A stretch of 64,000 bases of DNA from Hydrogenophaga sp. (lineage in GTDB: Bacteria; Pseudomonadota; Gammaproteobacteria; Burkholderiales; Burkholderiaceae_C). Both the position numbers and the translations under genes were made by a program. The number at the start of each line of letters is the position of its first letter. Within the stretch, counting starts at the first letter, position 1. The stretch covers positions 1-64,000 of the forward strand of contig NZ_JAHVAB010000065.1 in assembly GCF_019264445.1 (NCBI RefSeq), read 5' to 3'. Shown here piece by piece: positions 1 through 64,000 of this stretch. Below the pieces are notes generated by a model that did not search any database, was not told the origin of the DNA, and saw only the letters and a program-made list of their open reading frames with translations.

Positions 1-677
1 GCCCGCGCCTGCTCGAACTCTGCGCCGAAGCGCTTGAGGCTCGCTGGGTTGTCCAGGCCCGACAACACGTCTTCATCGACACCGCGGCGGTCTTCGCCAG
101 CGGCGAACACACGCATCTGGTCGGTGCGGCGGTCGAACACGCCACGGAACGTTTTGCCCATGCCCACGGGCCAGGTGAACGGCACCACCGTCATGCCCAG
201 CTCGCGCTCGATCTCGTCCATCAGGTCCAGCGGGGCTTGCACTTCGCGGTCCATCTTGTTCACGAAGGTCAGGATCGGCGTGTTGCGCGCGCGGCAGACC
301 TGCAGCAGGCGGCGCGTCTGCGGCTCCACGCCATTGCCCGCGTCGATCACCATCAGCGCGGCGTCCACCGCGGTGAGCACGCGGTAGGTGTCTTCAGAGA
401 AGTCCTGGTGGCCCGGCGTGTCCAGCAGGTTGATCACGCAGTCGCGGTATTCCATCTGCATCACCGAAGAGGCCACCGAAATGCCGCGCTGCTTTTCGAT
501 CTCCATCCAGTCAGACGTGGCATGGCGCGCGGCCTTGCGGGCCTTCACGCTGCCGGCGATGTTGATGGCGCCCGAGAACAGCAACAGCTTCTCGGTCAGC
601 GTGGTCTTGCCCGCGTCGGGGTGGGAAATGATGGCAAACGTGCGCCGCCGGCGCACCTGTTCGGAGATTTCAGACAT
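1..677 (-). CDS. prfC: Peptide chain release factor 3 (partial, C-terminus beyond window)
   Basis: RF3 is a translational GTPase that removes RF1/RF2 from the ribosome after peptide release. The visible 225 codons start [20 protein letters not shown] and carry the P-loop HPDAGKTT (about residues 19-26), switch region EKQRGISV, the G3 motif DTPGHQDF and the G4 motif NKMD. This is the RF3 rather than EF-G pattern. The gene reads leftwards out of the window, so domains II and III are not seen. It is divergent from the methyltransferase gene, with 49 bases between the two starts, so the promoters must overlap. The family call is secure; only the missing end limits it. Confidence 0.95.
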
Positions 678-726
678 AACCGCGCATTATCGTGGACCGG
701 CATGGGCCAATGGGACAATAGCCACC

Positions 727-1995
727 ATGCATCCCAAAGCCCTTCTGGACGAAACCGCCAGCCTGATCGAACAGGTTTTCAAGTTCGAGCACCCCGCTGA
801 TGCCGTTGTGGCTCGGCATTTCCGTGAAAACCGTTCCCTGGGGCCGCGCGAGCGCGCCACCTTGTCCGACGCTGTGTACGCCACCTTGCGCGAGCGGCTC
901 AAGCTGGAGTGGCTGGCGCGTTCGGGCAGCGGGTCCAAGTGGCGAAGGCTCGCGATCCTGGCCTTTCCGGGTGACCGCGATTTCATCAAGAGTGCCCTGA
1001 CCGAACAAGAGAAAAGCTGGCTCGACCACTGCGACGCCGTGACCGACCACGACCTGATGGCGCCCCACCGGCACAACCTGCCTGAATGGCTCGCGGTATC
1101 ACTGAAAGAACAGCTGGGCGACGAATTTGATGCCCTGGTGTCCAGCCTGAACCAGCCCGCACCGCTGGACCTTCGCGTGAATGTGCTGAAAGCCAAACGC
1201 GAGGCGGTCCTCCTCGAGTTGCAAAAGGCCGGGCTGACGGCGTCGGCCACCCCTCACTCGCCACTGGGCATTCGCCTGCAAGGCAAACCCTCGCTGGCCA
1301 AATTGCCTGCCTTCGTGCAGGGCGAGGTGGAAGTGCAGGACGAGGGATCGCAACTGCTGGCGATGTTGCTGGACGCCAAACGCGGCGAGATGGTGGTCGA
1401 TTTCTGTGCAGGCGCTGGCGGCAAGACGCTGGCCATCGGCGCGGCCATGCGCAACAGCGGCCGCCTGTATGCCTTCGATACGTCCGGGCATCGCTTGGAT
1501 GCGCTCAAACCACGCCTGGCGCGCAGCGGGCTGTCCAATGTGCATCCGGTGGCCATTGCGCACGAGCGCGACGACCGCATCAAGCGGCTGGCTGGCAAGG
1601 TGGATCGGGTGTTGGTCGATGCGCCCTGTTCCGGCCTGGGAACGCTGCGGCGCAGTCCGGATCTGAAATGGCGCCAGACGCCGGCCACTGTGGCTGCGCA
1701 GGCCGAGCTGCAGCAGGCCATCCTGCGCAGTGCCTCGCGCTTGCTGAAGCCGGGAGGGCGGCTCGTGTACGCCACCTGCAGCCTCCTGCCTCAAGAAAAC
1801 GAGGCTGTCAGCGTCGCTTTCCAGGCCGCCCATCCCGATTTCGAAGCGGTCCCCGTGGCGGTTTTGCTGGACGGCCTGCACGTGGAGGCCGCCTCCCGTC
1901 TGACTTCGGGTGATCAGGGTCAATGGCTGCGTTTGTGGCCGCATCGGCACGCAACTGACGGCTTTTTTGCTGCCGTTTGGCGGAAAAGGCCTTGA
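727..1995 (+). CDS. RsmB/NOP-family rRNA cytosine-C5 methyltransferase
   Basis: SAM-dependent m5C RNA methyltransferase, probably acting on 16S rRNA in the cytoplasm. The 422-residue protein has the SAM-binding motif VVDFCAGAGGKT (about 223-234), the motif IV cysteine in DAPCSGLG (C301) and the catalytic motif VI cysteine in ATCS (C351), the two-cysteine signature of this class. The open frame extends upstream to 388 but overlaps divergent prfC; the ATG at 727 begins a sensible N-terminus. The N-terminal part is shorter and less clearly NusB-like than E. coli RsmB, so the exact target (C967 or another cytosine) is inferred. A desaturase gene follows after 167 bases with its own promoter. Confidence 0.85.
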   Translation: MHPKALLDETASLIEQVFKFEHPADAVVARHFRENRSLGPRERATLSDAVYATLRERLKLEWLARSGSGSKWRRLAILAFPGDRDFIKSALTEQEKSWLDHCDAVTDHDLMAPHRHNLPEWLAVSLKEQLGDEFDALVSSLNQPAPLDLRVNVLKAKREAVLLELQKAGLTASATPHSPLGIRLQGKPSLAKLPAFVQGEVEVQDEGSQLLAMLLDAKRGEMVVDFCAGAGGKTLAIGAAMRNSGRLYAFDTSGHRLDALKPRLARSGLSNVHPVAIAHERDDRIKRLAGKVDRVLVDAPCSGLGTLRRSPDLKWRQTPATVAAQAELQQAILRSASRLLKPGGRLVYATCSLLPQENEAVSVAFQAAHPDFEAVPVAVLLDGLHVEAASRLTSGDQGQWLRLWPHRHATDGFFAAVWRKRP

Positions 1996-2053
1996 ATTGT
2001 GCGCAATCCACCTGATTTGAACCCGTAAGTTCGTATTCGAAACGGGGTTCCGG

Positions 2054-2082
2054 TTGGTGATTTTCGCCCCGGGCCTTAAAAT
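2054..2082 (+). promoter_or_regulatory. Candidate sigma70 promoter for the desaturase gene
   Basis: TTGGTG (2054-2059) and TAAAAT (2077-2082) are separated by 17 bases, close to the TTGACA/TATAAT consensus. The site lies about 80 bases upstream of the desaturase ATG, in the only sizeable gap before that gene. Found by eye only. Confidence 0.45.
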
Positions 2083-2162
2083 TCGAGCCTCGCCAGTCCA
2101 CCCCGCCCACGGATCTGGCCGCTTCCCTCTCCGTGACCTCAGGGCGGTCTTTTAGGAAATTC

Positions 2163-3389
2163 ATGTCTTCTTCCGATTCCGGAATCCTGTCCGCTGTGTG
2201 GGATGCCTTGATTCAGTTTCTGGCCAGCGGCCTGACGGGTGCTGCCTGGTGGCAGGTGCTTATCGTGGCCTTGGTGTTCACGCACATCACCATCGCCAGC
2301 GTCACGATCTACCTGCACCGCCACTCTGCACACCGATCGCTGGACCTGCACCCCATCGCTTCCCACTTTTTCCGCTTCTGGCTCTGGATGACCACCGGTA
2401 TGGTCACCAAGGAGTGGACCGCGATCCACCGCAAGCACCACGCCAAATGCGAGCACGAGGGCGACCCGCACAGCCCGCACATCTTTGGTATCAAGAAGGT
2501 GTTCTACGAAGGCGCGGAGCTCTACAGGGCCGAGGCCAAGAACGCCGAGACGATGGAGCGCTACGGGCACAACACGCCCAATGACTGGATCGAGAAACAT
2601 CTGTACACCGGGCGCTCGCGCCTTGGCGTGAGCCTGATGCTCATCATCAACGTGTCGTTGTTTGGTGTGTTGGGGTTGTCGGTGTGGGCGCTGCAAATGG
2701 CCTGGATTCCCATCACCGCCGCCGGCATCATCAACGGCATTGGTCACTGGTGGGGCTACCGCAATTTTGAAGCGGCCGATGGCAGTACCAACGTATCGCC
2801 CTGGGGCATCCTGATCGGTGGCGAAGAGTTGCACAACAACCACCATACCTACCCGACCTCGGCCAAGTTGTCCGTCAAGCCCTACGAATTCGACATTGGC
2901 TGGATGTACATCACGATGCTCAAGTCCGTGGGGCTGGCGTCGGTGAAGAAGGTGCCGCCCAAGATGGCTTACGGTGCGGTGCGCCCCGTGGCCGACGAGA
3001 AAACCCTGGAAGCCATCATCGCCAACCGCTACGAAGTGATGGCGGGCTACGCCCGTGAAATGCGCGCAGCCTGCAAACACGAGCTGGAGGCGCTGAAACA
3101 GCGCCGCGGCGATGCGACTGTGCTGCAGGCGGCGCGCCGCTGGCTGCACCGCGACGATGAAAAGGTGCCCGCGAGCGTCAAGCCGCAACTGGCGCAAGTC
3201 CGTGCCGAGCACCCTGTGCTCGACAAGATGGTGACCATGCGTGAAGAGCTGCGCGCTCTCTGGTCCAGCACCAACTCGACCCGCGAGCAGTTGGCGGCCG
3301 ATCTGCAGGCATGGTGCCGACGTGCAGAAGAAAGCGGCATCGCCGCGCTGCGCGACTTCTCCATCCGTTTGCGTTCCGCACACGCCTGA
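2163..3389 (+). CDS. Membrane fatty-acid (acyl-CoA/acyl-lipid) delta-9 desaturase
   Basis: Di-iron membrane desaturase expected to introduce a cis double bond into saturated acyl chains to tune membrane fluidity. The 408-residue protein shows the three histidine clusters: HRHSAH (H54 and H57), HRKHH (H89, H92, H93) and HNNHH (H224, H227, H228), with hydrophobic segments around 30-50, 65-82 and 165-195. An AGGAA ribosome-binding site precedes the ATG at 2163. The last ~130 residues form a charged, soluble tail beyond the usual core, common in betaproteobacterial members. It stands alone, with its own promoter upstream and a hairpin terminator just downstream. Substrate form (CoA, ACP or phospholipid) cannot be told from sequence. 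Confidence 0.88.
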   Translation: MSSSDSGILSAVWDALIQFLASGLTGAAWWQVLIVALVFTHITIASVTIYLHRHSAHRSLDLHPIASHFFRFWLWMTTGMVTKEWTAIHRKHHAKCEHEGDPHSPHIFGIKKVFYEGAELYRAEAKNAETMERYGHNTPNDWIEKHLYTGRSRLGVSLMLIINVSLFGVLGLSVWALQMAWIPITAAGIINGIGHWWGYRNFEAADGSTNVSPWGILIGGEELHNNHHTYPTSAKLSVKPYEFDIGWMYITMLKSVGLASVKKVPPKMAYGAVRPVADEKTLEAIIANRYEVMAGYAREMRAACKHELEALKQRRGDATVLQAARRWLHRDDEKVPASVKPQLAQVRAEHPVLDKMVTMREELRALWSSTNSTREQLAADLQAWCRRAEESGIAALRDFSIRLRSAHA

Positions 3390-3410
3390 AGTCCTGTCGC
3401 TCCAAACGAA

Positions 3411-3436
3411 AAGCCACCCTGCGGGGTGGCTTTTTT
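3411..3436 (+). terminator. Rho-independent terminator after the desaturase gene
   Basis: Stem AAGCCACCC (3411-3419) pairs with GGGTGGCTT (3424-3432) and runs into a T tract to 3436. It lies 21 bases past the desaturase stop. Confidence 0.85.
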
Positions 3437-3463
3437 GTGGGCGCCTTTGTGCCTCTTGGGCAT

Positions 3464-3489
3464 AAAAAAAGCCGCTGTCATCCAGCGGC
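3464..3489 (-). terminator. Rho-independent terminator after rpmG
   Basis: Stem GCCGCTG (3471-3477) / CAGCGGC (3483-3489) with loop TCATC. The seven A residues at 3464-3470 give a T tract on the minus strand. It lies 21 bases past the rpmG stop, facing the desaturase terminator. Confidence 0.85.
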
Positions 3490-3510
3490 TTTTGGTCGGA
3501 GCGAGCTCAA

Positions 3511-3681
3511 TTACTTGAGCTTGATTTCCTTGTAGTCCACGTGCTTGCGAGCTTTCGGATCAAATTTCTTGATCAGCATTTTCTCGGGCGTGGTCTTCTT
3601 GTTCTTGGTGGTGGTGTAGAAGTGGCCGGTTCCAGCGGTGGATTCCAGCTTGATCTTCTCGCGTGCGCCTTTGGTTGCCAT
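3511..3681 (-). CDS. rpmG: 50S ribosomal protein L33
   Basis: Small basic protein of the large ribosomal subunit. The 56-residue product reads [20 protein letters not shown] at its N-terminus, includes FYTTTKNK and ends in KEIKLK, the typical cysteine-free L33 form. A GGAGAA ribosome-binding site lies just upstream of the ATG at 3681. It follows rpmB by only 12 bases, so the two form one transcript, ending at the terminator just beyond the stop. Family and start are secure. Confidence 0.97.
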
Positions 3682-3693
3682 GTTCGGTTCTCC

Positions 3694-3927
3694 TTAAGCT
3701 TGACCGCGTGCGCGCAGGTCGGCGAGCACGGCATCAATGCCGTTTTTGTCGATCAGGCGAAGTGCGGCGCCCGAGACGCGCAGACGCACCCAGCGGTTTT
3801 CGCTCTCGACCCAGAAACGGCGGTATTGCAGGTTCGGCAGGAACCGGCGCTTGGTTTTGTTGTTGGCGTGGGAAACGTTGTTCCCGACCATGGGCTTCTT
3901 GCCCGTGACGTCGCAGACGCGTGCCAT
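3694..3927 (-). CDS. rpmB: 50S ribosomal protein L28
   Basis: Large-subunit ribosomal protein of 77 residues, the usual length. It begins [20 protein letters not shown] and includes the family-typical [11 protein letters not shown] and [10 protein letters not shown]. It is the first gene of the rpmB-rpmG pair conserved in most proteobacteria. A well-formed promoter sits about 150 bases upstream, giving a leader of roughly 145 bases with no evident riboswitch. No zinc-binding cysteine ribbon is present, consistent with the zinc-independent form. Confidence 0.97.
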
Positions 3928-4078
3928 GAGGACACTCCGATCTATTCAAACAGCTGATGACCGAGGACCGGAATAACGCCGTGTCTGGCCAGTCAGCCTC
4001 ACCTCGCCAGGAAAGGGTGGCGGTAACCCGAATCTGCTTCGTGCCCGGGCAAGCCGGTAGATCTCAGCAAAGCCCGCA

Positions 4079-4108
4079 ATTATAGCCAACTGGTGGCCAG
4101 CTGACCAA
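4079..4108 (-). promoter_or_regulatory. Sigma70 promoter for rpmB-rpmG
   Basis: On the minus strand a perfect TATAAT -10 box (4079-4084) is preceded after 18 bases by TTGGTC (4103-4108). It lies between trxB and rpmB and reads toward rpmB. The 199-base gap 3928-4126 holds nothing else I can recognise. Confidence 0.65.
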
Positions 4109-4126
4109 ATTCAGCTCAGCGTGGCC

Positions 4127-5904
<1,778 letters not shown>

Positions 5905-6007
5905 CGGCGTCGCGTCTGGCCCGATTTCGGGCCTTGGAAGGGTGGGCGCTGGCACCGGCTGGCATCGCTGCATGGGGTAAGCTAGCCGCTGGAATTCAGC
6001 GAGACCT

Positions 6008-8359
6008 ATGACTTATTCACTCAACACGCTCAATGCAGACCGCACCAGCGCCGGTCCGACGGGTGTGTCCCGATTCGCTCAGGAGATCGGCTTGGTGCTG
6101 GGCGCTGCGGCGCTGGCCTTCTGGCTGCTCGCCCTGCTGAGCCACTCACTGGCAGACCCCGCCTGGAGCACCACAGGCTCCTCCGCCGAGGTGGGCAACT
6201 GGGGCGGGCGCCTGGGCGCGATGTTGTCCGACTGGAGCTACTACTTGCTGGGGTTCTCTGTCTGGTGGTTGTTCTTCGTTGGTGTGCGGACTTGGTTGTC
6301 CGCATTGGCTCGCTGGATTCGGGGGGCGCAGGGCGAGGATGAAACGGCGGTTCCCGGTGATCGTCTCTGGCATCGCCCTTGGGCTCGACGGGCGCTTTTC
6401 TGGATGGCTTTGGTTGTCTTGATGGCGGCGAGTTCGGTGCTCGAGTGGAGCCGCCTGTATCGACTCGAAGCGCTGTTGCCCGACCATGCAGGCGGCGTTC
6501 TGGGTCATGCGCTGGGGCCTGTGTCCATGCGTTGGCTGGGGTTCACGGGTTCGGCGCTGGCCATGCTGGCGTTGTTGCTGGTGTGCTTGCCGATCGTGTT
6601 CCGCTTCTCGTGGGGCCATTGGGCGGAGGTGGTGGGTCATACGCTGGATGGCTGGTTCGAGGCTCGGCGCGAAAAGCGCGAAGCCGTGGAAGACCAGCGA
6701 ATCGGTGAGATGGCGGCCCGTGAGCGGGAAGAGGTGGTGAAGGTCGAGCGGGTCGAGATCGAAGAGCATCACCCGACACCCGTGGTGATTGAGCCGACGC
6801 TGGTGGACGTGCCCAAGAGCGAGCGCGTGGCCAAGGAGCGGCAGAAGCCGCTCTTCACCGAGCTGCCCGACAGCAAGTTGCCCCAGGTGGATCTGCTGGA
6901 CAGCGCACCCAGCCACCAGGCGGGTGTGGACAGCCAGACCCTGGAGATGACGAGCCGGCTGATTGAAAAGAAGCTCAAGGATTTCGGGGTGGAGGTTCGC
7001 GTGGTGGCGGCCGCGCCTGGCCCGGTGATCACGCGCTACGAAATCGAGCCCGCGACGGGGGTGAAAGGCTCGCAGATCGTCAACCTGGGCCGCGATCTGG
7101 CGCGTTCGCTGTCGCTGGTGTCCATCCGCGTGATCGAAACCATTCCCGGCAAGAACCTCATGGCGCTGGAGCTGCCGAATGCGAAGCGGCAGACCATCAA
7201 GCTCAGTGAGATTCTGGGCTCGCAGGTTTACAACGACGCCAAGTCCATGCTCACCATGGGTCTGGGCAAGGACATCGGTGGGCAGCCGATCGTGGCCGAT
7301 CTGGCCAAGATGCCGCATTGCCTGGTGGCGGGCACCACCGGATCGGGCAAGTCGGTGGGCATCAACGCGATGATCCTGTCGCTGCTTTACAAGGCCGATG
7401 CGCGCGATGTGAGGCTGCTGCTGATCGATCCCAAGATGCTGGAGATGAGCGTCTACGAAGGCATTCCGCACTTGCTCGCGCCGGTGGTGACGGACATGAA
7501 GCACGCCGCCAACGGCCTGAACTGGTGCGTGGCCGAAATGGAGAAACGCTACAAGCTCATGAGCAAGATGGGCGTGCGCAACCTGGCCGGCTACAACGCC
7601 AAGATCGACGAGGCCACGGCACGCGGGGAGATCATCGGCAACCCCTTCAGCCTCACGCCCGAGCAGCCTGAGCCGCTGGAGCGACTGCCTTACATCGTGG
7701 TGGTGATCGACGAACTGGCCGACCTCATGATGGTGGTGGGCAAGAAGATCGAGGAGCTCATTGCCCGCCTGGCGCAGAAGGCGCGGGCGGCCGGTATCCA
7801 TCTGATTCTGGCCACACAGCGTCCCAGCGTGGACGTCATCACAGGCCTGATCAAGGCCAACATTCCGACGCGCCTGTCGTTCCAGGTGAGCAGCAAGATC
7901 GACAGCCGCACCATCCTGGACCAGATGGGCGCCGAGAGTCTGCTGGGTATGGGCGACATGCTTTACATGCCTTCGGGAACGGGCTTCCCCATCCGCGTGC
8001 ACGGGGCATTTGTGAGCGACGACGAGGTGCACCGCGTGGTGGCCTACCTGAAGGAGCAGGGCGGTGAGCCCAACTACATCGATGGTGTGCTCGAAGGCGG
8101 CGCCGCAGATGGCGAAGGGGGTGACCTGTTTGGTGAAGGTGGGGGCGAGAGCAACGGCGAGAAGGACGCCCTGTACGACCAGGCGGTGGAGATCGTGCTC
8201 AAGGACCGCAAGGCCAGCATTTCCTACGTTCAACGCAAACTCAAGATTGGCTACAACCGCGCCGCGCGGCTGCTTGAAGACATGGAAAACGCTGGCCTGG
8301 TCAGTGCCCTGACTTCCAGCGGGCAGCGCGACATTCTGGTGCCCTCTCGCGGCGAGTGA
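6008..8359 (+). CDS. ftsK: DNA translocase FtsK
   Basis: Septum-anchored, ATP-driven DNA pump that clears chromosome termini during division and activates XerCD at dif. The 783-residue protein has four N-terminal membrane segments (about 24-45, 70-95, 123-146, 172-198), a short linker, then the motor with Walker A GTTGSGKS (about 441-448) and Walker [12 protein letters not shown] (about 563-573). The C-terminal gamma winged-helix domain (about 715-783) contains [19 protein letters not shown], which reads KOPS sequences. The linker is short compared with E. coli (1329 residues), normal for betaproteobacteria. lolA and rarA follow closely. Confidence 0.97.
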
Positions 8360-8409
8360 GGCTTTCAGCCGATGTGCAACCAACCCGGCGCAATGGGGTC
8401 AGACCTTCC

Positions 8410-9048
8410 ATGATCAAGAAATTCCTCATCCCCCTCCTGATTTGTTTCGGTTCAGTCGCCACTCATGCGGACGGCCTGCAGGATCTCGAGAAATTCCTGC
8501 GCGAGGTCGACAGCGGCAAGTCGAGCTTCAACCAGGTGGTGACATCGCCCAAGCGGGCCAACGAGACGGTGGCGCGCAGCAAGACCTCCAGCGGCACGTT
8601 TGAATTCCTGCGGCCCAACCGGTTTCGCTTCGTGTACGCGAAGCCGTTCGAACAGACCATCGTGGCCGACGGCCAGACCTTGTGGCTGCATGACGTTGAC
8701 CTGAACCAGGTGACGTCGCGCTCGCAGAAGGAAGCCTTGGGCAGCACGCCTGCCGCCCTGATTGCCGCCGGAACCGACCTCAAGGGGCTTTCCGATGCGT
8801 TCGAGCTGAAGGCGGCGCCCGCGCGCGATGGCATGGAGTGGCTTGAAGCGCGGCCGAAAGACCGCAATGGCCAGTTGCAGGTGGTGCGTGTGGGCTTTCG
8901 ACAAGGGCAGCTCTCAGTGCTCGACATCGAGGACAGCCTGGGGCAGCGCTCTGTGCTGACCTTCAGCAACTGGCAGGCCAACGCGCCGCTCAAAGCCGGC
9001 GACTTCAAGTTCCAGCCGCCGGCTGGCGCAGCCGTCATCAAACCCTGA
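8410..9048 (+). CDS. lolA: Outer-membrane lipoprotein carrier protein LolA
   Basis: Periplasmic chaperone that takes lipoproteins from LolCDE to LolB at the outer membrane. The 212-residue precursor starts with a signal peptide (KKFLIPLLICFGSVATHA, cleavage near residue 20), and the mature part shows the LolA pattern RPNRFRFVYAKPFEQTIVADG. The ATG at 8410 gives a clean signal peptide; the ribosome-binding site is weak, so translation may partly depend on ftsK upstream (50-base gap). rarA starts only 9 bases after its stop. Its partner lolB lies at 57932-58426. Confidence 0.94.
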   Translation: MIKKFLIPLLICFGSVATHADGLQDLEKFLREVDSGKSSFNQVVTSPKRANETVARSKTSSGTFEFLRPNRFRFVYAKPFEQTIVADGQTLWLHDVDLNQVTSRSQKEALGSTPAALIAAGTDLKGLSDAFELKAAPARDGMEWLEARPKDRNGQLQVVRVGFRQGQLSVLDIEDSLGQRSVLTFSNWQANAPLKAGDFKFQPPAGAAVIKP

Positions 9049-9057
9049 CGCCGCGCC

Positions 9058-10350
9058 GTGGCCACCGCCAGTTCCCATGTGCCGCTGGCAGAGCGCCTGC
9101 GCCCTCGCACGCTGGCGGAGGTGATCGGTCAGCAACACATGCTGGGCGAAGGCATGGCGTTGCGGCTGGCGTTCGAATCGGGTCAGCCGCACAGTTGCAT
9201 CCTGTGGGGGCCGCCCGGCGTGGGCAAGACCACCATCGCGCGGCTCATGGCCGATGCGTTCGATGCGCAGTTCCTCACCATCAGTGCCGTGCTGGGCGGC
9301 GTGAAAGACATCCGGGAGGCGGTCGAGCGTGCCGAGGTGGCTCGCAGCGGGCTGTCGCCGCAACGCACCATTCTCTTTGTCGATGAGGTGCACCGCTTCA
9401 ACAAGAGCCAGCAGGACGCGTTTTTGCCGCATGTGGAAAGCGGCCTCTTCACGTTCATCGGCGCGACGACCGAGAACCCGTCTTTCGAGGTCAATTCCGC
9501 ACTGCTCTCGCGGGCCGCGGTGTACGTGCTGCAGCCGCTGTCAGAAGACGATTTGCGCCAGATCGTGGTGAAGGCACAGGCGATCCACGCAGTGCCCGCC
9601 ATCGAGTCGGCAGCGATTGTTCGCCTCATTGGCTATGCGGATGGCGACGCTCGCCGCTTGCTCAACACGCTGGAGACGCTGGCGGTGGCCGCCGAGCGCG
9701 AAAAGCTCCCCGAGGTGACGGACGCGTGGCTGCTCAAGGTGCTCGGTGAGCGCATGCGCCGCTACGACAAAGGCGGAGAGCAGTTCTATGACACGATCAG
9801 CGCCCTGCACAAAAGCGTGCGCGGGTCTGACCCCGATGCCGCCCTGTACTGGTTCGTGCGCATGCTCGACGGAGGCGCCGACCCGCGTTACATGGCGCGC
9901 CGCTTCATCCGCATGGCCAGCGAAGACATTGGCCTGGCCGATCCCCGCGCGCTGCGCCTGGCGCTGGATGCGGCCGATGTGTACGAGCGCCTGGGCAGCC
10001 CTGAGGGTGAGCTCGCGCTGGCCGAGTGTGTCGTGTATCTCGCGGTCGCACCCAAATCCAATGCGGTTTACCGCGCGTTCAACGAGGCCAAGGCCTTCGT
10101 GAAAAAGGACGGCACGCGCCCTGTGCCCATGCACCTGCGCAACGCGCCCACCCAGCTGATGAAAGAGCTCGACTACGGCAAGGGCTACCGCTATGCCCAT
10201 GACGAGGAAGGCGGTTTTGCGGCGGGTGAGCGGTACCTGCCTGAGGGCATGCCCGACCCCGGCTTCTACCGCCCGGTGGAGCGTGGGCTGGAGCTTCGCA
10301 TTGCCGATAAGCTGCGCGAGCTCAAAAAACTGAACAATCAAAAAAACTAA
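9058..10350 (+). CDS. rarA: Replication-associated recombination protein A (AAA+ ATPase)
   Basis: RarA/MgsA is a clamp-loader-like AAA+ ATPase acting at stalled replication forks. The 430-residue protein has Walker A GPPGVGKTT, Walker B ILFVDEVHRFNKSQQD, a sensor-1 region GATTENPSFEVN and the C-terminal tetramerisation domain ending PVERGLELRIADKLRELK. The start is GTG at 9058, 9 bases after lolA; the N-terminus PLAERLRPRTLAEVIGQ fits the family exactly. The ftsK-lolA-rarA order is widely conserved. Family and start are secure. Confidence 0.95.
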   Translation: MATASSHVPLAERLRPRTLAEVIGQQHMLGEGMALRLAFESGQPHSCILWGPPGVGKTTIARLMADAFDAQFLTISAVLGGVKDIREAVERAEVARSGLSPQRTILFVDEVHRFNKSQQDAFLPHVESGLFTFIGATTENPSFEVNSALLSRAAVYVLQPLSEDDLRQIVVKAQAIHAVPAIESAAIVRLIGYADGDARRLLNTLETLAVAAEREKLPEVTDAWLLKVLGERMRRYDKGGEQFYDTISALHKSVRGSDPDAALYWFVRMLDGGADPRYMARRFIRMASEDIGLADPRALRLALDAADVYERLGSPEGELALAECVVYLAVAPKSNAVYRAFNEAKAFVKKDGTRPVPMHLRNAPTQLMKELDYGKGYRYAHDEEGGFAAGERYLPEGMPDPGFYRPVERGLELRIADKLRELKKLNNQKN

Positions 10351-10582
10351 TGCAGCCCCAATCGCGCTGATGCGCCCTGAGGAGCTGCATCTAAAGCGAG
10401 GGTAAACCCGCGTCTGCTAAGGGCTTACACGCATGCGGGCGCCAAAAGCGCCTCATTACAATCCGTCCACCAACCCGCAGTCGGTCCTGTTTCAAGGTCA
10501 TGTCTGGCGGGTTTTTTGCTAGGTTCAAGTGGGCCAGCGCCACAAGCGCCTCCCGGCCTTTCACACACACGGAGAATCTCTC
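10351..10582. other. Leader/intergenic region upstream of livH
   Basis: A 232-base gap. It holds a TACAAT -10-like box at 10457-10462 without a convincing -35. A short repeat AACCCGC (from 10472) is complementary to GCGGGTT (from 10507) and is followed by a T run, which could fold as a long-looped hairpin. I cannot tell a promoter leader from chance pairing. Confidence 0.3.
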
Positions 10583-11512
10583 ATGGAAGTTTTGCTACAG
10601 CAGATCATCAACGGTCTGGTGCTGGGCAGCATGTACGCGCTGGTGGCTCTTGGATACACCATGGTGTACGGCATCATCGGCTTGATCAACTTTGCGCATG
10701 GCGACGTGCTCATGGTCGGCGCGCTCACCAGTTGGACCGTCATCGGCTGGATGATGGACGCCTCGACGGGCATGCCCACCTGGCTTGTGCTGCTGCTCGC
10801 CACCGTCATCGCCATGGTGGTGTGTGCGGCGCTGAACTTCAGCATCGAAAAGCTGGCCTACCGGCCTTTGCGCAACTCGAACCGGTTGGCGCCTTTGATC
10901 ACGGCGATCGGCATGTCGCTGTTGCTGCAGACCTTTGCCATGATCATCTGGGCGCCCAATCCCAAGTCGTATCCCTCCATGCTCTCGCGCGAGCCCATCG
11001 CCATCGGTGGCGCGGTCATCTCCGTGACGCAGGTCGTCATCCTCGCGACCACGGCCATCACGCTGGCCTTCCTCATGTGGCTGGTGAACCGCACCAATCT
11101 GGGTCGCGCGATGCGAGCCACGGCCGAGAACCCTCGGGTGGCCGCGCTGATGGGCATCAAGCCTGACGTCGTCATCTCCGCCACGTTCATCATTGGCGCC
11201 ATGCTCGCCGCCATTGCCGGCGTGATGTGGGCTTCGAACTACGGCACGGTGCAGCACGCCATGGGCTTCATGCCCGGCCTCAAGGCCTTTGTGGCGGCGG
11301 TGATGGGCGGCATCGGCAACCTCGCGGGCGCGGTGGTGGGGGGCATTGCCCTGGGACTGATCGAATCGCTCGGCGCAGGTTATCTGGGCAAGCTCACGGG
11401 CGGCGTGCTGGGAAGCCAGTACACCGACATCTTTGCCTTCATCGTGCTGGCCGTCGTGCTCACGCTGCGCCCATCGGGCCTGCTGGGTGAACGTGTGGCA
11501 GACCGCGCTTGA
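10583..11512 (+). CDS. livH: Branched-chain amino-acid ABC transporter permease LivH
   Basis: Inner-membrane permease of a high-affinity branched-chain amino-acid (or related amide/urea) importer. The 309-residue protein is almost entirely hydrophobic with about eight membrane segments, starting MEVLLQQIINGLVLGSMYAL as LivH proteins do, and ending in the typical RPSGLLGERV. A GGAGAA ribosome-binding site precedes the ATG at 10583. It heads livH-livM-livG-livF, all in tight succession. No periplasmic binding-protein gene is adjacent, so the substrate is a family inference. Confidence 0.93.
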   Translation: MEVLLQQIINGLVLGSMYALVALGYTMVYGIIGLINFAHGDVLMVGALTSWTVIGWMMDASTGMPTWLVLLLATVIAMVVCAALNFSIEKLAYRPLRNSNRLAPLITAIGMSLLLQTFAMIIWAPNPKSYPSMLSREPIAIGGAVISVTQVVILATTAITLAFLMWLVNRTNLGRAMRATAENPRVAALMGIKPDVVISATFIIGAMLAAIAGVMWASNYGTVQHAMGFMPGLKAFVAAVMGGIGNLAGAVVGGIALGLIESLGAGYLGKLTGGVLGSQYTDIFAFIVLAVVLTLRPSGLLGERVADRA

Positions 11513-11529
11513 CCGCCAGGAGAACTCTC

Positions 11530-12615
11530 ATGATGAACACCAAAAGCGGCAAGCTGATCGTTTTCCTGATCGCTGCAGTGGCCCTGCTGGCCCTGCCGAT
11601 CATCCTGCAGTCCACCGGGAGCAACTCCTGGGTGCGCATCGTCGACATTGCGTTGCTGTATGTGCTGCTGGCCCTCGGTCTGAACATTGTGGTGGGCTAT
11701 GCAGGCCTGCTTGACCTGGGCTACATCGCGTTCTTTGCAGTGGGTGCGTACGTGTTTGCCTTGCTCGGCTCGCCCCACCTGGCCGACACCTTCCCGGCGA
11801 TCAAGGCCATGTTCCCCAACGGCCTGCACTACAGCATCTGGTGGGTGATGATTCTGGCGGCGGTGATTGCCGGCGTGGTCGGCATGATCCTCGGTGCTCC
11901 CACGCTCAAGCTGCGTGGCGACTACCTCGCCATCATCACGCTGGGCTTCGGCGAGATCATCCGCATCTTCCTGCTCAACATGGACCGCCCGGTGAACATC
12001 ACCAACGGCCCCAAGGGCATCAGCCAGATCGACACCATTTCGGTGTTCGGGCTGGACCTGGGCAAGCGCCTGACCATTGGTGACTACACCCTTCAGCCGG
12101 TCACGCTGTACTACTACCTGTTCCTGTTCTTCGTGGTCCTGGCCATCATCATTTCGTACCGCCTCCAGGGCTCGCGCATTGGCCGCGCATGGATGGCGAT
12201 TCGCGAAGACGAGATCGCGGCCAAGGCCATGGGTCTGAACACCCGCAACCTCAAGCTGCTGGCGTTCGGCATGGGCGCTTCTTTCGGTGGTGTGTCCGGC
12301 GTGCTTTTCGCGTCGTTCCAGCGCTTTGTGTCGCCCGAGTCGTTCTCGCTGATGGAGTCTGTGATGGTGGTGGCCATGGTGGTGCTGGGCGGCATCGGGC
12401 ACATCCCGGGTGTCGTGCTCGGCGCCTTGCTGCTGGCGGGTCTGCCGGAATTGCTGCGTCACGTGGCGCACCCGCTCACCGCCATGACCGACGGCCGTCT
12501 GGCGCCTGAAATCCTGCGCCAGCTGCTGATTGCGCTGGCCATGGTGATCGTCATGCTGATTCGCCCCAAAGGCTTGTGGCCCGCGCCCGAGCACGGCAAA
12601 TCCTTGTCCAAGTAA
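11530..12615 (+). CDS. livM: Branched-chain amino-acid ABC transporter permease LivM
   Basis: Second permease subunit, 361 residues and about ten membrane segments. It carries the LivM signature LGLNIVVGYAGLLDLGY and the cytoplasmic EAA-like loop RAWMAIREDEIAAKAMGLN that contacts the ATPases. An AGGAG ribosome-binding site lies 8 bases before two successive ATGs (11530 and 11533); the first is chosen. It follows livH by 17 bases and precedes livG by 13, so the subunits are surely co-expressed. Confidence 0.93.
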   Translation: MMNTKSGKLIVFLIAAVALLALPIILQSTGSNSWVRIVDIALLYVLLALGLNIVVGYAGLLDLGYIAFFAVGAYVFALLGSPHLADTFPAIKAMFPNGLHYSIWWVMILAAVIAGVVGMILGAPTLKLRGDYLAIITLGFGEIIRIFLLNMDRPVNITNGPKGISQIDTISVFGLDLGKRLTIGDYTLQPVTLYYYLFLFFVVLAIIISYRLQGSRIGRAWMAIREDEIAAKAMGLNTRNLKLLAFGMGASFGGVSGVLFASFQRFVSPESFSLMESVMVVAMVVLGGIGHIPGVVLGALLLAGLPELLRHVAHPLTAMTDGRLAPEILRQLLIALAMVIVMLIRPKGLWPAPEHGKSLSK

Positions 12616-12628
12616 ACGGAGAATCCAG

Positions 12629-13399
12629 ATGACTGACACGATTCTCAAAGTAGCGAATGTTTCCAAGCGCTTCGGTGGCCTGCAGGCCCTGAGCGATGTG
12701 GGCATCGAAATCAAGCGCGGTCAGGTCTACGGCCTGATCGGTCCCAACGGGGCCGGAAAGACCACGTTCTTCAACGTGCTGACCGGTCTGTACACGCCCG
12801 ACAGCGGCTCCTTCGAGCTCGCCGGCAAGTCCTACACGCCCAGCGCGGTGCACGAGGTCGCCAAGGCAGGTATTGCGCGCACGTTCCAGAACATCCGGCT
12901 CTTTGCCGAAATGACCGCACTCGAAAACGTGATGGTCGGTCGCCACGTGCGCACGCATTCCGGCCTGTTTGGCGCGGTGCTGCGCACGCCGGGCTTCAAA
13001 CGCGAGGAAGCCGAGATCACCGCGCGTGCGCGCGAATTGCTGGCTTACGTAGGTATCGAGAAGTTTGCCGACTACAAGTCGCGCACGCTGAGCTACGGTG
13101 ACCAGCGCCGCCTGGAGATTGCGCGTGCTCTGGCCACGGATCCCCAGCTGATTGCACTGGACGAACCCGCCGCCGGCATGAACGCCACGGAAAAGATCCA
13201 GCTGCGCGAGCTGATCGACCAGATCCGCAAGGACAACCGAACGATTCTGCTGATCGAGCACGACGTGAAGCTCGTGATGGGCTTGTGCGATCGCGTGACC
13301 GTGCTCGACTACGGCAAGCAGCTCGCGTCTGGCACACCCGCTGACGTGCAGAAGGACCCCAAGGTGATCGAGGCTTATCTCGGTACCGGTGGCCACTGA
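12629..13399 (+). CDS. livG: Branched-chain amino-acid ABC transporter ATPase LivG
   Basis: Cytoplasmic ATPase of the Liv importer, 256 residues. Walker A is GPNGAGKTT, the signature motif is LSYGDQRRLEIARAL and Walker B is LIALDEPAAGMN, followed by the H-loop LIEHDV. The characteristic LivG insertion (ARTFQNIRLF through HSGLFGAVLRTP) is present. A CGGAGAA ribosome-binding site precedes the ATG. It pairs with LivF to form the heterodimeric motor. Confidence 0.94.
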   Translation: MTDTILKVANVSKRFGGLQALSDVGIEIKRGQVYGLIGPNGAGKTTFFNVLTGLYTPDSGSFELAGKSYTPSAVHEVAKAGIARTFQNIRLFAEMTALENVMVGRHVRTHSGLFGAVLRTPGFKREEAEITARARELLAYVGIEKFADYKSRTLSYGDQRRLEIARALATDPQLIALDEPAAGMNATEKIQLRELIDQIRKDNRTILLIEHDVKLVMGLCDRVTVLDYGKQLASGTPADVQKDPKVIEAYLGTGGH

Positions 13400-13415
13400 T
13401 CAAGGATTGACGCAA

Positions 13416-14132
13416 ATGGCAAACACACTCCTCAAAGTCAGCGGCCTGAAGGTCGCCTACGGCGGCATCAAGGCGGTCAAGGGCATTGACCTTGAAGTGC
13501 GCGAAGGTGAGCTGATCTCGCTGATCGGCTCCAACGGCGCGGGCAAGACGACCACCATGAAAGCCGTCACGGGGTCGCTGGCCTACGAAGCTGGTGACAT
13601 CGAATACCTCGGTCAGAGCATCAAGGGCAAGGGCGCCTGGGACCTCGTCAAACAAGGCCTGGCCATGGTGCCTGAAGGCCGTGGCGTGTTCACCCGGATG
13701 ACGATCACCGAGAACCTGCAGATGGGCGCCTACATCCGCAACGACAAGGCCGGCATTGCGCAGGACATCGAAAAGATGTTCGGCATTTTCCCGCGGCTGC
13801 GCGAGCGCAAGGACCAGCTCGCCGGCACCATGAGCGGTGGCGAGCAGCAGATGCTGGCCATGGCACGTGCGCTGATGAGCCAGCCCAAGGTGCTGCTGCT
13901 GGATGAGCCCTCCATGGGCCTGTCGCCCATCATGGTGGACAAGATCTTCGAGGTGGTGCGCGACGTGTCTGCCCAGGGGGTGACCATCCTGCTGGTGGAG
14001 CAGAACGCGCGCCGCGCGCTGCAGATTGCGGACCGCGCCTACGTGATGGATTCCGGCGAAATCATCATGACCGGCGTGGGCCGCGACATGCTCGACGATC
14101 CCAAGGTGCGCGCCGCCTACCTGGGCGAATAG
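13416..14132 (+). CDS. livF: Branched-chain amino-acid ABC transporter ATPase LivF
   Basis: Second ATPase subunit, 238 residues: Walker A GSNGAGKTT, Q-loop region MVPEGRGVF, signature MSGGEQQMLAMARAL, Walker B LLLDEPSMGLSP, H-loop LLVEQNARRAL. The frame is open from 13389, but the ATG at 13416 gives the standard N-terminus and lies 16 bases past the livG stop. It is the last gene of the liv run; 156 bases then separate it from lysS, with no clear terminator. Confidence 0.94.
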   Translation: MANTLLKVSGLKVAYGGIKAVKGIDLEVREGELISLIGSNGAGKTTTMKAVTGSLAYEAGDIEYLGQSIKGKGAWDLVKQGLAMVPEGRGVFTRMTITENLQMGAYIRNDKAGIAQDIEKMFGIFPRLRERKDQLAGTMSGGEQQMLAMARALMSQPKVLLLDEPSMGLSPIMVDKIFEVVRDVSAQGVTILLVEQNARRALQIADRAYVMDSGEIIMTGVGRDMLDDPKVRAAYLGE

Positions 14133-14288
14133 GGCACCCCCACGCTGCGCCGTTGCGCGGGTCGCTGTCCTCCCACGGGGCTGATCCGGCTTGGGGCGGC
14201 CCGGCGCCGGATCGTTGCTTCCACGCGGGGCTGGCCGAAAACTACAATCATGGGTTGCGCACTTCGGTGCCCAACCCATTTTTCATTC

Positions 14289-15842
14289 ATGACACAAGCC
14301 CACACCCCCGACGCCAGCGCGCCCGCGCAAGACGAAAATCAGCTCATCGGCGAACGCCGGGAAAAGCTCAAGGCCTTGCGCGAGGCACAGAAGCAGGGGC
14401 AGGGTGTGGCCTTCCCCAACGACTTCAAACCGGCCGACAAGGCCGCGGACCTGTTTGCCCGCTACGGCGACAGCACCAAGGAAGCGCTCGAAGCAGAGCC
14501 GGTGCGCGCCAGCGTTGCCGGGCGCATGATGCTCAAGCGCGTGATGGGCAAGGCCAGCTTCGCCACGCTGCAGGACGCTTCGTTTGGCCCTTCGGGTGGC
14601 CGCATCCAGGTCTACCTGAACAACGACAGCGTGGGCGAGGCGTTGCATGGCGCCTTCAAGCACTGGGACCTGGGCGACATCGTGGCCGCCGAGGGCGTGG
14701 TCATGCGCACGCGCACCGGTGAGCTCACCATCCATGCCGACCGCATCCGCCTGATCACGAAGAGCCTGCGCCCGCTGCCCGACAAGTTCCACGGCATTAC
14801 CGATCAGGAGATCAAGTACCGCCAGCGCTACGTGGACCTGATGACGGACGAGACGGCGCGCAAGCGATTCGTGGCGCGCAGCCAGGCGCTCTCCAGCATC
14901 CGCGATTTCATGGTGAGCCATGGCTTCCTGGAAGTGGAAACGCCGATGCTGCACCCCATTCCGGGGGGGGCCAACGCCAAGCCGTTCAAGACGCACCACA
15001 ACGCGCTCGACCAGGAAATGTTTCTCCGCATCGCGCCCGAGCTGTATCTCAAGCGTCTGCTGGTGGGCGGCTTCGACCGGGTGTTCGAGATCAACCGCAA
15101 CTTCCGCAACGAAGGCATCAGCGTGCGGCACAACCCCGAGTTCACCATGATGGAGTTCTATGCGGCGTACTGGAACTACCAGGACCTGATGGACTTCAAC
15201 GAGCAGCTCATTCGCCATGTGGTGCGCCAGGTGCGCGGTGACGAACCTCTGACCTACCAGGGCCAGCCGGTGGACGTGATGTCGCCGTTTGAGCGCCTCA
15301 CCATCCGCGAAGCCATCGTCAAGTACACGGACGCAGGCAACAGCGTGGACGACGCTGCCTGGTTGCAGGCTCAACTCAAAAAGCTCGGCCTGAGCGAGGA
15401 GAAGCACCAGCTCTCCGCCCGCAGCCTGGCCAGCCTGCAGGTGCTGTACTTTGAAGAGAAGGTTGAGGACAAGCTCTGGAACCCGACGTTCATCATGGAC
15501 CACCCGACCGAGATCTCGCCGCTGGCGCGTGCCAACGACGCGAACCCGGAGGTGACGGAGCGCTTCGAGCTCTACATCACCGGGCGCGAGTTCGGCAATG
15601 CGTTCTCCGAGCTCAACGACGCTGAAGACCAGGCGGCCCGCTTCCAGGCACAGGCTTCGGCCAAGGATGGCGGCGACGAAGAGGCGATGTATTACGACGC
15701 GGACTACATTCGCGCGCTGGAATACGGCATGCCGCCTGCGGGCGGCTGCGGGATCGGCATCGACCGCCTCATGATGCTGCTGACCGACAGCCCCAGCATC
15801 CGCGACGTGATCCTTTTCCCGGCCTTGCGCCGCGAAGCCTGA
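14289..15842 (+). CDS. lysS: Lysyl-tRNA synthetase, class II
   Basis: Charges tRNA-Lys with lysine in the cytoplasm. The 517-residue protein has an N-terminal OB-fold anticodon-binding domain (about 75-175), motif 2 [20 protein letters not shown] and motif 3 [13 protein letters not shown], all typical of class II LysRS. The ATG at 14289 is the first sensible start. A run of eight G residues near 14963 encodes the conserved Pro-Gly-Gly step, and the frame is intact across it. A strong terminator follows the stop. Confidence 0.97.
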
Positions 15843-15870
15843 TCGCCGGCCAGCCGGCCCCGACGTGAAA

Positions 15871-15898
15871 GAAGCCGCCCTCGGGCGGCTTCTTTTTT
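15871..15898 (+). terminator. Rho-independent terminator between lysS and rpoH
   Basis: Stem GAAGCCGCC (from 15871) pairs with GGCGGCTTC (ending 15892) and runs into six T residues (15893-15898). On the other strand the tail TTCTTT is weaker but could also end the convergent rpoH transcript. Confidence 0.85.
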
Positions 15899-15913
15899 GG
15901 AGAGCCGTACCAC

Positions 15914-16861
<948 letters not shown>

Positions 16862-16893
16862 ATGAACCCTCCTGAGGTGGTCTGCCAAGAATA

Positions 16894-16920
16894 TTAGCAC
16901 TCTCTGGGAGTGAGTGCTAA
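16894..16920 (-). promoter_or_regulatory. CIRCE operator (HrcA-binding site) upstream of rpoH
   Basis: TTAGCACTC (16894-16902), a 9-base spacer, and GAGTGCTAA (16912-16920): an exact match on both arms to the CIRCE inverted repeat bound by the heat-shock repressor HrcA. It sits 32 bases upstream of the rpoH ATG, in the leader or overlapping the promoter. The hrcA gene is not in this window. Confidence 0.93.
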
Positions 16921-17047
16921 GGCGAAAGTTCCGGGCCTGATCGGGGTACGGTCTTCATGGCATGGATAAATGCACAGTGTGGTATGGCCGCGCCCGCGTA
17001 CCCGGCGCGACTGCTTGCGGCGGCCGGGCCACGCACAATCCAGCCCC

Positions 17048-17923
17048 ATGGCGATTGCAATCAATTCAGAAGAAGTGCTCACCCCACCCGTGCCCTCGGC
17101 CACGGTGATGGTGGTGCGCGACGGGCCTGCGGGCCTGGAGGTGCTGCTGGTGCGCCGGCACGGCAATTCGGGTGTGCTGGGCGGCGTGCATGTGTTTCCT
17201 GGCGGCAAGCTCGACGCGGCGGATCGCCTGGTCGACCCCGCCGCCCTGGACCGGCCTGCTGTGGCCTGCCGGGACAGCCTGGGCGAGCCCGGGCTCGGTC
17301 TGGACACGGCGGTGGGTCTGCACGTGGCGGCCCTGCGTGAGACCTTCGAAGAATGTGGCCTGTTGCTCGGTGTGGCGGATGGCGCTGCCCACGTGCGGCC
17401 GTTGCGCGAACGCACCGCTGCTGGAACCGCGTTTTCGGCCGTGCTGCAAGACCTTGGCCTGCCGTTGAACACAGCCTGTGTGCAGCCGTGGTCTCGCTGG
17501 GTAACGCCCCGCGTGCCGTCGGTGACCAACAAGCGCTTCGACACCCGCTTCTTCGTGGCTGCGGCACCCGATGGCCAGGATGTGGAGCATTGCGCCCGCG
17601 AAGCTACCGAGGCGGTGTGGCTCTCGCCCCGGGTGGCGCTGGAGCGCTACTGGGCGGGCGAGATCGATCTGGCGCCACCGCAGATCATGAGCCTGAGCCA
17701 GCTGCACCGCTGTGCGGATGCGGCGCAGGTGATGGCCGCTGCGCGCAGCCGCCCGCCCGCGCTGATCGAGCCGGAGCCGTTTGACGAGGAAGGCCGCCGG
17801 GTCATCTGCTACCCCGGCGACCCGGCGCACCGCCTGAGCAAGCGCGTGTGGCCCGGCCCGACCCGGCTGGTGCACCGCAACCAGCGTTTCGAACCCGAGG
17901 GCGGCTTGGCCGCATTGCTATGA
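17048..17923 (+). CDS. Nudix hydrolase with split Nudix box
   Basis: Predicted metal-dependent diphosphohydrolase. The 291-residue protein has VFPGGK near residue 54 and the catalytic half of the Nudix box, RETFEECG, near residue 100. These are normally about eight residues apart but here are separated by an insertion of roughly 45. That layout recalls NUDT7/NUDT19-type CoA diphosphatases; acyl-CoA or CoA is therefore a possible substrate, by inference only. The ATG at 17048 is preferred over an upstream in-frame ATG at 16970 because the Nudix fold begins right after it. The stop overlaps the start of the next gene by four bases (ATGA). Confidence 0.8.
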   Translation: MAIAINSEEVLTPPVPSATVMVVRDGPAGLEVLLVRRHGNSGVLGGVHVFPGGKLDAADRLVDPAALDRPAVACRDSLGEPGLGLDTAVGLHVAALRETFEECGLLLGVADGAAHVRPLRERTAAGTAFSAVLQDLGLPLNTACVQPWSRWVTPRVPSVTNKRFDTRFFVAAAPDGQDVEHCAREATEAVWLSPRVALERYWAGEIDLAPPQIMSLSQLHRCADAAQVMAAARSRPPALIEPEPFDEEGRRVICYPGDPAHRLSKRVWPGPTRLVHRNQRFEPEGGLAALL

Positions 17924-18318
17924 AACGGCAGGCTGCCGTGGCGTTGACCGCCGTGTCCCTGGCTGTGCTGCTGGCCGCCTGTCAGGAGCGGCCGCGTGAA
18001 GCGTCACCCGCGCCCGCCGCGAGCGCACCCCTTGCGGCGGCGCCAGCCGCAGACCAGTGGCTGGGCAAATGGAACGGGCCCGAGGGCACTTTCCTTGAGC
18101 TCAAGGGTGGCGGTGGCCGCTACGAGGTGACTGTCCGGAACCTGGACGGCCCCAGAACGTTTCCCGGAACAGCCGTGGCCGATGGGATCGAATTCGAACG
18201 CGACGGTGTCAAAGAGTCGCTGCGGGCCACCAACGGCGCAGACACCGGCATGAAATGGCTCGCCGACAAAAACCGCTGCCTCACGGTGCGCTTGGGCGAA
18301 GGCTACTGCCGGGACTGA
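17920..18318 (+). CDS. Small predicted lipoprotein of unknown function
   Basis: I do not recognise this family. The 132-residue protein begins with a lipoprotein signal, MKRQAAVALTAVSLAVLLAAC, whose lipobox LAAC gives a lipidated cysteine at residue 21. An Ala/Pro-rich linker follows, then a compact domain (about 45-130) with WLGKWNGPEGTFLELK and a C-terminal cysteine pair (C-LTVRLGEGY-C) that could form a disulfide. The residue after the lipid cysteine is Q, predicting outer-membrane sorting. Its start overlaps the Nudix stop (ATGA), so the two are translationally coupled. Confidence 0.75.
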   Translation: MKRQAAVALTAVSLAVLLAACQERPREASPAPAASAPLAAAPAADQWLGKWNGPEGTFLELKGGGGRYEVTVRNLDGPRTFPGTAVADGIEFERDGVKESLRATNGADTGMKWLADKNRCLTVRLGEGYCRD

Positions 18319-18327
18319 GCCCGGCGC

Positions 18328-19386
18328 TCAGGCCCTCACACCGAACTGGTACACCGTGGTGGCCCTGTAGGGCTGCCCGGGGGCCACGATGTTCTGGGGC
18401 AGCTCGGGGCAGTTGGGGGCATTGGGGAAGTGCTGCGGCTCCAGGCAAACAGCCGCACGCGGGCGGTGTGGCACGCCCCATTTGCCCAGGTCGGGCTTGG
18501 CGGCCGCGCCCAGCTGGCCAGCGGTGTAGACCTGCAGCAAGGGCTCCGTGGTCCATACGCCGAGCGTGCGGCCGCTCGTCTCGCTGTGCATCTGGGCGCA
18601 CTGGCGCAGGGTGCCAGGCGCGTGCGAGGGCAGCAGGTAGCTCAGGTCGATATCGGACAGCGCGCCCAGGCGTTGCGGCTGGCGCAGGTCGTGCGCATGC
18701 CCGTCGAGTGAGACGCGCCCACCGGTGGCGATGCCGTCCATTCCAGTGGCGAGCACCTCATGGGCTGGCACTTGCAGCACGTGGCTGTCGATGCGCTGGC
18801 CCTCGCGCACGCCATCGAGGTTGAAATAGATGTGGCTGGTGAAGCTCGCCGGGCCGGGCTCGTCGAGTGCGGTGGCTTCGTGCTCCAGCACCAGCGCGTT
18901 GTCGTCGCTCAGGCGGTAGGTGAGTTGCAGGTCGAGCGTACCGGGGAAGTCGTCTTCTGCGGTGACAAAGCGGTGGCGCAGCACCAGCGTCTGCGCGTCG
19001 GGCTGCGCGGCGTCGAAGGCGCGGTGACGCGCACCGCGCGGGCCGCCATGGATGCAGTGGGCGCCCGCGTTGGGCGTGAGGCGGTGCTCGCGCCCGTTCA
19101 GCGTGAAGCGCGCGCCACCGATGCGCCCCGCATAGCGGCCAACGAAGGCGCCCATGGAGGGCGAGCCGCTCAACACGTCAGCGAGCTGGTCGTAGCCGAG
19201 TGCGACGTCGTCCAGCATGCCGTGGCGGTCGGGCACCACGATCTGCAGCACCTTGGCGCCGAGGTTGGTGATGGCCACCACCATGCCGCGCGCGTTGCGC
19301 AGCAGGTAGAGGGCGGTGGGGCGCCCGTCGACGGTGCCCTGGAAGCGGGCGGGGTCGAGCGGGTGGGGGAAGGGGGTTGGCGTCAT
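18328..19386 (-). CDS. galM: Aldose 1-epimerase (mutarotase)
   Basis: Interconverts alpha and beta anomers of aldoses. The 352-residue protein carries GAFVGRYAGRIGGARF, the HCIHGG segment and the C-terminal CLEPQHFPNAPN with the catalytic glutamate, all typical of GalM. It is the last gene of the minus-strand hexuronate cluster, 84 bases after the Bug-receptor gene. Uronate dehydrogenase acts on a cyclic sugar and prefers one anomer in studied enzymes, so this mutarotase could feed it; a role with ordinary sugars is equally possible. Confidence 0.88.
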   Translation of the reverse strand: MTPTPFPHPLDPARFQGTVDGRPTALYLLRNARGMVVAITNLGAKVLQIVVPDRHGMLDDVALGYDQLADVLSGSPSMGAFVGRYAGRIGGARFTLNGREHRLTPNAGAHCIHGGPRGARHRAFDAAQPDAQTLVLRHRFVTAEDDFPGTLDLQLTYRLSDDNALVLEHEATALDEPGPASFTSHIYFNLDGVREGQRIDSHVLQVPAHEVLATGMDGIATGGRVSLDGHAHDLRQPQRLGALSDIDLSYLLPSHAPGTLRQCAQMHSETSGRTLGVWTTEPLLQVYTAGQLGAAAKPDLGKWGVPHRPRAAVCLEPQHFPNAPNCPELPQNIVAPGQPYRATTVYQFGVRA

Positions 19387-19470
19387 GCCCCTGATTGTGG
19401 TCTGAGCGCGCGCGGGAGCGGGCCGAGCGGTGGCAGACCTGCTCTGCGGGGTGTTCTGCGCCGGCGAGCT

Positions 19471-20439
19471 TCAGTCGAGCTTGATGTTGGCCTGGGCCAC
19501 CACCGCGCCCCAGCGCTTGCGCTCGCTTTCGAAGAAGCGGTCCTGCTCGGCCGACTGCATGGTCACCACCTCCGCGCCTTGCCCGGTGAGGCGGGCGCGC
19601 ACGTCCGGGCTGCGGATGGCCTTGATGAGCTCGGCGTTGAGGCGCGCGATGATCGCCGCCGGCGTGCCGTTGGCCACCAGCGTGCCCTGCCAGGTGCCCG
19701 ACTCGAAATCGGTCACGCCTTGCTCGGCCAGCGTGGGCACGTCGCCCACCAGCGGCATGCGCGTTTTCTTGGAGATGCCCAACACCTTGAGCCTGCCGTT
19801 CTGTACGTGCGGCAGCGTGGCCAGCATGCCGTTCATGATCACTTGCGTCTGGCCCGCCACGGTGTCGGTGACCGCTTGCGAGCCGCCCTTGTAGGGCACA
19901 TAGGTCCACTTCGCGCCGGTGGCGCGCTCGACCGCCACGCCGGCCACGTGCGGCGCGCTGCCCACCGCCGTCACCGCGAAGTTGATGTCGCTGGTTTTCG
20001 AGAGGGCGACCAACTCCTTGAGGTTGTTGGCCTTCACCGACGGATGCACCGCCAGCATGTGCGGCGAGTAGGCCAGCATGGTCACGCCGCGCAGGTCTTT
20101 GCTGGGGTCGAACGAGAGCTTGGTGTACACGGCCGGGCTGATGGCCAGCGCGCCCACGTCGCACAGCAGCAGCGTGTGGCCGTCGGGCGCGGACTTGGCC
20201 ACCAGATCGGCGCCCAGGTTGCCGTTGGCCCCCGGGCGGTTTTCCACCACCACGGGCTGCCCCATGTTTTCCGACAGCACCTGGCTGATGGCGCGCGCAA
20301 TGATGTCGGACGAACCCCCGGGCGGGTAGGGCACGATGATCTTCAGGGGCTTGCTGGGGAAAGCCTGAGCGTGCGCGGGCAGCCCCACGGTGGCCAGGGC
20401 AGCGGTGGCGGCGAGCAGGTGGCGGCGGTTCATGGACAT
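19471..20439 (-). CDS. Bug-family (TctC) periplasmic substrate-binding protein
   Basis: Periplasmic receptor of the tripartite tricarboxylate transporter type, 322 residues. It has a signal peptide (MNRRHLLAATAALATVGLPA, cleavage after AHA) and the family motifs KPLKIIVPYPPGGSSD, NRPGANGNLGAD and PLVGDVPTLAEQG. No tctA/tctB membrane genes are nearby, as is usual for the many orphan Bug proteins of Burkholderiales. Two in-frame ATGs (20439, 20433) follow an AAGGAG site; the first is taken. Its position between dctM and galM suggests a sugar-acid ligand, perhaps uronate or aldarate, by context only. Confidence 0.87.
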   Translation of the reverse strand: MSMNRRHLLAATAALATVGLPAHAQAFPSKPLKIIVPYPPGGSSDIIARAISQVLSENMGQPVVVENRPGANGNLGADLVAKSAPDGHTLLLCDVGALAISPAVYTKLSFDPSKDLRGVTMLAYSPHMLAVHPSVKANNLKELVALSKTSDINFAVTAVGSAPHVAGVAVERATGAKWTYVPYKGGSQAVTDTVAGQTQVIMNGMLATLPHVQNGRLKVLGISKKTRMPLVGDVPTLAEQGVTDFESGTWQGTLVANGTPAAIIARLNAELIKAIRSPDVRARLTGQGAEVVTMQSAEQDRFFESERKRWGAVVAQANIKLD

Positions 20440-20509
20440 GGGTTCTCCTTGGGTAGAACGAGGCGAAGTGAATGGCGTGCGGCGCGAGGGCCGCAGGGGT
20501 GGGCTGGGT

Positions 20510-21796
20510 TCAGCGGGCAAGCACGGTCTGGGGCAGCCAGAGCGAAATGCCGGGCAGGTAGGTGACGGCCATGAGCACGCCAAACAGCGCGACGTAAAAA
20601 GGCAGGAGCGCCTTCACGACGGTTTCCATGGGCAGCTTGGCGACGGCGCTGCCCACAAACAGCACGCCACCCACGGGCGGTGTGATCAGGCCCATGCCGA
20701 GGTTGACCATCATGATCATCCCGAAGTGCACCGGGTCCACGCCGATGGCCTTGACCACCGGCAGCAGGATGGGCGTGAGGATCAGGATGAGCGGAGCCAT
20801 GTCCATCAGCGTGCCCAGGGCGAGCAGCATGATGTTGATCATCATGAGGATCACGTAGCGGTTGTCCGACAGCGTGGTGAAGGCGGTCGTGATCTGCAGC
20901 GGGATCTGCATCAACGTCATGATGTAGCCGAAGCCAGCGGCAAAGGCGATGAGGATCATCACGATGGCCAGCGTTTTCACCGTGCGGTGCACCAGCTTGG
21001 GCAGCTCGCGCCACTTGTAGTCGCGGTAGACGAACATGGTGACGAGAAACGCCCAGACCACGGCCACCGACGCCGACTCGGTGGCGGTGAACACGCCCGA
21101 GAGAATGCCGCCCAGGATGATCACCATGGTCATCAGACCCCAGAGCGCATCGGCGCAGATCTTGAGCGCCTGGCGCAGCGGGATCACCTCGCCTTTGGGG
21201 TAGTTCTTGCGCTTGGCGATCACCAGGCACATCACGGCCAGCGTCAGGCCCAGCAGCAGGCCGGGGAGCACGCCGGCCAGAAACAGCGCCGCAATCGAGA
21301 CCGAACCACCCGCCGCGAGTGAGTAGATCACCGCGTTGTGGCTGGGCGGAATCAGGATGGCCTGCACCGAGCCGCTGACCGTGACGGCCGTGGCGAATTC
21401 GCGCGGGTAGCCCTTTTTCACCATCTCCGGAATCAGCACCGTGCCCACCGACGCGGTGTCGGCCATGGACGAGCCCGAGATGGCGCCGAAGAACGTGGAG
21501 GCGAGGATGTTGACCAGCGACAGGCCGCCGCGGATGAAGCCCACCAGCACGTTGGCAAAGGCCACCAGCCGGCGCGCCATGCCGCCCTCGGCCATGATGG
21601 CGCCGGCCAGCACGAAGAACGGGATGGCCAGCAGCGAGAACTTGTTGACGCCGCTGCTGATGGCGATCATCACCGCGTCCAGCGGAATCTCGATCCACCA
21701 CGCGCCGATGAGCGCCGCGATGCCCAGGGCATAGGCCACCGGTGTGCCGATGAGCATGAGCACGAAGAAGCTGCCCAGCAAAATGAGTGCGTCCAT
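20510..21796 (-). CDS. dctM: TRAP transporter large permease DctM
   Basis: Main membrane subunit of a Na+-driven TRAP importer: 428 residues, about twelve membrane segments, with the DctM signatures LAIPFFVLAGAIM and SGSSMADTASVGTVLIPEM. Its ATG overlaps the dctQ stop by one base (TGATG), so the two membrane subunits are translationally coupled. Within the cluster it should import the sugar acid bound by DctP. Family is secure; substrate is inferred from neighbours. Confidence 0.94.
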   Translation of the reverse strand: MDALILLGSFFVLMLIGTPVAYALGIAALIGAWWIEIPLDAVMIAISSGVNKFSLLAIPFFVLAGAIMAEGGMARRLVAFANVLVGFIRGGLSLVNILASTFFGAISGSSMADTASVGTVLIPEMVKKGYPREFATAVTVSGSVQAILIPPSHNAVIYSLAAGGSVSIAALFLAGVLPGLLLGLTLAVMCLVIAKRKNYPKGEVIPLRQALKICADALWGLMTMVIILGGILSGVFTATESASVAVVWAFLVTMFVYRDYKWRELPKLVHRTVKTLAIVMILIAFAAGFGYIMTLMQIPLQITTAFTTLSDNRYVILMMINIMLLALGTLMDMAPLILILTPILLPVVKAIGVDPVHFGMIMMVNLGMGLITPPVGGVLFVGSAVAKLPMETVVKALLPFYVALFGVLMAVTYLPGISLWLPQTVLAR

Positions 21797-22326
21797 CAGG
21801 CGGCTCCCTCGGCGGATTCATCGGCCAGGTCGAAGCGCACAACGTCGCGCTGGCTCTGGTCGCCCAGCAGCAGAAACTCCAGCACGAACAGCAGCGTGAC
21901 CAGACCACCGAGCGGCACGGGCACATACGTCAAACCCACGGGCAGCCAGGGCAGCGCGGGGATCGACTGGTGCCAGGTGCCGATGCACAGCGAGGTGCCG
22001 TAATAGACCATGAACACGCTGATCAACATCATGAGCACGTTCACGGCAAACGCCATGGCGCCGCGCACCGCGGGCGGCATGCGCTCGGTGAGCATGGCCA
22101 CGGCAATGTGGGCGCCAGCGCGGTAGGCCGCCGCCGCCCCCAGAAAGGTGAAGATCACCATGAGCAGAATGGAGATGGGCTCGGGCCATTGCGACCCGGT
22201 GCCCAGCACATAGCGCGCAAAGATGCCCCAGGGGATGAAGAGCGACATCAGGAAGATGCACGCGCCCGCCACCCAGATGCAGGCCAGGTAAACGGCGTCG
22301 AGCGCGCGATGGATCGTTTCTGCCAT
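21796..22326 (-). CDS. dctQ: TRAP transporter small permease DctQ
   Basis: Four-helix small subunit of the TRAP importer, 176 residues, with hydrophobic segments near 15-35, 50-70, 90-112 and 130-152. It contains the family-typical FIPWGIFARYVLGTGSQWPEP. It follows dctP by 18 bases and shares one base with dctM. Expected to form a complex with DctM and receive ligand-loaded DctP. Confidence 0.93.
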   Translation of the reverse strand: MAETIHRALDAVYLACIWVAGACIFLMSLFIPWGIFARYVLGTGSQWPEPISILLMVIFTFLGAAAAYRAGAHIAVAMLTERMPPAVRGAMAFAVNVLMMLISVFMVYYGTSLCIGTWHQSIPALPWLPVGLTYVPVPLGGLVTLLFVLEFLLLGDQSQRDVVRFDLADESAEGAA

Positions 22327-22344
22327 GGTGGTCTCGTGAGGCGT

Positions 22345-23322
22345 TTACTTCACCGCTTCGATGCGCTTCATCAGGTCGCCCAGCTGCGCGCCGTACTTGG
22401 CGCGCACCGGTGCGGTGGCGTCAAAGAAGGGCTTCTGGTCCACGTTGATGAATTCCACGCCAGCCGCCTTCAGCTTGGCGCTGTAGTCCTCCACGCTCTT
22501 GTCCCACAGCGCGCGCTGCTCCAGCTGTGCTTCACGGGCCAGCTTCTTCACCAGCGCCTGATCGGCGGGGTTGAGCTTGTCCCAGGTCACCTTGGACATC
22601 ACGAAGATCTCGGGAATGATCAGGTGGTTGGTTTGCGCGTAGTACTTGGCGGGCGTGGTGTAGTGGTTGGCCGTGAAGTAGCTCGGGGGGTTGTTTTCCG
22701 CGCCGTCGATCACGCCGGTTTGCAGCGAGGTGAAGACCTCGCCATAGGCCATCGAGATGCCGTTGCCGCCCATGGCGTTCATGGTGTCCACAAACAGCGG
22801 GTTGCCCATCATGCGGATCTTCTGGCCCTTGAGGTCGGCCGGGCTGCGCACCGGCTTCTTGGTGTAGAGGCTGCGCGAGCCGCCGTCCATCCAGCCCAGC
22901 GCCACCAGGCGCGACGAGCTGTTGGTCACCTTGTTGAGCAGGTCTGCACCCACTTCACCGTCGATCACCTTGCGCATGTGTGCCACGTCGCGGAACACGA
23001 AGGGCATGTTGAACACGTTGACCTCGGGCACGATCGGGCCGATCACACCCAGCGAAATGCGCGCAATCTGGATCGCGCCCAGCTGCGTTTGCTCCACGGC
23101 TTCCTTCTCTTCGCCCAGCACGGCGCCCGGGAACATCTGCACCTTGATGCGCCCGTTGGTGGCCGCCTCCAGCTTCTTGCCCATGCTCTCCACCGCCACC
23201 ACCGTGGGGTAGCCGGCGGGGTGGGTGTCGTGCGCCTTGAGCACGATGTTTTGCGCGTGGGCGCTCAAGGGCAGTAGGCCGGCCATGGCCAGGCTCAGGA
23301 TCAGTCGGCGTTGGGTCTTCAT
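22345..23322 (-). CDS. dctP: TRAP transporter substrate-binding protein DctP
   Basis: Periplasmic receptor of 325 residues with a signal peptide (KTQRRLILSLAMAGLLPLSA, cleavage after AHA) followed by the DctP fold: LKAHDTHPAGYPTVVAVE at the N-terminus, KGQKIRMMGNPLF and EVFTSLQTGVIDGAENN in the ligand-binding region. The frame runs open to 24213, but the ATG at 23322 behind GGAGA is clearly the start. Related TRAP receptors from Polaromonas and Comamonas bind glucuronate or galacturonate, which fits uronate dehydrogenase upstream; this is inference. Confidence 0.93.
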   Translation of the reverse strand: MKTQRRLILSLAMAGLLPLSAHAQNIVLKAHDTHPAGYPTVVAVESMGKKLEAATNGRIKVQMFPGAVLGEEKEAVEQTQLGAIQIARISLGVIGPIVPEVNVFNMPFVFRDVAHMRKVIDGEVGADLLNKVTNSSSRLVALGWMDGGSRSLYTKKPVRSPADLKGQKIRMMGNPLFVDTMNAMGGNGISMAYGEVFTSLQTGVIDGAENNPPSYFTANHYTTPAKYYAQTNHLIIPEIFVMSKVTWDKLNPADQALVKKLAREAQLEQRALWDKSVEDYSAKLKAAGVEFINVDQKPFFDATAPVRAKYGAQLGDLMKRIEAVK

Positions 23323-23369
23323 GGTGTCTCCGTTGGGTTGATGTGTTGAGGTGACAGAGGCCGCCGGCG

Positions 23370-24272
23370 TCAGCGCACGCAGTGCGGTTCGTCCAGGCCC
23401 CTCATGCCTGGACGCAATGCAAAAACACCCCCCGCCAGCGGCTGGTCGGCCAGATCGCCGCCGGGCCGGATGGAGGTGACGAACAAGGTGTCGAGCCCGC
23501 TGCCGCCAAAGGCGCACATGGCCGGCTTCTTCACGGGCACGGCCAGCGAACGGTCCAGGCGGCCGTCGGGTGTGAAGCGGTGCACCAGGCCGGCGTCGTT
23601 CGCGCAGATCCAGTAGCCCCCGTCGGTGTCGATGGCCGCGCCATCGGGGCGCCCGGCCATGGGCTTCATGTCGACGAACACGCGCGGGCTGTGGGGTGTG
23701 CCGGTGTCGGTGTCGTACGCATACGCCCAGATGGTCTGCACGTTCGGGTGCGAGTCCGACAGGTACATGGTTTGGCCGTCGGGGCTGAACGCCATGCCGT
23801 TGGGCGTGATGAAGCCGCCTTGCAAGCTGCGCAGCGCGCCAGCGTCCAGCGCATACAGGCTGCCGGCGGGTGCGGCGAGCGACATGTCCATCACCATCGT
23901 GCCGGCGCGCAGGCGGCCTTGCCGGTCGCAGCGGCCATCGTTGAAGCGCATGCCGCCCTGCGGGTGCTGCACGGAGGCCACGGCTTCGTGGCTCAGGGTG
24001 CCGTCGTCGTGCGGCGTGAGCAGGGCCACGCCGGTTTCCATGGCCGCCACCCAGCGGCCGTGTGGCGTGGCTTCGCTGCCGGCGGCCAGGGCAATGCAGC
24101 CGGTCATTTCGGGTGTGGGCCAGTGCCGCGCCTGGGCGGTGGAGGCGTTCCAGCACCAGAGGGCCTGACCGGGAATGTCGACCCAGAAAAGGCACTGGCG
24201 CTGCGCGTCCCACACGGGGCTTTCGCCCACGCCGTTGCGCGCGTCGATCACGAGTTCGGCCGTGGTGCTCAT
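23370..24272 (-). CDS. SMP-30/gluconolactonase-family lactonase (probable aldarolactonase)
   Basis: Six-bladed beta-propeller metalloenzyme, 300 residues, expected to hydrolyse the aldarolactone made by uronate dehydrogenase to a linear aldarate. Metal ligands of the family are visible: E17 in GESPVWD, the asparagines in GGMRFNDG and ITPNGMAFSPDG, and the aspartate in GRPDGAAIDTDGGYW. The ATG at 24272 lies 5 bases past the udh stop, so the two are one unit. Glucaro/galactarolactonases of other proteobacteria belong to this family; exact lactone preference is not shown here. Confidence 0.88.
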   Translation of the reverse strand: MSTTAELVIDARNGVGESPVWDAQRQCLFWVDIPGQALWCWNASTAQARHWPTPEMTGCIALAAGSEATPHGRWVAAMETGVALLTPHDDGTLSHEAVASVQHPQGGMRFNDGRCDRQGRLRAGTMVMDMSLAAPAGSLYALDAGALRSLQGGFITPNGMAFSPDGQTMYLSDSHPNVQTIWAYAYDTDTGTPHSPRVFVDMKPMAGRPDGAAIDTDGGYWICANDAGLVHRFTPDGRLDRSLAVPVKKPAMCAFGGSGLDTLFVTSIRPGGDLADQPLAGGVFALRPGMRGLDEPHCVR

Positions 24273-24277
24273 GGGGG

Positions 24278-25087
24278 TCAGAAAGGGCCGGCCTTCACGA
24301 AAGCGCCGCCCTGGTAAATGGCGGCCGGGTCGTTCAGGTCGGGTGCGCTGGTGCGGGCGTACACGGCCTCGCGGAACACGTCGGAGCTGTCTTGCGCGAC
24401 AAAGCCGACATGCCGTGCGCGGCTGTTGTCCCACCAGGTCACGGCGTTGTTGGACATGCCGAAGACGATGCTGTGGCCCAGCACCGGTGTGCTCAGGCAG
24501 GCCGTGATGAGGCGGTGCAGGTCGTCAAAGCTCAGCCAGGTGGCGAGCATGCGGCGGTCTTTGGGCTCGGGGAACGACGAGCCAATGCGCACGCAGGCGG
24601 TCTCGATGCCGTGGCGGTCGAAGTACAGGCGCGCCAGGTCTTCGCCAAAGGCCTTGCTCAGGCCGTAGAAGCCGTCGGGCCGGGCAGGGTGGTCGGCGTG
24701 GATCGTCTCGCTCTGCTTGTAGAAGCCGGTGACGTGGTTGGAGCTGGCGAACACGATGCGCTTCACGCCGTGCCGGCGCGCGGCCTCGTAGAGGTGGTAC
24801 GCCCCGACGATGTTGGCCTGCAGGATGGCGGCAAACGGCGCTTCCACCGAGATGCCGCCCATGTGCACGATGGCGTCGCAGCCCTGGACCATGGCGTCCA
24901 CCTGGGCCGCATCGGCCAGGTCGGCCTGCACCACTTCTTCGCCCTGCTGCGCCGCGCCCACCTCGGCCTTGTCGGACAGGCGCAGCACGTCGCAGTTGGC
25001 CTTGAGGCGCTCGCGCAGGGCGGTGCCCAGGCCGCCAGCGGCGCCGGTGAGCAACAAACGGTGATGGGTCTTGAGCGTGGCGGGCAT
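24278..25087 (-). CDS. udh: Uronate dehydrogenase
   Basis: NAD-dependent oxidation of glucuronate/galacturonate at C1 to the aldarolactone, first step of the oxidative hexuronate route. The 269-residue short-chain dehydrogenase has the NAD-binding TGAAGGLG, the family signatures VHMGGISVEAPF and VFASSNHVTGFY, catalytic Y141-x3-K145 in YGLSK, and WWDNSRA. These match characterised Udh enzymes from Pseudomonas and Agrobacterium as I remember them. The ATG at 25087 is preferred to a TTG at 25117, though neither has a clear ribosome-binding site. It is the first gene after the operator/promoter region. Confidence 0.9.
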   Translation of the reverse strand: MPATLKTHHRLLLTGAAGGLGTALRERLKANCDVLRLSDKAEVGAAQQGEEVVQADLADAAQVDAMVQGCDAIVHMGGISVEAPFAAILQANIVGAYHLYEAARRHGVKRIVFASSNHVTGFYKQSETIHADHPARPDGFYGLSKAFGEDLARLYFDRHGIETACVRIGSSFPEPKDRRMLATWLSFDDLHRLITACLSTPVLGHSIVFGMSNNAVTWWDNSRARHVGFVAQDSSDVFREAVYARTSAPDLNDPAAIYQGGAFVKAGPF

Positions 25088-25178
25088 GGCGGGTGGCGGT
25101 GGTGTCTCGGCGGGCAAGGTCGAAGGGCAAGGGGCTTGGACTTTCGCGGGGGCTTTGCTACAGTGCGCCCATCTTGTG

Positions 25179-25220
25179 TTGTCTGTTGTCGGTCATCAGA
25201 CAACTTGGCGAATTGTCTGA
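25179..25220. promoter_or_regulatory. Candidate GntR operator cluster
   Basis: Three copies of one half-site in alternating orientation: TTGTCTG (25179-25185), TCAGACAA (25196-25203) and TTGTCTGA (25213-25220). The last two form a perfect 8-base inverted repeat with a 9-base spacer. The cluster lies in the divergent gap between udh and the GntR gene, as expected for the regulator's own operator. Confidence 0.65.
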
Positions 25221-25240
25221 ACGCGACCATGGCGTGTCAA
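25212..25240 (-). promoter_or_regulatory. Sigma70 promoter for the udh-dctPQM operon
   Basis: On the minus strand a perfect TTGACA (25235-25240) is followed after 17 bases by GACAAT (25212-25217). The -10 box is part of the TTGTCTGA half-site, so a bound repressor would block it. The predicted leader to the udh ATG is about 118 bases. Confidence 0.65.
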
Positions 25241-25250
25241 GGAAAAAACC

Positions 25251-26012
25251 ATGCCCCCCGTGAATACCCTAGGTGATGACACCACGGCCCTGGCGGCCCC
25301 GCCGCCCCGAGCGCGCCGCCCGCGCGGCCTGGTGCCCGAAATCGTCGACACCCTGGCCGCCGACATGCGCGAAGGCCGGCTGCAGACCGGCGACAAGCTG
25401 CCCACCGAATCCGAGCTGGTGGCGCGTTTTGAAGTGAGCCGCACCGTGGTGCGCGAGGCCATTTCCCGGCTGCAGGCGTCGGGGCTGGTGGAAACGCGGC
25501 ACGGCATCGGCACCTTTGTGATGGCACCGCCCGAGCAGAGCAACTTCCGCATTGCGCCCGAAGACTTCGCCACCGTGGCCGACGTGGTGTCGCTGCTGGA
25601 GCTGCGCATCAGCCTGGAGAGCGAGGCCGCCAGCCTGGCCGCGCAGCGCCGGGAAGAGGGCCACCTGCAGAACATGGCGGCGGCGCTGGCCGCGTTCGAG
25701 GCGTCCATCGCCGAGTCGTCCGATGCCGTGCCGTCAGATTTCCAGTTCCACATGGAAGTGGCGCGCGCCACCGGCAACCGCCACTTCGCGGACCTCATGA
25801 CCTACCTGGGCACCATGATCATTCCGCGCACCCGCATCAACACCGCCACCAGCGCACCCGAAGGCCGCCTGGCCTACCGGCGGCGCGTGCACGGCGAGCA
25901 CCAGAAGATCTACCAGGCGATCAGCGCGCGAGACGCCGACGCCGCGCGCCTGGCCATGCGCACCCACCTGGCCAACAGCCGCGAGCGGCTGCGCCGCGCA
26001 CAGCCGAACTGA
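25251..26012 (+). CDS. GntR/FadR-family transcriptional regulator
   Basis: Probable repressor of the divergent hexuronate operon. The 253-residue protein has an N-terminal winged helix (about 28-95; KLPTESELVARFEVSRTVVR and GLVETRHGIGTFV) and a C-terminal FCD ligand domain with metal-binding histidines in FQFHMEVARATGN, HGEHQKIYQAI and RTHLANSRERL. The ATG at 25251 follows an AAGGA site. Hexuronate regulators of this subfamily respond to uronates or pathway intermediates, so induction by a uronate or aldarate is plausible. Its intergenic region holds matching inverted repeats. Confidence 0.9.
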   Translation: MPPVNTLGDDTTALAAPPPRARRPRGLVPEIVDTLAADMREGRLQTGDKLPTESELVARFEVSRTVVREAISRLQASGLVETRHGIGTFVMAPPEQSNFRIAPEDFATVADVVSLLELRISLESEAASLAAQRREEGHLQNMAAALAAFEASIAESSDAVPSDFQFHMEVARATGNRHFADLMTYLGTMIIPRTRINTATSAPEGRLAYRRRVHGEHQKIYQAISARDADAARLAMRTHLANSRERLRRAQPN

Positions 26013-26158
26013 GCCACTGCGGTTCGACACCCGCCCGGTCCACGGGCGCCCGACAGGGGCATTCCCAGCCACTGCCGTGCCACGCTCCACAGCGCTACAG
26101 TGACCCCCTGTCCATGGGCTTCCGGCGGTTCGGCAAGGCATGGGCTCAAGGGGTTGTC

Positions 26159-26743
26159 ATGCTGTGGTTGATCGTCGGTCTGGTGCTGTTTCTGGGCGTG
26201 CACTCGGTGTCCATCGTCTCGCCATTGGGGCGGAATGCGCTGGCGCAGCGCATGGGTGAGAACGCCTACAAGGGTGTGTACACGCTGGTGTCTTTCGCGG
26301 GCCTTGCGCTCATCATCTGGGGCTACGGTCTCGCGCGGCAGGCGCCTGTGCTGCTCTACACGCCACCCACGGGGTTGCGGCATGTGGCGGCTCTGCTCAT
26401 GCTGCCGGTGTTCGTGCTGCTGCTCGCGGCCTACCTGCCTGGGCGCATTCAGCGGGCGGCCAAGCACCCCATGCTGTTGGCCGTGAAGCTGTGGGCGCTC
26501 GCGCACCTGCTGGCCAATGGCACGCTGGCCGATGTGCTGCTGTTCGGGGGCTTCCTGGCCTGGGCGGTGGCTGACCGCATCTCGGTCAAGCGCCGTGGCG
26601 CTGCCGGGCTGCTGCGCACCGCGCCGCAGGTTCAGGGGCGTGCCATCAACGATGCCATCGCCGTCGTGGGCGGGCTTGCGCTGTACGCGGTCACCGTCGT
26701 CTGGCTGCATGCCTGGCTGATCGGTGTAAGACCGATGGGCTGA
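26159..26743 (+). CDS. nnrU: NnrU-family membrane protein
   Basis: Inner-membrane protein of 194 residues with about six hydrophobic segments and the NnrU motifs LFLGVHSVSIVSP, GVYTLVSFAGLALIIWGY and HPMLLAVKLWALAHLLANG. The family was named for a gene near denitrification genes and resembles isoprenoid-linked membrane enzymes; its reaction is unknown. The ATG at 26159 follows an AAGGGG site; an upstream in-frame ATG at 26114 has none. No denitrification gene is nearby. It may be the first gene of the run leading to egtB-egtD-selD. Confidence 0.85.
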   Translation: MLWLIVGLVLFLGVHSVSIVSPLGRNALAQRMGENAYKGVYTLVSFAGLALIIWGYGLARQAPVLLYTPPTGLRHVAALLMLPVFVLLLAAYLPGRIQRAAKHPMLLAVKLWALAHLLANGTLADVLLFGGFLAWAVADRISVKRRGAAGLLRTAPQVQGRAINDAIAVVGGLALYAVTVVWLHAWLIGVRPMG

Positions 26744-26818
26744 AATCGACCCACACAGGGGAACCCTCGGGGGTGCACGCGCACCAACCGGGCTGTTCCA
26801 CTTTTCGACCACCTTGCG

Positions 26819-27952
26819 ATGAACCTGACACGCCCGTCCAACGCCACTTCCCTCACCGTGCTCGCCGTGGCAGGCACGCTGCTTGCCGCAGTGGCGCATG
26901 CGCAAACGCAGAACGTCTCCACCGAACTCGTCGCCCAAGGGCTTCAGAACCCCTGGGGCCTCGCCTTCATTGGCGAGGGCCGCATGTTGGTGACCGAGCG
27001 GCCGGGTCGCATGCGCGTCATCGGGGCCGACGGTCGTGTGGGCGAGCCGCTCAAGGGCGTGCCGGCGGTGGACGCCGTGGGGCAGGGCGGTCTGCTCGAT
27101 GTCGTCACCGACCGCGACTTTGCACGCAACCGAACGCTGCACTTCTGCTACGCCGAACCGGGCATGGGTGGCAACTCCACCGCCATGGCGTCTGCGCGGC
27201 TGTCGGCCGACGCCACCGCGCTGGACAACGTGCAGGTCGTCTTCACGCAAAAGCCCAAGGTGGCGAGCCGGCTGCACTTTGGCTGCCGCATCGTGCAGGC
27301 CGAAGATGGCAGCCTGTTTCTGGCGCTGGGCGACCGCTTCCAGCGCATGGCCGATGCGCAGACGCTGGACAACCACCACGGCAAGGTCGTGCGCGTGCGC
27401 GCGGACGGCAGCGCCCACCCCGACAACCCCTTTGTGGGCCGCGCGGGCGCACTGCCCGAGATCTGGAGCCTGGGCCACCGCAACGTGCAAGGCGCCACGC
27501 TGGGGCCGGACGGGCGTCTCTGGACCATCGAGCACGGCCCGCAAGGTGGCGACGAGCTCAACCGCACCGATGCCGGCAAGAACTACGGCTGGCCCGTCAT
27601 CACCTACGGCGAAAACTACGGCGGTGGCAAGGTGGGCGAAGGCCTTACCCGCAAAGCCGGTCTGGAGCAGCCGCTGCTTCACTGGACGCCTTCCATCGCT
27701 CCCTCGGGCATGGCGTTCGTCAAGAGCGCGCGGTATGGTGCGGACTGGCAGGGCAACCTGCTGGTGGGCTCGCTCAAGTTCCGTTACCTCGCGCGCCTGG
27801 TGATGGACGGCGAGCGCGTGGTGCGTGAAGACAAACTGCTGCCGAACCTGGGCCAACGCATCCGCGACGTGCGCCAGGGCCCCGACGGCTTCATCTACCT
27901 GCTCACCGACGACCGCGACGGCCAGCTGTTGCGACTCAAACCCGGACCCTGA
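26819..27952 (+). CDS. PQQ-type aldose sugar dehydrogenase (YliI/Asd-like)
   Basis: Periplasmic beta-propeller dehydrogenase of the glucose/sorbosone family, 377 residues. It has a signal peptide (cleavage after AVAHA near residue 29), then QGLQNPWGLAFIGEGRMLVTE, the catalytic-histidine region GQGGLLDVVTDRDF and GHRNVQGATLGPDGRLWTIE, HGPQGGDELN and the PQQ-site-like KSARYGADWQGNLLVGSL. Family members oxidise aldoses with PQQ and pass electrons to the respiratory chain; no PQQ synthesis genes are seen here. egtB starts only 4 bases after its stop, so the two are probably co-transcribed, though no metabolic link is obvious. Confidence 0.87.
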   Translation: MNLTRPSNATSLTVLAVAGTLLAAVAHAQTQNVSTELVAQGLQNPWGLAFIGEGRMLVTERPGRMRVIGADGRVGEPLKGVPAVDAVGQGGLLDVVTDRDFARNRTLHFCYAEPGMGGNSTAMASARLSADATALDNVQVVFTQKPKVASRLHFGCRIVQAEDGSLFLALGDRFQRMADAQTLDNHHGKVVRVRADGSAHPDNPFVGRAGALPEIWSLGHRNVQGATLGPDGRLWTIEHGPQGGDELNRTDAGKNYGWPVITYGENYGGGKVGEGLTRKAGLEQPLLHWTPSIAPSGMAFVKSARYGADWQGNLLVGSLKFRYLARLVMDGERVVREDKLLPNLGQRIRDVRQGPDGFIYLLTDDRDGQLLRLKPGP

Positions 27953-27956
27953 CACC

Positions 27957-29282
27957 ATGTACACCACGCCCCGCCCGGTTGCCGCGCCTCACGCGCACCC
28001 CTTGGACAACCGCGCGGGGCTGGCCCGCCACTACGCCGCGGTGCGCGAGCGCAGCCGCGCACTGGCCGCACCGCTGTCGCCCGAGGACAGCCAGGCGCAG
28101 TCCATGCCCGACGCCAGCCCGACCAAATGGCACCTCGCGCACGTCACCTGGTTTTTTGAAACCTTCGTGCTCGAACGCTTCGAGCCCGGCTTCGAGCCCT
28201 TCGACCCGGCGTTTCGCGTGCTGTTCAACAGCTACTACAACGGCGTGGGCGAACAGTTTTCGCGCCCGCAGCGAGGCCTGATCACCCGGCCCGACCTCGC
28301 CACCGTGTGGCACTGGCGCGAGCAGGTGGACGCGCGCATGGCGCACCTGATCGAACACACCGACAGCACCGAAGCGCTGCGCCTGATCGAGCTCGGCCTG
28401 CACCACGAGCAGCAACACCAGGAGCTGCTGCTCACCGATGCCAAGCACCTGCTCTCCATCAACCCGCTGCGCCCGGCCTACCAGCGCCACTGGCCGCTGG
28501 TGTCGGTGGCCCAGGTGGCGCCGAGCTGGGTGGGGCAGCCTGGCGGGCTGGTCGAGGTGGGCCACACGGGCGAGGGTTTCGCGTTCGACAACGAACTGCC
28601 CCGCCACCGCCAGTGGCTGGAGCCGTACGCCCTCATGAACCGGCTCGTCACGCACGGTGAGTGGTGGGCTTTTGTGCAAGACGGTGGCTACCGCGAACCG
28701 CGCTGGTGGCTGGCGGCTGGCTGGGACTGGGTGCGTGCGCAGGGCGTGCGCGCGCCCATGTACTGGCGACTGCCCGAAGATGCCCACGCGCTGCCCACCG
28801 TGTTCACGCTGCACGGCGAAGCCCCGCTGGACCCGCACACGCCAGTGACGCACATCAGCCACTTCGAGGCCGACGCCTTCGCGCGCTGGGCCGCCGCCAC
28901 CCACACCGAGTGGGCCGGCGCGCGCCTGCCCACCGAAGCCGAATGGGAGGCCGCCGCCGCGCGCCTGCCGGTGCAGGGCAATCTGCAGGAAGGCAACGCG
29001 CTGCACCCGCTGCCCGCCCGCCCCTCGGCCGCTGGCGGCCTGTTGCAGATGTACGGCGACGTGTGGGAATGGACCAGCAGCAGCTACAGCGCTTACCCTG
29101 GCTACCAGCCCGCCGAAGGCGCGGTGGGCGAGTACAACGGCAAGTTCATGATCAACCAGACCGTGCTGCGCGGCGGCTCATGTGCCACGCCCGCGTCTCA
29201 CCTGCGCGCCACCTACCGCAACTTCTTCCCGACCGATGCGCGCTGGCAATTCAGTGGCCTGCGCCTGGCGCGCGGCGCGTAG
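27957..29282 (+). CDS. egtB: Ergothioneine biosynthesis sulfoxide synthase EgtB
   Basis: Non-heme iron enzyme joining hercynine and a thiol donor (cysteine or gamma-glutamylcysteine) to a sulfoxide with O2. The 441-residue protein has an N-terminal DinB-like domain with KWHLAHVTWFFETFVL and the iron motif HX3HXE in HHEQQHQE (H150, H154, E156), then a formylglycine-enzyme-like domain ending VLRGGSCATP and YRNFFPTDARWQFSGLRLAR. This C-terminus is that of canonical proteobacterial EgtB. The ATG at 27957 lies 4 bases after the preceding stop. egtD follows after 24 bases. No egtA, egtC or egtE is in the window. Confidence 0.93.
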   Translation: MYTTPRPVAAPHAHPLDNRAGLARHYAAVRERSRALAAPLSPEDSQAQSMPDASPTKWHLAHVTWFFETFVLERFEPGFEPFDPAFRVLFNSYYNGVGEQFSRPQRGLITRPDLATVWHWREQVDARMAHLIEHTDSTEALRLIELGLHHEQQHQELLLTDAKHLLSINPLRPAYQRHWPLVSVAQVAPSWVGQPGGLVEVGHTGEGFAFDNELPRHRQWLEPYALMNRLVTHGEWWAFVQDGGYREPRWWLAAGWDWVRAQGVRAPMYWRLPEDAHALPTVFTLHGEAPLDPHTPVTHISHFEADAFARWAAATHTEWAGARLPTEAEWEAAAARLPVQGNLQEGNALHPLPARPSAAGGLLQMYGDVWEWTSSSYSAYPGYQPAEGAVGEYNGKFMINQTVLRGGSCATPASHLRATYRNFFPTDARWQFSGLRLARGA

Positions 29283-29306
29283 TTCTCACCCGACCCTGGG
29301 CCACCC

Positions 29307-30308
29307 ATGCGATACACCGACCAAGCCCCCCAGTTCGTGCAGTTGCACCACCCCGTGCCCGGCGCTGTGCGCCCCGAGCTCATTGCGGGGCTGCAGGAAA
29401 CGCCCGCGCGCATTGCGCCCAAGTTCCTTTACGACGCGCTGGGCTCCCGCCTCTTCGACGCCATCACCGAACTGCCCGAGTACTACCCCACGCGCACCGA
29501 AGCCGCGCTGTTCACCCAGCACGGTGCCGACATGGCGCGACACATGCCTGCGGGCGCGGTGCTGATCGATCTGGGGGCGGGCAGCTGCGCCAAGGCCGCG
29601 CGCCTGTTCCCGGTGCTGCAGCCGGCCGCTTACGTGCCGGTGGACATTTCGGTGGACTACCTGCGCGACACCCTGCGTGAGCTCCAGCAACGCCACAGCG
29701 AGCTGCCCATGCTCGGTCTGGGCATGGACTTCTCCACCCGCTTCACCCTGGGCGCCGCCGCCACCGAATGGTTGGCCGATCGGGGGCTGGCCGAGCAGCC
29801 CCGCGTGGTCTTCTACCCCGGCTCCAGCATCGGCAACTTTCTGCCCGACGAGGCGCTGGCCCTGCTGTGCCAGGCGCACGCGGTGTGCGAGGCCGGCGGC
29901 AGCGGGGGCGGCCTGCTCATCGGGGTGGACCGCGTCAAGCCGCGCACGGTGCTCGAACCCGCGTACGACGACGCGCTCGGCGTCACCGCCGCGTTCAACC
30001 GCAACCTGCTGCGCCACGTCAACCGCCTGCTCGGTGCCGACTTCGCGCCCGCCGCGTGGCAGCACGTGGGGCTGTACAACGCCGAGGCATCGCGCATCGA
30101 GATGCACCTGCAGGCCAGTGGCACGCAGACCGTGCGCTGGGACGGCGGCGAGCGCACCTTCGCCGACGGCGAGCGGCTGCACACCGAGAACTCGTACAAG
30201 TGGGACCCCGAAGACTTCGAAGCCCTGCTGCGCGAAGCGGGCTTTGGAGCGCCCCGCCACTGGACGGACGCGAACAACTGGTTCAGCGTGTTCTGGGCGC
30301 CGGCGTAG
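29307..30308 (+). CDS. egtD: L-histidine N-alpha-trimethyltransferase EgtD
   Basis: SAM-dependent enzyme that trimethylates histidine to hercynine, the first committed step to ergothioneine. The 333-residue protein shows the family motifs APKFLYDALGSRLFDAITEL and PEYYPTRTE, SAM-binding LIDLGAGSCAKA, VFYPGSSIGNF, and the C-terminal RIEMHLQA and NSYKWDPEDFEALLREAGF. With EgtB it gives the two core ergothioneine genes, 24 bases apart. selD starts 54 bases further on. Function is secure from motif content and context. Confidence 0.95.
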   Translation: MRYTDQAPQFVQLHHPVPGAVRPELIAGLQETPARIAPKFLYDALGSRLFDAITELPEYYPTRTEAALFTQHGADMARHMPAGAVLIDLGAGSCAKAARLFPVLQPAAYVPVDISVDYLRDTLRELQQRHSELPMLGLGMDFSTRFTLGAAATEWLADRGLAEQPRVVFYPGSSIGNFLPDEALALLCQAHAVCEAGGSGGGLLIGVDRVKPRTVLEPAYDDALGVTAAFNRNLLRHVNRLLGADFAPAAWQHVGLYNAEASRIEMHLQASGTQTVRWDGGERTFADGERLHTENSYKWDPEDFEALLREAGFGAPRHWTDANNWFSVFWAPA

Positions 30309-30362
30309 CCCGCACAATGGCGGGCTCCCGCGCCCGCTTTCAGACCCCTTCTGCTCGACACC

Positions 30363-31442
30363 ATGACCCCTTCTGTTGCCCCCACCGCCCCCCGCACGGA
30401 ACCGCGCCTCACCAGCCTCTCGCATGGGGGCGGTTGCGGCTGCAAGATCGCCCCCGGCGTGCTCAGCGACATCCTCAAGGGCACCAGCGCCATGCCCATC
30501 CCCAAAGAGTTGCTGGTGGGCATCGAGACCGCCGACGACGCGGCGGTGTACCAGCTCAACGACGAGCAGGCGCTGATCGCCACCACCGACTTCTTCATGC
30601 CCATCGTCGACGACCCGTTCGACTTCGGCCGCATCGCCGCCACCAACGCCATCAGCGACGTGTACGCCATGGGCGGCACGCCCATCATGGCGCTGGCGCT
30701 GGTGGGCATGCCGATCAATGTGCTGTCCACCGAAACCATCGGCAAGATCCTGGCGGGCGGCCAGAGCGTGTGCGAAGCCGCCGGCATTCCGATTGCAGGC
30801 GGCCACACCATCGATTCGGTGGAGCCCATCTATGGCCTGGTGGCGCTGGGCCTGGTGCACCCGAAGCGCGTCAAGCGCAATGCCGATGCCCGCGTGGGCG
30901 ACCGCCTGGTGCTGGGCAAGCCGCTGGGAGTGGGCGTGCTGTCTGCCGCGCTCAAGAAAGAAGCGCTGCCCGCCGCCGGCTACGCGCACATGATTCAACA
31001 CACCACGAAGCTCAACACCGCCGGCCCCGACCTCGCAGCGGTGGCCGGCGTGCATGCCCTGACCGACGTGACCGGCTTTGGCCTGGCCGGGCATGCCCTG
31101 GAAATGGCGCGCGGCTCCGCCACCACGGTGCGCATCGACATGGCCCGCGTGCCGCTGATCGAAGGCGTGCGCGGCTTGGCGGGCGCCGGCATGGTCACCG
31201 GCGCCTCGGGCCGCAACTGGGCGGCCTATGGCCACGAGGTGCGTCTGGGCGCAGGCCTGCAACCGGTGGACCAGGCGCTGCTGAGCGACCCGCAAACCAG
31301 CGGCGGCCTGCTCGTGGCCTGTGCGCCCGAGGCCGTGGCCGAGGTGCTCGCCGTGTTCCAGCGGCACGGCTTTGATGGCGCCACCGAAGTCGGCGAGATC
31401 GTGGCAGCGCAGGCCGACGGTGTGCGCCTGCAGGTGGACTGA
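30363..31442 (+). CDS. selD: Selenide, water dikinase (selenophosphate synthase)
   Basis: Makes selenophosphate from selenide and ATP, the selenium donor for selenocysteine, 2-selenouridine tRNA and selenoneine. The 359-residue protein has the catalytic HGGGCGCK (C25 and K28, equivalent to E. coli C17 and K20), the ATP-binding DDAAVYQLND and TTDFFMPIVDDPFDFGRIAA, and ALTDVTGFGLAGHALEMARG. The catalytic residue is an ordinary cysteine codon, not selenocysteine. It follows egtD by 54 bases; no selA, selB, tRNA-Sec or selU gene is in the window, so the selenium product is open. Confidence 0.95.
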   Translation: MTPSVAPTAPRTEPRLTSLSHGGGCGCKIAPGVLSDILKGTSAMPIPKELLVGIETADDAAVYQLNDEQALIATTDFFMPIVDDPFDFGRIAATNAISDVYAMGGTPIMALALVGMPINVLSTETIGKILAGGQSVCEAAGIPIAGGHTIDSVEPIYGLVALGLVHPKRVKRNADARVGDRLVLGKPLGVGVLSAALKKEALPAAGYAHMIQHTTKLNTAGPDLAAVAGVHALTDVTGFGLAGHALEMARGSATTVRIDMARVPLIEGVRGLAGAGMVTGASGRNWAAYGHEVRLGAGLQPVDQALLSDPQTSGGLLVACAPEAVAEVLAVFQRHGFDGATEVGEIVAAQADGVRLQVD

Positions 31443-31458
31443 GCACTGGAGGCGTTTG

Positions 31459-32154
31459 ATGCAGCCCACACCCATCCTCGCCTTTGATGTGTTCGGCACC
31501 GTGGTTGACTGGCACGGCAGCATCGTGCGCGAGGTGCAGGCGCTGTACCCGCAGGTCGATGCCGACGCGTTCGCCACCGCGTGGCGCGCGGGCTACCAGC
31601 CCGCCATGCAGCGCGTGCGTTCGGGCGAGCTGGGCTGGACGCTGATCGACGACCTGCACCGCATCGTGCTGGACGGCTTGCTGCCCCGGTTGGGTTTGTC
31701 CCACCTCGGCGAAGGCGAACGCGATCACCTCAACCGCGTCTGGCACCGGCTGGACCCCTGGCCCGACACGGTGGCGGGGCTGACCCGGCTCAAGGAGCGG
31801 CACACGCTGTGCACGCTCTCCAACGGCAACATTGGCCTGCTCACGAACATGGCCAAGCGCGCCGGGCTGCCCTGGGACTGTGTGTTGTCGGCCGAGGTGT
31901 TTCGCGCCTACAAGCCCGACCCGCGCACCTACCTCGGCGTGGCCGAGGTGTTTCGGGTGGCGCCGTCGCAGGTGATGCTGGTGGCCGCGCACCAGGACGA
32001 CCTGGCGGCCGCGCGCGCCTGTGGGCTGGCCACGGCCTACGTGGAGCGGCCGCTGGAGTTTGGGGCGGCGCGCCCCAAGGACGTGTCACCGCATGCGGCC
32101 AACACCTGGCACGCGCGCGATTTCCTGCACCTGGCCGATCAGCTCGGCTGCTGA
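31459..32154 (+). CDS. HAD-superfamily hydrolase, haloacid-dehalogenase type II-like
   Basis: Cytoplasmic HAD hydrolase of 231 residues. The nucleophile is D10 in FDVFGT, followed by motif II serine in TLSNGN, motif III lysine in YKPDPRTY and acidic motif IV in AAHQDD. The DVFGT form and length are those of L-2-haloacid dehalogenases, but the S-x-N-x-x-D triad of true dehalogenases reads A-x-H-x-x-D, so phosphatase or other activity is possible. A GGAGG-like site precedes the ATG; it begins 16 bases after selD and closes the plus-strand run. Confidence 0.82.
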   Translation: MQPTPILAFDVFGTVVDWHGSIVREVQALYPQVDADAFATAWRAGYQPAMQRVRSGELGWTLIDDLHRIVLDGLLPRLGLSHLGEGERDHLNRVWHRLDPWPDTVAGLTRLKERHTLCTLSNGNIGLLTNMAKRAGLPWDCVLSAEVFRAYKPDPRTYLGVAEVFRVAPSQVMLVAAHQDDLAAARACGLATAYVERPLEFGAARPKDVSPHAANTWHARDFLHLADQLGC

Positions 32155-32161
32155 GCGCCGC

Positions 32162-32968
32162 TCATTCGACGCGCACGCTCGCGGTCGCAGCAGGCGCGAG
32201 CGGCTGGCCCGTTTTCACGTTGTCCAGCAGTTCCAGCTGAAGGGTGTAGTTGCCCGCTGGCGGTGCGAGCCACACCTCGGTCTGCCCTTCCACGAACGCC
32301 ATGACCGCCGGCGCGCCCGATGCGGGCGTCACCGTCAGGCGGAAATGGCCGGTGTCGGGCAGGCGCTGTGCCAGGTGGGCCACGTTGAGCGCCGAGGCGT
32401 GGAACTGCACGCGAAACGGGTTCTTCACCACCGGGCCTTCGAGCTGCAGGCTCACACCGGGCACCGAGAGTGTCCTGGGATCGGTCGCGTTTTTCTTCGT
32501 GACGGTGATGGTGGCGGGCTTGCTGTAGACGAAGTGCGGCAGGTGCTGCTGGTCGGCCAGCAGCATGCGCAGCGTGTACGTGCCCGGCGCCAGCGTGAGC
32601 ACCGTTTCCATCTGGCCTTTGCCGAAGTGGATGTACTGGTCGTTGAACGGCAGCGCCTGCTTGAAGTTCAGCGGCAGGTCGCGGTTGATGAGCAGGTGGT
32701 GGTGGCCGCTTTTGGTGCGGCCCGGCTGCGCGATGGGCGCGAGGCCCCAGCCGCCCGAGAGGCCAAACTTGAGCAGGTAAGGCGTCTCGATGCGGTCGCC
32801 GTCTTTCAGGTTGGTGAAGTAGGCCTCGGCGGTGAGGCGCGGCGCGGCGGCTTGCCAGGGGTGAGGCTTTTCGGTGGCGGAGGGGCTCTGCGCCTGCGCG
32901 GCGCTGGCCATCAGCATCAACGCCAGCGTCAAGGCGTTGCGGGAGGGTATCGGGTTCATGGAGGGCAT
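32162..32968 (-). CDS. DUF4399-domain exported protein
   Basis: Predicted periplasmic protein of 268 residues whose function is unknown. A signal peptide ends at ASAAQAQ. Two related halves resemble DUF4399: the first holds AYFTNLKDGDRIETPYLLKF, KSGHHHLLIN and TLAPGTYTLRMLLADQQHLPH, the second VAFVEGQTEVWLAPPAGNYTLQ. The histidine cluster HHH could bind metal. An in-frame ATG three codons on (32959) is an equal start candidate. Convergent with the HAD gene (7-base gap) and just downstream of the FAD oxidoreductase on the same strand. Confidence 0.78.
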   Translation of the reverse strand: MPSMNPIPSRNALTLALMLMASAAQAQSPSATEKPHPWQAAAPRLTAEAYFTNLKDGDRIETPYLLKFGLSGGWGLAPIAQPGRTKSGHHHLLINRDLPLNFKQALPFNDQYIHFGKGQMETVLTLAPGTYTLRMLLADQQHLPHFVYSKPATITVTKKNATDPRTLSVPGVSLQLEGPVVKNPFRVQFHASALNVAHLAQRLPDTGHFRLTVTPASGAPAVMAFVEGQTEVWLAPPAGNYTLQLELLDNVKTGQPLAPAATASVRVE

Positions 32969-33008
32969 CCGTTGGATACCCCCGAGTCTATCGGCCGGCC
33001 GTGTCCGC

Positions 33009-34160
33009 TCAGCTGGGCCGGTAACGCGTCACAAAGGCCTGGTCGATCCGGTTCTTCCACCACCAGGCCCAGGCGCCTTCGGCGTGCAGTGGCCCGTAGG
33101 TGGCGATGGCATGGCCAGTGCCGCACGAGATCAGGTTGAGGGTGTGGCGCGGTGGCATGTGCGGCTTGAGGGGCTGGTGCTTGTGCGCGGCGAGCAGGTT
33201 GTGGGCCAGCGGCGGGCCGGCGCGCACCGCGTACACGCCGCTCCTGGCGTGGGGCAGGTCTGCGCGGGTGGACACGTCGCCTGCCGCAAACACCTCGGGG
33301 TGGCTGGTGCTCTGCTGGCAGGCGTTCACCAGCACATGCCCACCTTCCGACAAGGCCAGCCCGCTGCCCTGCAGCCACGCCGGCGCGTGGGTGCCGATGG
33401 CCAGCAGCGGCACATCGCACGCCAGGCGCGCGCCGTTGCCCAGGTGCACTTCGCCCTCCGAGATGCCGGTGCAGGCCTCGCGCAGCACGGTGATGCCGCG
33501 CCGCTTGAGCTGGTTCAGCACGCGGCGCTGCACGCCCGCGCTGTAGCCGGCCAACACCTCAGGACCACCGGTGACGAGCGTGAAGCTGGCGCCCTGCTGG
33601 CCGTTGCGGCGAATCGCCTGCTCGGCGGCGAACACGAGTTCGACGCCGCCCGCGCCCGCGCCCACCACCGCCAGCGACACCGGTTGGCGCCTGGCCATGG
33701 TCATCACCTGCGGCCACAGCGCGGTAAAGGCCTCGATGGGCCGGATCGCCAGCGCGTGCGTGGCCGCGCCGGGCATGTCGGTTTCCAGGCGCGTGCGGTC
33801 CAGGGTGGCCCCCGTGTCGATGGAGAGCACGTGGTAGCCGAGGCTGGCGGGCACGCCTTGCATGCCCTGAGCGGCGCTCACCTGCACGGTGCGTGCGCTC
33901 GCGTCGATGCCGATGCAACGTCCCTGCACCCAGCGCACGCCGGCCGCGCGCACCAGCGGCTCCAGCGCGATGCGGCCTTCGTCCTCGGTGTAGTGGCCGG
34001 CCACGAAACCCGGCGTCATGCCGCTGTAGGTCTGGTGGGGGTAGGGCGTGAGCAGCGTCACGTCCAGGTCGGCGGGCCGTTGCCGGGCCAGGCTGGCCAG
34101 CACGTGCAGGTGCGCGTGGCCGGCGCCGAGCAGCAGGAGTTTCTGGATGCCGTGGTGCAT
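33009..34160 (-). CDS. FAD/NAD(P) oxidoreductase of the SelD-associated type
   Basis: Pyridine-nucleotide-disulfide-fold oxidoreductase of 383 residues. It has the FAD motif LLLLGAGHAHLHVL, HQTYSGMTPGFVAGHYTEDE, a second nucleotide motif AVVGAGAGGVELVFAAE and the C-terminal FAAGDVSTR. The GHAHLHVL/YSGMTPG pattern is that of the family often fused to the N-terminus of SelD (named for that in protein-family collections). Here it is a separate gene facing selD from 1.6 kb away. It lacks a redox-active CxxxxC pair, so it is NDH-2-like rather than a disulfide reductase. The reaction is unproven; a selenium role is inferred. Confidence 0.82.
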   Translation of the reverse strand: MHHGIQKLLLLGAGHAHLHVLASLARQRPADLDVTLLTPYPHQTYSGMTPGFVAGHYTEDEGRIALEPLVRAAGVRWVQGRCIGIDASARTVQVSAAQGMQGVPASLGYHVLSIDTGATLDRTRLETDMPGAATHALAIRPIEAFTALWPQVMTMARRQPVSLAVVGAGAGGVELVFAAEQAIRRNGQQGASFTLVTGGPEVLAGYSAGVQRRVLNQLKRRGITVLREACTGISEGEVHLGNGARLACDVPLLAIGTHAPAWLQGSGLALSEGGHVLVNACQQSTSHPEVFAAGDVSTRADLPHARSGVYAVRAGPPLAHNLLAAHKHQPLKPHMPPRHTLNLISCGTGHAIATYGPLHAEGAWAWWWKNRIDQAFVTRYRPS

Positions 34161-34169
34161 GCCCCGATG

Positions 34170-34958
34170 TTACGGGGTGGGCGCTGCGGCGCCTGTCGCC
34201 CAGCGCAGGTCTGTCACCCAGCCCTGGCTGGCGCTGGCGGTGTTGTCGCTGTCGGCGCCCAGCAGCACGCGTGTGACCGCCGGTGCAAGGGCTCGTGGCG
34301 TGGCGCTGCCCTGGGGCAGTTCATCGGCAAAGAGATCGATCATGTCCTGTGCCACGTCGCGCGACTCGCTCACCCAGCGGCCCAATGGCGCGCTGCGCCC
34401 CTGCAGGCTGATGTAGCGCACCCGCTTGGTGTAGGGGTTGGCGCCCTGGGTGAAGGCGGGGTGGGTGCTGTCCCACACGTAGCACAGCGTGGCCGCCGGC
34501 AGCGCCTCACCGCTCACGCTGCGCGCGATGCGCAGCACCGAGCGCTCCACAAAGGGCACGCGGTCCAGCGCGTGGTCGAACATCACGCAGACCTTGAGCG
34601 CGGCGTCGTCGCCCGCCTTGGTCAGGATGTCGGCCGGGGCGCTGCCGCCAGAGAGCGGCTGGTCCAGCCGCCAGCGCCATTGCAGCCGCGCCGGCGCGGG
34701 GCCGCGCCAGTCCTGCACGAGCGTGCCGTAGCTGGCCTCGGTGCGCACCTGCACGGCGCGCGTGTCATCGATGACGCCGGCGTCGAAGCGGGTGGGTGCA
34801 ATGCGGGCCTGCTGCTTGGGAAAGCCCACGAAGCGCCACGCCGGGTTGAGCGTGCCGTCGGCTTGCAGCAAGGGCGCCAGCGCAGGCGGGGTTTGCGCCT
34901 GCAGGGCGGCCGCAGCGCTCAGCGCCAGCACCAGTGCGAGTGAGCGGGGCGCTTTCAT
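34170..34958 (-). CDS. DUF3047-domain exported protein
   Basis: Predicted periplasmic protein of 262 residues with a signal peptide ending near ALQAQ. It matches DUF3047 by WRWRLDQPL, KAGDDAALKVCVMFD, LPAATLCYVWDST and GRWVSESRDVAQDMIDLF. The function is unknown. Its ATG overlaps the stop of the upstream TVP38-flavoprotein gene by four bases (ATGA), so the two are translationally coupled, and the FAD oxidoreductase follows 9 bases later. Such coupling suggests these three act in one process, probably in or at the cell envelope. Confidence 0.82.
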   Translation of the reverse strand: MKAPRSLALVLALSAAAALQAQTPPALAPLLQADGTLNPAWRFVGFPKQQARIAPTRFDAGVIDDTRAVQVRTEASYGTLVQDWRGPAPARLQWRWRLDQPLSGGSAPADILTKAGDDAALKVCVMFDHALDRVPFVERSVLRIARSVSGEALPAATLCYVWDSTHPAFTQGANPYTKRVRYISLQGRSAPLGRWVSESRDVAQDMIDLFADELPQGSATPRALAPAVTRVLLGADSDNTASASQGWVTDLRWATGAAAPTP

Positions 34959-37165
34959 TGGCGCTTCCAGTCGTGGTAGCGACGCACCCAGGCCAGCAGC
35001 CGCTGGGGTGCGTGCGCGCGTTTCCATTCGCCGGCCGCGTACTTGTTGGCTTCGGCCAGCGTGGGGTAGGTGTGCAGGGTGCCCAGGATCTTGTTCAGGC
35101 CCAGGCCGTGCTTCATGGCGAGCACGTACTCGGCGAGCAGGTCGGCCGCGTGGGTGCCGACGATGGTCACGCCGAGGATGGTGTCTTTCCCCGGTGGCGT
35201 GAGCACTTTCACGAAGCCCCGCGCTTCGCCGTCGGCAATGGCGCGGTCGAGGTCGTCAATGCCGTAGCGCGTCACCTCGAAAGCCACGCCCTGCGCTTTG
35301 GCGTCCTGTTCGCTCAGGCCCACGCGCGCCACTTCGGGGTCGACAAAGGTGGCCCAGGGAATCACGCGGTGGTCGACCTTGAAGCGGCGGAACTCGCCAA
35401 ACAGGGCGTTGACCGTGGCGTACCAGGCCTGGTGCGCCGCGACGTGGGTGAACTGGTAGGGGCCTGCCACATCGCCCGCGGCGTAGATGTTGGGATAGAT
35501 CGTCTGCAGGTATTCGTTGGTGTCCACGGTCTTGTGCGTGGGAATGCCGAGTTCTTCGAGGCCGTAGCCGCTCAGGCGCGCGCTGCGGCCCAGCGCGCAG
35601 ATGAGCTCGTCAAACACGATGCGCTGTTCGACGCCGTGGTGGCTCACCACGAGCACCTTGTCGTTGCCGTCGCGCTCGCAGCGCAGGGCCTGGTGGTCGG
35701 TGCGCACCTCCACGCCGTCGGCCTGCAGGGCCTGGCGCACCGCCGCGCTCACGTCTTCGTCTTCGCGCAGCATCAGGCGTGGCGCCATCTCCACCTGTGT
35801 CACCTGCGAGCCCAGCCGGGCAAAGGCCTGCGCGAGTTCGCAGCCAATCGGCCCGCCACCGAGCACCAGCAGGCGGCGGGGCACTTCATCGAGCTGGCCG
35901 AAGCGCTCCCACAGGGTGTCGCTGGTCACGTAGCCGCTGTCTTCCAGGCCGGGCAGCGGGGGCACCAGCGGGCGAGCGCCCGCGGCAATGACGATGCTGC
36001 GCGCGGTGAGCACCTGGGTGCCCCCATCGTTGAGCGCGATCTCCACCGTCCAGGGGTTGGTGAGCCGGGCGTGGCCTTGCAGCACCTCCACGCCCAGACC
36101 GGTGTAGCGCTCCACGCTGTCGTGCGGTTCGATGGCGCGAATCACCGCCTCGATGCGCTGCATCACGGCCCTGAAGCTGAACGCGGGTTCGGTGGCGCTC
36201 AGGCCGAACTGCCCGGCGTGGCGCATCTGGTGCGCGAGCTTGGCGCTGCGGATCAGCGCCTTGCTGGGCACGCAGCCGTAGTTCAGGCAGTCACCGCCCA
36301 TCTTGTGCGCTTCGACCAGCGTCACCTTGGCCTTCACCACCGCCGCGATGTAGGCCGACACCAGGCCGCCCGCGCCCGCGCCGATCACGATGAGGTTGCG
36401 GTCAAACGAGCGGGGCTTGGCGCTGCGCCAGCGCGCATACACCTGCCGGCGCTGCACGAACTGGATCACCCAGCGCGCCAGCAGGGGGAAGAGCCCGAGC
36501 AACACAAAAGAGCCCAGCAGCGCAGGGCTCAGGATGCCCTGCAGCGAGTCCAGCCGACCGAGCTGCGTGCCGGCGTTCACGTACACCACCGTGCCCGCCA
36601 GCATGCCGAGCTGGCTCACCGCGTAAAAGGTGCGGGCCTTCATGGTGGTCAGGCCCATCACGAGGTTGATCACGAAGAACGGCACCACCGGAATGAGCCG
36701 CAGCGTGAACAGGTAAAACGCCCCGTCTTTCTCGATGCCCCGGTTCACATCGGCCAGGCGCGGGCCAAAGCGCGCCTGAATGCTGTCGCGCAACAGGTAG
36801 CGCGCCACCAGAAAGGCCAGCGTGGCGCCCACGCTCGAGGCAAACGACACCAGCACCGTGCCCCAGAAGAGGCCGAAGAGCGCGCCGCCCGCCAGGGTGA
36901 TGAGCGTGGCGCCTGGCAACGACAGCGCGGTGGCCGCCACATAGATCGCAAAATACGCCAGCGCCACCTGCAGCGGTGAGCGCGCGGTCAGCTCGGCCAG
37001 CGTGGCCTGGCTTTGCTGCAGGTACGACAGACTGAGGAAGCGACCCAGATCGAAAGCGAAGAAGGCCGCGATGCCCAACAGCACTGCCACGAGCAGCAAG
37101 ATTTTGCGAAGGTTCACGACAGTTCCAGTGGAGGGCATGCGGGTCGGTCGACCGATCTCGGGCAT
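34955..37165 (-). CDS. TVP38/TMEM64 (VTT) domain fused to dihydrolipoamide-dehydrogenase-like flavoprotein
   Basis: A 736-residue fusion. Residues 1 to ~240 are an inner-membrane VTT domain (about six segments; signature LRLIPVVPFFVINLVMGLTT). From about residue 250 follows a complete FAD disulfide oxidoreductase with VIGAGAGGLVSAYIAA, the redox pair GGDCLNYGCVPSK, NAD motif VLGGGPIGCELAQAF, IYAAGDVAG and the C-terminal dimer region LGTLHTYPTLAEANKYA. It resembles mercuric reductase and Lpd, but the substrate is unknown. The start at 37165 follows an AAGGAAGG site; 37138 is an alternative. The fused layout is known in other bacteria. Confidence 0.85.
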   Translation of the reverse strand: MPEIGRPTRMPSTGTVVNLRKILLLVAVLLGIAAFFAFDLGRFLSLSYLQQSQATLAELTARSPLQVALAYFAIYVAATALSLPGATLITLAGGALFGLFWGTVLVSFASSVGATLAFLVARYLLRDSIQARFGPRLADVNRGIEKDGAFYLFTLRLIPVVPFFVINLVMGLTTMKARTFYAVSQLGMLAGTVVYVNAGTQLGRLDSLQGILSPALLGSFVLLGLFPLLARWVIQFVQRRQVYARWRSAKPRSFDRNLIVIGAGAGGLVSAYIAAVVKAKVTLVEAHKMGGDCLNYGCVPSKALIRSAKLAHQMRHAGQFGLSATEPAFSFRAVMQRIEAVIRAIEPHDSVERYTGLGVEVLQGHARLTNPWTVEIALNDGGTQVLTARSIVIAAGARPLVPPLPGLEDSGYVTSDTLWERFGQLDEVPRRLLVLGGGPIGCELAQAFARLGSQVTQVEMAPRLMLREDEDVSAAVRQALQADGVEVRTDHQALRCERDGNDKVLVVSHHGVEQRIVFDELICALGRSARLSGYGLEELGIPTHKTVDTNEYLQTIYPNIYAAGDVAGPYQFTHVAAHQAWYATVNALFGEFRRFKVDHRVIPWATFVDPEVARVGLSEQDAKAQGVAFEVTRYGIDDLDRAIADGEARGFVKVLTPPGKDTILGVTIVGTHAADLLAEYVLAMKHGLGLNKILGTLHTYPTLAEANKYAAGEWKRAHAPQRLLAWVRRYHDWKRQ

Positions 37166-37216
37166 TCTTACACCCTTCCTTTTTCCACCGCGACCGCACC
37201 ACCCAGGACCCTGCGC

Positions 37217-38275
37217 TTGAGCCCCCACGACGATGTGATTCCCCGCCTGCGCCAGGCGCTGCAGGCCGCTGGCCATCCGCACGCCCTGGCCGCGCTGGAG
37301 CGCCTGCCCGACAAAGGCCTGGCGCACGACCATTTGCGCCTGGTGGGCAGCGGCGTGCTCGCGCGCATCCCCAAGCAGAGCCAGATGGGCTGGGCCGCCG
37401 CCGACAACCTGGCCTACCAGCGCGCGTGCTTCGAGCGCGCGGCCGCTGGCGGGCATGCCCCGGTCTGCCATGGTGTTTTGCCACCTTCTGCGCCGCTGCC
37501 GCGCGGTGCGCTGCTGGTGCAGGCCATCGAAGGCCGCACGGCCCGCCTGCCGGCCGACCTGGGCGCCGTGGCCCGTGCGCTGGCCGCGCTGCACGCCTTG
37601 CCCGTGCCCGAGTCCGCGCAGCGCGCACCCTTGCTGGACCCACCCGATCCGCTGCGCGCGCTCTGCGAAGAGATCGCCATCCAGGCCGGCCACCTGGCTG
37701 CGGCCGGGCTGGCGCCGGCGGTGGCGCGCCGCATCGATGCCGAAGGGCAGCGGCTGCAGAAGCGGGTGGCCAGCCACGGGCGGCCAACCGTCCACCTGAT
37801 CGCCTTCGACGCCCACCCCGGCAACTTCATCGTGCAGCCCGATGGCCGCGCGGTGCTGGTGGACCTGGAGAAATGCCGCTACGGCTACCCGGGCCTCGAT
37901 CTCGCCCACGCCACGCTCTACACCTCCACCACCTGGGATGTGGACAGCCACGCCGTGCTCACGCCCGGGCAGGTGGTCGCGTTCTACCGCGACTGGGCGC
38001 AGGCGGTGGGCCCGGTGGCCGCTGCTGCGCAGGCCTGGCACCTGCCGCTGCGCCGCGCCATGTGGTTGTGGTCGGTCACGTGGTGCGCCAAATGGCGCGT
38101 GACGTCGGGAGCGCGCGCCAGCGCCACGGCAGACGGCGAAGACTGGTCCGGCGAACACAGCGACGCGGCGCTGGTGGCGCATGTGCGCGAGCGCGTGGAC
38201 CACTACCTCAGCGCGGCCGTGGTAAGCCGGGTGATCGACGAATTCGCTGAACTCGAAAGGGAATGGTCCGCATGA
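37217..38275 (+). CDS. Aminoglycoside-phosphotransferase-fold kinase of unknown substrate
   Basis: Predicted small-molecule kinase of about 352 residues. The catalytic loop is IAFDAHPGNF, where the usual HxD histidine is alanine but the aspartate and asparagine remain, followed by the metal-binding LVDLEKCRYG in place of DFG. The start is uncertain: TTG at 37217 lies behind an AGGA site and GTG at 37235 is also possible, since no ATG fits and the open frame upstream overlaps the divergent fusion gene. Its stop overlaps the next ATG (ATGA), tying it to the glycosyltransferase fusion. The substrate may be the product of that enzyme. Confidence 0.75.
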   Translation: MSPHDDVIPRLRQALQAAGHPHALAALERLPDKGLAHDHLRLVGSGVLARIPKQSQMGWAAADNLAYQRACFERAAAGGHAPVCHGVLPPSAPLPRGALLVQAIEGRTARLPADLGAVARALAALHALPVPESAQRAPLLDPPDPLRALCEEIAIQAGHLAAAGLAPAVARRIDAEGQRLQKRVASHGRPTVHLIAFDAHPGNFIVQPDGRAVLVDLEKCRYGYPGLDLAHATLYTSTTWDVDSHAVLTPGQVVAFYRDWAQAVGPVAAAAQAWHLPLRRAMWLWSVTWCAKWRVTSGARASATADGEDWSGEHSDAALVAHVRERVDHYLSAAVVSRVIDEFAELEREWSA

Positions 38276-39573
38276 CGGCTCTTTCCATCGTGATGCCCGC
38301 GCTCAACGAGGCCGCCACGCTGGCCGCCCGGCTGCAGGCGCTCGCGCCCTGGCGCGCACGCGGTGCCGAGCTGATCGTGGTGGACGGTGGCAGCACCGAC
38401 GGCACGCCCGCCGTGGCGCAGGCGCATGCCGACCGCGTGCTGCAGGCCCCTCGAGGCCGTGCCTCGCAGCTCAATGCCGGCGCCTGCGCCGCCCGCGGCG
38501 AGGTGCTGCTCTTCCTGCACGCCGACACGCAGCTGCCGCCCGAGGCCGATCGCCGCATTCACGAAGCCTTGGCGGCGGGCCACGACTGGGGGCGTTTTGA
38601 CGTGCGCATCGAGGGCCGCCACCCGCTGTTGCCGCTGGTGGCTGGCCTCATGAACCTGCGCTCGCGCTGTAGCGGCATCGCCACCGGCGACCAGGCGATC
38701 TTTGTGCGGCGTCGCGTGTTCGAAGCGCTCGGCGGATGTGCGCCGCTGCCCCTGATGGAGGACATCGACCTGAGCCAGCGCCTGCTGCGCGTGGGCCCAC
38801 CCGCCTGCCTGCGCGAGCGCGTGCTCACCGCCGGGCGGCGCTGGGACCAGCACGGCTTCTGGCGCACCGTGCTGCTCATGTGGCGGCTGCGCGCGGCCTG
38901 GGCGCTGGGGGCCGACGCCGAACAGCTGGCACGCCGCTACGGCTACGCCCCGCGCGCGAGCGCGGCGGTGGCGGTGCTGGCCAAGGCGCCCGTGCCCGGC
39001 CTGGCCAAGACACGGCTCATGCCGGCGCTCGGCGCGGCCGGTGCCGCCCGCGCACAACGCGGGTTTGCTCTGCAGACGCTGGCCACCGCGCGCGCCGCCA
39101 GCACGGGCGCGCTCACGCTGTGGTGCGCACCCGATGCGGGCCACCGCTTCTTTCGCGCGCTGCAGCAGCGCCATGGCGTGGCGCTGGTGAGCCAGCCCCA
39201 GGGCGATCTTGGCCACCGCATGGCCACCGTCATGGCCACCCACTTCGCCCACACGCCCCAGCGCGCGCTCCTGATCGTGGGCACCGATTGCCCGGTGCTC
39301 ACCCCGGCGCACCTGCAACAGGCGGCCGATGCGCTGCAGTCACACGACGCCGTGCTGATTCCGGCCGAAGACGGCGGCTACGTGCTGATCGGCCTGCGAC
39401 GGCCCCTGCCCGAGGTGTTCGAGGGTGTGGAATGGAGCACGCGGCGCGTGCTGGCCCAGACCGAGGCGCGGCTGCACGCGGTGGGTGCGTCGTGGCAGGT
39501 GCTGCCTGCCTTGTGGGACGTGGACGAGCCGGCCGACTGGCGGCGGTGGCAGGCGCTCAGATCATTGAGATAG
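38272..39573 (+). CDS. Fused GT2 glycosyltransferase and DUF2064 transferase (rSAM/selenodomain-associated transferases 2 and 1)
   Basis: A 433-residue bifunctional protein. The N-terminal half (about 1-225) is a family-2 glycosyltransferase with VVDGGSTDGTPAV, GRASQLNAGACAARGEVL, FLHADT and PLMEDIDLSQRLL. The C-terminal half (about 228-433) is a DUF2064/CofC-like nucleotidyl- or glycosyl-transferase domain with VLAKAPVPGLAKTRLMPALG, LIVGTDCPVLTPAHL and EDGGYVLIGLRRP. These two families were named for co-occurrence with radical-SAM and selenium genes; no product is proven. Translationally coupled to the kinase gene upstream. Confidence 0.85.
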   Translation: MTALSIVMPALNEAATLAARLQALAPWRARGAELIVVDGGSTDGTPAVAQAHADRVLQAPRGRASQLNAGACAARGEVLLFLHADTQLPPEADRRIHEALAAGHDWGRFDVRIEGRHPLLPLVAGLMNLRSRCSGIATGDQAIFVRRRVFEALGGCAPLPLMEDIDLSQRLLRVGPPACLRERVLTAGRRWDQHGFWRTVLLMWRLRAAWALGADAEQLARRYGYAPRASAAVAVLAKAPVPGLAKTRLMPALGAAGAARAQRGFALQTLATARAASTGALTLWCAPDAGHRFFRALQQRHGVALVSQPQGDLGHRMATVMATHFAHTPQRALLIVGTDCPVLTPAHLQQAADALQSHDAVLIPAEDGGYVLIGLRRPLPEVFEGVEWSTRRVLAQTEARLHAVGASWQVLPALWDVDEPADWRRWQALRSLR

Positions 39574-39578
39574 TGATC

Positions 39579-39878
39579 TCAGACCACCAACATGGCCACC
39601 AGCCAGGCCGCTGCGCAGGGCAGCGTCCAGGCGGGTCTGGCGGCGTTGCGCCAGAGCGAGCGAACCAGAAAAGCGTTGTACGGCAACGGTGCGAAATGCA
39701 CCGCCACGGCCCAGGCCACAGGATGGTCTTGCGACAGCAGCCAGAGCGCGACAAAGCCGGTGAAGAGGTTGATGGCGCTGCCCACCCCGAGCATGTCGCG
39801 CCAGAACAGCCAGCGCCAGGGCGTCTGGCCGTGCCAGCGCTGCGCCCAGAAGCCGCTGTGCGTGGCCGGGGATTTCAA
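39579..39878 (-). CDS. Small inner-membrane protein of unknown function
   Basis: I do not recognise a named family. The 99-residue protein has three probable membrane segments (about 28-48, 50-68 and 82-99), with tryptophan-rich, positively charged stretches between them. Its ATG overlaps the uppP stop by four bases (ATGA), which supports it as a real, translationally coupled gene. It ends 5 bases from the convergent glycosyltransferase stop. Confidence 0.7.
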
Positions 39879-40714
39879 TGCGCGCTCAGCACGCCCGCGC
39901 CCAGCAGCACGAAGACCAGCAGGCCCAGAGCGATGCGGTAGTAGACGAACGCCATGTAGCCGCGCGTGGACACCAGCTTCAGGAACAGCACGATCACGCC
40001 GTAGCCCACGCCAAAGGCGATCAACGTGGCCAGCGCGGTGGGGCCGGCGGCCACGGGGCTGCCGTGTTGCCAGCTGCGCAGCAGCTGGTAGAAGCCCGAG
40101 CCCATCACCGCGGGGATGGCCAGCAGGAACGAGTAGCGCGCCGCGGCCTCGCGCGTGTAGCCCATGAGCAGGCCGGCGGTGATGGTGCCACCCGAGCGCG
40201 ACACGCCGGGAATCAGCGCCATGGCCTGTGCCAGGCCAAACAGCACGCCATGGCGCCAGGTGAGCTGGTCCAGCGTGCGTTCGCGCCGGCCCAGCCGGTC
40301 GGCCAGTCCCAGGATGACCGCGAAGACGATCAGCATGGTGGCGGTGATGTAGAGGTTGCGCAGCGAACCTTCAATGGCGTTCTTGAACAGCAGGCCCAGC
40401 ACGACGATGGGCACGGAGCCGATGATGATCAGCCAGCCCATGCGGGCGTCCGGGTCCTGGCGGCGCGCCGGCTGTGTGAGCGACGCCCACCACGCCAGGA
40501 AGATGCGCGCGATGTCGTGCCGGAAGTACAGCAGCACCGCCAGTTCGGTGCCGATCTGCGTGATCGCCGTGAAGGCGGCGCCCGGGTCACCGCCGGACGG
40601 CAGCAGCGGGCCAATGATGCGCAGGTGGGCGCTGGAGGAAACGGGGAGGAATTCGGTGAGGCCCTGGATGAGCCCCAGGAAAGCGGCTTCAAGCCAGGCG
40701 GTGGCGGGATTCAT
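39875..40714 (-). CDS. uppP: Undecaprenyl-diphosphate phosphatase
   Basis: Inner-membrane enzyme recycling the undecaprenyl carrier for cell-wall synthesis; overexpression gives bacitracin resistance. The 279-residue protein has about eight membrane segments and the catalytic motifs [18 protein letters not shown] and [14 protein letters not shown]. Length and motifs are typical of the UppP/BacA family. It lies 62 bases downstream of the phosphatidyltransferase gene on the same strand and may continue that transcript. Confidence 0.96.
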
Positions 40715-40776
40715 GGGTGTTGCGGGGGTGGTGCGAGGTGGGCAAAGTATAGGCAGTGCCCACCCGCGTCACGGCG

Positions 40777-41382
40777 TCAGCGAAAGCGCTGGTAACCCCA
40801 GACGATGCGCAGCGCAGTGGTGATGGCGCACAGCGCCGCAAAGCCATAGGCGATCTGCGGGAACCACGCCGGCCACAGGCACATGGCGACGAAGGCGGCC
40901 AGTGTCTCGGTGGCTTCGGTCAACCCACCCAGAAAGTAGAAGCCCTTGTCGGGGAAGTCGTGGGACTGCAGGCCCCGCTGGGCCGCGACGATGGCGAAGG
41001 CCAGGAAGCTGCTGCCCGTGCCGATGAAGCTGGCGAGCAGCACCGCGGCGGGCAGGGCGTTGCGGCTGGGGTCTGCCAGGGCAAAGGCCAGGGGAATGGA
41101 CGCGTAGAACAGAAAGTCGAGCGTGATGTCGAGGAAGCTGCCGCGGTCGGTGGGCTGTGTGGCGCGCGCGACCGCACCGTCCAGCCCGTCCATGAGGCGC
41201 GAGAGCAGCAGCAGCGCCAGGCCGACCAGCGGGCGACCCAGCGCAATCGCGGTGGCGGCGGCCAGCCCGAGGCCAAAGCCGATGAAGCTCAGGGCGTTGG
41301 CGTTCAGGCCCAGGCGCACCAGCGCGCTGGCCACGCGCGAGAGCAGTGGCTTGAGTGCGGTGTGCAGGGTGCGGTCAAGCAT
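40777..41382 (-). CDS. ynjF: CDP-alcohol phosphatidyltransferase, YnjF-like
   Basis: Inner-membrane enzyme of 201 residues that would transfer a phosphatidyl (or similar) group from a CDP-linked donor to an alcohol. The active-site motif D-G-x2-A-R-x8-G-x3-D-x3-D is complete in DGAVARATQPTDRGSFLDI followed by TLD. The acceptor alcohol is unknown. Gene order ynjB-ynjC-ynjD-ynjF matches part of the E. coli ynj operon. Its ATG lies 8 bases inside the end of the ATPase gene, so it is translationally coupled to the transporter. Confidence 0.83.
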   Translation of the reverse strand: MLDRTLHTALKPLLSRVASALVRLGLNANALSFIGFGLGLAAATAIALGRPLVGLALLLLSRLMDGLDGAVARATQPTDRGSFLDITLDFLFYASIPLAFALADPSRNALPAAVLLASFIGTGSSFLAFAIVAAQRGLQSHDFPDKGFYFLGGLTEATETLAAFVAMCLWPAWFPQIAYGFAALCAITTALRIVWGYQRFR

Positions 41383-42007
41383 GGCCGAGGGCCATCACCT
41401 GCGCCGGGTCGGCGATGTCGGCGGCGTCGTGCGTCACCAGCACGGCCGGGATCTGCCGCGCGCGCAGGTGCCCGAACACGAACGCACGGAACTGCTCGCG
41501 CAGCGCGGCGTCCAGGCGCGAGAACGGCTCGTCGAGCAGCAAGGCGCGCGGCTGGGCGAGCAGCGCGCGCATCAGGGCCACGCGCGCACGCTGGCCACCC
41601 GAGAGGGTGGCCGGGTCGCGCGGGCCGAAACCCGCCAGGCCGGCTTCCTGCAGCGCGCGTTCCACGGCGGCGTCGCGCTCGCGCGCAGGGCCGGCGGGCA
41701 CGGCGAACCGCAGGTTTTCGGCCACCGTCATGTGTGCAAACAGCAGGTCGTCCTGAAACAGCAGGCCGATGCCGCGCTGTGCGGTGGGCAGGTGGGTGAG
41801 GTCATGGCCGTCCAGCGCCACGGTGCCTTCGAAATGCAGGGCTTCGCGGTCGAGCGTGCCAGCGATGGCGGCCAGCACCGTGCTCTTGCCGCAGCCGCTG
41901 GGCCCCATGAGCGTGAGGATCTGGCCGCTCTCCACGCTCAGGCGCAGGTGCTGCACCAGGGTGTGCTGGCGCGTGGCCAGGCGCTGGATGTGCACGGACA
42001 AGGTCAT
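41375..42007 (-). CDS. ynjD: ABC transporter ATP-binding protein, YnjD-like
   Basis: ATPase of 210 residues: Walker A GPSGCGKST, Q-loop LLFQDDLLF, signature LSGGQRARVALMRAL, Walker B LLLDEPFSRLD and H-loop VTHDAAD. The QDDLLFAHMTVAENL and signature variant resemble YnjD and thiamine-type ATPases (ThiQ). The ATG at 42007 overlaps the permease stop by four bases; the open frame further upstream is shadow. It should energise the YnjC-like permease. Confidence 0.87.
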   Translation of the reverse strand: MTLSVHIQRLATRQHTLVQHLRLSVESGQILTLMGPSGCGKSTVLAAIAGTLDREALHFEGTVALDGHDLTHLPTAQRGIGLLFQDDLLFAHMTVAENLRFAVPAGPARERDAAVERALQEAGLAGFGPRDPATLSGGQRARVALMRALLAQPRALLLDEPFSRLDAALREQFRAFVFGHLRARQIPAVLVTHDAADIADPAQVMALGHA

Positions 42008-43650
42008 GCAGGCGCCCATGTGAATCGGCGCGGGCGACCCAGCCAGGCCGCCAGCGCAAAGACCAGCACCGGCAGGGCGATCTGCAGGCCGGCGTACGCG
42101 CTGGTGAGCGAGCGCTGCCCGCCCGAGGCGAGCGTGACCGCTTCGGTGGTGACGCTGGAAAAACGGCCGGCGCCGAGGTAGAGCGTGGGCAGGTACTGCG
42201 CCACGCTCACCGCAAAGCCCACAGCCGCCGCCGAGGCCAGCGAGCGGCGCAGCAGCGGCCATTTCACGCGCCACAGAAAGCGCACGGGGCCATGACCCAG
42301 GCTCGCGTTGAGCTGTGCGTAGCGCGCATCAAAACCGAGGTACGCCGGGCTGAGCGCCAGCAGCACATACGGCAGCACCATGAGCGTGTGCGCCAGCAGC
42401 AGGCCGCTGGCCTGTCCTTCGAGCTGCAGCTGCAGGCCCACGCGGTACAAGCCCACCACCCACAGCACGGCGGGCAGCACCAGCGGCAGGTAGAGCACGG
42501 GGCGTACGGCCCGGTCCCAGCGGCGCGGCGCCACCTCCAGCCACGCCACGCTCCACACCAGCGCAATGGCGCTGCTGCCGCCGGCCAGCCACAGGGTGGT
42601 CCAGGCGGTCTGGCTGCTGTGTGCCACCTGCGCCCAGGCCGCCAGCGTCCAGGACTGTGGCCATACCTCGGGGAAGGCCCACACGCCACTTACGCTGCCC
42701 ACCGCCAGCGCGAGCAGCACGGCGGCGTAAAAGCCCGTGAGCAACCACAGGTCTGCATGCAGGGGCAAGCCAGCGCCGGTGGCGGCACGCCCGCGCTGCC
42801 CGCGCCCTTGTGCAAGCGCATGGCGCCACACGCGTTGCGCGCCCAGCCATGCCGCGCTGCACACCAGCACCAGCAGCGCCAGCCACACACCGGCGGCGGC
42901 CCCTTGCGCATAGGTGGCGGGGTCCACGTCCTGCAGCCATTGCCACGCCTGCACGGCCAGGGTGGGGGGTGCGGCGGGGCCGATGACCAGGGCCATGTCC
43001 ACCACCGTAAGGCCATAAGCCAGCACCGCGAGCAGTGGCCAGCGCAGGCGCACCGCCAGCTGCGGCCAGAGCACCAGCCAGAATGCGCGCTGCGGCGAGT
43101 AGCCCAGCGTCTGCGCCAGTGCATGCTCGGCGCGCCAGCGCTGGCGCACGTCGTCGCGCTGCAGCTGGGTGGCGGCGGTCCACAGCAGAAAGGGAATTTC
43201 CTTGGCCACCAGCGCCAGGATCAGTCCCAGGCCCCACGGGTCTTGCGTGGTGGGCCACGGCGGGGGTTGGTCAAAGCCGGTGAGCCAGGGCGAAAACACG
43301 CGCAGCAGCCAGCCGCTGGGCGAGAGCAGAAACAACAGGCCGATGGCCAGCGCCGCGTGGGGCGTGGCCAGCATCACCGGCAAGCCGCGCAGCAGGCGCG
43401 CCAGACCCTGGCGCACAAACCCCTGCGCCAGCAGCGCGGCGGCGCCCCACCAGGCCAGCAGGGTGGCGATCAGGCCCGTCCAGAGCGTGAGGGCCAGGGC
43501 CTGCCACAGCGCAGGGGTCTGGACCAACGCGCGCCACGCCTCGGGCTGGCTGCCGCTGTGGAGCGCCGCCAGCGCGGTCCACACCATGGGCACGGCCACC
43601 AGCGCCAGCAGCGCCGTGGCGGCGGACGCTCGAAGACGATGGGCCGACAC
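42004..43650 (-). CDS. ynjC: Fused double-domain ABC transporter permease, YnjC-like
   Basis: Inner-membrane protein of 548 residues containing two consecutive permease domains of the thiamine/iron/polyamine import type. There are about twelve membrane segments; EAA-like loops are visible near AEHALAQTLGYSPQRAFWLV and NASLGHGPVRFLWRVKWPLL. The fused layout and order binding protein-permease-ATPase match E. coli YnjBCD, whose substrate is unknown. It starts 4 bases past the ynjB stop. Confidence 0.87.
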   Translation of the reverse strand: MSAHRLRASAATALLALVAVPMVWTALAALHSGSQPEAWRALVQTPALWQALALTLWTGLIATLLAWWGAAALLAQGFVRQGLARLLRGLPVMLATPHAALAIGLLFLLSPSGWLLRVFSPWLTGFDQPPPWPTTQDPWGLGLILALVAKEIPFLLWTAATQLQRDDVRQRWRAEHALAQTLGYSPQRAFWLVLWPQLAVRLRWPLLAVLAYGLTVVDMALVIGPAAPPTLAVQAWQWLQDVDPATYAQGAAAGVWLALLVLVCSAAWLGAQRVWRHALAQGRGQRGRAATGAGLPLHADLWLLTGFYAAVLLALAVGSVSGVWAFPEVWPQSWTLAAWAQVAHSSQTAWTTLWLAGGSSAIALVWSVAWLEVAPRRWDRAVRPVLYLPLVLPAVLWVVGLYRVGLQLQLEGQASGLLLAHTLMVLPYVLLALSPAYLGFDARYAQLNASLGHGPVRFLWRVKWPLLRRSLASAAAVGFAVSVAQYLPTLYLGAGRFSSVTTEAVTLASGGQRSLTSAYAGLQIALPVLVFALAAWLGRPRRFTWAPA

Positions 43651-43654
43651 GGTG

Positions 43655-44869
43655 TCAGGCGCCGTAGCGCTGGGCCCAGGCTTTCTCCAGAGGGTCGACC
43701 CACGACGCGTGCGGCTCGGGCAGCGTGGGTGCCGGGCTCTTCACCAACCCCGGCAGTTGCCCGGTGCCAAAGAGGGCGCGCTCGGGTGCGGGCAGGCGCG
43801 CCACGTCCAGCACGGTGGGGTCGCCCCAGTGGGCAATGTCGGCCTTGCGCGCCTGTGCGGCGGGCGAGAGCAGGAAGTTGGCCACGACCTGCGCACCGGC
43901 CCGGGCGCGTGCGTTGTATGGAATCGCCACGAAGTGCGTGTTGCCGATCGTGCCCTTCTCAAACTGCCAGCTCACCACCGTGGCGGGCAGGCGTTTGGCG
44001 GCGATCTCGTTGGCGGCTTCGTTCGGGTTGAAGGTGATGGCCAGCAGCAGCTCGCCGTCGGCCATCATCTGGCGCACGGCAGCCGCGTTCAGCGGGAACT
44101 GCTTGCCGCCGCGCCACAGGTGCGGGCGCAGGGCGTCCAGGAAGGGCCAGAGCGGGGCGGTCTGCGCTGCAAAGGTGGCGTCGGTGACGGGCTTGGCGAG
44201 GGCCTGGCGGTCCGGGGCGAATTCGACCAAGGCCTGCTTGATGAAGGTGGTGCCGTGAAAGTCGGGCAGGCGCGGGTGCGTGATGCGCCCGGGCTGGCTG
44301 CGCGCCAGGGCCAGCAGCGCCTGCATGCTCTGCGGTGGCTGGGGCAGGCGCTTGCTGTCGGCAAACAGGGTGAACTGCGCCATGCCCCAGGGCGATTCCA
44401 TGCCTTCGGTCGGCACGGAAAAGTCGTTGAGCGTGGTGGGCTTGCCGGCGGTGTCGACCCAGCGGAAGTTGGGCTGTGCCTCGGCCCACGGGCCAAACAG
44501 CAAGCCCTCGCGTTTCATGGCGGCGAAGTTCTCGCCGTTGATCCACACCAGGTCCACCGTGCCTTCACCGGCGGCGCGGCCGGCGGCTTTTTCGGCGCGC
44601 ACGCGCTTGACCACGTCGGCGGTGTCGGTGATCTTGACGTGCTGCAAGGTGATTCCGTGCGCGCCTTTCACCTGCTGCGCCACCCACTGCAGGTAGGCGT
44701 TGGTCTGCTCGCTGCCGGCCCACGCGTTCCAGTAGACGGTCTGGCCGCGGGCCGCTTTCTCGACCTCGGCCCAGGGCGCGCTGGCCTGGGCCCACACCGA
44801 TGGCAGTGCGGTGCCGCCCGCGGCGAGCAGCAGGTGGCGTCGGGTGAGGTGGGGCAGGTGTGGGGGCAA
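43655..44869 (-). CDS. ynjB: ABC transporter periplasmic binding protein, YnjB-like
   Basis: Periplasmic binding protein of 404 residues. A twin-arginine-like signal (TRRHLLLAAGGTALPSVWA) precedes the mature part, which has VYWNAWAGSEQTNAYLQWVA, DLVWINGENFAAMKREGLLF and GDPTVLDVARLP. The TGxN-like NGENF and overall pattern fit YnjB. The start is TTG at 44869, supported by a GGAGA site; there is no ATG or GTG alternative. It begins 33 bases after the DoxX gene of the bufferin operon on the same strand. The ligand is unknown. Confidence 0.83.
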   Translation of the reverse strand: MPPHLPHLTRRHLLLAAGGTALPSVWAQASAPWAEVEKAARGQTVYWNAWAGSEQTNAYLQWVAQQVKGAHGITLQHVKITDTADVVKRVRAEKAAGRAAGEGTVDLVWINGENFAAMKREGLLFGPWAEAQPNFRWVDTAGKPTTLNDFSVPTEGMESPWGMAQFTLFADSKRLPQPPQSMQALLALARSQPGRITHPRLPDFHGTTFIKQALVEFAPDRQALAKPVTDATFAAQTAPLWPFLDALRPHLWRGGKQFPLNAAAVRQMMADGELLLAITFNPNEAANEIAAKRLPATVVSWQFEKGTIGNTHFVAIPYNARARAGAQVVANFLLSPAAQARKADIAHWGDPTVLDVARLPAPERALFGTGQLPGLVKSPAPTLPEPHASWVDPLEKAWAQRYGA

Positions 44870-44902
44870 GGGCGTTCTCCGGCGTGCGTTGGAGTCGGGA
44901 GC

Positions 44903-45394
44903 TTAGTTCAAGGCCATGCCGCGTGCACGCGCGCGGTCAAGCCGGGGATGGAGCCATGCACAGTCCAGCGACCATTTGCCCAGGCCGTGGATCGCCAGCG
45001 CGGCCAGCAGCACGCCCCAGGTGATGTGCTGCTGCAGCGCGGCGGGGGCGATCTCGGCCAGGCTGATCACCGCCACCACGTTCACCACCGACAGACCCAG
45101 CGCCGCAAACCGGCCGGCCAGGCCCAGCAAGAGCAGCACGGGCAGCACCAGCTCGCCGGTGGTGCCCGCGATGGCGGCAACCTCGGGCGGGAGCAGGGGC
45201 ACGTGGTATTCCTCGGTAAACAGCAGGATCGTGGTGTCCCAGTCGCGCACCTTGGTCAGGCCGGCCAGAAAGAAGGCTTGCGCGAGGTACACGCGCGCGG
45301 CCAGTGCGGCAGCGGGTTGCGCGAGGTCGAGGGCATGGGTGACCCGCTGCCAGAGGGCCAGGCCGCGCTGCAGGAGGGAAGGGCTCGAGTTCAT
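44903..45394 (-). CDS. DoxX-family membrane protein of the bufferin operon
   Basis: Inner-membrane protein of 163 residues with four membrane segments and the DoxX pattern RVYLAQAFFLAGLTKVRDWDT and GELVLPVLLLLGLAGRFAALG. DoxX proteins are a common fourth gene in bufferin and related MNIO operons; their part there, perhaps quinone-linked redox, is unclear. Its ATG overlaps the bufC stop by four bases (ATGA). A much longer open frame upstream is antisense-type shadow of bufC. Confidence 0.87.
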   Translation of the reverse strand: MNSSPSLLQRGLALWQRVTHALDLAQPAAALAARVYLAQAFFLAGLTKVRDWDTTILLFTEEYHVPLLPPEVAAIAGTTGELVLPVLLLLGLAGRFAALGLSVVNVVAVISLAEIAPAALQQHITWGVLLAALAIHGLGKWSLDCAWLHPRLDRARARGMALN

Positions 45395-46236
45395 GGGGTT
45401 TCCTTGTGGGGTGATGGGGTGTGCGAGGCGGCGGGGTGTGCGTCGATCACGCCGAGCAACAGGCCTTGTTGCACGGCTTGGGCGAGCCAGGTGGCGAGGT
45501 CGAGTTCGTGGTCTTGCGAGGCGATGGCGTCCAAGGCTTCGGGCAGCGATGCGCCGCCCAGCGTCGCCTGCAACAGCGTGGCCTCGGCGCGCGTGCAGGC
45601 ACGCATGCAGGGGCGCAGGCCCTGGCGCCAGACCACGGCAGATTCGCCCACGCCGTCGCGCAGGCGTTCGGCCGCTTGTTGCAGGCTGGGCGGGGTGTCG
45701 CCGTGCAGGTCTGCATCGGTCGGGCGGTGCGCGCCCACCAGACTCGCCACAGGCCATGGGCTGGTGAACACCGCCGTGCCGGGCGCCAGGCGCAGGGCCA
45801 GGTGCTGCGGGTCTTCGCTGCTCAGGCGCGCAAAGCTGGCGGTGTCCAGGTCGGCATCGGGTGCGCCGGCGGCGCGGTGCAGGGCCCATTCGATATGGGC
45901 CACATCGGCCAGGTAGGGCAGGTCGGTGAGCTGCGGGTGCCGCTGCAGAAAGCCGGGCAGCGCGTCGCCCCAGTGCGCCAGATCGCCGCGCGTGGGTGGG
46001 TGCTGGTGCCAGAGTTCGCGCGCCAGCGGCGCCAAGTTCTCGTCGCCCAGCAGTTGGGCCATCACTGGATAGGTGGTGCGCAGCGAACGCTCGGCCAGCG
46101 CGTGGCCGTTGGCGCGGTAGGCCATCAGGCCGCGTCCGGTGTGGGGTTGGAGCCAGGCATCGAGAGCGGGGCACACGCCCGGCTGCGTGAAGAGCGCTTC
46201 CAGCAGGGCTTGCTGTTGGTGGGCGAGCGCGGTCAT
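45391..46236 (-). CDS. bufC: BufC-like DUF2063 partner protein
   Basis: Partner protein of an MNIO enzyme, 281 residues. The N-terminal DUF2063 domain carries [20 protein letters not shown] and the aromatic/acidic stretch [18 protein letters not shown] typical of BufC/HvfC/MbnC-like partners that hold the precursor leader. The C-terminal part is a PqqD/RRE-like variable domain. It overlaps the bufB stop by four bases, as expected for a stable BufB-BufC complex. The role is inferred from the studied family, not from direct evidence here. Confidence 0.87.
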
Positions 46237-47129
46237 GCGGGCACCGCCTCACGCGCGAGCGCTGCGCTCGCGTGTTGCCGCGCGGTGGCGGCTTCGTCCA
46301 GCAGCACAGGGAGCGCGGGCAGGTCCGTGTCCCATTCGATCAGCGAGGGCACAGCGCCAAAGCGCTGCAAGGCGTGTCGGTAGAGCGACCAGACATCGGC
46401 GCACACGCGGCTGCCGTGGTCGTCGATGACGATGTCGCCGCAGTCCACGTGGCCGGCCAGATGCAGCTCGGCCACCGTGCCCGGCGCGATGGCGTCGAGC
46501 CACTGGCGGCCACTTGCCATGGGGTTTGCGTGCGCGTCGTTGAGCGCGTTCACGAAGATGTTGTTCACGTCCACCAGCAGCTGGCAGCCGGTGCGCTGGG
46601 CGAGCGCGTTGAGGAAGGTGGGCTCGTCCATGTCGGCCACGCGCCAGCGCAGGTAGGCCGAGAGGTTTTCCACGGCGATGGGACGGCGCAGGCGGTCTTG
46701 TACGCGCTGCACGTTGGCGCACATGGTGTCGAGCGCCTCGCGGGTGAAGGGCGAGGGCAGCAGGTCCGACGCATGCAATGCCGCGCCGCCGGGCAGCACG
46801 CCGCGCGCAAAGCTGGCGTGGTCGCTCACGCGCACGGGTTCGATGTCGTGCACCAGCGCGGCGAGGTGCTCCAGGTGCCAGGGGTCGATGCCCTGTGCCG
46901 AGCCGAGCGAAAGCCCCACGCCGTGCAGGCTGATGGGGTAGCGTTCGCGGCCCTGGCGCAGCACCGCACGGGCGGCACCGCCGGGGGCGAAGAAGTTTTC
47001 GGAATGGACTTCCAGAAAGTCCAGTGCCGGCTGCTGCTCGAGCAGCTCGGCGTCATGGGGGTGCCGCCAGCCGATGCCCGTGGCGCAGGCCTTGGGTGCC
47101 TGTGGGGCGGGCTGTTCGGTGGCGGTCAT
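46233..47129 (-). CDS. bufB: BufB-like DUF692 multinuclear iron oxidative enzyme (MNIO)
   Basis: TIM-barrel iron enzyme of 298 residues that installs oxidative modifications on cysteines of a short precursor. Family metal ligands are visible: E40 and H42 in [11 protein letters not shown]69 in [12 protein letters not shown]103/H104 in VSDHASF, E154 in [11 protein letters not shown]187/N190 in [10 protein letters not shown]223/H227 in ELHLAGH and E265 in IEWDTDLP. It follows bufA by 27 bases and overlaps bufC. In studied bufferin systems BufB converts core cysteines to thiooxazole-type groups that bind copper; that chemistry is inferred here. Confidence 0.92.
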
Positions 47130-47156
47130 GGCGAAGCCGTTGAAAGCTCGACCCGA

Positions 47157-47438
47157 TCAGGACTTCTTCATGCCCATCTTGGCTTCGTCCGCAGTCATGC
47201 CCTTCATTTGCTTGCAGGTGCCGGCGGACACGTACTTCCACTCGCCTTTGTCGTTGTCGACCTTGGCTTGCCCTGCGCACGAGTGTGAGCCGGACAGGTT
47301 GGCGCAATCGTTCTGGCCTGCTTTGGCGATGCCGAAGCATTTTTCCTTGCCCGAGTTCTGCGCCAGGGCGGGGGTGGAGAGCAGGGCCAGCGACATCAGG
47401 GAAGTGGCGGCGGCGGCGATCAGGTGGCGTTGGTTCAT
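47157..47438 (-). CDS. bufA: Bufferin precursor peptide (DUF2282, BufA1-like)
   Basis: Short exported precursor, 93 residues. A Sec signal peptide (about 1-27, ending STPALAQ) precedes a core with four cysteines at 34, 45, 54 and 75 in the DUF2282 pattern: [38 protein letters not shown] and AGTC. Precursors of this type are modified by DUF692 enzymes and bind copper in the periplasm. The Met- and Lys-rich tail ([15 protein letters not shown]) adds further possible soft-metal ligands. The ATG at 47438 is behind AGGAG. It has its own 135-base upstream region. Confidence 0.92.
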
Positions 47439-47532
47439 GGAAAACTCCTGGTGGGTGAAAAAAGAGATGAGAAACATCAACCCGTCGCTTCTTGCCCTTG
47501 GCGGGGAAAAGTCCGGCAGGTTGAGCGTTGGT

Positions 47533-47555
47533 CAGGCCGCGATCGTGTTTCTTAC
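47533..47555 (-). promoter_or_regulatory. Candidate ECF-type promoter upstream of bufA
   Basis: On the minus strand GTAA (47552-47555) is followed, after 18 bases, by GACCAA (GAC at 47531-47533). The same arrangement with identical spacing lies upstream of the neighbouring redoxin gene. It sits about 95 bases from the bufA ATG. Confidence 0.35.
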
Positions 47556-47573
47556 GACGACCGCAAAAAATCT

Positions 47574-48113
47574 TCACAGCAGATCGGCCACGCGATCCCA
47601 CGCTTGTGCGGGCACGCGCCCATGGTGACTTTCCACCACGCGGCCGCTTTTATCAAGCAGGAACAATGCAGGCAGCTGGCCTGTTGGCCCGAAGCTGTGT
47701 TCATGACCGCGTTCGCCCGCCCACAGGGTGGTGAACCGCTGGGAGGCAGGGATGGTGAGCTGAACGAGACGCTGATGCGCCTCGATGGCTGAGCGCGATG
47801 TGTCGGTGCTCACACTCACCAGCTCGAAGGGCTGGCCCTGCCAGCCTTTGACGTTGGCGCGGAGTTCGGGCATCTTGTCTCGGCAGACTGCGCAGTCGGT
47901 GGACCAGAACAACACCATCACGACCTTGCCGCGCAGTCGGGCAAGGTCAAAAGCCTGTCCATCCAGCGTGGGGCCGCGCAGTTGCGCAGGCGCGGCGGCA
48001 GGCGTGGGCGTTGCGGTTTGGGCCAGCGCGGGCGAAACCTGACGGATCAGGCCCATGCCGAGGGCGAGCCGCAACAGCGAGCGGCGTTGGGTCAAAGCGG
48101 GAGACGGGAACAT
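47574..48113 (-). CDS. TlpA/peroxiredoxin-like exported thiol protein
   Basis: Thioredoxin-fold protein of 179 residues, periplasmic by a twin-arginine-like signal (TQRRSLLRLALGMGLIRQ, cleavage near SPALAQ). The redox motif is WSTDCAVC (CxxC), within the AhpC-TSA/redoxin fold (GKVVMVLFWSTDC, LPALFLLDKSGRVV). An AGGAGG site directly precedes the ATG at 48113. It lies 135 bases upstream of bufA on the same strand and is divergent from the ECF sigma gene. It could keep bufferin or sigma-related thiols in the right redox state; this is inference. Confidence 0.85.
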   Translation of the reverse strand: MFPSPALTQRRSLLRLALGMGLIRQVSPALAQTATPTPAAAPAQLRGPTLDGQAFDLARLRGKVVMVLFWSTDCAVCRDKMPELRANVKGWQGQPFELVSVSTDTSRSAIEAHQRLVQLTIPASQRFTTLWAGERGHEHSFGPTGQLPALFLLDKSGRVVESHHGRVPAQAWDRVADLL

Positions 48114-48136
48114 GAGCACCTCCTGTGGTGCCTTTT

Positions 48137-48161
48137 GTCGTGCCAGGCGCCGCTTCATTAC
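48137..48161 (-). promoter_or_regulatory. Candidate ECF-type promoter upstream of the redoxin gene
   Basis: On the minus strand GTAA (48158-48161) is followed after 18 bases by GACAAA (GAC at 48137-48139). The spacing equals that upstream of bufA. It lies 24 bases before the redoxin ATG, leaving a very short leader, and within the divergent gap to the sigma gene. Confidence 0.35.
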
Positions 48162-48172
48162 ACTCAGCCCCC

Positions 48173-48757
48173 ATGTCCACACCCCCCAACGCCACGTTTG
48201 AACACCAGGTGGCCGATTTGCGTGTGTATTTGCTCAAATTTGCGCGCCTGCAGCTGCGCAACGAGGCCTGGGCCGAAGACGCGGTGTCGGAAACCCTGCT
48301 GGCCGCGCTCAGCAAACCCCAGGCGTTTGAGCAGCGCTCGCAGCTCAAGACCTGGCTGGTGGGCATCCTCAAACACAAGATCATCGACGCCTTGCGCCAC
48401 CACAGCCGTGAGGTGTGTGTGTCCGGCGGCACGGACGACGACCAGGCCGACCCGCTGGAGGACATGGCCTTCAAGGCCGACGGTCACTTTGCCGAGAAGC
48501 CCGCCGAATGGGGCAACCCCGAGCAGGACATGAACAGCCGCCAGTTTTTCGCGGTGCTGGAGGCATGCACCGACAAGCTGCCCGCCGTGCAAGGACGCCT
48601 GTTCCTGATGCGCGAGTGGCTGGAGCTCTCCAGCGAAGACATCTGTAAGGAACTGTCGCTCACGCCGACCAATCTCTACGTCCAGCTCCACCGGGCCCGT
48701 CTGCGCTTGCGCGAGTGCCTGGAGCTCAACTGGTTTGCCCGCCCGTCCACGCCATGA
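48173..48757 (+). CDS. ECF-type RNA polymerase sigma factor
   Basis: Extracytoplasmic-function sigma factor of 194 residues. Region 2 includes LQLRNEAWAEDAVSETLLAA and LKTWLVGILKHKIIDALRHH; region 4 is the helix-turn-helix SSEDICKELSLTPTNLYVQL followed by HRARLRLRECLE. It is divergent from the redoxin-buf genes and overlaps a small zinc-finger gene by four bases, the usual sigma/anti-sigma layout. Bufferin operons elsewhere are under ECF control, so regulation of the buf operon is plausible. The ATG at 48173 is chosen; an upstream in-frame start at 48125 would overlap the divergent gene. Confidence 0.88.
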   Translation: MSTPPNATFEHQVADLRVYLLKFARLQLRNEAWAEDAVSETLLAALSKPQAFEQRSQLKTWLVGILKHKIIDALRHHSREVCVSGGTDDDQADPLEDMAFKADGHFAEKPAEWGNPEQDMNSRQFFAVLEACTDKLPAVQGRLFLMREWLELSSEDICKELSLTPTNLYVQLHRARLRLRECLELNWFARPSTP

Positions 48758-48957
48758 AACCCGTTTATCCCCTTCGCCGCACCTGCAAGGAAGCCAGCGC
48801 CCTGCTGATCGCGCGGGAAGACCGCGCGCTGCCGTGGGTGGAGCGGCTGGCCTTGCGGGTGCACCTGGCCATGTGCCAGGCCTGCCCGCGCTTTGAGCGT
48901 CAGTTGCTGACCATGCGCAACGCCATGGGGCAGTGGCGCCACTACACCGACGAGTAG
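48754..48957 (+). CDS. Small zinc-finger protein, putative anti-sigma factor
   Basis: A 67-residue soluble protein with H-x3-C-x2-C in VHLAMCQACPRFERQL, the core of zf-HC2 anti-sigma domains, and a preceding helix KEASALLIAREDRALPWVE. It lacks a membrane segment, so it would act in the cytoplasm. The ATG overlaps the sigma-factor stop (ATGA), so the two are made together. By analogy with ZAS anti-sigmas, the cysteine pair may sense thiol oxidation or metal and release the sigma factor; this is not shown here. Confidence 0.8.
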   Translation: MKPVYPLRRTCKEASALLIAREDRALPWVERLALRVHLAMCQACPRFERQLLTMRNAMGQWRHYTDE

Positions 48958-48964
48958 GCCGCCG

Positions 48965-49984
48965 TCAGGCCAGCAACGCCTGGGCGAATTCGCGGGCGTC
49001 GAAGGTCTCCAGGTCTTCCAGTTTTTCGCCGACGCCGATGAAGTACACCGGCACCGGCTTCTCCCGGGCGATGGCACACAGCACGCCGCCCTTGGCGGTG
49101 CCGTCGAGCTTCGTGATGACCAGGCCGGTGAGCTGCAGCGCGTCGTCAAAGGCTTTCACCTGCATCAACGCGTTCTGGCCTGTGTTGCCGTCGATCACCA
49201 GCAGCACTTCGTGCGGCGCGCTGGGCTCGGCCTTTTGCACCACGCGCTTGATCTTGCGCAGCTCTTCCATCAGGTGCAGCTGGGTGGGCAACCGCCCAGC
49301 GGTGTCCACCAGCACCACGTCGCGGCCGCGCGCCTTGCCGGCGGTGACCGCGTCAAAGCTGACGGCGGCCGGGTCGCCGCCCTGCTGCGTGATGATCTCC
49401 ACCGTGTTGCGATCGGCCCAGACGGCGAGCTGCTCTCGCGCGGCGGCGCGAAAGGTGTCGGCCGCCGCCAGCAGCACGGTCGCGCCGCCATCGGCCAGGT
49501 GGCGGGTGAGTTTGCCGATGGAGGTGGTCTTGCCTGCGCCATTGACGCCCGCCACCATGATCACGGTGGGTTTGTGCTCGCCGATCACCAGCGGCTTTTG
49601 CAAGGGCGCGAGCAGGTCGGCGATGGCGTCGGCCAGCAGGCCCTTGACGGCCGCCGGGTCGGTCGTCTTGCTCTCCTTGACGCGCCGTTTGAGATCGTTG
49701 AGCAGGTGCGTGGTGGCTTTCACGCCGGTATCGGCCATCAGCAGCGCCGACTCCAGCTCGTCGTACAGCGCATCGTCGATCTGCGTGCCGGTGAATACCG
49801 TGGCAATGCCCGAGCCGGTCTTGCGCAGACCGGCCTTGAGCTTGTCCAGCCAGCCCTGACGCGGCGGGGGGGCCGAAGGCGCTGGCACCGGCGGCGGTGC
49901 CGTCACTGCGGGCGCTGGTGCCGATGCTGCCGGGCTTGCCGGGGCGGTTGGGGGAGGGGGTTTTTTGCGAAAGAACGAGAACAT
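48965..49984 (-). CDS. ftsY: Signal recognition particle receptor FtsY
   Basis: SRP-receptor GTPase docking ribosome-SRP complexes at the inner membrane. The 339-residue protein begins MFSFFRKK, followed by a Pro/Ala-rich A domain (about 10-45), the N domain, then the G domain with GVNGAGKTTSIGKL, ADTFRAAAREQL, VDTAGRLPTQ and TKLDGTAKGG. The ATG at 49984 gives the canonical amphipathic start; an ATG at 50005 is possible. It is divergent from the first M16 peptidase gene across 29 bases. Convergent with the zinc-finger gene. Confidence 0.96.
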   Translation of the reverse strand: MFSFFRKKPPPPTAPASPAASAPAPAVTAPPPVPAPSAPPPRQGWLDKLKAGLRKTGSGIATVFTGTQIDDALYDELESALLMADTGVKATTHLLNDLKRRVKESKTTDPAAVKGLLADAIADLLAPLQKPLVIGEHKPTVIMVAGVNGAGKTTSIGKLTRHLADGGATVLLAAADTFRAAAREQLAVWADRNTVEIITQQGGDPAAVSFDAVTAGKARGRDVVLVDTAGRLPTQLHLMEELRKIKRVVQKAEPSAPHEVLLVIDGNTGQNALMQVKAFDDALQLTGLVITKLDGTAKGGVLCAIAREKPVPVYFIGVGEKLEDLETFDAREFAQALLA

Positions 49985-50013
49985 TTTTCCATCTCTAGAA
50001 TCCATTGCATTCT

Positions 50014-51495
50014 ATGAAACGCCCCATGCCGCTGTTTGACACGCGCCTGACCGCGCTCCTGATGGCCCTGGCGATGCTGGGTTCGCCCGCGCAAGCTCAG
50101 CCCACCGCACCCCAGCCTTCAACGCCCGCCGCCAGTGCCCAGGGCACCCAGGCGCAGCGCTTCACGCTGGCCAACGGCATGACGCTGATCGTGCGTCCCG
50201 ACCGCCGTGCGCCCACCGTGGTGCAAATGCTGTGGGTGCGCGTGGGCTCCATGGACGAAGTCGATGGCACCAGCGGCGTGGCGCACGTTCTCGAGCACAT
50301 GATGTTCAAGGGCACGCCGGACCTGGCGCCCGGCGAGTTTTCGCGCCGCGTGGCGGCCATCGGGGGCGTGGACAACGCCTTCACCAGCCGCGACGCGACG
50401 GCCTACCACCAGCAGGTGCCCGCGCGCCGGCTGGAGACCGCGATGCAGCTGGAAGCCGACCGCTTCGCGCGCAACCAGTGGTCCGACGAGGAGTTCCGCC
50501 GCGAGGTCGAGGTGATCAAGGAAGAGCGGCGCCAGCGCATCGAAGAGTCGCCGCGTGCCCGCATGTTCGAGGCGCTCAGCGCCACCGTCTACCAGGCCAG
50601 CCCATACCGCCGCCCCGTGATCGGGTGGATGAACGACATCGAGGCCATGACGCCCGACGACGCCCGCGCGTTCTACCGCCGCTGGTACGTGCCGGCCAAT
50701 GCGGCCCTGGTGATCGCCGGAGACGTCGATGTGGCGCAGGTCCGCGCCCTGGCGGAAAAGCACTTCGGTGCCATTCCTGCGGGCGCTGCGTTGCCCCAGC
50801 GCAAGCCGCGCGAAGAGCCCGAGCAGGCTGGCCCACGCCGCATCGAATACCGCGCCGTGGCCGATCAGGCGCTGGTGGCGCTGGCCTACAAGGTGCCCCA
50901 ATGGCGCGGCGCCGACGTCGACAACGACACCGACCGCGATGCCCTGGCGCTCACCGTGCTGTCGGCCGTGCTCGATGGCTACGACGGCGCGCGGCTGGAC
51001 CGCGCGCTGGTGCAGGGCGCGGGCACGGGCGGCAAGCGCATCGCCGACAGCGCGGGATCGTCCTATGGCCTCATGGGGCGTGGTCCCCAGCTCTTCACGC
51101 TCAGCGCCGTGCCCGCGCGCGGCGTGACGCCAGAGATGGCGTCGGCCGCCCTCAAGGCGGAAGTGGCGCGCATCGCCCGCGAGGGCGTGCAGGCGGCGGA
51201 GCTGCAGCGCGTCAAGACGCAGTGGACGGCCGGGGAAATCTACAAGCTCGACTCGGTGGCCAGTCAGGCGCGTGAGCTCGGCAGCTACTGGATCAACGGC
51301 ATGCCGCTGGACACGGGCGAGCGCCTCATTGCGCGATTGCGCGGCGTCACCGCCGAACAGGTCCAGTCGGTGGCGCAGCGCTACTTCAGCGATGAACAGC
51401 TCACCACGGGCGTGCTCGTGCCCGACGCCTCTCGCCGCGCAGCAGCGCCTGCAACGCAGCCTTCCGGCACGAACCCCACGCCTTTGCGCCAGTGA
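50014..51495 (+). CDS. M16-family zinc peptidase (active subunit)
   Basis: Periplasmic pitrilysin/processing-peptidase-like protein, 493 residues. A signal peptide (ending SPAQAQ) precedes the inverted zinc motif HxxEH in HVLEHMMFKG, with the downstream glutamate in EVEVIKEERRQR. It carries two M16 domains. The next gene encodes a second M16 protein lacking the motif, the classic active/inactive pair. The ATG at 50014 is chosen over a TTG at 50005. Natural substrates are unknown. Confidence 0.9.
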   Translation: MKRPMPLFDTRLTALLMALAMLGSPAQAQPTAPQPSTPAASAQGTQAQRFTLANGMTLIVRPDRRAPTVVQMLWVRVGSMDEVDGTSGVAHVLEHMMFKGTPDLAPGEFSRRVAAIGGVDNAFTSRDATAYHQQVPARRLETAMQLEADRFARNQWSDEEFRREVEVIKEERRQRIEESPRARMFEALSATVYQASPYRRPVIGWMNDIEAMTPDDARAFYRRWYVPANAALVIAGDVDVAQVRALAEKHFGAIPAGAALPQRKPREEPEQAGPRRIEYRAVADQALVALAYKVPQWRGADVDNDTDRDALALTVLSAVLDGYDGARLDRALVQGAGTGGKRIADSAGSSYGLMGRGPQLFTLSAVPARGVTPEMASAALKAEVARIAREGVQAAELQRVKTQWTAGEIYKLDSVASQARELGSYWINGMPLDTGERLIARLRGVTAEQVQSVAQRYFSDEQLTTGVLVPDASRRAAAPATQPSGTNPTPLRQ

Positions 51496-51506
51496 CGCGA
51501 GCCCGC

Positions 51507-52865
51507 ATGACCATGATCCCGTTCGCCTCTCGCCTCCCGCGCCTCACCTGGCGCGCCGGGCTGACCTCGCTTCTGCTAGCCACACTGGGTGTTGCCAACG
51601 CCGCCATCCCGATCGAGCAGTGGACGCACACCAGTGGCGCCCGCGTGCACCTGATCAACAGCCCGTCGATCCCCATGCTCGACGTACAGATCGATTTCGA
51701 TGGCGGTCGTCGCCGCGACCCCACCGCCCTCGCGGGCCTGGCGGGCGCAACGGCGGGCCTGCTCTCGGGTGGCGTTGCGGCGCAGGCTGGACAGCCCGCG
51801 CTCGATGAAAACGCCCTGAGCGAAGCCTGGGCCGACCTCGGCGCCCAGTTTGGTGCGCAGGCCACGCTGGACCGTTTCAGCGTGTCGCTGCGCAGCCTGA
51901 CCGACCCCGAACTGCTGGACCGCGCCGTGGCCCTGGCAGCGCGCCAGCTTGCCGCACCCGCCTGGCCGCAGCGCGTGTGGCAGCGCGACCGCGAGCGCGC
52001 ACTGGCGGCGCTCAAAGAGGCGGAAAACCGCCCAGGCACCCTGGCTGGCCGCACTTTTTCCCAGGCCGTGTACAGATCCCATCCGTATGGCCTGCAGGCC
52101 GACGCAGCGAGCTACAACGCCATCACCGTGGCCGACATGCGCGCGTTCTACCAGCGCCATGTCACCAGTTGCCGTGCGCAGGTGTCCATGGTCGGCGCAA
52201 TCGACCGCGCTGCGGCCAACCGCATCGTCGACCGCCTCATGGCCGCGGTGCAGCCCCACGGCTGCACTGCGTTGCCCGAGCTTGCGCCGGTACAGCCCTT
52301 GCAGGCGGCGGTGGATCAGCGCCTGCCATTTGCGGCCGCCCAGGCCCAGGTGCTGGTGGGGCAGCCCGGTGTGGCGCGCACCGACCCCGACTTCCTGCCC
52401 CTTTTCGTGGGCAACTACGTGCTCGGCGGGGGTGGTTTTGTTTCTCGCCTCATGACGGAAGTGCGCGAGAAGCGCGGCCTCACGTATGGCGTGTCCAGCT
52501 ACTTCGTGACCGGTCGCCAGGCGGGCTCATTCCAGATCAGCCTGACCACCCGACCCGATCAGGCGGCCCAGGCGGTGGACGTCGTGCGCGAGGTGGTGCG
52601 CCAGTTCGTCGCGCAGGGCCCGACCGATGCCGAGCTGCAAGCCGCCAAGGACTTCCTCATCAACGGTGAGGCGCTGCGGCTGGACAGCAACCGCAAGCTG
52701 CTCGACAACGTGGCCAACATCGCCTGGAATGACCTGCCGCTCAACTACCTCGACACCTGGGCGCAGCAGGTTGAAAAGATCACGGTGGAGGACATCCGCC
52801 GTGCCTACGCCCGTGTGCTTCAACCCGATCGCATGGTGACCGTGGTGGTTGGCGCGCGCCCCTGA
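51507..52865 (+). CDS. M16-family peptidase homologue lacking the zinc motif
   Basis: Periplasmic M16 partner protein of 452 residues with a signal peptide (ending GVANA). At the position of HxxEH it reads LAGATAGLLSGG, so it cannot bind catalytic zinc. The C-terminal domain keeps the substrate-binding R/Y pattern SRLMTEVREKRGLTYGVSSY. It starts 11 bases after the active subunit and should form a heterodimer with it. Start choices are GTG 51492, ATG 51507 and ATG 51513; the middle one is taken. Confidence 0.9.
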   Translation: MTMIPFASRLPRLTWRAGLTSLLLATLGVANAAIPIEQWTHTSGARVHLINSPSIPMLDVQIDFDGGRRRDPTALAGLAGATAGLLSGGVAAQAGQPALDENALSEAWADLGAQFGAQATLDRFSVSLRSLTDPELLDRAVALAARQLAAPAWPQRVWQRDRERALAALKEAENRPGTLAGRTFSQAVYRSHPYGLQADAASYNAITVADMRAFYQRHVTSCRAQVSMVGAIDRAAANRIVDRLMAAVQPHGCTALPELAPVQPLQAAVDQRLPFAAAQAQVLVGQPGVARTDPDFLPLFVGNYVLGGGGFVSRLMTEVREKRGLTYGVSSYFVTGRQAGSFQISLTTRPDQAAQAVDVVREVVRQFVAQGPTDAELQAAKDFLINGEALRLDSNRKLLDNVANIAWNDLPLNYLDTWAQQVEKITVEDIRRAYARVLQPDRMVTVVVGARP

Positions 52866-52893
52866 TGAATGGCGCATGCCTTCGCACAGACCC

Positions 52894-53499
52894 ATGAACC
52901 AACCCCAACCACCCCGTACCGCCAAGGCACCCCAAGAGGTGCGCATCATCGGTGGCCTCTGGAAGAGAACCCGCCTGCCGGTGGCCGATCGGCCGGGGCT
53001 GCGTCCCACGCCCTCGCGCGTGCGCGAGACGCTGTTCAACTGGCTGGGCCAGGACCTCAGTGGCTGGCGCTGTATCGACGCTTTTGCCGGCACCGGAGCG
53101 CTGGGCCTGGAGTCCGCGTCGCGCGGTGCGGTGGAGGTGGTGCTGGTGGAGCAGGACAGTGCGCTGCTGGCCAACCTGAGCCGCATTACCACGCAGCTGA
53201 AGGCCGCGGGCGTGCGAGTGGAGCGTGGTGATGGCGTGGCCGCGCTGCGGCAGCGAGCAGGTCAGGGCTTTGATGTGGTGTTTCTGGACCCACCCTTTGG
53301 TGACGGTCAGAACGATGCGCTCTACACCGCCGCGCTGGGCGCCGCGCGCCATGCGGTGCGCGAAGACGGACTCATTTATCTGGAAGCCCCGCGCGTCTGG
53401 GGCGACGACGAGCTGGCTCAGCTGGGCCTGCAACTTCATCGGCAGGGCAAGGCGGGTGCGGTGGCCTTTCACCTGTTGCGGCCATTGCCTGCGCAGTGA
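52894..53499 (+). CDS. rsmD: 16S rRNA (guanine966-N2)-methyltransferase
   Basis: Methylates G966 of 16S rRNA in assembling 30S subunits. The 201-residue protein has RIIGGLWKRTRLPV and LRPTPSRVRETLFNWL at the N-terminus, the SAM motif DAFAGTGALGLESASRGA and the catalytic DPPFGDG. Several in-frame starts exist; 52894 gives the usual length, with 52876 also possible. It precedes coaD, a gene order conserved widely in bacteria. Confidence 0.94.
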   Translation: MNQPQPPRTAKAPQEVRIIGGLWKRTRLPVADRPGLRPTPSRVRETLFNWLGQDLSGWRCIDAFAGTGALGLESASRGAVEVVLVEQDSALLANLSRITTQLKAAGVRVERGDGVAALRQRAGQGFDVVFLDPPFGDGQNDALYTAALGAARHAVREDGLIYLEAPRVWGDDELAQLGLQLHRQGKAGAVAFHLLRPLPAQ

Positions 53500-53535
53500 G
53501 CGGGGCCGCGAAGCCCCTCGCGCATAATCTTCGGC

Positions 53536-54054
53536 ATGAGTTCAGCGCTTGCAACATCCGGCGCCGCAGGCCGCGTGGCGGTCTACAGCGGTACCTTCGA
53601 CCCCATCACGCTGGGGCATGAAGACGTGGCCAGGCGTGCCGCGCTGCTCTTCGACGAAGTCATCGTCGCCGTGGCGATCGCCCACCACAAGAAGACACGC
53701 TTTGCGCTGCAGGAACGGCTGGACATGGCCGCCGAAGCCGCCGCGCGCATGCCGGGTCGCGTGCGCGTGCTGCCCTTCGAGGGTCTCATCATGGATTTCT
53801 GCCGCCAACACGGTGCCACCGCCGTGGTGCGCGGCATCCGCAACCTCACCGACTTCGATTACGAAGCCCAGATGGCCGCCATGAACCGCAAGCTGAACCC
53901 GGCGGTGGAGACGGTCTTTCTCCTGCCGCAGGCCGAGTTGCAATGCATCTCCAGCACGCTGGTGCGCGAGATCTTCCAATTGGGCGGTGATGTCTCGCAG
54001 ATGGTGAGCGGCGCGGTGGCGGCTCGCCTGGCCCCCAAGCCCTTGCAGGCCTAG
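53536..54054 (+). CDS. coaD: Phosphopantetheine adenylyltransferase
   Basis: Fourth step of CoA synthesis, making dephospho-CoA from 4'-phosphopantetheine and ATP. The 172-residue protein has the nucleotidyltransferase motif VYSGTFDPITLGHEDVARRA (TxGH), VRGIRNLTDFDYE and CISSTLVREI. There is a slightly long N-terminal extension of about twelve residues before the core. It lies 36 bases after rsmD and 11 before the ferredoxin gene; the rsmD-coaD-ferredoxin order is typical of betaproteobacteria. Confidence 0.96.
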   Translation: MSSALATSGAAGRVAVYSGTFDPITLGHEDVARRAALLFDEVIVAVAIAHHKKTRFALQERLDMAAEAAARMPGRVRVLPFEGLIMDFCRQHGATAVVRGIRNLTDFDYEAQMAAMNRKLNPAVETVFLLPQAELQCISSTLVREIFQLGGDVSQMVSGAVAARLAPKPLQA

Positions 54055-54065
54055 GAGCGTTTGCC

Positions 54066-54362
54066 ATGGCTTTGCTGATCACCGACGAATGCATCAACTG
54101 CGATGTGTGCGAGCCCGAGTGCCCGAACCAGGCGATCTACATGGGCGAGGAGATCTACGAAATCGACCCTGCGCGATGCACCGAATGTGTGGGGCATTTT
54201 GACGAGCCGCAGTGCGTGCAGGTGTGCCCGGTGAACTGCATCCCGGTGCATCCCGACCACATCGAGTCGCGCGAGACCCTGTGGCAGAAGTACCAGCGCC
54301 TGCAAAAGGCCGGTCAGCCCTTGTCCGCAGCGGATGAGGTTCCACCGCCGGCTTCGGTCTGA
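54066..54362 (+). CDS. YfhL-type 2[4Fe-4S] ferredoxin
   Basis: Small electron carrier of 98 residues with two cluster-binding motifs: [13 protein letters not shown] (CxxCxxCxxxC) and [21 protein letters not shown] (CxxC-x8-CxxxC), the spaced second motif being typical of the YfhL/FdxA-like Allochromatium type. A GGAG site precedes the ATG. Its last 49 bases overlap the tail of the convergent pth gene. The electron partner is unknown; its place next to coaD is conserved in related bacteria. Confidence 0.93.
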
Positions 54363-54979
54363 AGCGGGCTTGACGGCGGCGCGGGCCGGGGTGGCTTCGG
54401 TCGGGGTGGCTTGCTGGTGTGGATCAGCGCAGTGGCCTTGTCCATCTCGCCGGCGATCAACTGTGGCAACGCCTTGAGCGATCGGTCCATGGCTTGGGCT
54501 ATCGCAATGCGGTCGTCGGGCGACGGCTTCTTCAGGACCCAATGGGCCACTTCGTTCTTGTTGCCTGGGTGGCCAATGCCCACGCGCAGGCGCCAGTAGT
54601 CGGCGCTGCCCAGCTGGGCATGAATGTCGCGCAGGCCGTTGTGCCCCGCGTGCCCGCCGCCCTTCTTGAGCTTTACCTCGCCGGCAGGCAGGTCCAGTTC
54701 GTCGTGAACCACCAGCACCGCCTCGGGCGCGATCTTGAAGAACCGCGCCACGGAAGCGACCGACTTGCCCGATAGGTTCATGAAGGTTTGCGGCTCGACC
54801 AGCCAGACGCTGTGCCCTGCCACGCTGGCCCTGGCCACCAAACCAAAGTGACCGCGCTCCATCTGCAGCGGTGCCTTGAGCAGGCGGGCCGCTTCATCCA
54901 CCCACCAGAAACCAGCGTTGTGGCGCGTTTGTTCGTACTCCGGACCCGGGTTGCCCAGGCCGGCAATGAGTTTGATCAT
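54314..54979 (-). CDS. pth: Peptidyl-tRNA hydrolase
   Basis: Releases peptides from prematurely dissociated peptidyl-tRNA. The 221-residue protein has the family motifs [20 protein letters not shown] (catalytic His), [32 protein letters not shown] and HNGLRDI. The core ends near residue 190; a Pro/Lys-rich and Gly/Ser-rich tail of about 30 residues follows and lies partly over the ferredoxin gene on the other strand. The ATG at 54979 is the standard start. A terminator separates it from rplY upstream. Confidence 0.95.
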
Positions 54980-55014
54980 GTGCGGGATTATCGACAGGTC
55001 AGCCCTGGCCCCAA

Positions 55015-55043
55015 ACAAAACGGCCCGCCAAGGCGGGCCGTTT
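55015..55043 (-). terminator. Rho-independent terminator after rplY
   Basis: Stem CGGCCCGCC (55021-55029) / GGCGGGCCG (55032-55040), extended by AAA/TTT pairs; on the minus strand it ends in a T-rich tail. It lies between the rplY stop and the pth start. Confidence 0.8.
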
Positions 55044-55066
55044 CAGGCGGAGCATGCGCAGAACGC

Positions 55067-55699
55067 TTACTTCTTGCCCTTGCCCTTGGCGGCCTTCTTG
55101 TCGTCGGCAGGAGCTGTCACCGGAGCGGCCACCACTTCTTCCACCGGCTCCACCACGGTCGCAATGGTCAGGTTCTTGCGGCCATGCATCACCAGCTTGA
55201 TGCCCTTGGGCAGCTTGATGTCGCCGGTGTGCACGGTGCCACCCTTGACGACTTCGCCCAGGTCGACCGTGATGTGCTCAGGCAACTGGGTGGCCAGGCA
55301 TTCGATTTCGATTTCGGTCATCACGTGGTTGATCACGCACTTGTCGGTCTTGACCGCAGGCGAATTCTCTTCGTTGATGAAGTGCAGCGGCACCTTCTTG
55401 TGCAGACGCGTCTTGTCGTCCACGCGCTGGAAGTCCACGTGCAGCACTTGCGGCTTGTAGGGGTGGTACTGCACATCGCGCAGCAGCACTTTCTGCACCT
55501 TGCCAGCCAGGTCCATGTCGAGGATGGACGAGTGGAACGCTTCCTTCTTGAGAGCGTGCCACAGGGCGTTGTGATCGAGTTCGATCGTGGTGGCGGGCGT
55601 TTCACCACCAAAAACGATACCGGGCGCGCGACCGGTGTTGCGCAGACGGCGGCTCGCACCCGTACCCTGCTTGGCGCGCTCAAAAGCGACGAATTGCAT
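55067..55699 (-). CDS. rplY: 50S ribosomal protein L25 (Ctc form)
   Basis: 5S-rRNA-binding ribosomal protein of 210 residues: the L25 domain (about 1-95; [29 protein letters not shown]) plus the C-terminal TL5/Ctc beta domain (about 100-185) and a Lys/Ala-rich tail ending KGKGKK. This long Ctc form is normal in betaproteobacteria. A GGAGAAAG site precedes the ATG at 55699. It follows prs by 99 bases, and a terminator lies after it. Confidence 0.96.
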
Positions 55700-55798
55700 G
55701 ACTTTCTCCAGTTGAGGGGTTCCGCGACCAGAACGCCTCTGTTTCAAAAGAGCCGCCTCCACCATGGAAGCCGCCCACTTTTTGCTGCCTTCAGGCCC

Positions 55799-56773
55799 TC
55801 AGAAGAGGTTGTCCTGGTCGGCAAACAAACTCATGACCGACTCACCGGAGGCAATGCGCGCGATGGTTTCGGCCATCAGCGGTGCCACGGAAAGCTGGCG
55901 AATCTTGGAGCAGGCCTGAGCGGCCTGCGACAGGGGGATGGTGTTGGTCACCACGACTTCATCGAGTGCGTTGCCCTTGGCAATGCGCTCGATGGCTGGT
56001 CCCGAAAAGATGGGGTGGGTGCAATAGGCGTACACGTTCTTGGCGCCGCGCTCCTTGAGCACCTCGGCAGCTTTCACCAGCGTGCCAGCGGTGTCGATCA
56101 TGTCGTCCATGATCACGCAGTTGCGCCCGTCAATGTCGCCGATCACATGCATCACTTCCGACACGTTCGCCTTGGGGCGGCGCTTGTCGATGATGGCCAT
56201 GTCGCAGTTGAGCTGTTTGGCCAGCGCGCGGGCACGCACCACGCCACCCACGTCGGGCGACACGACCAGCAGGTCGGGGTAGTTCTTCTGGCGCAGATCG
56301 CCCAGCAGCACCGGCGATGCGTAGATGTTGTCCACCGGAATGTCGAAGAAGCCCTGGATCTGGTCAGCGTGCAGGTCCATGGTCAGCACACGGTTCACAC
56401 CGACAGCCGTGAGCATGTTGGCCACCACCTTGGCCGAGATCGGCACGCGACCCGAACGCGGACGGCGGTCCTGTCTGGCGTAGCCAAAATAAGGAATGAC
56501 GGCAGAGATGCTCACGGCCGAAGCGCGCTTGAGCGCGTCGACCATGATGATGAGCTCCATCAGGTTCTCGTTGGTCGGCGAGCAGGTCGACTGGATCACG
56601 AACACGTGGCGTGCGCGCACGTTCTGTGTGATCTCAACCGTGACCTCACCGTCGGAGAAGCGACCGACGTTCGCGGCGCCGAGCTGCGTACCCAAATGTT
56701 GAGCGATCTCGGAAGCCAGCACCGGGTTGGCGTTGCCGGTGAAGATCATGAAATCCGGGGGTTGAACTTGCAT
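55799..56773 (-). CDS. prs: Ribose-phosphate pyrophosphokinase
   Basis: Makes PRPP from ribose 5-phosphate and ATP for nucleotide, histidine and tryptophan synthesis. The 324-residue protein has [18 protein letters not shown], the flexible-loop region [11 protein letters not shown], the [15 protein letters not shown] segment and the PRPP-binding loop [13 protein letters not shown]. The ATG at 56773 matches the family. A hairpin terminator for the upstream tRNA lies only 45 bases before it, so prs needs either read-through or a promoter in that short gap. Confidence 0.97.
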
Positions 56774-56817
56774 GGTGTTCCCAGCTGTCTGAACGACGGC
56801 CCTTGTAGGGCGCCATC

Positions 56818-56841
56818 AAAAAAGGCCATCCGGTGATGGCC
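56818..56841 (-). terminator. Rho-independent terminator between tRNA-Gln and prs
   Basis: Stem GGCCATC (56824-56830) / GATGGCC (56835-56841) with loop CGGT; six A residues at 56818-56823 read as T on the minus strand. It sits 29 bases after the tRNA 3' end. Confidence 0.82.
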
Positions 56842-56869
56842 GTTCCGGTGCGGATGGTGGTTGAACGGG

Positions 56870-56946
56870 TGGCAGGGGAGGAAGGACTCGAACCCTCGCA
56901 TGCTGGAATCAAAATCCAGTGCCTTTACCAACTTGGCGACTCCCCT
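56870..56946 (-). tRNA. tRNA-Gln (anticodon TTG)
   Basis: A 77-base cloverleaf on the minus strand with the CCA end encoded (56870-56872). The acceptor stem is AGGGGAG/CTCCCCT. The anticodon stem CTGGA/TCCAG encloses loop TTTTGAT with anticodon TTG. The T arm is GAGGG-TTCGAGT-CCTTC. It lies between ispE and prs, an arrangement common in betaproteobacteria. Confidence 0.96.
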
Positions 56947-57038
56947 ACGCAGGTCGGTTGTTCAACGTGATGTCATACAACCAAACCAAAAACTGTCGCA
57001 GGTTGCGCAACCACTGCCTGGGCTGTGCGCCGCCGATT

Positions 57039-57935
57039 CTAATCGGTGCACCAGTCGAGCAATGGATGTGCATCCATGTTGCCGCATTGTCGAACTGTCC
57101 AGGCGCCGGAAGCGCCTGTCAGCTGCGTAGCCTGCGGCAGTGCTGCAAACACCGCTGTTCCCGAACCGGTCATGCGCCCTTGCAGTCCGTGGCTTTGAAG
57201 CCACTCGATGCAGTTCCCGACTTCGGGACAAAGCGCTTGCGCCACGGGTTGGAGATCGTTATGACCGAGCTTCAGAACTTTCTGGAGGTCGATCAACGCA
57301 CGCCCTTGCGAGTCGTTTGCAGCAAAGCCTCGGATTGTAGCAGTTTTTGTGTCGCGTTTGAGCTCTGGCGAGCTGAAGATGTGTGCCGTGGAGGCGCCCG
57401 TGGGCGGCTTCACCACCACGAAGCGTGCTGGGGGGATGTCCACCGGCGTGAGCCGTTCGCCCACACCCTCCACCCACGCATGGCGCCCTCCAATGAAAAA
57501 CGGGACGTCTGCGCCCAGTTGCAGACCGATGGCCGCCAGTCTGGCTCGGCTCAAGCCGAGCCCCCAAAGACGATTCAGGGCGAGCAAGGTGGAGGCGGCG
57601 TCTGAAGAACCCCCTCCCATTCCCGCCTCGGCTGGCAAGTTCTTTTCCAGGCCGATGTGCGCGCCCAAGGTGCAACCAGTGGCGAGTTTGAGGGCATTCG
57701 CGGCACGCACCGTGAGGTCGTTCGCGGGCAACGCTGTGCCCGTGAGGTCCTCACGGCTGATGACGCCGTCCGCACGGCATTCAAAGTGCAGGTGGTCGCA
57801 CCAGTCCACCAGCATGAACACCGACTGCAGCAGGTGGTAGCCGTCGTCTCGGCGACCATTGATGTGCAGGAAGAGGTTGAGCTTGGCTGGCGCAGGCACA
57901 TCCAGCAGCCTCCGCAAACGCGCAGTCGGCGTCAT
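57039..57935 (-). CDS. ispE: 4-diphosphocytidyl-2-C-methyl-D-erythritol kinase
   Basis: GHMP kinase of the MEP isoprenoid pathway, 298 residues. It has the N-terminal VPAPAKLNLFLHINGRRDDG, the ATP-binding loop LPAEAGMGGGSSDAAS and the C-terminal GRMTGSGTAVFA. The start is ATG at 57935, overlapping the lolB stop by four bases. The lolB-ispE-prs order matches E. coli, here with tRNA-Gln inserted after ispE. Confidence 0.96.
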   Translation of the reverse strand: MTPTARLRRLLDVPAPAKLNLFLHINGRRDDGYHLLQSVFMLVDWCDHLHFECRADGVISREDLTGTALPANDLTVRAANALKLATGCTLGAHIGLEKNLPAEAGMGGGSSDAASTLLALNRLWGLGLSRARLAAIGLQLGADVPFFIGGRHAWVEGVGERLTPVDIPPARFVVVKPPTGASTAHIFSSPELKRDTKTATIRGFAANDSQGRALIDLQKVLKLGHNDLQPVAQALCPEVGNCIEWLQSHGLQGRMTGSGTAVFAALPQATQLTGASGAWTVRQCGNMDAHPLLDWCTD

Positions 57936-58426
57936 GGTGCAAAGACAACGCGCAGTTCTGCGGCGGGCAGGGGGGTCGAGCGGCGGGCCGTGATGCGTCC
58001 CTCGCTCTGACGCGACAGGTCGGCCTGCCAGCCTGGCACGTCCATGGATTCACCGCGCAACCAGCCGAACAGGGCCGCCACCGGGACCGCCGTACCGCTG
58101 AGCTCGGCGGTGAGCTCATCCAGACTGCCTCGTCGCGTTACCTGTCCGCCCTGCCGCAGCTCGGCGCTGTCGGCAGTCCAGCTCACGGTGGCCAAGGTGT
58201 TTCCCAGCGGTGATGTCAGCTGCAATTCGCCCGCGACAGGCGCTCCTCGGAGATCGAAGCCGGCAGAGAAAGACTGCGGCGGCGCGCTCTGCACTTGCAG
58301 TGCCAGACGACCACTCCAGCTTGCTTCGCCGGGCAGCATTGACTTGGGCGGTGCAGCACAGGCCCCCAACATCAGCGCGGCTGCAAAAAGGCTGTATCGG
58401 GCCGGGCCGGGCACGCAGGCGCTCAT
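57932..58426 (-). CDS. lolB: Outer-membrane lipoprotein insertion protein LolB
   Basis: Outer-membrane lipoprotein that accepts lipoproteins from LolA. The 164-residue precursor has a lipobox LGAC (lipidated C23) and the LolB core WSGRLALQVQSAPPQSFSAG, GELQLTSPLGNTLATVSW and LRGESMDVPGW. It is shorter than E. coli LolB (about 207) but typical for this group. Its start overlaps the TPR-protein stop by four bases and its stop overlaps ispE, so three genes are coupled. Confidence 0.93.
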   Translation of the reverse strand: MSACVPGPARYSLFAAALMLGACAAPPKSMLPGEASWSGRLALQVQSAPPQSFSAGFDLRGAPVAGELQLTSPLGNTLATVSWTADSAELRQGGQVTRRGSLDELTAELSGTAVPVAALFGWLRGESMDVPGWQADLSRQSEGRITARRSTPLPAAELRVVFAP

Positions 58427-60189
58427 GGCTTGACTTGCAGGCGTTTCAGTGTGCCCAGCAGCGTTTCATTGTCGGCAGCGAGCAAAAGACCTTCTCGCCA
58501 GATTTTCAGGGCTTGATCGCGCTGGCCCTGCACCCAGAGAACCTCGCCGAGATGAGCGGCAATTTCCGGGTCAGGGCGCTTGCTGTAAGCCGCCTGCAGG
58601 ATGGCGAGCGCTCGCGCGTTGTTGCCCATGCGGAACTCGACCCACCCCAGACTGTCCTGGATGTAGGCATCGGCAGGCGCGAGCGATACGGCTTTCTCGA
58701 TCAACTGTTTGGCTTCGGGCAGTCGCAGGTTGCGCTCTGCGAGCGAATAGCCGAGGGCGTTGTAGGCGTGGTGGTAGTCGGGTTTGGCTGCAATGAGCTT
58801 GCGCAGCAGGCGCTCCATATCGGCAAGGCGACCCGCTTTCTCAGCCATCATGGCCTGTTCGTACAGCAGGTCCGTGTCGTCCGGGAAGCGATTGGCGGCT
58901 TCGTTGTAGACCTCATAGGCTTGCGCGTACGCCTTGAAATCGCGCAGCAGCTGCGCTTCTGCCACCAGCTTCAGGCGCACGTCTTCTGGTCGCCGCTCGG
59001 GCTGGCCGCGCAGCAGGGCGCGGGCCTGGGGCAACTGGCCCTGCCGGGCCAGCAGCGACGCGCGCCGCATCTGTGCGGCCATGATGTCATCGGCATTCTC
59101 AATCCGGTCGAGCCAGGCGTTGGCAGCGGGGAAGTCCTTTTGTTTCTCGGCGATCTGCGCCATTAGCAAATACGCTTGGGTGAGCCCTCGGGCAGCGCGC
59201 TCATCGCCCGCTTGCCGCGCGAGCGTCATGTATTTCTGCAGGGAGGCGGTGGCGGCTGGCAGCGCGTTTTCCTGCGTTTGCAGCGATCCCAGCAGCAGCC
59301 AGGGCTCGGCCTGCGAAGGCTGCCGCGTGGTCAGGGTCTCGAGTTGTGCGCGCGCTTCGCGATTGCGTTGGAGGTCGATCAGGATGCGGGCATACGCCAG
59401 CGCAACGGCGGAGTCGGCCGCGGTGCTGGTGCTGGCCGCCTGCAGCTGCTGGCGCACCAGCGTCTCTGCATCGGCCTGTCCCTGCTCCATCAGTTCCAGC
59501 GCCAGCAGCGCCGGGTACGGAGAGGCTGGATCGACCGCATGCCCTTCGCGTGCGGCGGTCAAAGCGAGCTGCTCCTGCCCTTGGGCGAGCTCCATTCGCC
59601 CGATGGTGGTCCATGCCGCAGCCGCGTGGAAGGGTTGCTTCAGTGAGGGCGCCAGGGCTTCGCGCACCACCGTGGCAGCAAGCGATTTGTCGGCAACGCG
59701 CGAGTAGGTTTGTGGAATGGCGTTGATCGTGTCGTTGCGATCGATGACCGGGCTCGCCTGGACGAGGGTTTGAAGCACGGGCGCGGTTTCGGCGACGCGG
59801 TTCAGCGCGAGCAGGATTTGCAACACAAAGCGGTTCGCTTCCGAGCTGCCAGGAATCTCTTGAGCCCAGGCGCGCGCTGCGGTGAGCGCGGCATCGCCGG
59901 AGCGTGCCTGTAGCGCGAGCTCAACCGCACGGCGGTACAGCGCGGGGTCCTTTTGCTTGCGTGCGGCATCGAGAATCAGTGAGTAGCCCGTGCCTGGCTC
60001 GCCCGCCATCACGTTGAGTTCGCCGAGGAGCAACTGGTAGAACAGCGGCGCATTCAGGCCGGAGTTGAGGGCAGTTTCTGTGCCTGGCGTGCCCTTGCTT
60101 TCCGCAGCGATTGGCGCGACTGTCTGCGCTCCCACGCCAAAAGCCGAGCTCAAGAGAACCACTGTCGCGGTGCGGTGCAAGATATTCAT
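58423..60189 (-). CDS. TPR-repeat exported protein
   Basis: Predicted periplasmic protein of 588 residues with a signal peptide (ending FGVGAQ) and a superhelix of tetratricopeptide repeats, most clearly DDTDLLYEQAMMAEKAGRL, HHAYNALGYSLAERNLRLPE and AYIQDSLGWVEFRMGNNARA near 440-560. Translation upstream to 60447 is possible but overlaps the divergent mutM; the ATG at 60189 gives the signal peptide. It heads the coupled TPR-lolB-ispE run. Such proteins serve as scaffolds; a link to lipoprotein sorting is suggested only by coupling to lolB. Confidence 0.88.
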   Translation of the reverse strand: MNILHRTATVVLLSSAFGVGAQTVAPIAAESKGTPGTETALNSGLNAPLFYQLLLGELNVMAGEPGTGYSLILDAARKQKDPALYRRAVELALQARSGDAALTAARAWAQEIPGSSEANRFVLQILLALNRVAETAPVLQTLVQASPVIDRNDTINAIPQTYSRVADKSLAATVVREALAPSLKQPFHAAAAWTTIGRMELAQGQEQLALTAAREGHAVDPASPYPALLALELMEQGQADAETLVRQQLQAASTSTAADSAVALAYARILIDLQRNREARAQLETLTTRQPSQAEPWLLLGSLQTQENALPAATASLQKYMTLARQAGDERAARGLTQAYLLMAQIAEKQKDFPAANAWLDRIENADDIMAAQMRRASLLARQGQLPQARALLRGQPERRPEDVRLKLVAEAQLLRDFKAYAQAYEVYNEAANRFPDDTDLLYEQAMMAEKAGRLADMERLLRKLIAAKPDYHHAYNALGYSLAERNLRLPEAKQLIEKAVSLAPADAYIQDSLGWVEFRMGNNARALAILQAAYSKRPDPEIAAHLGEVLWVQGQRDQALKIWREGLLLAADNETLLGTLKRLQVKP

Positions 60190-60280
60190 CGGGTCATGAT
60201 AATGGCTGGGGTTTTCGGACGACGCTGTGTGACTCCAAGACCGCACCGGCGTTCCGGCTCCTTCAGAAAAAACCGCCGTC

Positions 60281-61096
60281 ATGCCTGAATTGCCCGAAGT
60301 TGAAGTCACGCGCCGCAGTTTTGCGGACCGCATTGCCGGCGCGCGCATTCTTGCGCTTTCCATGGGAAAGCCATTGCGCTGGCCGCTTGGCTGTGAACCC
60401 CTGTCGCTGGCTGGCCGCGTGGTCCACTCGGTGGCCAGACGCGGCAAGTACCTGCTCGTTCATCTGGACGAGGGGGTGTTGCTCGTGCATCTGGGCATGT
60501 CCGGCAGTTTGCAGTTTGCGCCCAGCTTGCCTGAGCGCGGCGTGCACGACCACTTCGAGTTGTCGACAACACAGGGCGTGCTGCGCCTGCACGACCCCCG
60601 GCGCTTTGGCGCGGTGGTCTATGCCCCTTCGCTGGATGACGTGCGCGCCGTGAAATTGCTGGGCGGCTTGGGTGTGGAGCCGCTCGAGCTGGGGTTCGAT
60701 CCGCTGGCTTTCCACAGGGCGCTACGCTTGCGGCGCGCACCGATCAAGCAGGTGTTGCTGGCCGGGGACATCGTGGTCGGGGTGGGGAACATCTACGCGT
60801 CCGAGGCCCTCTTCATGGCGGGTATCCACCCTGCGTTGCGCGCGGACAAACTCAGCAAACCCCGCGCACAACGGTTGCACGCGGCGATCGTCTCGGTGCT
60901 GCAGCGGGCGGTGGCCTTGGGCGGCAGCACGCTGCGGGACTTCTCGAGTGCTGAAGGTCAAAGCGGGTATTTCCAGCTGGACGCGATGGTGTACGGCCGC
61001 GAAGGCCAGCTGTGCAGGGCCTGCGGCACGGCGATCCAGTCGATCCGGCAAGGTCAGCGATCCACTTTTTTCTGTCGCTCCTGTCAGAAAAAATGA
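60281..61096 (+). CDS. mutM: Formamidopyrimidine-DNA glycosylase
   Basis: Base-excision repair glycosylase/AP lyase removing 8-oxoguanine opposite C. The 271-residue protein starts [14 protein letters not shown] with the catalytic P2/E3, has the RRGKYL lysine loop, the helix-two-turns-helix [12 protein letters not shown] and the C-terminal zinc finger [20 protein letters not shown] then CRSC. It is divergent from the TPR gene. mutY, which removes A opposite 8-oxoG, lies 2 kb downstream on the same strand. Confidence 0.96.
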
Positions 61097-61209
61097 TGCG
61101 CTTCAAGCGCGTTTCTGCTCCTGCAAGGCCGGCTGTCGGTCTCTCGGACCGGTCGGGTTTCGGCCCTATGCCGATGCTATATTGATTGATTGTCAACGAG
61201 CCAAGGCCC

Positions 61210-63156
61210 ATGAGCTTCAATCAGGAATTCGATCAGCACGGTGTGTGGCGCAAGCAGTTTGCCTTGCGTTTGAAACTGCTGTCTGAATGGTTGACTGACC
61301 ACGACCTGATGGAGTCCGGGGTGCGCGAGCGCCTCGATCAATTGCACTCGCAGGTCAAGAACGACAAGATCATGGTGGCTTTCGTGGCGGAGTTCTCCCG
61401 CGGCAAGTCCGAGCTGATCAACGCCATGTTTTTCGCCGGCTACGGCCGGCGGATCATGCCGGCCAGCGCGGGGCGCACCACGATGTGCCCCACCGAGTTG
61501 GGTTATGACGCAGAAGTGCAGCCATGCCTTCGTCTGTTGCCCATCGAAACGCGTCTGCAGCCGCAGTCCTTGCTCGACTGGCGCAATGCACTGGACAAGT
61601 GGGAGCGCGTCGATCTGGACGTGAATGACCCCAAGCAGCTGGCTCGTGCCATCCAGAAGGTGGCCGAAGTCCGGCGCGTCACTCAGGCCGAAGCCGCTGC
61701 ACTCGGCTTCTGGCACGAGGAAGTGCCGGAGGACAACCCGCTGCCCGGGCCGGATGGTCTTATCGAGGTGCCGAAATGGCGCCATGCGTTGATCAACATG
61801 GCGCACCCGCTGCTCAAGCAGGGCCTGGTGATCCTCGACACGCCGGGGCTCAATGCGATCGGCGCCGAGCCCGAGCTGACGGTCAGTCTTTTGCCGCAGG
61901 CCCATGCGGTGGTGTTCATCCTGGCGGCAGACACAGGGGTCACGAAATCCGACCTGACCATCTGGCGTCAGCACCTTGCCGTACTGGGCGAAGGCCGGGA
62001 GTCGCGGCTGGTGGTGCTCAACAAGATCGACACCATGTGGGACGCATTGAGCTCGCCCGAGCAGGTGCAGCTGCAGATCGCTTCGCAGCGCACCGACTCG
62101 GCCGAGATTCTTGGATTGGCGCCTCAGCAGGTGCTGGCCGTTTCGGCGCAGAAGGGCTTGCTGGCCAAAGTGCACCGCGACAAGCAATTGCTGGCCGCGA
62201 GCAACCTGATGGAGCTCGAGACGGCGTTGGGTGTTGATCTGCTGGGTCAGCGCCGCAAGATTCTGGGCGCTGCGGTGGCCAATGGCATCCAGTCGTTGCG
62301 CACCGAGACAGGGCGCATGGTGCACACGCGCGCGCGGGATCTGGTCGAGCAGATTCAGGAGCTCGAAGGGCTGCGCGGCAAGAATACCGGCGTCATCAAG
62401 CAGATGCGTTTGCGCATCGAGCAAGAACAGGCCGATTTCGACGCCAGCGGCGCGAAGATCCAGGCAGTGCGCTCTGTGCACCTGCGCCTGCTCAAGGATT
62501 TGTTCGCCATGCTGAGCGCGTCTCACCTCAAGTCGGAGGTGGCCACGCTGGGCAAGGCCTTGAAACAACCGGGCATCAAGCTCGGTGTGCGCCGCGCGTA
62601 TGACCACACGTTCGATCGTCTGCGCGCTGATCTCGTCAAGGCCGACCGCATGGCCGGGGACATCCAGTCCATGCTCGAAGGCAGTTTCAAGAATCTCAAC
62701 GCGGAGTACGGCTTCTCGTTGCAGGCGCCCACACCACCGCGGCTGGGGCAGTACGTGAAAGACCTCGACCTCATCGAGAAAAGCCACCTGCAGTACCTTA
62801 GCCTGGGCAATGCATTGCGTTTGGCGCAGCCGGAGTTTGCCGAGCGCCTGGCGCGCGCACTCATGAGCCGCTTGCGCGTGGTGTACGACACGGCGGTGAA
62901 CGAGGTCGAGCTCTGGAACAAGTCTGCCGCAGCGCAACTGGACGCCCAGCTGCGCGAGCGCCGGCGCAATTTCAGCCGACGCATTGAGGCGGTGTCCCGC
63001 ATTCAGCAAGCCGCTGGAGGCCTGGACGAGCGCATCCGTGAACTCCAGGCGCACCAGGCCGAGCTCAACCTGCTCGACGCCAAACTGGCTGAATTGACCG
63101 ACCACCTGCTGGCCGCCCCCGAGGCCGAACAACCCGACGAAGCCCTGGCGGCATGA
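61210..63156 (+). CDS. Dynamin-family GTPase
   Basis: Large GTPase of 648 residues. The G domain has the P-loop EFSRGKSELIN (about 61-71, with A in place of the first P-loop glycine), the switch-II motif LDTPGLN (about 209-215) and NKID (about 270-273). A helical, partly coiled-coil stalk follows (about 370-640; KNTGVIKQMRLRIEQEQADF and later Arg/Gln-rich helices). No membrane segment is seen. It lies between mutM and mutY and its stop overlaps the mutY start (ATGA). Bacterial dynamins act in membrane remodelling; the role of this one, and any tie to DNA repair, is unknown. Confidence 0.87.
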   Translation: MSFNQEFDQHGVWRKQFALRLKLLSEWLTDHDLMESGVRERLDQLHSQVKNDKIMVAFVAEFSRGKSELINAMFFAGYGRRIMPASAGRTTMCPTELGYDAEVQPCLRLLPIETRLQPQSLLDWRNALDKWERVDLDVNDPKQLARAIQKVAEVRRVTQAEAAALGFWHEEVPEDNPLPGPDGLIEVPKWRHALINMAHPLLKQGLVILDTPGLNAIGAEPELTVSLLPQAHAVVFILAADTGVTKSDLTIWRQHLAVLGEGRESRLVVLNKIDTMWDALSSPEQVQLQIASQRTDSAEILGLAPQQVLAVSAQKGLLAKVHRDKQLLAASNLMELETALGVDLLGQRRKILGAAVANGIQSLRTETGRMVHTRARDLVEQIQELEGLRGKNTGVIKQMRLRIEQEQADFDASGAKIQAVRSVHLRLLKDLFAMLSASHLKSEVATLGKALKQPGIKLGVRRAYDHTFDRLRADLVKADRMAGDIQSMLEGSFKNLNAEYGFSLQAPTPPRLGQYVKDLDLIEKSHLQYLSLGNALRLAQPEFAERLARALMSRLRVVYDTAVNEVELWNKSAAAQLDAQLRERRRNFSRRIEAVSRIQQAAGGLDERIRELQAHQAELNLLDAKLAELTDHLLAAPEAEQPDEALAA

Positions 63157-64000
63157 GCGCGGCGATGTCGTCGCCGCAGGCCGGCGGCCGGGTGTTGCCC
63201 GTCACATTCGCCCCGTTGCTGATTGCATGGCAGCGCCATTCCGGCCGCAGCGGCCTGCCCTGGCAGCACACGCGCGACCCTTATCGTGTGTGGCTGTCGG
63301 AGGTGATGCTGCAGCAAACGCAGGTGAGCACCGTTCTGTCGTACTACCCCCGTTTTCTGCTTCGCTTTCCCACGGTAGGTGCGTTGGCCGAGGGCTCCGC
63401 TGACGAGGTGATGGCGCTGTGGAGCGGGTTGGGTTACTACAGCCGTGCGCGCAATCTCCATCGGTGTGCGCAGGTGGTGATGAGCGAGCATGGCGGCGTC
63501 TTTCCTGCAACAGCAGAGCAGCTGGAAACACTGCCAGGCATTGGAGCGTCGACGGCGGCTGCGATTGCAGCCTTTTGCCACGGCGAACGTGTCTCCATTC
63601 TTGACGGCAATGTGCGGCGGGTTTTGTCCCGCCTGCTGGCGTTTGAAGGTGATCTTGCGCAGGCGCAGCCGCAACGCGAGCTCTGGCATCTGGCGCAATC
63701 CTTGTTGCCGGATGCACCCTCTGGCGATGACATGACCGCGTACACCCAGGGCCTGATGGATCTGGGCGCGACGGTCTGCCTGCGCTCCAAGCCGCTGTGT
63801 GCGCGATGCCCTGTGCAGGCTGTGTGTCAGGCCCACGCGTCTGATCAGGTGCAACGCTTCCCGGTCAAGAGCCGACGGCTGCAGCGGCGCTTTGAGAGCT
63901 GGTGGCTGTTGTTGATCTGTCGCACGACGAGCGACGGATCAAGGCAATTCTGGTTGGAGCGCCGGCCGGACCGCGGCATATGGGCCGGGCTCTACGCGCC
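63153..64000 (+). CDS. mutY: A/G-specific adenine glycosylase (partial, C-terminus beyond window)
   Basis: Removes adenine mispaired with 8-oxoguanine. Visible are the N-terminal WLSEVMLQQTQVSTVLSYY with catalytic glutamate, the helix-hairpin-helix LPGIGASTAAAIAAF, the catalytic aspartate region ILDGNVRRVLSRL and the Fe-S cysteines CLRSKPLCARCPVQAVC. The reading frame stays open to the window edge, where the C-terminal MutT-like domain begins (ERRPDRGIWAGLYA). The ATG at 63153 overlaps the dynamin stop by four bases, so the two are translationally coupled. Confidence 0.95.
   Translation, partial: MSAAMSSPQAGGRVLPVTFAPLLIAWQRHSGRSGLPWQHTRDPYRVWLSEVMLQQTQVSTVLSYYPRFLLRFPTVGALAEGSADEVMALWSGLGYYSRARNLHRCAQVVMSEHGGVFPATAEQLETLPGIGASTAAAIAAFCHGERVSILDGNVRRVLSRLLAFEGDLAQAQPQRELWHLAQSLLPDAPSGDDMTAYTQGLMDLGATVCLRSKPLCARCPVQAVCQAHASDQVQRFPVKSRRLQRRFESWWLLLICRTTSDGSRQFWLERRPDRGIWAGLYA

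Follow-up and report, generated by a model that had tools for sequence, protein, structure and literature searches.

The 64,000-nucleotide stretch of Hydrogenophaga sp. DNA analyzed here (the window) contains a locus that family models and gene order support as a Buf1-type bufferin operon, and this operon probably belongs to a small ECF regulon through which the cell envelope would be defended against copper and oxidants. The core operon and the type of its sigma/anti-sigma pair are of known kinds, represented by Cupriavidus gig, Neisseria SigE-MseR, Haemophilus RpoE2-HrsE, and Caulobacter SigF. New here are an adjoining redoxin, which appears from its sequence and gene neighborhoods to belong to a bufferin-linked family with an ECF-type promoter of its own, and a predicted ECF-type promoter, GTAAGAA-N15-GACNNA, which precedes bufA and stands in a looser form before the redoxin gene. 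Also new is that buf behaves as a module, found in some genomes and lacking in others.

Bufferin operon and sigma/anti-sigma pair

The genes of the locus are as follows.

40777..41382, minus strand: CDP-alcohol phosphatidyltransferase, distal gene of the ynj run (PF01066)
41375..42274, minus strand: ynjD-like ABC ATPase, start uncertain (PF00005)
42004..43650, minus strand: ynjC-like ABC permease (weak ABC permease matches alone; synteny)
43655..44869, minus strand: ynjB-like ABC solute-binding protein, separated from doxX by 33 bp (NF008633, 511.5 bits; synteny)
44903..45394, minus strand: doxX, DoxX-family membrane protein (PF07681, 60.5 bits, over cut-off)
45391..46236, minus strand: bufC, DUF2063 partner protein (PF09836, 50.9 bits, over cut-off)
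46233..47129, minus strand: bufB, MNIO (DUF692) enzyme (PF05114, 312.6 bits)
47157..47438, minus strand: bufA, DUF2282 (Buf1) precursor, 93 aa (PF10048, 86.3 bits)
47574..48113, minus strand: exported TlpA/ResA-like redoxin (AhpC-TSA, 53.7 bits; motif CAVCRDKMPELRAN)
48173..48757, plus strand: ECF sigma factor (NF009173, 293.6 bits, cut-off 255)
48754..48957, plus strand: 67-aa ZAS-type anti-sigma, the zinc-finger ORF (NF052368, 66.5 bits, cut-off 50)

A preliminary description of this DNA had proposed a buf operon with a divergent ECF/zinc-finger pair and a TlpA-like redoxin, and all of these genes were found in place, with profile matches throughout. The short DUF2282 precursor that it reported indeed carries Cys 34/45/54/75, a four-cysteine pattern conserved in relatives, and has a signal peptide, as judged by eye. 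BufB scored 309.7 bits against NCBIfam MNIO_BufB (NF050167), 0.3 bits below the cut-off of 310, and its His/Asp/Glu/Asn positions line up with PDB 3bww. The enzyme class given earlier, an MNIO, was borne out by the profile, and we take the aligned residues to be its metal ligands. The products of bufC and doxX did not reach the NCBIfam HvfC/HvfX cut-offs, and the DoxX protein gave 19.3 bits with the MauE model, below cut-off. Overlaps of 4 bases, as described for bufB-bufC-doxX, were seen at both junctions (bufB/bufC and bufC/doxX), and a gap of 27 bases separates bufA from bufB. The buf gene set recurs far beyond chance, with 148 related stretches, the best 80 of which were surveyed; in Hydrogenophaga, DUF2282 occurs at 58 places in 52 of the 67 genus genomes.

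Two features held to be unusual in the preliminary description proved ordinary, while the bufferin identity and the prominence given to the redoxin stood. The small soluble zinc-finger gene, which overlaps ecf by 4 bases, has a counterpart in 32 of the 37 surveyed loci with an ECF match, so we rejected it as an oddity; its product resembles MseR and HrsE (67 aa), and C11/H37/C41/C44 occupy the same positions as in RsrA, as quoted in excerpts of the literature. A comparison of the anti-sigma with the PDB gave no matches. The second feature, the Met/Lys-rich tail of BufA, is short in the window (18 residues) and typical among genus orthologues, whose median is also 18 residues.

The redoxin and its linkage to buf genes

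The adjoining exported redoxin, likewise listed earlier as less usual, proved to be the informative feature. Pro148 is invariant in an alignment of the window protein with 28 relatives (L209, whose frame runs into the next gene, is left out), the AlphaFold2 model has a mean pLDDT of 86.6, and Foldseek matched it to TlpA/ResA-type thioredoxins. These data indicated that a thioredoxin fold, a CxxC motif, and the conserved proline are all present. The protein shares the fold and the CxxC with TlpA and ResA, but it carries a CAVC motif followed by a conserved RDKMxELRAN, and its NCBIfam TlpA/ResA score of 48 bits does not reach the cut-offs (230 and 170, respectively). A mixed disulfide structure of TlpA with the copper chaperone ScoI is known (4txo). 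We rejected the idea that the redoxin is always a Tat substrate, several orthologues having no twin arginine.

Across the 67 genus genomes, all 30 strong redoxin matches (at least 120 bits) lie upstream of bufA, 206 to 305 bp before the DUF2282 domain, and the remaining 28 matches, with 61 bits or less, are never in that place. Since 28 of the 58 genus DUF2282 places have no redoxin, bufferins in general need none. A wide protein search gave 1461 matches with E values no higher than 1e-15, on which the linkage counts do not draw. Of 61 redoxin-family copies examined, 32 have buf genes as neighbors; these come from 23 genera and occupy three positions (a count in which one copy was assigned by MNIO position and which leaves the family place G083:C344 aside); in other genera the gene also separates bufA from bufB or follows doxX. 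An insertion confined to Hydrogenophaga was therefore rejected. On a quick tree of few columns and 84 rows, which excludes L357 and L384 because the CxxC pattern searched for is absent from both, the buf-linked redoxins cluster, requiring 7 changes versus 23.9 in shuffles. We found no description of a redoxin with bufferins in the literature, supplements lying outside that scope.

Predicted promoter sites and regulon

The predicted sites, together with one further gene of the window, are listed below.

34955..37138, minus strand: fusion of a VTT domain with a pyridine nucleotide-disulphide oxidoreductase, predicted regulon member
37144..37172, minus strand: predicted ECF-type promoter of the oxidoreductase fusion (own-genome scan, genus conservation)
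47528..47555, minus strand: predicted ECF-type promoter of bufA, GTAAGAA-N15-GACCAA
48134..48162, minus strand: predicted ECF-type promoter of the redoxin gene, TGTAATGA-N15-GACAAA, the looser form
48644..48672, plus strand: ECF-type site within ecf, lying on the codons for the region-4 helix-turn-helix and directed toward the anti-sigma gene (own-genome scan)

The spacing of the bufA site is identical in 27 of 29 redoxin loci (26 with GTAAGAA and L213 with GTAATGC) and, by alignment, one base longer in L208 and L217, and the redoxin site scores 9 or more in 25 of the 29. All promoter counts are raw, kinship among genomes being ignored. As the position weight matrix (PWM) was trained on the genus bufA sites, the counts for these sites are not independent of it; those for msrP, the oxidoreductase, ynjB, and other genera are. 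A sigma-70-type scan yielded no sites.

When the window's own genome was scanned with two exact patterns of fixed spacing and bases, only four places were found beyond the bufA and redoxin sites: before msrPQ, before the VTT fusion, inside ecf, and at C56:87211, a probable chance match that runs antisense to the ORF in which it lies. The pattern TGTAAKRA-N15-GACNNA gave 4 matches, three within the window and one before msrP, whose product matches NCBIfam MsrP with 474.7 bits (cut-off 207). The msrP site was present in 40 of 51 ECF-bearing genus genomes (reverse strand, 0/61; 61 of 63 genomes covered), and the oxidoreductase site in 32 of 36 (reverse strand, 0/39; 39 of 51 genomes covered). In other genera, where the best 29 of 53 genomes with a match made up the msrP set, 16 of 29 had the site (reverse, 0/29) and 13 did not. 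Among genomes without an ECF match, several ECF-negative or buf-less ones being incomplete assemblies, the site still scored before msrP in 5 of 10 (strongly in G224 and G258) and before the oxidoreductase in 2 of 3.

None of the 29 redoxin loci showed an autoregulatory site that precedes ecf and reads toward it; the internal site is found instead, and synonymous constraint was observed at the ecf codons that it covers. At the other end of the locus, the buf operon probably continues into ynjBCD. The buf genes are present or lacking together, as one module in the interval from ecf to ynjB, and this interval usually keeps an ECF site; in L417, a gene similar to the CDP-alcohol phosphatidyltransferase gene lies directly 3' of the site. 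The preliminary description had noted neither the wider predicted regulon (msrPQ, the VTT-oxidoreductase, and ynjBC) nor its promoter motif, and it mentioned neither the internal ecf site nor the modular behavior of the locus.

Proposed function and related systems

We propose that the ZAS anti-sigma, acting in the cytoplasm and responding to zinc or thiol state, would hold the ECF factor, and that under stress the factor would fire at GTAAGAA-N15-GACNNA promoters of bufABC-doxX(-ynjBCD), the redoxin gene, msrPQ, and the VTT-disulfide oxidoreductase gene, while the site inside ecf would drive the anti-sigma gene as negative feedback. BufB and BufC would convert the two central cysteines of BufA to thiooxazoles ahead of Sec export, the exported periplasmic bufferin would chelate copper, and MsrPQ would turn methionine sulfoxides back into methionines. 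As a TlpA/ResA-type thiol-disulfide protein, the redoxin would work on periplasmic cysteines, the most attractive being the bufferin outer pair C34/C75; in Buf1, the first and last cysteines form a disulfide, according to the Buf1 literature. These findings bear on the fate of bufferins after export and on the company that their genes keep with genes for sulfur repair. With its link to buf genes in 23 genera and a predicted promoter of their type, the redoxin is a concrete candidate for a factor that maintains bufferin once it has been exported. The motif points to a few putatively coregulated genes that may connect copper chelation with methionine repair, and the internal ecf site, provided that it is real, would build feedback into the locus in compact form. 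The promoter signals common to buf, redoxin, and methionine-repair genes suggest one coordinated cell-envelope defense. It is a rather improbable extension that bufferin is actively serviced within an integrated ECF defense, in which thiooxazoles hold copper, the redoxin resets the remaining cysteines, MsrPQ resets the Met-rich tail, and shut-off runs through the anti-sigma promoter in the region-4 codons.

That the redoxin acts on bufferin itself is a tentative reading, to which we give somewhat less than an even chance. Close to an even chance goes to another, in which the redoxin serves the periplasm at large, as a repair protein or reductant within the ECF regulon, and sits beside bufA only because the ECF divergon is a convenient site, never touching bufferin. 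ECF-like sites before unlinked family members (10 of 28 at a score of 12 or more, reverse 0/28, versus 12 of 28 for linked ones) fit such a general role, as do the many buf loci without a redoxin and the presence of the motif at the unlinked msrP. Against it, genus matches away from bufA never exceed 61 bits, other genera place the gene off the divergon, and linked copies group on the quick tree. A functionless chance neighbor of an ordinary bufferin cluster, already disfavored, is very unlikely: the bufferin landscape paper reports extra conserved genes in extremely low proportions and its main text has no thioredoxin, redoxin, or TlpA, but the linkage holds in 30 of 30 genus cases and across 23 genera and three positions, with an apparent ECF-type promoter of the redoxin's own.

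An unlikely addition to the copper role is that the Met/Lys/Asp tail also makes bufferin a sacrificial, MrpX-like chlorine sink recycled by MsrPQ. Excerpts of the literature describe MrpX-type peptides that accompany MsrPQ under the control of an ECF16 sigma, msrP and buf share the promoter motif, and long MMKKDD-type tails occur in 7 of the 30 redoxin-bearing genus orthologues. When five long-tailed proteins were scanned against the MxKDx repeat family, one matched with an E value of 4e-4 and two with values near 0.13, but all matches fall under the 41-bit family cut-off and two of the five were unmatched. The window tail is short, and a search of its BufA against TIGR02953 (MrpX/MxKDx repeat peptide) matched no family. 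None of the 11 genus orthologues without a redoxin has a long tail, yet L012 (Rhodoferax) has one and no redoxin, so a tie between long Met tails and the redoxin was rejected.

In comparing the locus, which we read as a bufferin operon in an ECF regulon, with known systems, we drew on portions of the Buf1 papers and of PMC10304878, PMC3511200, PMC7907618, PMC3240639, PMC2893595, PMC3420878, PMC8315932, and PMC7464077. The Buf1 bufferin and captophorin clusters (PMC12452194, PMC13097082) share the four-cysteine DUF2282 precursor, MNIO, DUF2063, DoxX, and a nearby ECF sigma; unlike in those clusters, as far as these portions describe them, there is here a dedicated linked redoxin with a predicted ECF-type promoter, the anti-sigma is of the ZAS type rather than NrsF, and the operon probably extends into ynjBCD. 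Cupriavidus metallidurans gigPABT(-rpoQ-rsqA) is induced by copper and gold; deletion of rpoQ raised gig expression there and no RpoQ-dependent gig promoter was reported, which counts against the proposed sigma control. It differs in a predicted membrane-bound anti-sigma and, as the region is described there, has no redoxin. Caulobacter SigF-NrsF places DUF2282/DUF692/DUF2063/DoxX operons and YedY (MsrP) under one ECF, but it is an ECF16 system with a membrane anti-sigma, the promoter GTAACC-N16-CGAA, and a regulon of eight genes, none of them a redoxin.

In Neisseria, SigE-MseR governs its own DoxX-containing operon along with msrAB; in Haemophilus, RpoE2-HrsE does so for msrAB and a group of genes that includes one for DoxX. 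The window resembles both in encoding a small ZAS anti-sigma of the cytoplasmic kind directly behind the sigma factor and in joining a DoxX-containing operon with a methionine sulfoxide reductase in the predicted regulon. The reductase is MsrAB there and MsrPQ here, the −10 element (CGTCTAAH) and spacing differ, and the Neisseria sigma gene, unlike ecf here, lies within its operon and is autoregulated, but the Neisseria −35 element, GTMAGBWTT, resembles the GTAAGAA of the window.

The buf locus and its divergent ECF pair

The genes below were confirmed at the coordinates of the preliminary description, with strong family matches for bufA-bufB-bufC-doxX, redoxin, ecf and the zinc-finger gene.

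44903..47438, minus strand: bufA (DUF2282 precursor), bufB (MNIO), bufC (DUF2063 partner) and doxX
47574-48113, minus strand: TlpA/ResA-like redoxin
48173-48757, plus strand: ecf
48754-48957, plus strand: zf, ZAS-type anti-sigma gene

Three further stretches enter the analysis or lie nearby.

34955-37138: VTT-domain/disulfide-oxidoreductase fusion
38263-39573: fused TIGR04283/TIGR04282 arsenosugar-type glycosyltransferase gene
40777-44869: ynjBCD-like ABC genes and a CDP-alcohol phosphatidyltransferase gene; an ECF-type site of its own is usual for ynjB in buf-less relatives

BufA has cysteines at 34, 45, 54 and 75 as described, and the four-base overlaps claimed for each junction of the last three buf genes stand for bufB/bufC and bufC/doxX. 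The 3′ end of ecf shares four bases with the anti-sigma ORF, whose C11, H37, C41 and C44 are at the same positions as in RsrA, as given in the MseR paper. The run goes on 33 bp beyond doxX with the ynjB-, ynjC- and ynjD-like genes and the CDP-alcohol phosphatidyltransferase gene. The genome (4.43 Mb) yielded a single MNIO match and a single DUF2282 match, and the closest named loci by BufB were from Hydrogenophaga (best 77% identity, among the best 80 of 148 related stretches), which makes Hydrogenophaga very likely as the genus.

When the best 80 of 148 related loci and 30 family loci were surveyed, divergent ecf and zf preceded bufA in 31, including loci of Tibeticola, Rhodoferax, Aquabacterium, Curvibacter and Sphaerotilus, and 24 of the 31 were without a redoxin match. 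The core operon with divergent ecf/zf is an ordinary arrangement. These four genes are also described together with an ECF and an anti-sigma gene as gigPABT-rpoQ-rsqA, which is reported to be induced by copper and gold.

The BufA tail in the window is short, and long MMKKDD-type tails occur in 7/30 redoxin-bearing genus orthologues. Five long-tailed proteins were scanned against the MxKDx repeat family: one matched with an E-value of 4e-4 and two more with values near 0.13, none reaching the cut-off. Such repeats follow the last Cys of BufA at loci L225, L217, L208, L227, L221, L212 and L216, and also at L012. A further bufA type is more distant, at about 70 bits, and has a tail like GFGQL...FKEK; it was seen at L174, L182, L188, L189, L191-L196 and others, and a different ECF adjoins it in some genomes.

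ECF-type sites and the predicted regulon

Alignment of the redoxin-bufA gap revealed GTAAGAA-N15-GACNNA about 95-125 bp ahead of bufA, with one common spacing in 27/29 redoxin loci (L213 among them reads GTAATGC) and one base more in L208 and L217. A second site of this form lies directly ahead of redoxin in 25/29 loci at a score of at least 9, and was not found at that score in L207, L213, L218 and L221; a shuffled-base control gave 8 such matches per 222,475 bases. This pattern and TGTAAKRA-N15-GACNNA each had four matches in the own genome (reversed control, one each). Combined, they mark bufA, redoxin, an ecf-internal position, the oxidoreductase gene, an MsrP gene (474.7 bits versus a cut-off of 207) followed by an MsrQ-like ORF read by eye, and one antisense match inside an ORF. 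The oxidoreductase, with the site directly upstream, joins a VTT-type membrane domain to a MerA/RclA/lipoamide-dehydrogenase-like FAD oxidoreductase; its orthologue match is listed with one internal TGA in genomes G212, G213 and G243.

An ECF match was present in 56/67 genus genomes, 54 at ≥180 bits and 2 with only a weaker type (162-167 bits). Sites were called at a score of ≥12, one base of spacer variation being permitted. In ECF-bearing genus genomes, they preceded the oxidoreductase in 32/36 and msrP in 40/51; the reverse strand, counted over all genus genomes scanned, gave 0/39 and 0/61. Outside the genus, msrP had a site in 16/29 genomes of 29 other genera (best 29 of 53; reverse strand, 0), namely 13/19 with an MNIO match and 3/10 without. 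Among family loci, 22/25 had a site ahead of bufA, and family redoxins had one upstream in 12/28 linked and 10/28 unlinked cases (reverse strand, 0/56). We consider it probable that these genes form a regulon under this ECF.

In genomes without an ECF match, sites remained at the oxidoreductase in 2/3 and at msrP in 5/10, the latter strong in G224 and G258 and carrying core-base substitutions in G227, G238 and G242; this pattern agrees in part with decay following ECF loss, and in part does not. Genome G239 gave no ECF match, possibly through a gap in its assembly, and the buf operon at its locus L190 carries an intact ECF-type site ahead of bufA.

The match inside ecf (48644-48672) covers the CKELSLTPTN codons of the region-4 helix-turn-helix and is directed toward the anti-sigma gene. 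Among 71 ecf genes, TGT encodes the motif Cys in 66 and TGC the other conserved Cys in 53, while the motif Lys codon is AAG in all 65 genes having Lys. The codon preceding Thr has CG as its second and third bases in at least 66/71, across Pro, Ser, Ala and Thr, the top synonymous excess across the 43-codon stretch. Since two codons outside the motif are also constrained (AGC at 13, CTG at 9) and kinship among the genes is uncorrected, this codon constraint is only suggestive of a promoter within ecf.

One ECF is reported to control DUF2282/DoxX-type operons and methionine sulfoxide reductase in Caulobacter (SigF), and DoxX-containing genes with methionine sulfoxide reductase in Neisseria (SigE, an operon) and Haemophilus (RpoE2). 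By analogy, Hydrogenophaga appears to follow the same logic, its ECF being predicted to pair a buf/DoxX operon with methionine repair; its own variation is a ZAS-type pair with MsrPQ, plus redoxin and disulfide oxidoreductase. The C. metallidurans case, in which control of gig by RpoQ is an assumption, counts against a simple copy of these three systems.

Redoxin and its linkage to buf genes

Invariant redoxin residues include W70, C74, V76, C77, R78, M81, E83, R85, A86, N87 and P148. Because the model has a thioredoxin fold (mean pLDDT 86.6) and the solved structural relatives are ResA- and TlpA-type proteins, including a TlpA-ScoI mixed disulfide complex, redoxin is by predicted fold a thiol-disulfide protein; its N-terminus, read by eye, predicts export. 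In Buf1 bufferins, the central Cys are reportedly modified and the first and last are joined by a disulfide, and C34/C75 would therefore be the natural candidate target of redoxin. That the bufferin is its substrate is a tentative proposal.

The search of 67 genus genomes listed 58 redoxin matches in two groups. All 30 at ≥120 bits had a DUF2282 domain 206-305 bp downstream on the same strand, and 0/28 at ≤61 bits lay within 2 kb of a same-strand DUF2282 domain; redoxin was present at 30/58 DUF2282 places. A profile built from 29 sequences (E 1e-25 or better) found 62 places in 59 of 399 family genomes. Linkage to buf was seen in 32/61 examined places (one assessed via MNIO position), spanning 23 genus codes. 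Linked redoxins lie upstream of bufA in most, between bufA and bufB in two genomes (L380, L382) and after doxX in one (L398); in L397 the distance upstream is 2.1 kb. A quick tree built from 84 copies requires 7 changes of the linked/unlinked state versus 23.9 in shuffles, with at least three forced by well supported branches. This clustering argues that the linkage is old and has been gained or lost several times. A family relative at L384, unlinked to buf, is without the CxxC pair.

The buf genes between ecf and ynj

No DUF2282 match was obtained in nine of the genus genomes that bear an ECF. In 14 loci taken around ecf from genomes without adjoining bufA, zf-ecf was present in all and ftsY in 13. 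Directly adjoining ecf in 8/14 is ynjB, preceded by an ECF site in six (scores 14.3 to 26.9) and not in L407 and L418. In the remaining six loci, of which L419 stops at ecf, ynjB was not found; an ECF site adjoins ecf in four (L413, L415-L417), and the gene next to it in L417 resembles, by eye, the CDP-alcohol phosphatidyltransferase of the window. Among loci that have buf, ynjB comes after doxX in 19/31 from the genus with room for it, and in 2/28 (L028, L035) of the best-80 BufB set, four of the 28 being titled Hydrogenophaga. Since ynjB adjoins ecf in many loci without adjoining bufA and follows doxX in many genus loci with buf, gene order indicates that buf, whether or not redoxin accompanies it, is a module that comes and goes in the interval from the ECF locus to the ynj genes.
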